Below, in pieces: positions 1-32,846 of a stretch of DNA of 32,846 nt (the stretch's first letter is position 1; the number at the start of each line of letters is the position of its first letter). Below the pieces are notes generated by a model. It had not been told where the DNA came from and searched no databases. It was given only the letters and a program-made list of their open reading frames with translations. The DNA is from Candidatus Woesearchaeota archaeon. GTDB taxonomy: Archaea > Nanobdellota > Nanobdellia > Woesearchaeales > JAHJEM01. The position numbers and the translations under genes were made by a program. Location: positions 1-32,846 of the forward strand of contig JAFGHY010000005.1 in NCBI GenBank assembly GCA_016929855.1. Reading direction: 5' to 3'.

Positions 1-338
1 AGTTCGTGCGTGAGGCTTTTCATGAGAATTGTGTCTTCCTTAAGATAGGAAAGCTCTTCCTTCAATATTATAGTCTCTTCTTTCAAGAGTTTGGTTTCTT
101 CGATGTGGCTTTTCATGATGCTGCCTAGCTCCTCCTTGACGTCTTCCTCTGTCGCCAGCAGTATCACCATCACGAACAGGAGCAGCCACAGAAATACTGC
201 TTGTATGGCATCCCATGTCATATGGCCGTCCGCCTGGTACATCTGGTTTATGAAATGGATGCCTACCGCCATGATCCCGACGCCCACTATCAGCAGAACT
301 ATCTCAAAGAAATTGCTACGCCTCACCCTCTTTTCCAT
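1..338 (-). CDS. Two-helix membrane protein with C-terminal coiled coil (partial)
   Basis: This gene is absent from the ORF track because it runs off the left edge. Read from the ATG at 338, the frame stays open for 112 codons. The product begins MEKRVRRSNFFEIVLLIVGV and has two hydrophobic segments at about residues 9-28 and 44-62, joined by a short loop. A charged Glu/Lys-rich stretch follows from residue 64 and looks like a cytoplasmic coiled coil with repeated LKEE-type heptads. A TATA box sits about 27 bp upstream of the ATG with no Shine-Dalgarno site, which fits a leaderless transcript. The + strand ORF calls at 91-401 are shadows of this gene. I recognise no family; a small membrane-anchored scaffold is only a guess. 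Confidence 0.7.
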   Translation of the reverse strand, partial: MEKRVRRSNFFEIVLLIVGVGIMAVGIHFINQMYQADGHMTWDAIQAVFLWLLLFVMVILLATEEDVKEELGSIMKSHIEETKLLKEETIILKEELSYLKEDTILMKSLTHE

Positions 339-360
339 GAGAATAAATTAAGGGAGGAGG

Positions 361-370
361 TTTATAAAGT
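361..370 (-). promoter_or_regulatory. TATA box of the partial membrane protein gene
   Basis: Read on the minus strand the motif is ACTTTATAAA. It is centred about 27 bp upstream of the ATG at 338, the spacing expected for a leaderless archaeal transcript. Confidence 0.6.
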
Positions 371-402
371 TTTTGATGAGTACAAGAATACTTTAAACTG
401 AA

Positions 403-513
403 AAATGCAACAACCTAGGCACAGACGGACACTCACAATGTTCGTGTAATGTTCGTGTCCTACGACCCACCCCGATTGGGGCATCTCCCGGGTCGTCTGA
501 CCATGTTGCATTT
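403..513. other. Nested inverted repeats and tandem 11-mer upstream of cdc6 (candidate origin element or structured RNA)
   Basis: The intergenic stretch 339-594 contains a nested dyad. The outer arms are AAATGCAACA (403-412) and TGTTGCATTT (504-513). The inner arms are ACGACCC (462-468) and GGGTCGT (490-496), which enclose CCCC-GATT-GGGG (470-481). Between the outer left arm and the inner dyad lies a perfect tandem duplication of AATGTTCGTGT (437-447 and 448-458). Archaeal origins commonly sit beside cdc6 and carry G-rich inverted boxes, so an origin role is plausible. I see no exact match to the published ORB consensus. An alternative is a structured RNA of about 110 nt. No coding sequence is supported here. 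Confidence 0.45.
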
Positions 514-560
514 CCCAAGTAATTAACAAAACCCTCACACTGGCCATGCACGACCAAAAT

Positions 561-570
561 CCTTATAAAA
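561..570 (+). promoter_or_regulatory. TATA box of cdc6
   Basis: The motif CCTTATAAAA is centred about 29 bp upstream of the cdc6 ATG. No Shine-Dalgarno site precedes the start, so the mRNA is probably leaderless or nearly so. Confidence 0.6.
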
Positions 571-594
571 ACACTTCACCTCATTAAGCCTAGA

Positions 595-1650
595 ATGGCG
601 TTGTTCAAGGACATTTTGGCTGCAGACCAGACCCTTATCAAGAACGAGTCTGCTTTGGAGTATGAGTTCGTCCCTAAAATCCTTCCACACAGGGAGAAGG
701 AACAGCAGTACCTAGCGACATGCATAAAACCTCTGCTCCAACAGAGGAACGGGCGCAACCTTCTGATACACGGTCCTCCGGGAATCGGCAAGACTGCCGC
801 GACAAAATGGGTTATCCGGGACTTGGAGGAAGAGACCGACGAACTCTACGTGATTTACATAAACTGCTGGCAGTACAACTCAACATACAAGATTGTCTGC
901 GAGATCTGCAACCAGATTGGCTACAAGTTCATCCAGAACAAGAAGACCACCGACCTTTATGATATTATAGCCAACATCATCAACAAGAATGCTGGAGTGT
1001 TCGTTTTCGACGAGGTAGATAAGGTCGAGGACTTTGACTTCCTTTACTTCCTGCTGGAGAAGATCTACAAGAAAACAATCTTCCTCATCACAAATTTCAA
1101 GTCCTGGCTTCTTGAGCTTGACGAGCGCATCAAGAGTCGTTTAACACCTGAACTAGTGGAGTTCAAGGCCTACAACCAATCAGAGGTGGACAGCATATTG
1201 AAGGAGAGGGTCGAGACCGCGTTCTTTGAGAAGGTCTGGAAGACCGAAGCGTTCAAGAAGATAAGCAAGAGGGCTGGCGAGATAGGCGACATAAGGAGCG
1301 GAATCTATCTGCTGAAGCAGTCTGCCTTGAGCGCAGAGGACCGCAGTAGCAAGACCATTGAAGTGGAGGATGCAGAATCTGCTTTGAAGAAGATTGATGA
1401 TTTCACCATTAAGAACTCTGCTGATCTTGAGGACGAGACAAAGTTCATCTTGAAGGTAGTGAAGGATAACAGCGGGAAAAAGATAGGCGACCTGTTCAAG
1501 CAGTACCAGAAGGAAGGAGGCAAGATGTCCTACAAGACTTTCCAGCGGAAATTGGCGCATCTGGACCAGAACAAATTCGTGACTCTGAAGAAGCAGACTG
1601 GCGCCGGCGGTAACACCACGATTGTGGAGAAGAAGCTGACTGATTTCTAG
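595..1650 (+). CDS. cdc6: Orc1/Cdc6 family replication initiator ATPase
   Basis: The 351-residue product matches the archaeal Orc1/Cdc6 layout, a little shorter than the usual 380-420. It has an N-terminal helical stretch, then a AAA+ core with Walker A GPPGIGKT at residues 60-67, Walker B VFVFDE ending at about residue 140, and a sensor 1 Asn in LITN near 167. A C-terminal part from about residue 285 has the look of a winged helix (KTFQRKLAHL). The family binds origin boxes and loads the MCM helicase. The ATG at 595 follows a TATA box at leaderless spacing. A structured dyad lies just upstream, and microprotein genes plus the arvABC cluster lie downstream, which suggests a replication-origin neighbourhood. 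Family assignment is firm; being the main chromosomal initiator is inferred. Confidence 0.9.
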   Translation: MALFKDILAADQTLIKNESALEYEFVPKILPHREKEQQYLATCIKPLLQQRNGRNLLIHGPPGIGKTAATKWVIRDLEEETDELYVIYINCWQYNSTYKIVCEICNQIGYKFIQNKKTTDLYDIIANIINKNAGVFVFDEVDKVEDFDFLYFLLEKIYKKTIFLITNFKSWLLELDERIKSRLTPELVEFKAYNQSEVDSILKERVETAFFEKVWKTEAFKKISKRAGEIGDIRSGIYLLKQSALSAEDRSSKTIEVEDAESALKKIDDFTIKNSADLEDETKFILKVVKDNSGKKIGDLFKQYQKEGGKMSYKTFQRKLAHLDQNKFVTLKKQTGAGGNTTIVEKKLTDF

Positions 1651-1718
1651 AATATTCCTGTTTCGTGCTATTTTTCTGCTTGTTTAGCGTTTTTGTGCAC
1701 TGGACATTCTCGCGCAGC

Positions 1719-1890
1719 GTATATAAACAGGATTGCACACTTATAATTTGTTGCCCCAACAACCTTGGTGAGACGCTCTCGGCTCATACTTAAAAAACAC
1801 ACCCCCAAACATCAAAAACCGTGAAAACACACAATTCATGCACACTAAATTCAAACAACCACAAAAAATGACTGCCAAGAGGTGATAGAC
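1719..1890 (+). promoter_or_regulatory. Promoter and long leader of the microprotein operon
   Basis: Two TATA-like boxes, TATATAAAC (1720-1728) and CTTATAATTT (1740-1749), precede a leader of roughly 120-140 nt before the first well-supported start codon at 1892. The leader opens near a short hairpin GTTG-CCCC-CAAC at about 1750-1760. It then becomes purine-poor and rich in AC repeats, and ends in a Shine-Dalgarno site GAGGTGAT. This differs from the leaderless promoters of most first genes in the window, so the leader may be regulatory. Confidence 0.4.
1838..1885 (+). CDS. Possible 15-residue upstream peptide
   Basis: ATG at 1838 opens a 15-codon frame reading MHTKFKQPQKMTAKR. Its TGA stop lies inside the Shine-Dalgarno site of the next microprotein gene, an arrangement typical of translational coupling. 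There is no convincing ribosome site ahead of it, only a weak GTGA. The peptide is strongly basic. It may be a leader peptide, or merely chance. Confidence 0.25.
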   Translation: MHTKFKQPQKMTAKR

Positions 1891-1891
1891 A

Positions 1892-2038
1892 ATGCACAAC
1901 AACACAAAACACATTTCAGAAGTTTTTTTCCAGCAGATCAAACGGCTTTCGCTTAACAACACTTTCGATGTCCAGTTCAGCGATCTCTGGCTCCCCCAGA
2001 TGCCAGACTTGTTAAACAACAAGGAGGTGATAGCATGA
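1892..2038 (+). CDS. Microprotein A (48 residues), unknown function
   Basis: ATG at 1892 is preceded by GAGGTGATAGACA, a strong Shine-Dalgarno site at normal spacing. The 48-residue product (MHNNTKHISEVFFQQIKRLS...) has an amphipathic helical first half and a DLWLPQMPDLL segment. Its stop TGA overlaps the next start as ATGA, and its own 3' end AAGGAGGTGATAGC forms the Shine-Dalgarno site of the next gene. It is too short for the ORF track. Three such genes in a row with coupled starts make chance unlikely. No family is recognised. Confidence 0.6.
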   Translation: MHNNTKHISEVFFQQIKRLSLNNTFDVQFSDLWLPQMPDLLNNKEVIA

Positions 2039-2151
2039 TAACACTATATGACTTTTATGAGGAAGATGTTCTGGATGCTCTTGCCATGCATGACATCATA
2101 TATCCTGAGGAGAAGAAAGCATTCAGCAAGTACATGAGGTGGACCAAATGA
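2035..2151 (+). CDS. Microprotein B (38 residues), unknown function
   Basis: The start ATG overlaps the stop of microprotein A by 4 nt (ATGA) and follows a near-perfect Shine-Dalgarno site, AAGGAGGTGAT. The product begins MITLYDFYEEDVLDALAMHD. It is acidic in its first half and basic at the end (KYMRWTK), with no membrane segment or Cys. It ends in another 4-nt ATGA overlap with microprotein C. Because B and C lack a separate promoter, they are probably made together with A. No known family is recognised. Confidence 0.62.
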   Translation: MITLYDFYEEDVLDALAMHDIIYPEEKKAFSKYMRWTK

Positions 2152-2285
2152 GATTCAGGAAAAGAAAAAGTTATATCGAGTGGGAGTCTTATCAGGACCA
2201 TATCGCAAAGATTGATGAATTCTTGTGGCAGCAGGCCGTCAGGCAGGAGAACCTTCACAACCTGCCTTGTGCTGCAGAAGCATGA
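2148..2285 (+). CDS. Microprotein C (45 residues), unknown function
   Basis: The start overlaps the stop of microprotein B as ATGA. The 45-residue product starts MRFRKRKSYIEWESYQDHIA, so its N-terminus is very basic and could contact nucleic acid. It is then helical with two Trp residues. There is no strong Shine-Dalgarno site of its own, so translation probably depends on coupling to B. Its TGA stop abuts the TGA of the convergent phosphoesterase gene, and both stops lie within the palindrome TGATCA. Confidence 0.55.
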   Translation: MRFRKRKSYIEWESYQDHIAKIDEFLWQQAVRQENLHNLPCAAEA

Positions 2286-2891
2286 TCATATGTCGAATAC
2301 TTTGCCTCCAGCTCCCACGTTGATTACTTTTGTTCTTCCGATTTTTTCTTCCAGGCCTTCTGCCTCGTGCACGTGACTGCACAGCAGGATGTCTGGCTTG
2401 AACCTATCGACCGCTTTCTTCACTCCTGTGGAGCCCTTCACAAACATGGAAAGTTTTTCCATCTTTGTCTCGCTTGGGTGGACGTGTGTGACCATAATCC
2501 TTTTTTTCAGGTATTTTATCCTATCGAATCCCTGCTTGAGATTGTCGAATATCTCATTCTCAGACAAGGCCGTGAATGGCCCGCAGTTGGCCCCGCCGCA
2601 GCCGAATATGCCTACGTCATCGTATTTCACACTGTAGCCATGGATGTTCTTGATTCCATATAATGTAGCTAGGAAGTCTGCTGTGGCAAAGCTGTCGTGG
2701 TTGCCTGGGATGAACAGGACTTTCTTGCCTTTCTTGACAAAAGGGCCTATCATGTTATCGCTGGACTTGTCGAATTCTGTGATGTCACCGCATATTATGA
2801 CTAGGTCTACGTTCTCTTTCTCTGCTTTTTCTGCCAGTTTCTTCACAATTCCTGGATCTCCATGTAGGTCTCCTGCAGATAAGATTTTCAT
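2286..2891 (-). CDS. Calcineurin-like metallophosphoesterase
   Basis: The 201-residue product carries the full signature of the binuclear metallophosphoesterase fold: GDLHGD at residues 7-12, CGDITEFD near 34-41, GNHDS near 63-67, THVHP near 139-143 and SHVHEAEG near the C-terminus. Proteins of this size act on small phosphodiesters or nucleotides; the substrate cannot be told from sequence. The ORF track begins at 3020, but the conserved MKILSAGDLHGD start at 2891 lies about 27 bp downstream of a minus-strand TATA box (TTTATAAA, 2914-2921), so I take that start. The gene runs toward the microprotein operon and diverges from arvA. Confidence 0.85.
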   Translation of the reverse strand: MKILSAGDLHGDPGIVKKLAEKAEKENVDLVIICGDITEFDKSSDNMIGPFVKKGKKVLFIPGNHDSFATADFLATLYGIKNIHGYSVKYDDVGIFGCGGANCGPFTALSENEIFDNLKQGFDRIKYLKKRIMVTHVHPSETKMEKLSMFVKGSTGVKKAVDRFKPDILLCSHVHEAEGLEEKIGRTKVINVGAGGKVFDI

Positions 2892-2913
2892 TGTATAGTC
2901 GAATAGACAATGG

Positions 2914-2921
2914 TTTATAAA
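2914..2921 (-). promoter_or_regulatory. TATA box of the metallophosphoesterase gene
   Basis: TTTATAAA, read on the minus strand, is centred about 27 bp upstream of the ATG at 2891. This supports the short start rather than the extended ORF. Confidence 0.6.
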
Positions 2922-3107
2922 TCTTTCGCCATTCGTCACTAAGAAGTAGTTTATATTCAAACAGTGCAAAAAATTTTTGAAATTATGGCCTGCAATAATT
3001 GTGCAGACGACTAGTCTCATGCCAGGGTTTTACAGAACAAAAGCCAATCTGCCTGCATTTATTGTTGCAACCTTACGCTGCATAAATTCTTATTAACCTT
3101 TAGAAAC

Positions 3108-3119
3108 CTTTATATATTA
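3108..3119 (+). promoter_or_regulatory. TATA box of arvA
   Basis: CTTTATATATTA is centred about 28 bp upstream of the arvA ATG at 3141. An out-of-frame ATG at 3130 reaches a stop after five codons and is not the start. Confidence 0.55.
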
Positions 3120-3140
3120 CTGACTTCAGATGAAACTGTT

Positions 3141-3761
3141 ATGGTAAATATATTTACTCTTCTTAAAAGGCTGTTCAGAGGCAGAAAGAATCTCAAGCTG
3201 GGGCTTTACGGACCTCCTAATGGCGGTAAGACTACTTTGGCCAATAAAATCTGTGTGGATTGGATTGGCGAGGAGATGGGTGCTACCAGCAACATTGCTC
3301 ACGAGACACGTGAAGTGCAGATGAAGGAGTCTGTAATCATCAAGAGTAAGGGCAAGGAGCTTGTCTTCAACCTTGTGGACACTCCAGGCATAGCCACCAA
3401 GATTGACTATGAGGATTTCATCAAGCTTGGCATGAAGGAGAAGGAAGCTAAAACAAGGGCTAAGGAGGCTACAAAAGGTGTTATTGATGCCATTAAGTGG
3501 CTGGATGACATGGATGCTGTTGTGATTGTCCTGGATGCAACTAAAGACCCTTACAGTCAAGTCAACATTACTATCATTGGAAATCTGGAAGCTCGTAAGA
3601 TTCCTGTTTTGATTGTTGGGAACAAGATTGACTTGAAGAAGGCAGACCTCAAGAAGGTGCAGGCTGCGTTCCCGCAGTACAAGGTCATAGGCATTAGTGC
3701 CAAGATGGGCAAGAACATGGAAGACTTTTATGAAGCATTGTTTGAGGTGACTGACAAATGA
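3141..3761 (+). CDS. arvA: Era/Ras-like small GTPase, ArvA (OapA) family
   Basis: The 206-residue product has all the main GTPase motifs: G1 GPPNGGKT at 24-31, G3 DTPG at 80-83, G4 NKID at 161-164 and G5 SAK at 186-188. A basic hydrophobic N-terminus (FTLLKRLFRGRK) could touch membrane. It is followed directly by a DUF2073 gene and then a zinc-ribbon gene, the conserved archaeal trio known as OapABC and, from work in Haloferax, as ArvABC, in which the GTPase drives extracellular vesicle formation. The 'Oap' name reflects its frequent position near origins. Family and context are strong; a vesicle role in this organism is an inference from that work. Confidence 0.85.
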   Translation: MVNIFTLLKRLFRGRKNLKLGLYGPPNGGKTTLANKICVDWIGEEMGATSNIAHETREVQMKESVIIKSKGKELVFNLVDTPGIATKIDYEDFIKLGMKEKEAKTRAKEATKGVIDAIKWLDDMDAVVIVLDATKDPYSQVNITIIGNLEARKIPVLIVGNKIDLKKADLKKVQAAFPQYKVIGISAKMGKNMEDFYEALFEVTDK

Positions 3762-4150
3762 GCTTGACCTTGCAGTTCATACCTTACATTGAGATTGAGG
3801 ACTTGGACTCTGAGAAGAGGATTACTAAGTTGCTTAAGATTGTAAAAGCAAACAAGATTATTCTTTTGGAGGGTCGGCTTAAGGGCAATGAGGAGACAGA
3901 GCTCATCCGCCGTACAATGGAAGAGATTGATGACAAATTCAAAGGCATAGAACTTAGTGTCATATTTCCTGACAAGAAGGACGAGGCTTTGTTCAGGAAA
4001 CTGAAATCAATGCTCATCCAGGCTTTGATGGGCGACAGGAAAGGCTTCACAATCATCGGGCCTGCAACAATCGTTAAGGAAATCAAGCAGGATCCTGACA
4101 AGATACAATTGTTCACTGAGGACCTGAAGATTCCTAGGAAGAAGAGATAA
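3758..4150 (+). CDS. arvB: DUF2073 protein, ArvB (OapB) family
   Basis: The 130-residue product begins MSLTLQFIPYIEIEDLDSEKRI and matches the DUF2073 family, which accompanies the ArvA GTPase across Archaea. It shows a predicted alpha/beta pattern with KIILLEGRLKGNEETELIRRTME and a conserved FTIIGPATIVKEIKQDPDKI end. It lacks signal peptides, membrane segments and catalytic signatures. The start overlaps the arvA stop by 4 nt (ATGA), so the two are translated together. Function is known only through the GTPase partner. Confidence 0.82.
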   Translation: MSLTLQFIPYIEIEDLDSEKRITKLLKIVKANKIILLEGRLKGNEETELIRRTMEEIDDKFKGIELSVIFPDKKDEALFRKLKSMLIQALMGDRKGFTIIGPATIVKEIKQDPDKIQLFTEDLKIPRKKR

Positions 4151-4189
4151 TTCTTTGTTGTTCTTGTAATCTAGTCCACAGGTAAATGC

Positions 4190-4320
4190 TTTCTTGTTGT
4201 AATTAGAACGGATTGCCTTTTCTCTTCGAGAAAAGGAATTATCAATCTACGCAGCCCAAAAACTGCTGGCAGATTTTTGGGCTGCCTATTGCTTTTGAAT
4301 CAGTTTTAACTGCTAGTAGT
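4190..4320 (+). repeat. Two-hairpin intergenic repeat element, copy 1
   Basis: This element lies between arvB and arvC. Hairpin 1 (4216-4236) is a perfect 9-bp stem, CCTTTTCTC, with a TTC loop. Hairpin 2 (4251-4285) has a 12-bp stem, GCAGCCCAAAAA, continued by CTGC/GCAG with one bulged A. The single-stranded linker ends TCAATCTAC. A second copy at 23.1-23.3 kb in the same orientation keeps both stems and the linker almost base for base, with weaker similarity extending about 20 nt upstream and 40 nt downstream. It could be a small structured RNA, a MITE-like mobile repeat or a processing or termination site for arvAB. Confidence 0.75.
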
Positions 4321-4370
4321 TCAAATTCATTTCATGCGTGATTAAACTGAACCAACAACCTTTCGAAACC

Positions 4371-4379
4371 CTTATAAAT
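4371..4379 (+). promoter_or_regulatory. TATA box of arvC
   Basis: CTTATAAAT is centred about 27 bp upstream of the ATG at 4401. This supports MPHQC as the start and shows that arvC has its own promoter downstream of the repeat element. Confidence 0.6.
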
Positions 4380-4400
4380 CAGTTTTTCACCTCTTTTAGA

Positions 4401-4787
4401 ATGCCACACCAGTGCGTCAATTGCGGGACTTTGTACCAGGACGGTAGCAGTGAGATTCTCAAGGGCTGTTCCTGCGGCTGCAAGCTTTTCTTCTACATAA
4501 AGAAGGACAAACTGGCAGAGAATGAGAGGCCTTTCATCCTTACTAAGGAGCAGAAGCAGCAGATCGAGGAGGACGTGTATGACATCATTGGCGGGGAGAT
4601 TGACAGGGAAAAGCCTGTTGTACTGGATATTGAGAGTATCAACATCCTGAAGCCCGGCAAGTATGAGCTGGACCTGGTTAATCTGTTCAAGAAGAAACAG
4701 CCTTTGATTTACAAGCTGGATGATGGCAAGTACGTCATCGATATTATTGAGACGTTCAAGAAAGCCGGCGCAAAGGAAGCCAAGTGA
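4401..4787 (+). CDS. arvC: Zinc-ribbon protein, ArvC (OapC) family
   Basis: The 128-residue product starts MPHQCVNCGTLYQDGS and has a zinc ribbon formed by CVNC at residues 4-7 and CSCGC about 20 residues later (CX2C plus CX1CX1C). A linker and an alpha/beta C-terminal part follow (KPGKYELDLVNLFKKKQPLIY). This is the third member of the ArvABC/OapABC cluster. The ORF track opens at 4338, but the extra 21 residues overlap the promoter region and precede the zinc ribbon, so ATG 4401 is preferred. Its own promoter means the trio is not a single transcript unless readthrough passes the repeat. Confidence 0.82.
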   Translation: MPHQCVNCGTLYQDGSSEILKGCSCGCKLFFYIKKDKLAENERPFILTKEQKQQIEEDVYDIIGGEIDREKPVVLDIESINILKPGKYELDLVNLFKKKQPLIYKLDDGKYVIDIIETFKKAGAKEAK

Positions 4788-4793
4788 TTTCTA

Positions 4794-5564
4794 ATGATGC
4801 TAGTTGACTGCCACGCGCACCTGGATTTCGAGGAGTTCGAGAAAGACTTTCCAGGTTTTATCAGACGCCAGGAAGAATCCGGAGTCAAGGCGATCATCGC
4901 AAACGGAGTTAATCCTGAGAGTAACAAGAAAGTCCTCGTCCTGGCAGAACAATACAAGATTATCAAGCCAGCACTTGGAGCTTACCCTACTGACATGTTG
5001 AAGCTGAACTCTCAAGAATATCCTGGTGCCTTGAAATTCATAGAGAAGAACAAGGACAAAATTGTCGCGATTGGAGAGGTTGGATTAGATTTTTCTGAAC
5101 AAACTTCTGACAATGACATCAACAAATCAATACAAATATTCAGAGACATACTACGACTAGTAAAAAAGATTGGCAAACCAGTGATAATACACTCGCGCAA
5201 AGCCGAAGAGAAAGTCTTTGAAATCCTTGAGCATGAACGAATGGATGAAACAAAGAAGGTAGTATTGCATTGTTTTTGCGGAAAGAAGAAGCTCGTTCGG
5301 CTCGGCAAGGAGAGAGGCTATTACTTCACCGTTCCCACAAATATCGGGCGCAACCAGCAGACGCGAATGATTGCTGAAATCATTCCTCTGTCTCACGTGC
5401 TGACAGAAACTGACAGCCCATACCTGCATCCTGACAAGACAAAGTTCCCTAATGAGCCAAGAAATGTTGCCGTGACCATCAAGGAGCTTGCCATTATCAA
5501 GAAAATGGACGCTGAAGAAGTGTCGCAGAATGTGTTCATGAATTATCAGAGACTGTTTCTTTAA
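4794..5564 (+). CDS. tatD: TatD family metal-dependent DNase
   Basis: The product of about 256 residues has TatD hallmarks: CHAHLDF at residues 6-12 (metal-binding His pair), GEVGLDF near 97, IIHSRKAEE near 134, LHCFCG near 167 and ETDSPYLHPD near 211. These form the two-metal site of a TIM-barrel hydrolase with 3'-5' DNase activity used in repair or nucleic-acid turnover. It begins 6 nt after arvC, so it is probably co-transcribed. Two adjacent ATG codons (4794 and 4797) are both possible starts. Length is normal for the family. Confidence 0.88.
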   Translation: MMLVDCHAHLDFEEFEKDFPGFIRRQEESGVKAIIANGVNPESNKKVLVLAEQYKIIKPALGAYPTDMLKLNSQEYPGALKFIEKNKDKIVAIGEVGLDFSEQTSDNDINKSIQIFRDILRLVKKIGKPVIIHSRKAEEKVFEILEHERMDETKKVVLHCFCGKKKLVRLGKERGYYFTVPTNIGRNQQTRMIAEIIPLSHVLTETDSPYLHPDKTKFPNEPRNVAVTIKELAIIKKMDAEEVSQNVFMNYQRLFL

Positions 5565-5619
5565 TTCGCCAATACCTTTAAATATTAGGCTTTTCAGAGA
5601 GTAATTCAGGTGTGGTATT

Positions 5620-5868
5620 ATGGAGATAAAGATTGACACGAGCAAGGATTCCAAAGATGACATTAGAAAAATGATAAGATTCCTTCAGCAGTTCATTAAG
5701 GTGCCTGAAAACTCCGGTGGTGCTGTAGAGCAAGAGCCCGAACTTAGTGCTGGCGTGTTCAGCATGTTCAATGACAAGCCAAGCAGTAGCAACTCTGCAC
5801 CCGACCCGTTTGAAACCAGTCAGGAAAATAAAGAAGATGACAGACCGCCCAAGATAGAATTTTTTTAA
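5620..5868 (+). CDS. Small acidic protein (82 residues), unknown function
   Basis: The product has a short ordered N-terminus (MEIKIDTSKDSKDDIRKMIR, beta strand then amphipathic helix). A long Ser/Asn/Glu/Pro-rich disordered tail follows, ending in PPKIEFF. An AGGTG ribosome site lies upstream, and a TATA-like CTTTAAATA (5576-5584) about 40 bp upstream gives a short leader. The aromatic C-terminus is reminiscent of a peptide that docks on a partner, but it does not fit the PCNA-interaction box, because the hydrophobic residue is one place off. I recognise no named family. Confidence 0.65.
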   Translation: MEIKIDTSKDSKDDIRKMIRFLQQFIKVPENSGGAVEQEPELSAGVFSMFNDKPSSSNSAPDPFETSQENKEDDRPPKIEFF

Positions 5869-5906
5869 GTATCAGCTAATAGTATTCAGTTAGAGGAAAG
5901 GTGAGC

Positions 5907-6389
5907 ATGAATCCGTTAGAAGTTGAGATTGATGAGATAAAGAGGGACATCAAGTCTATCAAGCACGAGGTTGTTGAACACCTGCCGCCTCATTTTTCTG
6001 TGGTGGAGATGCTCAAGGCAGGCTTTGGTGCAATGTTTATCGGACTGACTTTCATGTTCAAAGACCTGCTCATTGAAGTTGGATTGAACCTTCCCGTGTA
6101 TAATGTCTTTCTTATTGTGGCATCGACCATACTCATACTCTCTGCTGAAATATATTATATTGGTTATGCTAAGGTGAAGAACAAGAGAGAACGTCCATTT
6201 GCTCAGTTCTACTTCAAGAGGCTGTTGACTCTGTATGGCATCTCTTTTATTGTATCATTTTACCTATGCTATATTTTTGGTTTCCTTCCCTTGGCCCAGA
6301 CATTCACTGGTTTCTTGAACCTGGTGCTGGTTCTCACAATGCCTTGTTCATTGGGCGCTGCAGTCAGTTTCATGTTCAAGAAAGACTGA
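5907..6389 (+). CDS. Four-helix membrane protein, probable DUF2391 family
   Basis: The 160-residue product has a charged N-terminal segment (residues 1-35, DEIKRDIKSIKHEVVEHLPP). Four hydrophobic segments follow, at about 45-62, 68-88, 108-130 and 134-155. The layout and the N-terminal EI..DI..IK.EV pattern resemble DUF2391-type integral membrane proteins of unknown function. ATG 5907 follows GAGGAAAGGTGAGC, which is better placed than the GTG at 5901 used in the ORF track. It probably belongs to the same transcript as the upstream small gene. Confidence 0.7.
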   Translation: MNPLEVEIDEIKRDIKSIKHEVVEHLPPHFSVVEMLKAGFGAMFIGLTFMFKDLLIEVGLNLPVYNVFLIVASTILILSAEIYYIGYAKVKNKRERPFAQFYFKRLLTLYGISFIVSFYLCYIFGFLPLAQTFTGFLNLVLVLTMPCSLGAAVSFMFKKD

Positions 6390-6412
6390 ACACTGTGGAT
6401 TTCACACAATAA

Positions 6413-6422
6413 CATTTAAAAG
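6413..6422 (+). promoter_or_regulatory. TATA box of the archease-rtcB operon
   Basis: CATTTAAAAG is centred about 26 bp before the archease ATG at 6444, again at leaderless spacing. Confidence 0.55.
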
Positions 6423-6443
6423 CCTTCTGGAGTCCCTAAGCCT

Positions 6444-6884
6444 ATGGAAAAGAGATTCAAATACCTAGAGCACACTGCAGACTCCAAATTCCAGGCTTTT
6501 GGAAAAACATTGGAGGAAGCCTTCGGCAACGCTGCCTTGGCTATGTTCAATGAAATTGTTGATATTAATACTGTCAGATGTGATGTGCAAAAAAGTATCG
6601 AAGTCATTGCAAAGAAAAAGACAACATTGCTTTACGAATTCCTCGAGAATCTGTTGTACCTTCTTGACACTGAAGGTTTTTTGCTCGGAAAAATATTATC
6701 GATCAGCATCAAATCGGACGAAGTGGAAGACCGGAGCCTGTCCTTGAATGCTGTCATTGCAGGAGACTCTGCAAGTGGGGGTTATGAAGTCATTGGAGCA
6801 ATAAAGTCAGTGACCTACTCTGATATGATTATTGATGAAAAGCACGAGAAAGGCGTGATGGTGCAGGTCTTGATAGATATTTGA
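6444..6884 (+). CDS. Archease, RtcB ligase activator
   Basis: The 146-residue product shows archease features: EHTADSKFQAFGKTLEEAF at residues 9-27, the LLYEFLENLLYLLDTEGFLL segment and a C-terminal SVTYSDMIIDEK with its conserved metal-binding Asp. Archease speeds guanylylation and turnover of the tRNA ligase RtcB. The rtcB gene starts just 22 nt downstream, which is the classic pairing. Length is typical. Confidence 0.92.
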   Translation: MEKRFKYLEHTADSKFQAFGKTLEEAFGNAALAMFNEIVDINTVRCDVQKSIEVIAKKKTTLLYEFLENLLYLLDTEGFLLGKILSISIKSDEVEDRSLSLNAVIAGDSASGGYEVIGAIKSVTYSDMIIDEKHEKGVMVQVLIDI

Positions 6885-6906
6885 ATTGAACTGTAGGGAC
6901 AATAAA

Positions 6907-8352
6907 ATGGCACAAATCCAAGTTGATAAGATTGAGAATGATGTTTTTGAAGTCAAGAAGCACGGGAACATGAACGTACCTTTGCGTATCTTTGCCAGTG
7001 AAAAACTTCTGAAGAAGATGCAGGAGGATTCAAGCATCCAGCAGGGCGTCAATGTTGCAGGAATGCCCGGCATCCAGAAGTATTCCATAATGCTCAGTGA
7101 CGCTCATATCGGCTATGGCTTCAGTATTGGAGGGGTGGCTGCTTTTGACAGTGAAACAGGCTGCATTACTCCTGGAGGTATTGGTTTTGACATAAACTGC
7201 GGTGTCCGTCTCCTGACGACGAACTTGACTGAAAAGCAGGTTAGACCGAAGCTCAAGCAGCTTTTGGATGTGCTTTTCAGGAATATTCCTCCTGGTGTGG
7301 GGGGAGAGAGCCTGTTCAAGCTTTCAGATGAGGAGTTGGATGATGTTCTCACGAACGGGATGAAGTGGGCTTTGAAGAAAGGTTATGCAAGGCAGAAGGA
7401 CCTTGATCATTGCGAAGAGAAAGGCACCATGCCAGGAGCAGATTCTCGCAAGGTAAGCCCAAGAGCCAAATCAAGAGGAAGAAAGCAATTGGGGACTTTG
7501 GGTGCCGGAAATCATTTTCTTGAAGTTCAGACTGTAGGGCAGATAATAAACAAGCAGGCTGCAGATAAGATGGGCATCACCAGGCAAGGACAGGTGTTGG
7601 TAATGATACACACTGGTTCCAGGGGTTTGGGCCATCAGGTCTGCAGTGATTATCTTAGGCGTATGGAGGATACTTATCCTGAGATAATGGAGAAGCTTCC
7701 TGAAAAGGACCTTATTTACGCGCCGATCAAGTCTGAGCTTGGCAAAGACTATTATGGTGCGATGTGCGCTGCAGCGAATTTTGCCTGGACAAACAGGCAG
7801 ATAATAACTCATCAGATCAGGAAAAGTTTCCACGAAGTTTTCGGCGAGTTCTGCACCCCCGAAGATATTGGAATGGTCTATGATGTCGCCCACAATATTG
7901 CAAAGCTGGAAGAGCACGATGTTTCAGGCAAGATGAAAAAGGTTTACACTCACAGAAAAGGCGCTACTCGCGCGTTCCCTCCAGGTCATCCTGCAATCCC
8001 TGAAGATTACAAGGATATCGGACAACCCGTGATGATTCCTGGAAGCATGGGAACTGCAAGTTACATCCTGGTCGGCACGCAGAAAGCCATGAAATTGACG
8101 TTCGGCAGTTCTGTTCACGGTGCAGGAAGAGTAATGAGCAGGATGAAAGCCAAGCAGGAATTTCGGGGTGAGGATGTTAAACAGGAGCTTGAGAAGCGTG
8201 ATATTCTTATCAAGGCTGCAACGATGAAGGGCATCAGTGAAGAGGCACCGAAAGTTTACAAGGATGTGGATGAAGTCGTCAAAGTCAGCCATGATCTTGG
8301 CATAAGCAGGCTTGTCGCAAAACTGCTTCCTATTGGCGTTGTAAAAGGATAG
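6907..8352 (+). CDS. rtcB: RNA-splicing ligase RtcB
   Basis: From ATG 6907 the protein has 481 residues, the size of intein-free archaeal RtcB. It contains SDAHIGYGF, the metal ligand Cys98 in FDINCG, GAGNHFLE, HTGSRGLGHQ and the SSVHGAGRVMSR segment with the His that accepts GMP. RtcB joins 2',3'-cyclic phosphate and 5'-OH ends of tRNA halves after intron removal. No intein is present, although many archaeal homologues carry one. The ORF track start at 6886 is a TTG lying in the spacer; ATG 6907 follows an AGGGA ribosome site. It is co-transcribed with archease. Confidence 0.95.
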   Translation: MAQIQVDKIENDVFEVKKHGNMNVPLRIFASEKLLKKMQEDSSIQQGVNVAGMPGIQKYSIMLSDAHIGYGFSIGGVAAFDSETGCITPGGIGFDINCGVRLLTTNLTEKQVRPKLKQLLDVLFRNIPPGVGGESLFKLSDEELDDVLTNGMKWALKKGYARQKDLDHCEEKGTMPGADSRKVSPRAKSRGRKQLGTLGAGNHFLEVQTVGQIINKQAADKMGITRQGQVLVMIHTGSRGLGHQVCSDYLRRMEDTYPEIMEKLPEKDLIYAPIKSELGKDYYGAMCAAANFAWTNRQIITHQIRKSFHEVFGEFCTPEDIGMVYDVAHNIAKLEEHDVSGKMKKVYTHRKGATRAFPPGHPAIPEDYKDIGQPVMIPGSMGTASYILVGTQKAMKLTFGSSVHGAGRVMSRMKAKQEFRGEDVKQELEKRDILIKAATMKGISEEAPKVYKDVDEVVKVSHDLGISRLVAKLLPIGVVKG

Positions 8353-8394
8353 AAAATGTACGACTGAATTTTTAGAAACACTATCTTTCAACAA

Positions 8395-9492
8395 TTACTT
8401 CTTCTTTCTTACGCTAACTGATCTTCCTGTTTGCTTGTGGTGACTTTTATTTATTGACATACCTTGGGACATCATTACAATCCCGACAATGATTATTACC
8501 ACTACCACAATGAACAGGATAACACCAAGTGCATTTCCTTCTTCTTCATATGCTGTTTCATCCTCTTGAGTGGTCTGCTCTGCCTCATAAGGTGCATCAT
8601 CCAATTCAGCTTGAGTATCTTGCTGTTGCTCTGATATGATTTCGGAGTCTTCCTGGGTTTGCTCCTGAATTTGATTCGAGTCTTCTTCAGGTTCGTCTTT
8701 TTCTTCCTGGTCTTCAGCAGTATTGTCAGCAGTGGCTTTTGCTCCCATGTAAGTGAATTCTATTACTGCATTTCTTCCTTTCACTTGCTTGAACTTCATC
8801 TGCGTATCCAGCTGGCCGTCGAAGTCCACATCGATATTCACTGCTCTTCCTTCTTCGAGTTCTTTTGTCGCGCGGTCGTTCTCATCAGCATATCCTAGAA
8901 TTGCCCTTTCTCCCCAAGTCCTAAGCTCAAGAATCTCAATGTCAAACTCTCTTTCTTTGGCTCTCTTGCCAAGATATTCCAGGTGCGGATTGATTATTGT
9001 TATTATGTCATTTACAAGGATTTCTTCCAAAAGCACCGGCATCTGACTTGGCTGTTGGTACCAGTTGAAACTGTACCTCAGACCGCTTGACCCAAGCCCA
9101 TCCCCTGTTATTACAACTTCTGACTTTCCTGTGGCCTCAATTGCCTCTAATGTAATAGTGTATTGGTCAGCTTCGTAAATTGTGCCATCAGTGCCGTAAC
9201 ACCTTACAGTCCATTGGTGTTCTCCTGCCGCCACGGGTACTTTAAAAACAACGTCCGAAGTTTGAGGATTGCCATAAGTTTTTGCAGTTACATTATCAAT
9301 TAGCAGGGAACAGTTTTTGAGGCTTGGGGCCTGATTGAATGAGAATTGAAATCCGATTTCACCTGCATCGCCTACGTAATTGTCGCCCGGACTGTGCAGT
9401 TCAATGTCCGCTGCAGCCAGTTGCACAAAAAACAGTGTCAGCAGGATTTGCGCCAGGACTATTGCTATTATTTTCATACTCTTAAATTTCAT
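8395..9492 (-). CDS. Secreted, C-terminally anchored acidic protein
   Basis: The 365-residue product has a signal peptide (residues 1-28, ending LAAADIELHSPG). An Ig-like domain follows at about 30-115, with FSFNQAPSLKNCSLLIDN and EHQWTVRCYGTDG. The middle domain contains EILELRTWGERAIL. A Glu/Gln/Asp-rich linker runs from about 265 to 318, then a transmembrane helix near 321-343 and a basic cytoplasmic tail ending in SVRKKK. This is the pattern of an archaeal cell-envelope protein held by its C-terminus. A TATA-like TTTATATATCC lies about 35 bp upstream. Such proteins are common in Woesearchaeota-like genomes, but the function is unknown. Confidence 0.78.
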   Translation of the reverse strand: MKFKSMKIIAIVLAQILLTLFFVQLAAADIELHSPGDNYVGDAGEIGFQFSFNQAPSLKNCSLLIDNVTAKTYGNPQTSDVVFKVPVAAGEHQWTVRCYGTDGTIYEADQYTITLEAIEATGKSEVVITGDGLGSSGLRYSFNWYQQPSQMPVLLEEILVNDIITIINPHLEYLGKRAKEREFDIEILELRTWGERAILGYADENDRATKELEEGRAVNIDVDFDGQLDTQMKFKQVKGRNAVIEFTYMGAKATADNTAEDQEEKDEPEEDSNQIQEQTQEDSEIISEQQQDTQAELDDAPYEAEQTTQEDETAYEEEGNALGVILFIVVVVIIIVGIVMMSQGMSINKSHHKQTGRSVSVRKKK

Positions 9493-9667
9493 ATTATTGA
9501 CCTTACTCTTGACCTAATTAATCGGATATATAAATTTTTGTGTGTTTTCACTCAATATTCAATGAATAATTAGGCAAAATTTATAAAAAATACTCACAGT
9601 ATAGCAATTCAGCGTATAGGAATGTGGCAGTTTCACAATATGTTTCTATACCTTACGAGGTCTTGAG

Positions 9668-10111
9668 GTGAGATTTCAAAGAGGACAAGTGTCTGTTGAG
9701 CACATGATTACCATAGCTATAGCAATATTCATCCTGATACCCGGTACTGCGCTGTTCTACAGTTATGCAAAGTCTTCTAATGAAGAAGTGACGCAAAAAC
9801 AGTTGACCAGGATCGGCAATGAGATAGTCAATACTGCGGAATTGGTCAGTGCTTTGGGCGAGAACAGCAGGGTTGTCCTGAAAGTCAGCGTGCCTAATAG
9901 CGTGCAGAACCTCACTATTGACCAGAGTGAAGGAACTGAGATTGTCTTCAATTACACCACGTTTTCAGGCAATAATGAGATGATGTTCTATACTTTTGTG
10001 AACATAACTAGCATCTACGAGCCGAGCATCACTGACGAATTCCATACCGGTCTTGTATTGATTGCTTTCGAGAATATTGGTGATGAAGTGAGGATTACTG
10101 AGCAAAGATGA
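9668..10111 (+). CDS. Type IV pilin-like protein with class III signal peptide
   Basis: The 147-residue product begins MRFQRGQVSVEHMITIAIAI. Gln7-Val-Ser-Val-Glu is the QxSxE class III signal, cut before Gln by a prepilin peptidase of the EppA/PibD type. The hydrophobic helix at about 12-32 would form the pilus core. The remainder is an extracellular beta-rich head with Asn-linked glycosylation sequons such as NLT, NYT and NIT. The start is GTG with GAGGT about 8 nt upstream; there is no usable ATG. The next gene overlaps it by 4 nt. Confidence 0.82.
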   Translation: MRFQRGQVSVEHMITIAIAIFILIPGTALFYSYAKSSNEEVTQKQLTRIGNEIVNTAELVSALGENSRVVLKVSVPNSVQNLTIDQSEGTEIVFNYTTFSGNNEMMFYTFVNITSIYEPSITDEFHTGLVLIAFENIGDEVRITEQR

Positions 10112-11796
10112 AAATGTCAAAGTATGCCCAATCAAGCCTGGAATTCATTATCCTAGTAGGATTCATGACATTGTTGTTCATGGTATTCTTTTCTGTAGTG
10201 CAGGAGAGTATGGGCAAGGCAAGGGAAGAGCGTGTTGAACGAAAGATGGCTGAGTTGACGGATTTGGTGCACCAAGAAATCAGGAATGCTGATAGAGTTC
10301 ATTCAGGCTATATACGTGTTTTCTACCTGCCTGATACTATTGAGGGCAATCATTATGATATCAGCGTGAATTACAACAAGGAATTGGTGCTTGATTCTCA
10401 AGGGAAGCAGCATGTTGTTTTTCTCGACAGTCCCGTCTATGGGAATCTCACCAAGGGCAGGAACATCATTGCTACTGACAGGGGCAGGGTCTACTTGAAT
10501 ACTGGTCCTGCGCCTGATCTCACGATTGTTGTGGACGGCAATATTAGTGAGTGGGATGTTTTGGGGATACTTCCTCTGGAGGATAACAGCGAAACAACTA
10601 ACTGGTATGAGGATGGTCAAGGTGATTCTGTTTTTGCAGGCGACAATTACAATGAATTGCGCAATGTTTACGTGACGAATGATAATGATTTTCTTTACTT
10701 GAAAATTGATTTTTCGAACTCGAGTAGCAATCTTTTTGACAACGATAATTACATCGGACAGTTGAGCAGGTATGACCTCATAGTTGGTATTGACATTGAC
10801 AGCGACAATGCCACTGGCTATTCTGGAAGATCAGAAAGTCCTGGTGTCGACAATGCTATTCCCCTGGAAGGTATGGAATATTTTTTCCTTGATGATACTG
10901 GCACACTATCCAAGAAAAGGACTGATGCAATAAAGCATAATGCCACAGTATGGGACGAACCAGGTCTTTACGAGATTTGGACGACAGACAGTACTGTTGA
11001 GAGGACGAGAGACTTGGATGATTATGACCTGCAGGATTTGGTTCTTGTTTCATCCGTCGGCAAATCTGAGCATAACGTGCAGTTCAACAAGAAGTCTTCG
11101 AACCTGAACATTCTTCCAATATACGACGGCAATGAGACATGCTTCTTCCTGCCAGTGCACAGCAGGATCAACATCACTGCAGTTGGGTTCGGACTCAATG
11201 ACACCTTGACCGATGCTAGAATATTCCTGCGAACCACTAGTGATTACTTGGCTGTAGGACCGGGAAATTCAATCAGGGGATCTGAGTACTGTGACTTTGA
11301 CATGACTTTGAGCTATGAGAATTTTTCCTACTGCAACATAACTCCATTCCTTGTCAGGGATTCTGATATCACCAGTCATGGTTTCTTTGTGTGCATCAAC
11401 ACGTTGATGGACATGGATAATGCTAATGGCATTTTTGGTGTCAGGTATAACGCGTCAGAACCTAATACTGACGAGGTCCTTACGCATCCTTTGGTGGTTT
11501 GGAATAACCCAGGAACTGGCTTTGTGAGGATTCCTCCAACGTCTGGTGTGGTGAATCTTGCTTTTGGATATAACTTTGAGTCAGAGATAAGTCAAGTAGG
11601 CTTTTTTGCAGATTATCCTGACCCCGAGTATAACGGGCAATTCACTGAAATCGGAATTCCTATCGATGTCATGAACCTTAACAGGGGTGATAGGATAAGG
11701 ATTGCAGTTGAAGGAAAAGACTATCAGAATTATGATATCTATCCTTCTGAGGATAATCTTTTTTCCGGCAATGGCAGTAGTTATGTCATTGAATAA
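10108..11796 (+). CDS. Pilin-like protein with very large ectodomain
   Basis: The 562-residue product begins MKMSKYAQSSLEFIILVGFM. Gln8-Ser-Ser-Leu-Glu is a class III pilin signal, followed by a hydrophobic helix to about residue 33. Typical archaeal pilins are 100-200 residues, so this one is several times longer. Residues about 131-270 (TIVVDGNISEWD...FLYLKIDFSNS...GIDIDSDNATGYSG) look like a CBM9/DOMON-like beta-sandwich. The rest is beta-rich with many N-glycosylation sequons and several Cys. It overlaps the preceding small pilin by ATGA, so the two are made together. It may be a pilus tip adhesin or a surface protein using the pilin export route. Confidence 0.78.
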   Translation: MKMSKYAQSSLEFIILVGFMTLLFMVFFSVVQESMGKAREERVERKMAELTDLVHQEIRNADRVHSGYIRVFYLPDTIEGNHYDISVNYNKELVLDSQGKQHVVFLDSPVYGNLTKGRNIIATDRGRVYLNTGPAPDLTIVVDGNISEWDVLGILPLEDNSETTNWYEDGQGDSVFAGDNYNELRNVYVTNDNDFLYLKIDFSNSSSNLFDNDNYIGQLSRYDLIVGIDIDSDNATGYSGRSESPGVDNAIPLEGMEYFFLDDTGTLSKKRTDAIKHNATVWDEPGLYEIWTTDSTVERTRDLDDYDLQDLVLVSSVGKSEHNVQFNKKSSNLNILPIYDGNETCFFLPVHSRINITAVGFGLNDTLTDARIFLRTTSDYLAVGPGNSIRGSEYCDFDMTLSYENFSYCNITPFLVRDSDITSHGFFVCINTLMDMDNANGIFGVRYNASEPNTDEVLTHPLVVWNNPGTGFVRIPPTSGVVNLAFGYNFESEISQVGFFADYPDPEYNGQFTEIGIPIDVMNLNRGDRIRIAVEGKDYQNYDIYPSEDNLFSGNGSSYVIE

Positions 11797-11867
11797 GAAT
11801 TATTTAATTATTCAAAAATTATTTTCATTATTTAAAAGATATCAAAAAGTCGTCTCTGGCGGAACAG

Positions 11868-12413
11868 TCAGTCTCTCAGTACCTTGTAGCTTTCATCACT
11901 GCAGTCGATGACTTTGCTTGGCGTGTCAAGTGTTACGTCCTCTTCTACTATCAGGTCCACTTGCGACATTATATGAAATGAGATATCATCAATGGTCTTT
12001 GGCTGCTGCTCGTTGTGGCGGTTGGCACTTGTCGTTATTAGTGGCTTTCCATATTGTCTTATCACGTTCTTTATCCAATGGTCAGGTATCCGCACCCCGA
12101 TTTTCATGTTGCTTGTCACACTCATTCCAACAGCATTCATGTTCTTTAATGGCAGTACTATGGTGTATGGTCCTGGAAGTTTTTGGAGCCACTCTCTTGC
12201 ATCATCATTCAACACGCAATTTTTTTCTATCCATTCCATTGATGGTACTATCACAGAAAAGTTGTTTGTTGTCTTTTTTAGTGTCCGAATTCTTTCTATA
12301 AGATTGTCATTTGTGGCATCGCATCCTATCCCCCAGAGCGTATCTGTCGGATAAACCACAATCTTGTTTTGGAAGTCCTCTGGTTGGAGAGTGTAAATGT
12401 TCTTTACTATCAT
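11868..12413 (-). CDS. YrdC/Sua5 family threonylcarbamoyl-AMP synthase
   Basis: From ATG 12413 the product has 181 residues and the YrdC-domain motifs YPTDTLWGIGCDA near residue 21, PGPYTIVLP near 81, GVRIPDH near 108 and PLITTSAN near 125. The family makes threonylcarbamoyl-AMP for t6A37 in tRNAs that read ANN codons. It is the short TsaC type without the C-terminal Sua5 domain. The ORF track adds about 26 residues upstream that do not fit the family; 12413 lies about 27 bp downstream of an AT-rich TATA-like stretch. It converges on the pilin operon. Confidence 0.85.
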   Translation of the reverse strand: MIVKNIYTLQPEDFQNKIVVYPTDTLWGIGCDATNDNLIERIRTLKKTTNNFSVIVPSMEWIEKNCVLNDDAREWLQKLPGPYTIVLPLKNMNAVGMSVTSNMKIGVRIPDHWIKNVIRQYGKPLITTSANRHNEQQPKTIDDISFHIMSQVDLIVEEDVTLDTPSKVIDCSDESYKVLRD

Positions 12414-12493
12414 GTCTGACAGGATAAATTTGCAGAATAAAAAACTAACGGAATGATTTTTGAGAGAAAACCGGTTTTTCTGCAGAACCACAA

Positions 12494-12581
12494 CCTTTAT
12501 AAAAAACCTCTTAACGCAATAAGAAAGTGTGATTTTTGTGTTAGTATATTGGTATTATATGCACAAAATATGCATAAAAAC
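12494..12581 (+). promoter_or_regulatory. parA promoter region with direct repeat
   Basis: A strong TATA box, CTTTATAAAAAA (12494-12505), is followed by two ATATGCA repeats (12557-12563 and 12568-12574) set one helical turn (11 bp) apart, the second forming the palindrome ATGCAT. The distance from the TATA box to ATG 12615 leaves a leader of roughly 85 nt. The repeats could be an autoregulatory site or a second promoter element. Confidence 0.35.
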
Positions 12582-12614
12582 AGCATTTTAGAGAGTTACG
12601 TTGACAGAGCACTT

Positions 12615-13373
12615 ATGACAGGTGAGAAATTGAGAAAAATTGCTATTATCAATCAGAAGGGCGGTGTTGGTAAGACCACGACAACGATCAACCTGGCTGC
12701 AGGGCTTGCAAAAAGGGATTTCAAGGTCCTTATACTTGACTTGGACCCTCAGGGCAACATTTCAACCAGCCTTTGCGTGAAATCAGAAAAGAACATGTAT
12801 CATATTCTTGTGGACGATGTTAATCCTAAAGAGTGCATAGTGAATGTTCAGGAGAACATTGATGTGATCACTTCTGACCAGAGCCTTGAGAAGGCTGAGA
12901 TGATTCTTGCTGGCGAGACTTCCAGGGAGACTGTTCTGAGGCGGGTCATGGATGGCGTCAACAATTACGATTTTGTGATATTGGACTGTCCGCCTAGCTT
13001 GGGCCTGCTGAACCAGAACGCACTGCTTTATGCCCGAGAGGCTTTCATCCCTGCAAGCACGGACTTTCTGGGTATTAATGCTTTGAAAAAGATGCAAATT
13101 GCTATTGAGGCGTTAAACGATATTTTCAACCACAAGATATTCATCAGCGCAGTCATACCCACAATGTATGACCGGAGGAACAAGACTTGCATTGAACACT
13201 ACAATGAACTGCAGAGAGGCTACAGCGACGTTCTCACAAATCCCATAAGGGTCAACAGCAAGTTGAAGGAAGCGCCGTCTCAAGGAAAATCAATTTTTGA
13301 TTACGCGAACAGCAGCCGTGGTGCAAAGGATTATGAGAAGCTTGTGGAGATAATCATAGATGAGGGTGAGTAG
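12615..13373 (+). CDS. parA: ParA/Soj family ATPase
   Basis: From ATG 12615 the product has 252 residues. It has the deviant Walker A KGGVGKTT with signature Lys at residues 15-22, LDLDPQGN near 44, and DFVILDCPPSLGLLNQNAL near 120-140. These are standard features of ParA/Soj ATPases that bind DNA non-specifically and position plasmids, chromosomes or protein clusters. No ParB-like gene is visible in the window. An in-frame ATG at 12570 would add 15 residues; the downstream ATG places the P-loop at the usual position. Its 3' end overlaps the convergent AAA+ gene by 20 nt. Confidence 0.9.
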   Translation: MTGEKLRKIAIINQKGGVGKTTTTINLAAGLAKRDFKVLILDLDPQGNISTSLCVKSEKNMYHILVDDVNPKECIVNVQENIDVITSDQSLEKAEMILAGETSRETVLRRVMDGVNNYDFVILDCPPSLGLLNQNALLYAREAFIPASTDFLGINALKKMQIAIEALNDIFNHKIFISAVIPTMYDRRNKTCIEHYNELQRGYSDVLTNPIRVNSKLKEAPSQGKSIFDYANSSRGAKDYEKLVEIIIDEGE

Positions 13374-14367
13374 TTGAGTTTTCCAGCTCTTTTCTAGCGG
13401 CTTCGTATACTCTCATGTTGTAAAGCTCGTTTTCAACATCCCTGACAAACGCGTCCTGTTTTGCTTTGACTAGAGAGTCAAGTGTATTCTGGAGCTCCGC
13501 CTCCACCGTGCTTCTTGAGATTTTTTTGCCGAGCCTTTCTTGGAGCTTGAGTGACGTGGCAACACGGTTGATGTCCCTTGCAGACAGCATTCTGTATTCG
13601 GTGCCTGACAATTGGTCCATGAGAGCCTGTTCCTCTAGATAATCCTTGACTTTTGTGCCTTCCAGCTGGTGTGACAGCAGCTGCACGAATTGTTCAGGTG
13701 TTACAGGTCCTTTCCAGAATACAGGTCTGCATCTGGAGAGCACTGCATGGTCGAACTTTTCTATGTAGTTCGTGGTGAAGATACACGCGTAATTACCTCG
13801 ATAGTCCGGAGGCTGCATTCCATGGAGTGCTGCAGTTATGACTCTGGAGTCTTCTTCATTTGACATTGCAGTCCTTCTTGAGAATACTGTGTCTGCATCA
13901 TCACCCAGTATCAAGCCAGTACCTTGCGGGTCTTTCATGTAGGAGAATATCTTTTCTAGGTTCTTTGTTGAATCGCTGTACATGTGGGTCCTGAAGCCAT
14001 TGTCTAGCCAGATTACCCGCGAGTCTGCTCTGCGGTTCCTGATATAATCTTCTGCTGCAGACAATATCATGGTCTTGCCTCCTCCTGGAGGCCCGTATAC
14101 CACAATGTTTGGAGGGTTCGCGTAACGATCCAGGATTGGATTGGTCTGCGCTTGAGGGTCGTACTGAAGTAGTGTGTCACAAACTTCCTGAATCTTAAGC
14201 AACTGGGCGTGCGATCCAATGATGTTCTTGAACTCTTTAGGTACTTTGTCTTTCAGAGCAACCGCTGAAGTGGTTCTTGCAGTTGTTCCCTTAGTGATTC
14301 CTGCAGTCATGTGTACAGGATCTTGCTCAGTGCCCTGATTAGAGTGCATTTGTTGGGATGCTTCCAA
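13354..14367 (-). CDS. AAA+ ATPase
   Basis: The 337-residue product has a flexible N-terminus (residues 1-45), then a AAA+ core with Walker A GPPGGGKT at 92-99. Walker B LILGDDAD at 152-159 has Asp where most AAA+ proteins have the catalytic Glu. Sensor 1 is TTN at 198-200, and SRCR near 211-214 may hold the arginine finger. The C-terminal helical domain ends near residue 300. The start is probably TTG 14367, because AAGGTGAT sits at proper spacing and no in-frame ATG is closer than residue 7. It follows the coiled-coil gene by 10 nt, so the two form an operon. A remodelling ATPase acting on its partner is inferred. Confidence 0.82.
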   Translation of the reverse strand: MEASQQMHSNQGTEQDPVHMTAGITKGTTARTTSAVALKDKVPKEFKNIIGSHAQLLKIQEVCDTLLQYDPQAQTNPILDRYANPPNIVVYGPPGGGKTMILSAAEDYIRNRRADSRVIWLDNGFRTHMYSDSTKNLEKIFSYMKDPQGTGLILGDDADTVFSRRTAMSNEEDSRVITAALHGMQPPDYRGNYACIFTTNYIEKFDHAVLSRCRPVFWKGPVTPEQFVQLLSHQLEGTKVKDYLEEQALMDQLSGTEYRMLSARDINRVATSLKLQERLGKKISRSTVEAELQNTLDSLVKAKQDAFVRDVENELYNMRVYEAARKELENSTTHPHL

Positions 14368-14377
14368 TCATATCACC

Positions 14378-15613
14378 TTAGTGCATGCCATCGCGCTCGT
14401 CCCATGACTTCTTGATTCTGGCCAATCTTTCTTTTGCCTGGGCAAAAGTGTCCTTGCCTTTGAATTGCTCTGCCTGTTTTGAGCTTTCGTCAGCTACCTG
14501 CTGTGCTATGGAATCGTACGTCAGACTTTGTCCTGCTATCCTCTGCTTTTTTCCTTCGATGACTTCAGAGAGGTTTGATATTATTCCTGCATAGTCTACT
14601 GTAGTTCCTCCGACTGCCTGCCTCAATTGTTCAAGAGTTGAGATTGAGTTGTTTGTTGATTCATGGACTTCTATGAGGTTGTAGAGGAATCTTGCGTCTG
14701 ACACTTGTGTCGTGACTGCCTGTATATCCTGCATCATTGATTTTTCTATGGCTTCAAGCGCCACAAGACCCCTGTCATTCACTGCTACGCTGTTCACTGC
14801 TTCTGTCATCTGGAGTTCAAGCTGGTGTTTCCTGTCTTCAAGCTCTTGCCTTTGGTCTGAGAGTTTTGGAAGCATAAAATTCTTTGACGGATCGTCTTTT
14901 ATCTGCCTCATGTCATGCTCGTACGCCTGGATTCTTGCCAGTGTCTGCTGGTACTCATCGTCTATAAGGTCTGTTGCAGCAAACGCAGTGGCTCTTTGGT
15001 TCCTGTAATCCCTTATTTTGTTTCTCAATTTTGTGAGCTCCCTGTTTTCTGATTTCAGGTAGTCATCTGTCGCGTGCATGATTGTGCTTATTCCTTCTTT
15101 GTAATTGTTTATCACCGTGTGTTCAAGGTCGATTTCAAGCTCTTCAGCATGCCTGCTCTCGAGAGCCTGCAAGATGGGGTTTCTCAAGCCGGCAACCCTT
15201 GCAAGATTATAAGCAATCTTTTCTGAGGTGCTGGTGTGCACTACATTAACTGGAATGTTTACTGGCCGATCAGATGTTCTGCTGTCAAGGTCCAGTCTTG
15301 AAAAATCCTGGCGCGTGTAGTCTGTCATCTCATAAAAGTGCTTGGACTCTGTTGTTCTGGGTGATTGAGGTGTCTTCAATGAAGCCTTTGCGAGTTGCCT
15401 GTCGAACTCTGAAAGGTCTCTAAGACCTGCAGTGTATTGTGGTGTCTGGTATGATGCATGATGTGATGCATGATGTGATGCTCGGGATGATGACTGTGCT
15501 TCTGATGCGTTCAGGATGTCTTTCAGTCTTGTGCTTTGTCCGGGTTGTTCTGGGTTCAGCTCTGTAATTCCGTTGTTTGCTTGATTGATTATTGATTCAT
15601 ATCCCTTTTCCAT
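14378..15613 (-). CDS. Long coiled-coil protein, unknown function
   Basis: From ATG 15613 (ribosome site GAGGTGA) the product has 411 residues. Residues 1-130 are low-complexity and Ser/Gln/His-rich, including the repeat ASHHASHHAS. From about 150 to the end it is almost wholly helical with heptad-like coiled coils, for instance ENRELTKLRNKIRDYRNQRA and SDQRQELEDRKHQLELQM. There is no signal peptide, membrane segment or Cys, so it should be cytoplasmic. The AAA+ gene follows within 10 nt, and a subtilisin-like protease gene diverges on the other side. It may be a scaffold or the ATPase substrate. I recognise no family. Confidence 0.72.
   Translation of the reverse strand: MEKGYESIINQANNGITELNPEQPGQSTRLKDILNASEAQSSSRASHHASHHASYQTPQYTAGLRDLSEFDRQLAKASLKTPQSPRTTESKHFYEMTDYTRQDFSRLDLDSRTSDRPVNIPVNVVHTSTSEKIAYNLARVAGLRNPILQALESRHAEELEIDLEHTVINNYKEGISTIMHATDDYLKSENRELTKLRNKIRDYRNQRATAFAATDLIDDEYQQTLARIQAYEHDMRQIKDDPSKNFMLPKLSDQRQELEDRKHQLELQMTEAVNSVAVNDRGLVALEAIEKSMMQDIQAVTTQVSDARFLYNLIEVHESTNNSISTLEQLRQAVGGTTVDYAGIISNLSEVIEGKKQRIAGQSLTYDSIAQQVADESSKQAEQFKGKDTFAQAKERLARIKKSWDERDGMH
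15451..15481 (-). repeat. 12-bp tandem repeat inside the coiled-coil gene
   Basis: About 2.5 copies of a 12-bp unit (GATGCATGATGT on the + strand) encode the ASHHASHHAS stretch. The unit length is a multiple of three, so copy changes keep the frame. The repeat also makes ATGCAT palindromes. Confidence 0.7.
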
Positions 15614-15926
15614 AGGATTCACCTCATACAAGCAGAAGATAAAGGATTAAATCTAGATTTCTTGGTCTTGGTCGCAAAATCAATGCTTCAAATCGAATAT
15701 TAATCCACTTCCTAGAATTATTTTTATTCTATGCAGTCATTGACAGAAAAACATCAAATAACACAAAATAATTTCGACAATATTTGCAACTTGATAAAAT
15801 ATTTTTCGGAAAAAATTTAAATTATTAAAAAAATTTCTCACAAATAAAAAAAAAATTCAATTACTGCGTTGTATTTTCAAGATTTCTTGCCAAACTCACT
15901 TTTTATTTGCTTCATATCAGTTATTC
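15614..15926. promoter_or_regulatory. AT-rich divergent promoter region
   Basis: About 310 bp separate the coiled-coil gene from the subtilase gene. The stretch is very AT-rich, with long A and T tracts (about 15810-15860). A CTTTTTATTTG box near 15899-15909 sits about 25 bp before the subtilase ATG and probably serves it. I see no ORF and no strong hairpin. The A-tracts are likely to be intrinsically bent and could bind chromatin proteins. Confidence 0.4.
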
Positions 15927-17624
15927 ATGCGACCTTCAGAAAAAGAATTACAAACACTTGAGGAAATAATCAGACTTTCTGAATCACTCAAAGCAAGCCA
16001 AAGCTCTGCCGACAACTTCAACAGCTCTTCTGCCAATGACTGGCTTCAGAACATATATTCTGCTGTACAGAATCTTGCAGGTCATTACGCACCAATCCTT
16101 GCCTTGACCAGGCCGGAAATCCTTGATGCATTGCATGTAATCCAGGAATTTGTCGTCGATATATCAACATCAGTGCTGTTCTCTGATGAAAACAGAGGAT
16201 ACAATATCAATGGAAGATACAATGTAAACAGCAGGCCGGCAGGCCGGCAGATCAGAGAATTGTCAGAGAGTATCTACAGTACTATTAGTGAATTCACAAG
16301 TCCGAGTGCGCGCCAGAGTCTGCCTAATTTCGTGCTTGATCACATGCCTTGCAATCAAAGCAAATCCAAGAGCCCAGATTATTATAATACTCTGGAGAAA
16401 GGCACGCAGGTCTCGCATAAGTCAGACAGCAGATCCAGGTTGGACTCGTGCAAGCAGGAGTTTAACAGGCAGAGAGGACATTCAGATATTCTATTAAGTC
16501 TTCGTCCTACCGCAAGCCTTGATTTGAGGAATGAAATTTCTGTGCAGCTTCAGAAGATGCTGGGCACAAGAGTGTCTGCGTACTCTCACATCCCCTATCT
16601 CAGGATTCAAGCAGGGTTAGGGGATGAACAGTCAATTTTGAGGTTGTTTAACCAAAAAAGAATTGTTTCAGATTACTTTTCTGCTGATAAGAGGGAGGTT
16701 CTTGGTAATGCAGAGACTTCTCAATTGTATTTTAGTCCTAAACCAATTTTGTCCCGGCGTGCAAGGATGAGAAAGAGCATGATGCTGTGGAATCTAAAGA
16801 ATATTGGAGTGTATGATGCTCACGCTTTCACTAGGGGTGCTGGTTCAATTGTGCTTGTGCTGGATACAGGCGCAGACTATAACCACAATGAGATCAAGCA
16901 TGCATTTGGTGATGAAAAGGGCTATAATTTTATTGCAGGAAACTCCAATCCCTTGGATGGTGATGGGCATGGAACGCACGTTTCAGGGACCATTGCGGGT
17001 ATTGATACTGGTGTCGCGCCTGAAGCTGGATTGCTGGCAGGCAAGGTTCTGTCAGACGATGGTTGGGGCAGTGAAGCAGATATTCTTGAAGGTGTGGAGT
17101 ACGGTATTGACAAGGGTGTTGACGTCATCAGCTTGAGCTTGGATGGTGAGGGTTACAGCAGGGCTAGCGAACTGGTCTTCAGGGCCGCTTACGATCAGGG
17201 CATAGTCGTTTGTGCTGCGGCAGGCAATGACCATTACGGCTTGGGAGATGATCCTTACAACTATCCTGCTAGCTATGAGGGCGTGTTGAGTATTGCTGCT
17301 GTTGACATAAACAACGAGCACGCTGACTTCAGCCAGGTTAATGACAGGGTTGACATCAGTGCGCCTGGAGTCAATATTAGGAGTTGTCTGCCTGGAAACA
17401 GGTACGCGGATTACTCCGGGACTAGTATGGCAACGCCTCATGTAAGCGGCGTGATGGCTCTTGCGAGGTCTCTTGATTCTGGATTGGGTAATTGTGACTT
17501 GGAGCAGATGCTCTTGTACACGTGCAAGGACATCGGTGATTCGGCAAATATGTTCGGTCACGGTCTGATACAAGCAGACCAATTGGTTGACCTTGTCAAG
17601 GAAGCAATGGAGGAAGTTGTATGA
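15927..17624 (+). CDS. Subtilisin-like (S8) serine protease without signal peptide
   Basis: The 565-residue product has a full S8 catalytic set: Asp313 in VLDTGA, His348 in GHGTHVSG, Asn434 in AAGND and Ser500 in YSGTSMATPHVSG. Residues about 185-260 (DILLSLRP...HIPYLRIQAG) resemble an I9-type propeptide that would keep the enzyme inactive until cleaved. The first 130 residues are mostly helical and unlike known subtilases. There is no signal peptide, so the protease should act in the cytoplasm, which is uncommon for S8 enzymes with a propeptide. It diverges from the coiled-coil and AAA+ operon and is coupled to the next gene. Enzyme class is secure; substrate is unknown. Confidence 0.9.
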   Translation: MRPSEKELQTLEEIIRLSESLKASQSSADNFNSSSANDWLQNIYSAVQNLAGHYAPILALTRPEILDALHVIQEFVVDISTSVLFSDENRGYNINGRYNVNSRPAGRQIRELSESIYSTISEFTSPSARQSLPNFVLDHMPCNQSKSKSPDYYNTLEKGTQVSHKSDSRSRLDSCKQEFNRQRGHSDILLSLRPTASLDLRNEISVQLQKMLGTRVSAYSHIPYLRIQAGLGDEQSILRLFNQKRIVSDYFSADKREVLGNAETSQLYFSPKPILSRRARMRKSMMLWNLKNIGVYDAHAFTRGAGSIVLVLDTGADYNHNEIKHAFGDEKGYNFIAGNSNPLDGDGHGTHVSGTIAGIDTGVAPEAGLLAGKVLSDDGWGSEADILEGVEYGIDKGVDVISLSLDGEGYSRASELVFRAAYDQGIVVCAAAGNDHYGLGDDPYNYPASYEGVLSIAAVDINNEHADFSQVNDRVDISAPGVNIRSCLPGNRYADYSGTSMATPHVSGVMALARSLDSGLGNCDLEQMLLYTCKDIGDSANMFGHGLIQADQLVDLVKEAMEEVV

Positions 17625-17965
17625 ACAAAAAAAATGTGGACGAACAAAATATGGAAGCAGGCAAAGGTAGTAGTACAAGCAGTGATGAAAGCGCAGGGAA
17701 TCTAGAAACATACATTATAGAATATCAAGGGGATATACTGGAACAGATTAAAGTGCATCTTCAGAATGCTGGATTGGTTGAAGTGCACAAGCGAGAAAAA
17801 GCAGTACACCCGCACTATGTATGCTTTGACTATGCTAACCTTGTTGTTGCGAGAATTCAAGGTGTTGAGCAGTCTTCAATGCTTGAGAAACTGGCTAAGG
17901 AATACAGATCTTCCGAGCATGAACGGGTCAGGGTTTATATTCCCAAAGAATTTAGGAAAATGTGA
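17621..17965 (+). CDS. Small protein coupled to the subtilase (114 residues)
   Basis: The start overlaps the subtilase stop by 4 nt (ATGA). The product has a disordered, polar first 28 residues (NMEAGKGSSTSSDESAGN). A compact alpha/beta domain of about 85 residues follows (ETYIIEYQGDILEQIKVHLQ...HYVCFDYANLVVARIQG...RVRVYIPKEF). That size and pattern recall propeptide-like or ferredoxin-like folds, so it might inhibit or chaperone the protease; this is inference from position and size only. I recognise no family. Confidence 0.65.
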   Translation: MNKKNVDEQNMEAGKGSSTSSDESAGNLETYIIEYQGDILEQIKVHLQNAGLVEVHKREKAVHPHYVCFDYANLVVARIQGVEQSSMLEKLAKEYRSSEHERVRVYIPKEFRKM

Positions 17966-17997
17966 ATTAAAAAGATAAGAAAATTCAAAAAAAGATA

Positions 17998-18159
17998 TTA
18001 TGAAGATTTTGGAACGCAGCAGACGCATTCGCATCTTACATCAAAGATATAACCAAGATTTTCTTCATTCTGCTTGCAAGCATCCTCGCCGAGTGTATTG
18101 GCAATCCTTCCTCCAAGTTCTGCACATCCATTTGCAGTAGGACCTTGCAGAGTATCTCC
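17998..18159 (-). pseudogene. In-frame 53-codon Cys-rich continuation after the lipoprotein stop
   Basis: Immediately after the TAA that ends the lipoprotein gene (18162-18160) the same frame stays open for 53 codons. It encodes a protein-like Cys-rich segment (GCAELGGRIANTLGEDAC, then FDVRCECVCCVPKSS) before a second TAA. This suggests the original gene ran to 17998 and was cut by a nonsense change. An alternative is a separate short gene starting at a CTG, since the TAA lies in TAAGGAGATACTCTG, which offers a good ribosome site. A sequencing error is also possible. Confidence 0.55.
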
Positions 18160-18948
18160 TTAGTCTATGATATTTTCAGAGTCGATATTTTCAGTGTCTA
18201 TGATGTTCGTGCTTGTTACTTTCCATCCGTCTATCATAACTTCATATCTTTTTGTCTCATCAACAGACCACTTCTCCAGACTGACTTGCCAGCATCCTGG
18301 GCAGAATGCAGCAATAACTTCCACAACTGTCATGCCATACTCTGCACCAACAGAATTTACAGCCATTTCTGCTGCCTGAAGCTCCTCTGTGTTCAGCTCC
18401 CATGCTCTCACGCAAGCTTGTGCATCTTCATTCCATGTGTAGCCTGCAGGTCCAAGGCATCCGTGCTCGTCGCGCTGGCCTCCTATCAACCCGTTGTCAA
18501 GCGCATTATCATCCTGCTCAACAGTCTCATTGACTGCCTCTACAAAGGATCTGCCGTCTGGAGTGGTACATTGTCTTGGATAGGATTCCATGACAGGATA
18601 TCCTGCTTCCTCACATTCGACGAAGCTGTCAACGTTTTCTGAAGCCCAGACTTTCTTGTTTGTGCATTTGTTGTCAAGACACATGCAGTCTTCTGCACTG
18701 TAGGCTGCCAGCGCCTCGTACTGCAATGTGCAAGCCAGGGCAGGATTAGGTTGTTTGATTGATTCCTTATTGACGCAATTCTGTGGATGGCAAACAGGTT
18801 CAGGAACGCAGTCAGAGTCTTTTTCGCAGTATGAAGCGTCAGCATTTATTTCAGTTACCTTGCATCCTGTCAGCAAAACTGATGCAAAAACAGAAGCTAT
18901 CACAAGCATTAAAGTCCATTTTTTTGTTGTTGTTTTCATCGTTACCAT
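18160..18948 (-). CDS. Cys-rich secreted lipoprotein
   Basis: The 262-residue product has a signal peptide with the lipobox LLTGC (Cys at about residue 29) and should be lipid-anchored on the outer face. The mature part is Cys-rich: SYCEKDSDCVPEPVCHPQNCV, CMCLDNKCTNKK, CEEAGYPVMESYPRQCTTPDG, then HGCLGPAGYTWNEDAQACVR near residue 165. The last is a motif shared by many archaeal and bacterial envelope proteins. It ends in a Asn/Ile/Asp/Glu repeat, ENIDSENIID, then TAA. The frame continues with coding character past that stop, so the gene may be truncated. Starts at residue 1 or residue 4 are both possible. Confidence 0.75.
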   Translation of the reverse strand: MVTMKTTTKKWTLMLVIASVFASVLLTGCKVTEINADASYCEKDSDCVPEPVCHPQNCVNKESIKQPNPALACTLQYEALAAYSAEDCMCLDNKCTNKKVWASENVDSFVECEEAGYPVMESYPRQCTTPDGRSFVEAVNETVEQDDNALDNGLIGGQRDEHGCLGPAGYTWNEDAQACVRAWELNTEELQAAEMAVNSVGAEYGMTVVEVIAAFCPGCWQVSLEKWSVDETKRYEVMIDGWKVTSTNIIDTENIDSENIID

Positions 18949-19090
18949 CTCTTTTTCAGTCTATTTGACTTTGTATGACCAGTATAGGTTGATGTTGTAT
19001 TTAAATCTTGTTTACACTTTAGAAATGGTTGAAGTTATCTTAACCTTACTAATAAAAAAATCTTTGGTGAAATTATTTCATGAAATAAGC

Positions 19091-19720
19091 TCATTTATAA
19101 ACATCGTTGACTTTCATGTACCAGACATACATGTCCAACTCTGCAGGGGTTATGTCAAGTTTTCTTGCGACAGTATTGAATTTTTCTTCTATTTCAAGGT
19201 AGATTTTTCTTGACAGTGCTTTTGGTTTTTCCCGCAGCAGGCCATAGTCTACCATCATGCTGAGAACGTGTCTGTCAAGGATTGCAAGATTCTTTGCTCC
19301 AGTGTTTCGCAGGAAATGAGATGCTTCCTTGTAACCAAGGCCTTTGATGCTCATGACAATCCATTCCCTGGCTTCATGCTCTCCCAGCTCATTCACCTTG
19401 CCCTTTAGGACAGGTATATGCGGTCTGGCTTCGACAATGAACCTTGTTTTGTTGTTGTGAAAGCGGTGCTTGTGCTTAATTATTACTTTTGTTATTTCAT
19501 CAGGTGCTTTGTTTGCAAAACCCTCTGCACCTAATTCATCTTGTATCTTTATTGCTGTTTCCTGCTTTGAGTTGGCCGTCAGAATGCAGAAGCAAAGCTC
19601 TGAGAACCATTGTTTTTCGTCTAGATTTTTGTACTGGTGGAATCTTGCAAGCCCTTCTGTAACTTTCTCTTTTACAGGGCTGTTCTTCAGTTTTTCAACT
19701 TCTTCTATTAGTCGTTTCAT
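19091..19720 (-). CDS. ogg: 8-oxoguanine DNA glycosylase/AP lyase, Ogg2 type
   Basis: The 209-residue product matches archaeal Ogg2. It has ELCFCILTANSKQETAIKIQ near residue 40 and a helix-hairpin-helix SIKGLGYKEASHFLRNTG near 128-146 with the catalytic Lys in GYKEA. The essential Asp lies in LAILDRHVL near 150. The C-terminus has the short YVWYMK segment typical of Ogg2. The enzyme removes 8-oxoguanine and nicks the strand. It lies 7 nt downstream of an AlkD-like gene, forming a small base-damage repair operon next to oxidative-stress genes. Confidence 0.9.
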   Translation of the reverse strand: MKRLIEEVEKLKNSPVKEKVTEGLARFHQYKNLDEKQWFSELCFCILTANSKQETAIKIQDELGAEGFANKAPDEITKVIIKHKHRFHNNKTRFIVEARPHIPVLKGKVNELGEHEAREWIVMSIKGLGYKEASHFLRNTGAKNLAILDRHVLSMMVDYGLLREKPKALSRKIYLEIEEKFNTVARKLDITPAELDMYVWYMKVNDVYK

Positions 19721-19727
19721 TTTCCAA

Positions 19728-20450
19728 TCATTCTTTTTTCATGTAAAATTGTCTTTTCTTTTCTGAAAAATGCTCAATTGCATACCTGAGCATTGTCCTT
19801 GGCATTTGCTGGTAATTCTTCTTCAGGAATTCTTCCTCAACCTTAATGTCACGCTTGCCAATCTCTCTCAGCATCCACCCTACTGCCTTGTGTATCAGGT
19901 CGTGGTCATCATTAAGCAGGATTTCTGCTATCTTGAGGGCGTGTTCAAAATCATTGTTCCTTATGAATTCAAAACAGCTGATTATTGAGATCCTTCTTTC
20001 CCACATGCTTTTGCTCTTAGCGAGCCTGTATAATGTCAGGTGCTCTAAAGGATCATGATTACGGATGAACTTTCCAACTATCCTGTGGGCTGTGCAGTCA
20101 ACAAGGTCCCAGTTGTTTATGCTTCTGGTATTCTTCAGGTAGAATTCATATATCCTTTTACGTTCATCAAATTGGGTCTTGTCGTATTTATTAATAAGTA
20201 TGAATAGTCCGGTCATGCGACTTTCGTGTTCTTTTGCAGCCAGGAGTTTTTGGATTTCGGGAAGTGTCAATGCAGTGTATTTCTTGGCTATCTGCCTTTG
20301 TTGGCCCATTGTCAGTCCCAGGAATTTGTCTCCCTCTCCGTAGTCTCCTTTTCCTGTCTTGAAGTATCTGGAACATGATTCTGCTCGGATATTGTCTTTT
20401 AATCTGTGAAGGTCTTTTGTTACATTTACTGCAAATGGTTGTTCAGTCAT
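19728..20450 (-). CDS. AlkD-like DNA alkylation repair protein
   Basis: The 240-residue, largely helical product fits the HEAT-repeat DNA alkylation repair family. Features include KFLGLTMGQQRQIAKKY near residue 43, NNWDLVDCTAHRIVGKF near 112 (the Trp-Asp pair at the lesion-binding site), KSMWERRISIISCFEF near 147, and HKAVGWMLREIGKRD near 191. Such enzymes excise bulky or cationic alkylated bases without base flipping. It is the first gene of the pair with ogg. No TATA box is obvious at leaderless spacing. Confidence 0.87.
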   Translation of the reverse strand: MTEQPFAVNVTKDLHRLKDNIRAESCSRYFKTGKGDYGEGDKFLGLTMGQQRQIAKKYTALTLPEIQKLLAAKEHESRMTGLFILINKYDKTQFDERKRIYEFYLKNTRSINNWDLVDCTAHRIVGKFIRNHDPLEHLTLYRLAKSKSMWERRISIISCFEFIRNNDFEHALKIAEILLNDDHDLIHKAVGWMLREIGKRDIKVEEEFLKKNYQQMPRTMLRYAIEHFSEKKRQFYMKKE

Positions 20451-20540
20451 AGTAATGAGAACAAATAAAAATAATAAAAAACTTGTGTAAGCATAGCTAG
20501 TGCTTGAGATTATAGCATGTTACAGGAGTGTATTGTGCTA

Positions 20541-21103
20541 TTATATCTTACCTACCATGTCCATTCCTGGCTTAAGGGTCGTCCCCCCTTTCTTCCAGCT
20601 GGCAGGGCATACTTCTCCTTTATGGTCTCGGACGAACTGGGCTGCTTCTATCTTCCTTAGAAGCTCATCTGCACTCCTGCCTATGCTGTTGTCGTGCACT
20701 TCGTAGGCTTTCAGGATGCCTTCAGGGTCTATTATGAACGTCCCTCGCAGGCTCAATCCTGCGTCGTATATGTACGTCTGGTAGTCCTTTGAAATCTGTC
20801 CTGTCGGGTCTGCCAGCATCGGAAACTTGATTTTCTTGATTGTTGGAGAGTTGTCCCACCATGCCTTGTGCACGAATTCTGTGTCTGTGCTTACACTCAT
20901 GATCTCAACCCCTAGTTTCTGGAATTCCTGGTACTTGTCCGCCAACTCTCCGAGCTCTGTGGGCACACGAATGTGAAGTCTGCAGGGTAGAAGAAGAGCA
21001 CTACCCACTTTCCTTTGTAGTCTTCAAGACTGATTGTCTTGAATTCATTGTTGTGGAACGCTTTTGTTACAAACTGCGGTGCTTTTTCGTTTATGCATAT
21101 CAT
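20541..21103 (-). pseudogene. ahpC: 2-Cys peroxiredoxin (AhpC/Prx) with one-base frameshift
   Basis: Two ORFs in different frames together make one complete peroxiredoxin of about 187 residues. The first (start 21103, ribosome site GGAGGT) reads [12 protein letters not shown]...[12 protein letters not shown]. The second continues [20 protein letters not shown] through to EVCPASWKKGG with the resolving Cys. The join falls in the ggg at 20961-20963, directly after peroxidatic Cys47. Restoring one base gives the canonical FVCPTE. The rest is intact and conserved, so this is a recent mutation, an assembly error or, less likely, programmed frameshifting. The enzyme would reduce peroxides, as fits its sod and perR neighbours. 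Confidence 0.88.
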
Positions 21104-21147
21104 TGTTTTACCTCCTGCTGCTTGTTTGTCAGATTATGATTTTCAGT

Positions 21148-21243
21148 CAATGCCACCTAGCGAACCTTAGAATAAACTTTGAGATTACATATCGCACAGT
21201 TGTGTTACTCATCGAGATTCTCAGCAATGTGAGCGTGGCATTG
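21148..21243. other. Inverted repeat between prx and sod
   Basis: CAATGCCAC (21148-21156) and GTGGCATTG (21235-21243) are perfect 9-bp inverted arms enclosing about 78 nt. They lie in the spacer upstream of the peroxiredoxin and downstream of sod. It may be a structured leader or small RNA controlling peroxiredoxin, or a terminator for sod. No ORF is evident in it. Confidence 0.35.
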
Positions 21244-21263
21244 AAAGATATGTTTTTTTGTGC

Positions 21264-21878
21264 TTATTTCTTTGCCACTAAAAAGTTCTTGTTGACCTGT
21301 TCCCAATTGATAACCTGAAAGAATGCTTCAATATAGTCTGGCCTTTTGTTCTGGTACTTGAGATAGTATGCGTGCTCCCAGACATCAAGCATCAATATAG
21401 GTGTCTGGCCTTCAGTGTAAGGACTGTCTTGGTTTGCTGTGCTCGTTATTGCCAGCTCCCTGTTCTTGTCGACAACAAGCCAGGCCCATCCGCTTCCGAA
21501 CCTGGTTGCTGCTGCACTGGTGAATTCACTCTTAAAGCTCTCGAAGTCTTTCCACTTCGCCTTTATTGCTTCTGCAACAGGTCCTTGAAAAGGCACGTCT
21601 TTCTTCAGGACTTTCCAGAACATCGTGTGGTTTAGGTGGCCGCCGCCGTTATTTCGGACTGCTGTCCTGATGTTTTCAGGCACTGAATTGATGTTTGTTA
21701 TGATTTCTTCGACGGTCTTTGCCTGAAGTTCCGGCTGGTCTTTCAGTGCAGCGTTTAACTTGTTAAAGTATGCCTGATGGTGCTTGCTGTAGTGGATTTC
21801 CATTGTTCGCGCGTCTATGTGTGGTTCAAGTGCAGCATAGTCATATCCTAATGGTTCCAATTCGTTTATTTTTGTCAT
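21264..21878 (-). CDS. sodA: Fe/Mn superoxide dismutase
   Basis: The 204-residue product is a complete Fe/Mn SOD. Ligand His29 lies in [13 protein letters not shown], the second His in [11 protein letters not shown] (His84), and the Asp and last His in [12 protein letters not shown]. The GGGHxNH segment together with STANQDSP is more like Mn or cambialistic enzymes than strict FeSOD. It converts superoxide to peroxide, which the adjacent peroxiredoxin would remove. The start at 21878 has a strong ribosome site (GAGGTGAT). It lies downstream of the Fur/PerR gene in the same direction. Confidence 0.94.
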
Positions 21879-21882
21879 AATA

Positions 21883-21948
21883 TCACCTCGCGTTAAATTG
21901 TGTTTGTCTGGTAACTGGTTTTGTTCTGCTCATTTTTGTTCTGCTCAT
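21883..21948 (-). other. Possible leader peptide and perfect 15-bp tandem repeat upstream of sod
   Basis: TTTTGTTCTGCTCAT occurs twice in direct succession (21919-21933 and 21934-21948). On the minus strand each copy reads ATGAGCAGAACAAAA and opens a 21-codon frame, [20 protein letters not shown], whose TGA lies inside the sod ribosome site. The position suggests a coupled leader peptide. The repeat could equally be a regulator-binding site or a recent slippage duplication. Confidence 0.35.
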
Positions 21949-21962
21949 GTCTGAATTAGGCA

Positions 21963-22340
21963 CTATCTGCATTTCTTGCAGGTTCCGTAGAACATTATGT
22001 TCACATACTCAACATTGTCTCCTTCTGGTTTAACATTGTTTAGTGCATGCTCAGTAAGTTTGTCCTGAAATAAGTCTTTTATCTCTCCGCATTTCTTACA
22101 TATGAAATGCTGGTGATTCTTGACAGTAGCCTCGAACCTGTAGCCATTACTGGCCCTGAATCTTGTGATCTGCCCGTTTTCTGCGAGATGGTTGAGGTTC
22201 CTGTACACTGTTGCAAGGGTTATTGTTGGGATTTCCTTGCTCACTTCCTTGTATACTTGCTCTGCGCTTGCATGATTTTTGGCCTCCTTCAGATATTCTA
22301 GGATTTTCATTCTTTGGACTGTGTTTCTTGTTTTCTTCAT
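21963..22340 (-). CDS. Fur/PerR family metal-dependent regulator
   Basis: From ATG 22340 (ribosome site GAAGGTGT) the product has 125 residues. It has an N-terminal winged helix (RNTVQRMKILEYL...SAEQVYKEVSKEIPTITLATVYRNLNHLAENG). A metal-binding dimer domain follows, with NHQHFICKKCGEI and a C-terminal CKKC making the structural zinc site. The gene heads a cluster with sod and peroxiredoxin, so a PerR-like peroxide sensor role is more likely than iron-uptake control; which metal it senses is not shown. The ORF track adds six residues from a TTG that is less well placed. A palindrome overlaps its predicted transcription start. Confidence 0.88.
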   Translation of the reverse strand: MKKTRNTVQRMKILEYLKEAKNHASAEQVYKEVSKEIPTITLATVYRNLNHLAENGQITRFRASNGYRFEATVKNHQHFICKKCGEIKDLFQDKLTEHALNNVKPEGDNVEYVNIMFYGTCKKCR

Positions 22341-22411
22341 TTTTACACCTTCTTTCAAGGTTTTTTACCCTGATTCCTTAAGCTTTCAGTTAGCATTTAT
22401 TTATCATTTAG

Positions 22412-22423
22412 TAATAATTATTA
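22412..22423. promoter_or_regulatory. Candidate Fur/PerR operator
   Basis: TAATAATTATTA is a perfect 12-bp palindrome resembling PerR/Fur boxes (AT-rich inverted repeats). It is about 72 bp upstream of the regulator ATG. A minus-strand TATA box (GTTTATATAT, about 22441-22450) puts the transcription start on the palindrome, as expected for autorepression. Confidence 0.45.
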
Positions 22424-22472
22424 TTAGAGATATATTATTAATATATAAACCTTTCGGTGTCCTGCCGATAGG

Positions 22473-22481
22473 AATATAAAT
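22473..22481 (+). promoter_or_regulatory. TATA box of the C39-like gene
   Basis: AATATAAAT is centred about 25 bp before ATG 22502, leaderless spacing. Confidence 0.55.
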
Positions 22482-22501
22482 GCTCAGTACACCCTAATAT
22501 C

Positions 22502-23095
22502 ATGCATGTCTATCTCCAGAGCACAGAATACACGACTGCCGCCTCAAGCTTGATGATGGTGCTGAACCATTTCAATCCAAAGTTCTTGCTGTCTAGAGAG
22601 AATGAATTCAGGATATGGCAGGAGTCTGCCAACCTTCCAGTGAGGGCCAGCAGCATATACGGTCTTGCAGTATTCGCGAAGCGGAAAGGACTTAATCCAA
22701 GGATTGTGTTGGAAGAGAAGGAGTTCGACTTCCCAGATTACAGGTTCAAGAAATATCCGAAGCAGGACATTGACCATGCGAAGTTCATGTCAAAATTGCA
22801 CCACAAACGAGCTGTTGACTTGGGAATCCTGATAATAAAGAGGGAGTTCGACTTTGAATTCGTGAAAAGAACTGCCCGACAGAATCCAATAATGCTAAGG
22901 GTAAATGCAGGAGTGCTTCGCGACAGCAAGGCAACCTCTAATTATATCATAGTGTTCAAGAACGGCAAGGAAGGCCTTACAATAATGGACCCCATCAAAG
23001 GCCGAAGCATCGTGGACATGAAACTTCTTGAGAAGGCCTTTGAGACACTGTGGAAGAAGAAAAAAAGAGACCACAGGATGATAGTGTTTGAGTAG
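22502..23095 (+). CDS. Peptidase C39-like protein, apparently inactive
   Basis: The 197-residue product follows the papain-like C39 layout. It starts MHVYLQSTEYTTAASSLMMVL, where active families have Gln then a Cys in a DCG motif; here the Cys position is Thr11. The later SNYIIVFKNGKEGLTIMDP matches the HYVVV...DP block, with the catalytic His replaced by Asn. There is no signal peptide. It may be a substrate-binding or regulatory relative of C39 domains. The start is leaderless behind a TATA box. A two-hairpin repeat follows its stop. Fold assignment is moderately sure; loss of catalysis is read from the residues. Confidence 0.65.
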   Translation: MHVYLQSTEYTTAASSLMMVLNHFNPKFLLSRENEFRIWQESANLPVRASSIYGLAVFAKRKGLNPRIVLEEKEFDFPDYRFKKYPKQDIDHAKFMSKLHHKRAVDLGILIIKREFDFEFVKRTARQNPIMLRVNAGVLRDSKATSNYIIVFKNGKEGLTIMDPIKGRSIVDMKLLEKAFETLWKKKKRDHRMIVFE

Positions 23096-23120
23096 TTACT
23101 CTTTTTTGCACAATAAAAAA

Positions 23121-23259
23121 ATTTTTACTACTTGTAATCGGAATGTATTGCCTTTTCTCTTCGAGAAAAGGAGATTCAATCTACGCAGCCCAAAAATCTG
23201 CTTGCAGTTTTTGGGCTGCCTATTATTTTTGTATAAATTTAAATTAGAAGTAGTAAAAA
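23121..23259 (+). repeat. Two-hairpin intergenic repeat element, copy 2
   Basis: This copy lies between convergent genes. Hairpin 1 is at 23151-23171 (same 9-bp stem and TTC loop as copy 1), then a linker ending TCAATCTAC. Hairpin 2 is at 23185-23219 with the 12-bp GCAGCCCAAAAA stem and an inner CTGC/GCAG stem. The single bulge is a T on the left strand, where copy 1 has an A on the right. Outer arms TTTTTACTACTT (23122-23133) and AAGTAGTAAAAA (23248-23259) enclose the whole element. Copy 1 keeps only part of these arms. Between convergent genes it could also end transcription from both sides. Confidence 0.75.
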
Positions 23260-23279
23260 AATTGGATTAACAAATAATA

Positions 23280-24488
23280 TCAATTCATGCTTTTGCTCAA
23301 TTCATACTCTTCCAACACTAGCGCATCAATCCTGTCCAAATCCTTGACACCATAGAACCTGCCATTACCTATATCGACTATCTGCCTACCGAGCTTCTCA
23401 CCTTCCTCGTCCAAACTAATCCCCAACATACTGACTGTTATGCCTTCTTCGCGAGCCCTACCGACTGCCTGCAGGGTTGCTTTTTTAGGCTTCTGTCCTT
23501 TTGTAGGCATGGCATCAGTGATTATGACGAGATGTTTTGTCTCTCTTGTGCCGGGGAACACTTCAATTGCCTTGTCTATAGCTTTGCTTATGTCCGTCTC
23601 CTGACCCGCACGAATCTTGGCGAGCTCCTCAAGAATGAGCGGGAAGTCTTTGGTAGGCGGGATGACGCTCTTTACTTCGCTGTCGAACACTATCAGTCCT
23701 GATTTGTTCTTGTCGGTTATTGCTTTGAATGCGAGGGCAATTCCTGCACGTTTTGACATGCTGATCTTCTGGCCTTTCATGCTGCCGCTGCTGTCCATCG
23801 CAAATATGACGCTTATGCTTCCCTTGCTTTCCCTCGTGACAGCTATTAAATCATCTTTCTCCACACTCTTGTGGTTGCGCTTGATGCCTCGCCGAATGCT
23901 TTGCCTCACGCTCACGTCCCTGTATCTGTGGTTCTTGAAAAGCTCGTAGTCTTTCTTGTCGCCATAATGTGTCTGTTTGTGCTCCTTGCGCTCCCCGAAA
24001 CCCTTTGGGACTATCTTCTCTATCTCTTCTACGTACATGATCAGCTCGCAGAGTTTGTAGCCTTTGCGCGTTATACGCCCGTACTTGTCTAGGTACTTGT
24101 TCTCCTGCAGGGATTTTATGCGCTGGCCAATCCTGTCCTTCAATTCTCTTTGAAATTCTGGGATGTTTATGTTCCTTTCAACATAGCCTGGCTCGTATCC
24201 TGTCAGCTCTCTGATGATGCTCTGACCCATTATGCGCTCTGCATTCTTGTAGTCCTGGACGAGCTGTTCGAACATCAGGTCTGGCGTGAAACTGCCTAGG
24301 CCTTGACTGATGCTTTCAGTTATCAGCTTGCCGTCGTCGACTTTGTCCTTGTCGCCTTCCAGCACGCTCTTCATGAGCTTGTCATCCTCGTCGCTCTGCC
24401 CCAGGCTTCCAGAAAGCTCTTCTATGGGACTTGCTCTTTCAATGCTTATGGGCTTGTCCTCAGAAGGGCTGTCACCCGGCACCGGCAC
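23280..24488 (-). CDS. VWA-domain protein, partner of the MoxR/BchI-type ATPase
   Basis: The 402-residue product has an acidic, charged N-terminal half and a C-terminal von Willebrand A domain. The metal-ion-dependent adhesion site is FAMDSSGSMKG (Asp232, Ser234, Ser236), with AGQETDISKAID and VIITDAMPTKGQKP following. This is the arrangement of BchD/ChlD-like and MoxR-associated subunits that couple a AAA+ ring to a target. The GTG start overlaps the ATPase gene by 17 nt, so the pair is translationally linked. There is no signal peptide or membrane segment. The target is unknown. Confidence 0.85.
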   Translation of the reverse strand: MPVPGDSPSEDKPISIERASPIEELSGSLGQSDEDDKLMKSVLEGDKDKVDDGKLITESISQGLGSFTPDLMFEQLVQDYKNAERIMGQSIIRELTGYEPGYVERNINIPEFQRELKDRIGQRIKSLQENKYLDKYGRITRKGYKLCELIMYVEEIEKIVPKGFGERKEHKQTHYGDKKDYELFKNHRYRDVSVRQSIRRGIKRNHKSVEKDDLIAVTRESKGSISVIFAMDSSGSMKGQKISMSKRAGIALAFKAITDKNKSGLIVFDSEVKSVIPPTKDFPLILEELAKIRAGQETDISKAIDKAIEVFPGTRETKHLVIITDAMPTKGQKPKKATLQAVGRAREEGITVSMLGISLDEEGEKLGRQIVDIGNGRFYGVKDLDRIDALVLEEYELSKSMN

Positions 24489-25473
24489 GTTTGCCGGTAT
24501 AAGTTTCCAAGTGTTCTTGAAGATAAGATTCGTTGGTCTGAAGGTATTTCACACTGGGTTTGAGCTTTATCCTGTGGGCGAGTACGCTAAGGAGCACTGC
24601 TGATACGTCATCCCAGTCTGCATGTTCTTTGCCGCAGAGTTTTGCATGACTTTGTGCTCTCTCAAAAAGACCCAGGCTTGCGCGTACGCTTGGCTTCTTT
24701 TCAAGATTCTGGTCATTCCTTAATTGGCGTATGAAATCCACGATGTCATGCGCGAGCGTGTCTTCTGTGGGATAGAACTTGTTTGCTTTGGTGTCAACAA
24801 TCTTTTCCTCGTCTTCCTGTGTTTCTGGGTAATTCACATAGATGAGGTCGAACCTGTCCAATAGCACATCGCTCAGTGGTTCTGTGCTGTTGTCATTAGG
24901 GTTCATTGTCGCGACAAAGATAAAATCCGCATCCAGGTCAACAGTGTAGCTTCCTATTGTGACTTTCTTCTCCTCTAGGGCTTGCAGAAGGGCATTCTGG
25001 AGCTTTTCGCTGCACCTGTTGATCTCGTCAAAGAAAAGTATGCCTTGGTTGGCCTTGAAAATCTTGCCAGGCGTGAAGGCTGTTATGCTCATCGGTCCAT
25101 ACTGCATCGCTTTTATCGGGTCTATGTCTCCCAATAGGTCTTCTGCTGTAAGATCAGGACTTCCCTGGATTCTCACAAACAATTCCTGGCCAGTGTATTG
25201 CTTAGTCGGGGTTGGTTTGCCTGCCTTCATGTTATCTTGACATACTGGGCACATGGGCCTGTCTGGCGTGCAGTGGTAAGGGCAGTTGTTGAGGGCCTTG
25301 GCTGGCAGAAGCTTTGCTATGTTCTTTGCAAGTGTTGTCTTTCCCATGCCTGGCTGTCCTACAAGGATTATGTGCCTTCCCATCAATAGGGCTGATTTTG
25401 CTTGTTTCTTGACTTCTTCCAGACCTATTATGTCTGAAAAGTCATTCTGTAGAAGGTTCTGTTCGAATGTCAT
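24472..25473 (-). CDS. MoxR/magnesium-chelatase BchI-like AAA+ ATPase with Cys cluster
   Basis: The 333-residue product has Walker A GQPGMGKT at 39-46 and then a four-Cys insertion (CPYHC at 64-68 and CPVC at 75-78) likely to bind zinc. ELFVRIQGSPDLTAEDLLGDIDP and PGKIFKANQGILFFDEINR (Walker B) follow, with sensor ATMNPND and LLDRFDLIYV further on. This is the BchI/MoxR clade of AAA+ ATPases, here without chlorophyll genes, so a chaperone-like role with its VWA partner is more likely than chelation. A TATA box (25498-25505) sits about 28 bp before the ATG. Confidence 0.88.
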   Translation of the reverse strand: MTFEQNLLQNDFSDIIGLEEVKKQAKSALLMGRHIILVGQPGMGKTTLAKNIAKLLPAKALNNCPYHCTPDRPMCPVCQDNMKAGKPTPTKQYTGQELFVRIQGSPDLTAEDLLGDIDPIKAMQYGPMSITAFTPGKIFKANQGILFFDEINRCSEKLQNALLQALEEKKVTIGSYTVDLDADFIFVATMNPNDNSTEPLSDVLLDRFDLIYVNYPETQEDEEKIVDTKANKFYPTEDTLAHDIVDFIRQLRNDQNLEKKPSVRASLGLFERAQSHAKLCGKEHADWDDVSAVLLSVLAHRIKLKPSVKYLQTNESYLQEHLETYTGKRAGAG

Positions 25474-25497
25474 AACCTATAATATGCACACTGGAGG

Positions 25498-25506
25498 TTT
25501 ATAAAC
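25498..25506 (-). promoter_or_regulatory. TATA box of the MoxR-VWA operon
   Basis: The motif reads GTTTATAAA on the minus strand and is centred about 28 bp upstream of the ATG at 25473. Confidence 0.6.
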
Positions 25507-25555
25507 CTATTCCGAAGGGTTTAAATTCTGAGAATGATTAATGGTGTGGCCAAAA

Positions 25556-26134
25556 TTAGAATGCAAACGAGGCTTGAATGACTATTCCTGCCACCAGGGG
25601 TATTATCATATTGTCATCTAAGTGCAGGAAGTCTATCTCAATAATCTCGGCCAGCATGGCTGCGAGCGCTCCTAGAAATGCAGGAATAGGGTTGACGAAC
25701 AGCATTGCAGCAAGTGCTGCGGCCACCAGCCCTATGATAGTCCCTTCTACTGTGCGGCTACTCTTGGGATACTTGAGTTGTCCGAAAATCCGGCCGAATA
25801 CGTTTGAAAAGCTATCCCCAAAGCTCAGTATGAGTATACTGGCAAATAGCACTTCGTTTTGGAAGATGAAGCTTGCGATTGTAATGCCTGCAAGGTATGT
25901 TATGATTCCTTTTCCTGGAATGGGATCACTTGGTCTGTCGTACTTTTTTGCAAGTGCAGAGAAAACAGGCACTTTGTATTGCATACATATGAAGCTTATG
26001 AAGAGCCCGAGGACAAGCACTGCCAGCAGGATTACTGGGTTAAGGATTTGAACCATGAACAGGATAATTATTAGCAGACCAAGGCATAGATGGAATATCT
26101 GCCTGCCAAGTTCAAGTTTTGGTTTTGTCTTCAT
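25556..26134 (-). CDS. Polyprenol/dolichol kinase-like membrane protein (SEC59 family)
   Basis: The 192-residue product has about six or seven hydrophobic segments. It carries family motifs: ELGRQIFHLCLG at the N-terminus, PIPGKGIITYLAGI near 72, SFGDSFSNVFGRIFG near 102, SSRTVEGTIIG near 124, and EIIEIDFLHLDDNMIIPL near 160. This is the CTP-dependent polyprenol or phytol kinase superfamily, which phosphorylates isoprenoid alcohols for glycan carriers or lipid salvage. The exact substrate cannot be told. It starts 27 nt after the small multidrug export family gene and is probably co-transcribed. Confidence 0.78.
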   Translation of the reverse strand: MKTKPKLELGRQIFHLCLGLLIIILFMVQILNPVILLAVLVLGLFISFICMQYKVPVFSALAKKYDRPSDPIPGKGIITYLAGITIASFIFQNEVLFASILILSFGDSFSNVFGRIFGQLKYPKSSRTVEGTIIGLVAAALAAMLFVNPIPAFLGALAAMLAEIIEIDFLHLDDNMIIPLVAGIVIQASFAF

Positions 26135-26161
26135 TTTTTTCTCTTATTATCTTTAGCAATT

Positions 26162-26650
26162 TCAGTTTATGTTGGCGCCGATTCCAAACAAGTGTATTAG
26201 GGCTTCGTTGCCAGTGTATACCACAAGACTCACTGCAAGTGTCGCGATAAGCACTCCTATGATTACTGCAATTATAAATTTTCTGAAGCTCAGCCCAAGA
26301 ATATAGGCTGAGAGCGTACCAGTGTATACCCCGCTGCCGGGAAGAGGAATGCCAATGAAGACTGCGAGCGCCCATTCACCGTACTTTTCTACGCCCTGAT
26401 GGATTCTTTTCTGTGTCTTCAAGAGGAATTTCTTGTATATTCTGTCAATGAATTTTATTCTGCAGGCAAGACGGATGACTTTGTCGAGCAGGAAGTATGC
26501 AAGCACTCCTAGAAGTACATTGATGACGAAAACTAGAATTGCTGCAGTGAATAGAGGGATGCCTCCTACAAAGACCGCATAGGGTATTGCCGCCCTTAGC
26601 TCAAACAGTGGTGTAAGTGTCAGGAGTATTGTGTAAATGTAATGGTTCAT
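26162..26650 (-). CDS. Small multidrug export family membrane protein (COG2426)
   Basis: The 162-residue product has four or five membrane helices and the family landmarks TPLFELRAAIPYAVFVGG near the N-terminus and GIPLPGSGVYTGTLSAYILG near residue 100. Members are annotated as small multidrug exporters mainly by similarity, and the transported compound is not established. It starts 27 nt after the stop of the cca gene on the same strand, so a shared transcript is likely. Confidence 0.8.
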   Translation of the reverse strand: MNHYIYTILLTLTPLFELRAAIPYAVFVGGIPLFTAAILVFVINVLLGVLAYFLLDKVIRLACRIKFIDRIYKKFLLKTQKRIHQGVEKYGEWALAVFIGIPLPGSGVYTGTLSAYILGLSFRKFIIAVIIGVLIATLAVSLVVYTGNEALIHLFGIGANIN

Positions 26651-26677
26651 CTTGCATCAGCTTATTCTTGTATCAGT

Positions 26678-27925
26678 TTATTGTTGTTTTTTTAATTTTG
26701 CGGATTTGCATTTCTCGGTGACGTACTTCTGTGTGATGACATCATCAAACAGTTTGCTTGGTTTCCTGAAATCGCGTTTAACCTCAGAAAATATCCTGTT
26801 ATTCTTGGTGTATGTTCTCAAGTGCTTATTCTTGAATTTTTCCACATCATATTTTGCGTTGAGTGGCGGCCCTCTTCTTTCCTTGTTCAGTGGAAGAATC
26901 TCGTCCTTAACAACAAAAACAAGCAATGCATTGTCAGGTCTGAACTCCCAGTCTGCTGACAGTACTGTGAACTCGTTCTTCTTGAGGCTTGCTATGATGT
27001 AATCGAAGATTTTCTTGACCTTGGCGCCGGCAACATCTTTCTTTTCATTCAAAGGCTTGACTTGGATGCTGAAAACTTGCGCTCCAATATTTTCCTTCCT
27101 GACCTTTACCAGGCTGATGTTCTCAGCCTTGAAGAATCTTTCTGAAGGATTCTGCATATATTCTTTTGCTCTTTTAATCAGAACATTGTACTTTTGTTTG
27201 GAGAGTGCTGCTGCAGCATTCCTTTCTTTCTGCAGAGGATCAACCACAATCAAGGGGCCTGTCTTCTTTGACCTGTTAAGTACCTTAAGGGGACTCTTGT
27301 GATGCTTCTCGATATCAATCACCACCTGGCCGTTCAAGGGCCACTTGCTGACATTTGCAATAAAATTCTCAAAATTCCCATAGTGTGCAAGCAGTATGTC
27401 AAGAACATGTCCCGAGAATCCCTGCAGGTATGATTCTGCCCCGTACACTTTGGCTGATTTGCAGAACATCTTTGCCAGCCTTATGTCATCAGGCAGTCTG
27501 TTGTTTCTTCGTGTCTGCTCCTTAACCCATTGCACGTGCAGTGGACTCATGTCCGTAACATTCAAGGCCTGCTTTTCGTCCTTCACGTCAAGAACTGGCA
27601 CAATCTCGTAGGTGTAAGTATTCCTCAGCTGAAAATAATTCCTGCTGCCATGCACTAATTCGGGCTTTAGTTTTTGGATTGCATTTTCCAGTATCTTTGA
27701 GATGTCCTGGTCTTTGTACTTGCGGTCGAACTTGACGAACAGGTCGATATCAAAATCGCCTTTTAGGTTGGTGTTCTTGGCAGTGCTCCCTCCAAGGACG
27801 CATTCTGATTGTATATTCTGCGCATTGAGTAGATTGTTGATTATTTGAATCTGTTTTTTCACATCTGCAGGCATTGGTCCGGGCTTCAATGTTTTTTTTA
27901 TTTTTTCAAGGTTCACGAGCATCAT
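26678..27925 (-). CDS. cca: Archaeal CCA-adding enzyme (class I tRNA nucleotidyltransferase)
   Basis: The 415-residue product has the class I archaeal nucleotidyltransferase active site GGSTAKNTNLKGDFDIDLF at residues 45-63, with the metal-binding Asp pair at 59 and 61. The RNYFQLRNTYTYEIVPVLDV strand carries the third carboxylate. The central domain has SPLHVQWVKEQT and AKMFCKSAKVYGAESYLQGFSGHVLDILL. It adds CCA to tRNA 3' ends without a template. Two ATG codons (27925 and 27922) lie about 25 bp behind a TATA-like ACTTTAAAAAG. Length is a little below the usual 430-450. Confidence 0.93.
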   Translation of the reverse strand: MMLVNLEKIKKTLKPGPMPADVKKQIQIINNLLNAQNIQSECVLGGSTAKNTNLKGDFDIDLFVKFDRKYKDQDISKILENAIQKLKPELVHGSRNYFQLRNTYTYEIVPVLDVKDEKQALNVTDMSPLHVQWVKEQTRRNNRLPDDIRLAKMFCKSAKVYGAESYLQGFSGHVLDILLAHYGNFENFIANVSKWPLNGQVVIDIEKHHKSPLKVLNRSKKTGPLIVVDPLQKERNAAAALSKQKYNVLIKRAKEYMQNPSERFFKAENISLVKVRKENIGAQVFSIQVKPLNEKKDVAGAKVKKIFDYIIASLKKNEFTVLSADWEFRPDNALLVFVVKDEILPLNKERRGPPLNAKYDVEKFKNKHLRTYTKNNRIFSEVKRDFRKPSKLFDDVITQKYVTEKCKSAKLKKQQ

Positions 27926-28054
27926 TAATCTACAGGGCTTTTTAAAGTATATTGAAGAATACCAGACTATTGACCTGATATTCTTAATATTTTCTAAAGC
28001 AGAAAAATTTAGTGCAATAGTTGGAAGGAAAATTCATGCGTTCATGTGTTCACA

Positions 28055-28432
28055 CTATTTTTTCTTTTTATTCCAGCCAATAAGGAACATGATTCCAATA
28101 AAGAAAGCAATTCCAGAAATCTGCAATGCCCATGATACATAATACCATTTAAAACCATTTCTAATAGATGTAATTAAAAGAAGTGCAATATAGATGATTC
28201 CTGAAAGGATAAATGCTACTCCTCCTACAATTTCATGCTTCCAAGAGATTAACAAAACAACCAATAGAATAATTGCAGGAATGTTATGAATGAACAATCC
28301 TAAAATCGCCCCCCAGAAACCATAATTCTCTTCAAAAATATCTAGTGACATCAGGACTAAAAATAATATGAAGATTATAGATAATAGTCTTGGTACCCAA
28401 TAGATATAATTGTTAATCTTTTTTTTTGTCAT
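28055..28432 (-). CDS. Small four-helix membrane protein
   Basis: The 125-residue product has four hydrophobic segments, at about 10-30, 39-60, 68-88 and 95-118, with a positively charged start (MTKKKINN) and a KKKK end. The segment LGLFIHNIPAIILLVVLLISWKHEIVGG is a pattern I have seen in uncharacterised bacterial and archaeal membrane proteins. A TATA box (GATTATATATCT, about 28455-28466) lies about 28 bp upstream of the ATG. The base composition is more AT-rich than neighbouring genes, which may point to transfer. Confidence 0.72.
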   Translation of the reverse strand: MTKKKINNYIYWVPRLLSIIFILFLVLMSLDIFEENYGFWGAILGLFIHNIPAIILLVVLLISWKHEIVGGVAFILSGIIYIALLLITSIRNGFKWYYVSWALQISGIAFFIGIMFLIGWNKKKK

Positions 28433-28576
28433 AATATAGTTATTAGGAGCTTTAGATATATAATCTTTATGTTAATACAAGGATAGTCTGGCGAGTCGCC
28501 TGAATTGATGATAATCATTTATTAAATGCAGAATACATTGTTGATGGTGTTCTAAAAAATACGAAAAAATAGAGTC

Positions 28577-30289
28577 TCATATGGGGGGTGGTATTCCTGG
28601 TCCTCGCTTCTTCTTTTTCTTGGAAAGGATTCTGAACCCGAATATCCCTGCCACTACTACTGCAAGAATTATGATTATGACTATACTGTTTTCTGCTCCG
28701 AAGGATAGGATGCTGCCAATGAGCATGTTGCCTCTCGTGTACTCTATCTGGACTTCAGGTGTTGACTGCGTCAGCAGAGTGTCAGCCTGCCCATAGTAGA
28801 GGATGATTGTCTTTGGAGTGTCTATGATTCTGCTGGTTTCTGTATACAGTGCAGGTACTGTTAGTATACCTTGTGAATTTGCAGGAATTGTTATGGTGTT
28901 TGACGCAAGAACCTCTTCATCATCGAATAGGATTTCTGCAAAAGCAACAATATCTTGGTTTTGAGGGTTGCTCGCTTTTACCTGAATTTCTTCTCTGCCT
29001 TCATTGAATTTTGCCTGCTCAAGGACTATTGTTGTCTGCTCCTTGTGAGTGCTCTGTTCAGCTTGAGCAATAACCAAGGACAGGCCTTCATCAGACAGTA
29101 TGCTGTACCTCAGTGGCTGCTTGTAGTTGAATTTGGTGTTAACGACAGTCCTTACAATATCATCAGTAGTGGCAGGGACTTCATAAGGTATTGTGATTGT
29201 GCTTCCAGGCTTTATCTTGTGCAAATTCAGGTCTGCCAGAGGATTTCCTGAGAATTCAACATTGGTGAAGAATTCAGTGTCAATATTTCCTGTGCTCTTG
29301 AAAGTAATCGCGAGTATCTTCATGTTGCTGTAATACACAACCTTGTCTATATTCATCTGCGAGAAAGGGAAATCAAAGTAGACGCTGTCCAGGTCAAGAA
29401 TCTTTCCTTCCATTCCCTCCACGTTTGTCATCGTCCTGCCGTACCTTAATAGCATTTTGAGGTTCTTCTTGGAGAGTTCTTCGAGTTCTTTTGCAATGTT
29501 TGCCGTACCTCCTCCTATGACTTCAAAGTTCTCGATTCCGCTCTCAGCCATCAGCTCTGCAGTGGCTTCCTTATCTCCATAATAGACAAATATTGGTAAC
29601 TTTTGTTTTAGAGTATTCAGGTCTATGGCATCCATGCGTGTTATGATGCCCCATTCATTGTCAATGCTGTCGAAGAGCATTTTCGTGAGGACTATTGCAT
29701 TCTCATCAGAGTAATCAGTATATTTTTCACCAGGAAGATCTTTCGCGAATCTTATTGGAAAATGCCCTGCAACTATTATGTTATCGTTACCTGCTATTAT
29801 TGACCTTACATTATCCCAATTCTGTTCTGTCACGAAAAGAGGGGCGTAATTATTGTCGAATAGGAACGAAGAAAGGACGACAGGCTCTATGCCTGATGAT
29901 GGGTCAAAAAGTATGTATCCTGCATAATCCTTGTTTCCGAACAATTCATTTTGCAGTTCTGTGTAGTCCTTGTATCTGAGGACATTTATGTCTTCATAGC
30001 CATCAACTTCTGCAAACGAGTCAAAATTCTTGACTACAGGCTTTGAGGTAGACTCGTGCACGTAGACTGTCTCCCCTTTAGGTATTGTTTTTGTCTTGAG
30101 TTCTGCGTCCATTAGGCTGCTGAAGTGCAGGAACTGGTAGTCATTCATGCCTGCGTAAATAACAGAGAGATAATGGTCCTTCCAGTCGTTTGAATTGGAT
30201 ACCACAAGCCCCCTGGCGGAAACTAGGCTAGAAAAGACGACCAGCACGAAAACAAGTAATACTATGATTCTTTTGCTTGAAATCACCAT
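28577..30289 (-). CDS. Large secreted protein with C-terminal membrane anchor
   Basis: The 570-residue product has a signal peptide (residues 1-25, ending SLVSARG). The ectodomain's first half has alternating strands and helices with repeated ideas such as YAGYILFDPSSGIEPVVLSS and GNDNIIVAGHFPIRFAKDL. These resemble cell-wall-binding or Rossmann-like modules. The second half is beta-rich (ARTMTN to PEVQIEYTRG) and could be Ig-like. A transmembrane helix near 540-558 and a basic tail KKKKKRGPGIPPPI anchor it. It is a probable envelope protein. Its promoter shares a 20-bp motif with the next upstream surface gene. Confidence 0.75.
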   Translation of the reverse strand: MVISSKRIIVLLVFVLVVFSSLVSARGLVVSNSNDWKDHYLSVIYAGMNDYQFLHFSSLMDAELKTKTIPKGETVYVHESTSKPVVKNFDSFAEVDGYEDINVLRYKDYTELQNELFGNKDYAGYILFDPSSGIEPVVLSSFLFDNNYAPLFVTEQNWDNVRSIIAGNDNIIVAGHFPIRFAKDLPGEKYTDYSDENAIVLTKMLFDSIDNEWGIITRMDAIDLNTLKQKLPIFVYYGDKEATAELMAESGIENFEVIGGGTANIAKELEELSKKNLKMLLRYGRTMTNVEGMEGKILDLDSVYFDFPFSQMNIDKVVYYSNMKILAITFKSTGNIDTEFFTNVEFSGNPLADLNLHKIKPGSTITIPYEVPATTDDIVRTVVNTKFNYKQPLRYSILSDEGLSLVIAQAEQSTHKEQTTIVLEQAKFNEGREEIQVKASNPQNQDIVAFAEILFDDEEVLASNTITIPANSQGILTVPALYTETSRIIDTPKTIILYYGQADTLLTQSTPEVQIEYTRGNMLIGSILSFGAENSIVIIIILAVVVAGIFGFRILSKKKKKRGPGIPPPI

Positions 30290-30352
30290 TTAAGCCGCCC
30301 CAAAGACCCCCTAATTATATCAGAGTTAATCTGGTAGGTTGTTTGTTAACAT

Positions 30353-30372
30353 ATTTAAATAATTGTCGATTT
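30353..30372 (-). promoter_or_regulatory. Shared surface-gene promoter motif, copy 1
   Basis: On the minus strand the motif is AAATCGACAATTATTTAAAT: a TATA box preceded by a TCGACAA element. It lies about 67 bp before the ATG at 30289. It differs at only one of 20 positions from copy 2 at 31213-31232. Confidence 0.6.
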
Positions 30373-30431
30373 GCCATGTACAGTAATCCAGTATAAACAA
30401 TGCAGAAAAAAATACAAAAAAAGAAAGGTGT

Positions 30432-31148
30432 TTATATCATTTCCACCCAGACAAAATATTCATCTGAGGCAGTTTCACCGCCCGTACCATTCTCAGGAAG
30501 GATAACTTGGTAATCTGCAGTCTCGTTCCTGAAATTGACTCCATTCTCAAACACTTTTCCTGCAAAAACTATGTAAGTGCCGTCAGTCAGACTGTAAGTC
30601 AGGTATTCGTAGCTTTCATTCCATGCGGTTGTATTCGCGAAGTCAGACGAGATTGTGCTGAAGATTCCAGAACCAATGTTCTGTGCTGTTCCTGTAAATG
30701 TTAATGAATAATTGTCTGCATAGTCTCCACTCAAGTAGCTGAAGTTTGAGACAACTTCTGAAGTGTTGGCATCAGCAAGGCTCGCCCACATTATGGTGCT
30801 GCTTGTTGACATGTACACCAGGTTACCGAGTGCTGTCCACTCATACATGGTGTTAGCATCATCATCTCCAAGTACGATGAATCCTGTGACATCTCCTATC
30901 ACACCCACCCACCTGTAGGTTGTAACGTTGGTACTGAGATTAGCACCCGTGATATTACCTGCCTCAACAGTGACATTACCTATGGATTGGTTAGGATACT
31001 CTCCAAAATCTGCCTGGCTTGCTACTACTACAGCTCCAGGTTCTGCGGCAAAAATCCCGAAAGAGTTCAGGACCAGCAGGATAATGATTAAGAACAAAGG
31101 TGTCTTGATAAAACTAATTATCAATTCTATAAATAAATCACTTTTCAC
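30432..31148 (-). CDS. Secreted surface protein, paralogue 1
   Basis: From GTG 31148 (GGGGTGA site at good spacing) the product has 238 residues with a long signal peptide or anchor ending FGIFAAEPGAVVV. The mature domain shares many blocks with the next gene upstream: GNVTVEAGNITGANLSTNVTTYRWVG, the phrase IVLGDDDANTMYEWTA, NIGSGIFSTISSDFA and the ending ADYQVILPENGTGGETASDEYFVWVE. N-glycosylation sequons are dense. Proteins of this type occur repeatedly in DPANN genomes; the role is unknown. The ORF track GTG at 31157 lies within the ribosome site and is less likely. Confidence 0.75.
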   Translation of the reverse strand: MKSDLFIELIISFIKTPLFLIIILLVLNSFGIFAAEPGAVVVASQADFGEYPNQSIGNVTVEAGNITGANLSTNVTTYRWVGVIGDVTGFIVLGDDDANTMYEWTALGNLVYMSTSSTIMWASLADANTSEVVSNFSYLSGDYADNYSLTFTGTAQNIGSGIFSTISSDFANTTAWNESYEYLTYSLTDGTYIVFAGKVFENGVNFRNETADYQVILPENGTGGETASDEYFVWVEMI

Positions 31149-31212
31149 TAGGCTCACCCCATTTCATAATACGACCCTATTCACCCAATATATAGCTACA
31201 ATAAAGCTACTC

Positions 31213-31232
31213 ATTTAAATAGTTGTCGATTT
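31213..31232 (-). promoter_or_regulatory. Shared surface-gene promoter motif, copy 2
   Basis: On the minus strand the motif reads AAATCGACAACTATTTAAAT. It lies about 69 bp before the GTG at 31148 and matches copy 1 at 19 of 20 positions. Confidence 0.6.
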
Positions 31233-31332
31233 TAAGGCAGAAGAATTTTTTACTGCATAATAACTACCAATATTGTTTTGTCGACGTGAAACATAAAGAA
31301 TTAGGATTATCGAAATCAAAAACACGCCCTAA

Positions 31333-31419
31333 ATGCTCAAATTCCTGGAAAAATTTGGCAAGATCAAAGCAGGATTTAATCTGAACGAGGTATGCAACTG
31401 GCAAAAATCCACGGTATAA
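31333..31419 (+). CDS. Possible 28-residue ORF in the gap between surface genes
   Basis: The 343-bp gap between the two surface genes contains copy 2 of the promoter motif and this + strand frame. It starts MLKFLEKFGKIKAGFNLNEV and ends at TAA 31417-31419. The composition is protein-like, but it has no ribosome site and no clear TATA box at leaderless spacing. It may be a remnant of a lost gene or chance. Confidence 0.2.
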   Translation: MLKFLEKFGKIKAGFNLNEVCNWQKSTV

Positions 31420-31500
31420 AAACCGAGGCATGCTTCTTCAATAACAATCAAGAATGATTATTCAAATAAAAGAAAAAAAAGAAAAATATCCAACAATTGC

Positions 31501-32193
31501 TCAGACCAGTTCTACCCAGAAGTAATAGGTGTCAGCAGTAGTATCTCCGCCGTCTCCATTCTCAGGGAGAATCATCTGATAGTCTGCAGTTTCAGCTCTG
31601 TATGCGTTCTGGTCCTCTTGAACAGGTGTTGCAAATACTATGCTTGCCCCATCTGTCAGACTGTATGTTTTCCAGTAATCTCCTGCACCTGCTTGTAACG
31701 TCAGAGCATAGTCTGATGTCAATGTGCTGAAAATTCCTGAACCGATGTTCTCTGCAGTGTTGTTGAATGTGTTTGTGTAGTTGTCTGCATCTCCAGCTGT
31801 CGCCAACCACGTGAAGTTAGCTGTAACTGCGGTAGCATCGGCATCTGCAAGGCTTGTCCAGGTTACTGAACTTTCATTGCATGCATAAACCATCTCGCCT
31901 GCAGCTGTCCACACGTACATCTCATTCCTGTCTTCGTCACCGAGTACGATGTTTCCTGAAACTTCTCCAAATACACCAACCCACCGGTATGTTGAGACGT
32001 TTACAGTTAAGTTTGTTGTACTTATGTTGCCTGCTTCGACGTTGATGCTTCCTGCATCGGTGATATTGTATTCACCGTGGTCTACAGCAGTCGTGACAGT
32101 CGCACCTCCTGGTTCAACTGCCATCGCGTTTCCGACATACAGCAAGAATAAGCTAAGAATTACTAATAGCATTGCTGTCTTCTCTTGTCGCAT
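31501..32193 (-). CDS. Secreted surface protein, paralogue 2
   Basis: From ATG 32193 (GGAGGTGA site) the product has 230 residues with a signal peptide ending GNAMAVEPGG. The mature part mirrors paralogue 1: INVEAGNISTTNLTVNVSTYRWVG, IVLGDEDRNEMYVWTAAGEMVYAC, NIGSGIFSTLTSDYAL and QMILPENGDGGDTTADTYYFWVE. It has no C-terminal membrane helix, so it is released or held by another component such as a surface array. A tandem duplication with divergence fits. The ORF track MTRNGG start lies upstream of the ribosome site. Confidence 0.78.
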   Translation of the reverse strand: MRQEKTAMLLVILSLFLLYVGNAMAVEPGGATVTTAVDHGEYNITDAGSINVEAGNISTTNLTVNVSTYRWVGVFGEVSGNIVLGDEDRNEMYVWTAAGEMVYACNESSVTWTSLADADATAVTANFTWLATAGDADNYTNTFNNTAENIGSGIFSTLTSDYALTLQAGAGDYWKTYSLTDGASIVFATPVQEDQNAYRAETADYQMILPENGDGGDTTADTYYFWVELV

Positions 32194-32283
32194 CTGTTCA
32201 CCTCCGTTTCTAGTCATTACTGTCCTTTAAGAATCATGAATCCTAAAGGAAAATTGTTACTTACACCTAACTCTGATATTATT

Positions 32284-32300
32284 CGTTTATATAGTTTTCG
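32284..32300 (-). promoter_or_regulatory. Shared surface-gene promoter motif, diverged copy 3
   Basis: On the minus strand this reads as AACCGAAAACTATATAAAC. It keeps the order of the conserved element, then TATA, but is less similar to copies 1 and 2. It lies about 92 bp before the ATG at 32193, leaving a leader near 70 nt. Confidence 0.45.
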
Positions 32301-32670
32301 GTTCAAGTAAAATCAAACATTCAAATTAGCACTCTACAGCCCCCGAATAATAGTTACTCAGAAATGAATACATGAGATAATTCAAAGATTTTTTGGGATT
32401 TCTAAATAATCAACCCGCGACATCATAAGATGAATTAGTTAAACAATACTCTAACAAACAATACAAACGTAATAACTTAGCCTGATAGCAAGCAATTAAG
32501 CCCTTAGAAAAGGTTGTTGCACACAGTGTAAAAAAAGCGATATATTTATAAAAGCGAAATCGAATTGAAAATCATTGAAAAATGCTGTTGCATTGGCTGG
32601 AAAAAATTGAGCTGATTTGCATTAAATAAGGGAATAATTCATTTTTATAACATTTTAGAGGTGAGGAAAA
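32301..32670 (+). promoter_or_regulatory. AT-rich gap with two TATA boxes and possible 15-residue ORF
   Basis: This gap is AT-rich. TTTATAAAAG (about 32545-32554) lies about 32 bp before an ATG at 32582. That ATG opens a 15-codon frame (MLLHWLEKIELICIK) ending at 32629. A second TATA-like TTTTTATAAC (about 32642-32651) lies about 25 bp before the CTG at 32671. The short frame may be a leader peptide or noise. I see no other gene here. Confidence 0.3.
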
Positions 32671-32846
32671 CTGAATACTGACAATCCAAGAGAGAGAGAT
32701 TATTCTAATTCATTATCGCCTTTTGTGTTCCATGATGGAACGCGTGCCTCTAACATTTCTGAGCTAATCCAAAAAATCAAGGATTTGGACGACAATACCT
32801 TCAACAGGTTCGTGAACCAGGAAAAACATGATTTTGCAGAGTGGAT
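32671..32846 (+). CDS. DUF5752-like protein, partial, apparent CTG start
   Basis: The open frame runs off the right edge and encodes FVFHDGTRASNISELIQ, then KIKDLDDNTFNRFVNQEKHDFAEW. This matches a short domain (F.V.DGT...L.EL...L..M...F..HVN.E.NDF..W) common in archaea and related to DUF5752. No ATG, GTG or TTG precedes the domain in frame. The best start is CTG 32671 with GAGGTGAGG just upstream. It is absent from the ORF track because of the edge and start codon. The function of the domain is not established. Confidence 0.6.
   Translation, partial: MNTDNPRERDYSNSLSPFVFHDGTRASNISELIQKIKDLDDNTFNRFVNQEKHDFAEW

Follow-up and report, generated by a model that had tools for sequence, protein, structure and literature searches.

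Small non-coding repeats with two covarying hairpins, probably of mobile type, are dispersed between the genes of a Woesearchaeota archaeon

The window, by which we mean the whole stretch of 32,846 nucleotides analysed here, holds two intergenic copies of one element, organised as a short inverted end, hairpin 1, a linker, hairpin 2 and a second short inverted end. The two copies and their parts are as follows:

4194-4320, + strand: copy A, end to end between the inverted-end motifs, between oapB (3758-4150) and oapC (ATG at 4401)
4216-4236, + strand: hairpin 1 of copy A, CCTTTTCTC-TTC-GAGAAAAGG
4242-4250, + strand: type-1 linker of copy A, TCAATCTAC, which can pair with GGATTG at 4210-4215, directly 5' of hairpin 1
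4251-4285, + strand: hairpin 2 of copy A, GCAGCCCAAAAACTGC...ATTTTTGGGCTGC, with a one-base bulge in the 3' arm
23127-23254, + strand: copy B, between the convergent genes of a Peptidase_C39-like protein (22502-23095, + strand) and a VWA protein (23280-24488, - strand)
23151-23171, + strand: hairpin 1 of copy B
23176-23184, + strand: linker of copy B, TCAATCTAC
23185-23219, + strand: hairpin 2 of copy B, with a one-base bulge in the 5' arm

An Orc1/Cdc6-like gene (595-1650, named by eye) is grouped in the window with oapB (3758-4150) and oapC (4401-4787), both assigned by Pfam. The oap genes are origin-associated, and as the three genes occur together, a replication origin may be close by.

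The earlier note had described two copies about 19 kb apart in the same orientation, and we located both as claimed, at a distance of 18.9 kb. Stem 1 (CCTTTTCTC TTC GAGAAAAGG) and the linker TCAATCTAC are 100% identical between them, and hairpin 2 differs at its tip while keeping GCAGCCCAAAAA/TTTTTGGGCTGC in both, which agrees with the description of stems and linker as nearly unchanged. The reported switch of the stem-2 bulge from one strand to the other with pairing retained was also found, the bulge being an A in the 3' arm of copy A (at 4.2 kb) and a T in the 5' arm of copy B (at 23 kb). The statement that the flanks diverge stood only in part. The likeness between the two copies exceeds the hairpins, continuing for about 22 nt to the left and about 35 nt to the right and reaching the inverted ends ACTACT...AGTAGT, which gives an element of about 127 nt; on the other hand, the flanks of the copies found genome-wide are indeed unrelated. 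Overall, copies A and B are 82% identical over about 136 nt (E 1.5e-30), and the folding of each beats 200 of 200 dinucleotide shuffles (z of -3.8 and -6.1, respectively). Taken together, the match and the folding exclude chance.

We searched the organism's own genome, an assembly of 0.91 Mb in 92 contigs that is 80% complete, with a covariance model built from 19 copies. Of the copies that it returned, about 27 in total, 24 were strong and 3 partial or diverged, and a DNA search (BLAST) of the same genome gave 39 matching pieces. The gene content of the genome is archaeal; its superoxide dismutase had mixed hits, of which the best two were from Pacearchaeota/Nanoarchaeota MAGs. The absence of any further copies, which the earlier note had named as the outcome that would speak against it, is therefore not what the genome presents, and a local duplication can be ruled out because the copies are spread genome-wide and have unrelated flanks. 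From one inverted-end motif to the other, most uninterrupted copies are 121-129 nt long, the few longer ones containing internal duplications or nested insertions, and the uninterrupted repeat (121-128 nt) is too short to code for a transposase. The mean pairwise identity of the copies is 62%, which indicates an old family with no visibly recent movement.

Practically every copy is intergenic (one, at a contig end, is ambiguous), and the coding share of the window is about 85%. The copies occupy tandem, convergent and divergent gene gaps beside unrelated housekeeping genes. Their neighbours are oapB/oapC, the peptidase-like protein and the VWA protein in the window, and a proteasome-type AAA ATPase, CDC48/NIF3, AsnRS, LeuRS, Top6B and Hjc elsewhere; open reading frames served to orient the genes, ten proteins were checked against Pfam and some names (CDC48, AsnRS) were given by eye. 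Since every type of gap is occupied and the neighbours are unrelated, these positions agree more with dispersal than with a single cis-regulatory role. Terminators of transcription, or insulators, that serve a function between genes would also be dispersed, and copy B and several other copies do sit between convergent genes, with hairpins able to stall polymerase in bacteria. However, about seven copies lie between apparently divergent genes, some are upstream of genes such as those for AsnRS and Top6B, and a simple terminator scan around copy A found none. Intrinsic termination in archaea, moreover, relies on U-tracts, a need that also counts against this explanation, and we consider it very improbable.

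Both hairpins show strong compensatory change. When the copies are aligned with structure left out of account, 17 of the 24 hairpin pairs are changed at both positions in one copy or more; with the possible GGATTG/CAATC stem included, the full structure of 31 pairs has 21 that change on both sides and 87.6% of cells that pair, and its covariation is 0.312, against 0.112 when shuffled and at most 0.067 in slid controls. On a tree made from the unpaired columns we counted at least 43 Watson-Crick-to-Watson-Crick switches over 16 pairs, a number that depends on few columns and that module exchange between copies would inflate. The covariation that had been suggested as a test of the element is thus clearly present. 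Hairpin 1 has been nearly wholly replaced and is still paired in some copies (for example CCGTTC/GGACGG in L041 and CGACC/GGTCG in L054), and hairpin 2 keeps an invariant run of A-T pairs within its variable outer stem. Two types of linker occur, TCAATCTAC and GGAGTRGTC, of which only the first allows the extra linker stem to form fully, and the unpaired GGATGGATTG and an A-tract are conserved among copies. The inverted ends ACTACT/AGTAGT show no covariation and pair no better than shuffles, so that an outer stem made from them is unsupported.

Such compensatory change in both hairpins speaks for a multi-copy functional RNA, that is, for sRNA genes or structured UTR elements amplified in this lineage with their RNA pairing under selection. 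The same can be said of the somewhat better RNA folding of the + strand than of its complement in 18 of 23 copies, these copies being related and not independent. However, a fixed-column count on the + strand, covering the 12 outer pairs of stem 2, has A-C mismatches (8 cells) as common as G-U (6 cells). Selection on RNA would favour G-U, and the equal frequency of A-C therefore counts against a functional RNA, as does the presence of copies in all gap types beside unrelated neighbours; we regard this explanation as unlikely.

The G-U and A-C intermediates, both of them present, and the whole arms swapped with pairing kept, as in hairpin 1 of L041 and L054, are instead in favour of a neutral, inactive repeat whose arms remain complementary mainly through hairpin-templated (quasi-palindrome) repair and not through selection. 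This kind of repair is a known mutational process, which is a further point on its side. Nevertheless, it leaves unexplained both the dispersal of the copies and the conservation of the unpaired GGATGGATTG and the A-tract, and as a full account of the family it seems to us quite unlikely.

Two of the copies lie at gene junctions that are narrower in relatives. The gap between oapB and oapC is 250 nt here, where it holds copy A, and 1-55 nt in most of the relatives examined, with 2 nt in a genome of the same family; likewise, CDC48 and NIF3 lie 193 nt apart here, with a copy in the gap, and two relatives have 16 and 11 nt at this junction. The copies at these two junctions are lineage-specific gains, the empty sites being those of other genera and families and not of strains. 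Both gaps hold more than the element, which means that they are not clean single-step insertions. The empty sites for which the earlier note had proposed to look are thus these two junctions, where relatives have the genes side by side. Flanking direct repeats of at least 4 nt, such as a target-site duplication would leave, are not enriched at the ends of the element, which are placed approximately and not to the base. At the same oapB/oapC junction, L090 and L084 carry unrelated spacers of 131 and 143 nt, the first of which is rich in inverted repeats.

Beyond this genome, the covariance model found no copy in the genomes of the 39 nearest relatives, nor did it find one in 352 further genomes from the order or in 378 sampled at class level, these sets overlapping one another. 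The larger searches (order and class) used stricter filters with which weak matches are lost, and the absence holds outside the genus, the genomes compared all coming from other genera. No contig in GTDB or IMG/VR contains the exact core pattern, and no phage or plasmid record matched in similarity searches. In Rfam, no family reaches the gathering score and the weak matches lie far below the cut-offs; membership of an Rfam family is thus ruled out, in line with the observation that the element resembles no recognised RNA family. Both the want of an Rfam match and the absence of the repeat from all relatives sampled are further arguments against the functional RNA discussed above.

What the copies show, namely dispersal, gain and no gene context in common, suggests that a mobile-type repeat has been moved in trans. 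We therefore think it likely that the family consists of small, non-coding, non-autonomous repeats of mobile type, with hairpins kept by selection or by hairpin-templated repair. Selection on structure and a small mobile repeat were the two options offered by the earlier note, and both find support in our data, the many copies and the empty sites being what it had expected of the mobile one.

For these mobile-type repeats, a trans-acting enzyme may recognise both the folded DNA of the element, whose hairpins would be extruded or single-stranded, and its conserved unpaired GGATGGATTG and short inverted ends; it may then paste copies into AT-rich intergenic DNA. Copies without pairing would stop spreading, and pairing would thus be kept while the sequence of the arms drifts; hairpin-templated repair may add to the kept pairing. 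The hairpins and GGATGGATTG suggest themselves as what such an enzyme would recognise. The two-sided compensation is unusually clear in both hairpins, which makes the family a natural experiment on what a mobiliser (or repair) reads.

Our search for a mobiliser covered Y1 transposases, TnpB-type proteins and tyrosine recombinases. Neither a Y1 transposase (IS200/IS605 TnpA) nor a TnpB-type zinc domain was found in the 80% complete assembly, and movement by a resident IS200/IS605 TnpA was rejected on that ground. Three tyrosine recombinases are present in the genome and nothing ties them to the repeat. Because of their presence we considered integron attC-like sites, which have RYYYAAC/GTTRRRY boundary boxes, and ruled them out on reading, since the copies are single and dispersed and their ends lack such boxes. 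No longer element with ACTACT/AGTAGT ends was found in the assembly by BLAST or by the model, and a parent element could lie in the unassembled 20% of the genome. Another reading, which appears improbable to us, is that of a mobile element specific to DPANN archaea that a host or other recombinase not of the IS200/IS605 type recognises chiefly through its folded single-stranded DNA; if true, structure rather than sequence would mark the recognition site.

SMR-A of Haloquadratum walsbyi is a non-coding repeat of about 110 bp, with tens of copies and with inverted ends that have no known transposon tie (PMC3119063). The present repeat resembles it in these respects and also in being archaeal, of similar size, free of target duplication, mobilised by an agent that is not known, and entangled with other palindromic repeats, which nest in or fuse with copies here as they do in published archaeal mobile repeats (PMC3119063). 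In contrast, copies within the SMR-A type are commonly more than 95% identical, against the mean of 62% found here, and SMR-A mostly inserts into PATE/IS605 palindromes, whereas our copies mostly lie in ordinary intergenic DNA (PMC3119063). Two strongly covarying hairpins, and inverted ends that are weak where those of SMR-A are prominent, further distinguish the present family in this comparison, which is one of descriptions only. The PATEs, which derive from IS200/IS605, share with it terminal palindromes (here the two hairpins, about 22-35 nt from the ends), the lack of target duplication, a length too short to code and, at times, sequence heterogeneity (PMC3119063). However, PATEs have no inverted ends and share their palindromes with IS605-type elements (PMC3119063), and neither a related element of this type nor a Y1 transposase was detected in the 80% complete assembly.

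As to MITEs in the strict sense, terminal inverted repeats in common with an autonomous transposon are absent, there being only the short ACTACT/AGTAGT ends, and the target-site duplication that is often, not always, present in them has no counterpart in an enrichment of flanking repeats of at least 4 nt. The MITEs SM1-SM4 of Sulfolobus solfataricus are likewise archaeal and non-autonomous, with 25-44 copies per genome according to a citation in PMC10969869. Transposases of elements with similar ends are the proposed movers of archaeal MITEs (PMC2229807), whereas no parent with similar ends was found here. Among bacterial MITE-type repeats, ERIC/IRU, NEMIS/Correia, BOX, Efa-1/Pae-1 and the Caulobacter CIR are comparable in being about 100-200 bp long, intergenic, dispersed and able to fold, and Efa-1, Pae-1 and CIR have two adjacent hairpins as here (PMC10969869, PMC2267715, PMC2229807). 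They belong to another domain of life, however, and show no sequence similarity to our repeat in the collections searched, and ERIC is a single long stem-loop. The features shared broadly by MITEs, SMRs and PATEs, namely many dispersed copies, a non-coding size and empty sites, are all present. Since strict membership of MITEs, PATEs or SMR-A fails in each case on at least one of the features tested, we file the repeat under small non-autonomous mobile repeats as a new family; it is a new family of an already known general kind of element.

Small mobile repeats are little described in archaea, and our literature search found no paper on them in DPANN archaea. The present case is also a warning that covarying hairpins between the genes of archaea need not be regulatory RNAs and can instead belong to mobile repeats.

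Other palindromic sequences were met in the course of this work. A second dispersed family has a similar two-hairpin layout, with CAGAC followed by a variable paired hairpin and by TACGACCCACCCCG..GGGGCATCYCCCGGGTCGTCTG. It lies at 403-515 in the window, at 12 places in the organism's own genome (L182-L193) and also in L057 and L055; one copy is just upstream of the Orc1/Cdc6-like gene, and two are joined to hairpin 2 of the main repeat treated above. A piece about 43 nt long, which forms a hairpin, ends in GAGGTATGCTTTAATAACAATCA and is similar to the end of an IS605-type element, is nested within hairpin 2 of L052 (C64) with AATCA on both sides, and the same piece occurs in the 3' end of L044 (C12), uninterrupted copies of the repeat representing its empty site. 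In L053 (C24), another hairpin-rich insertion adjoins hairpin 1.
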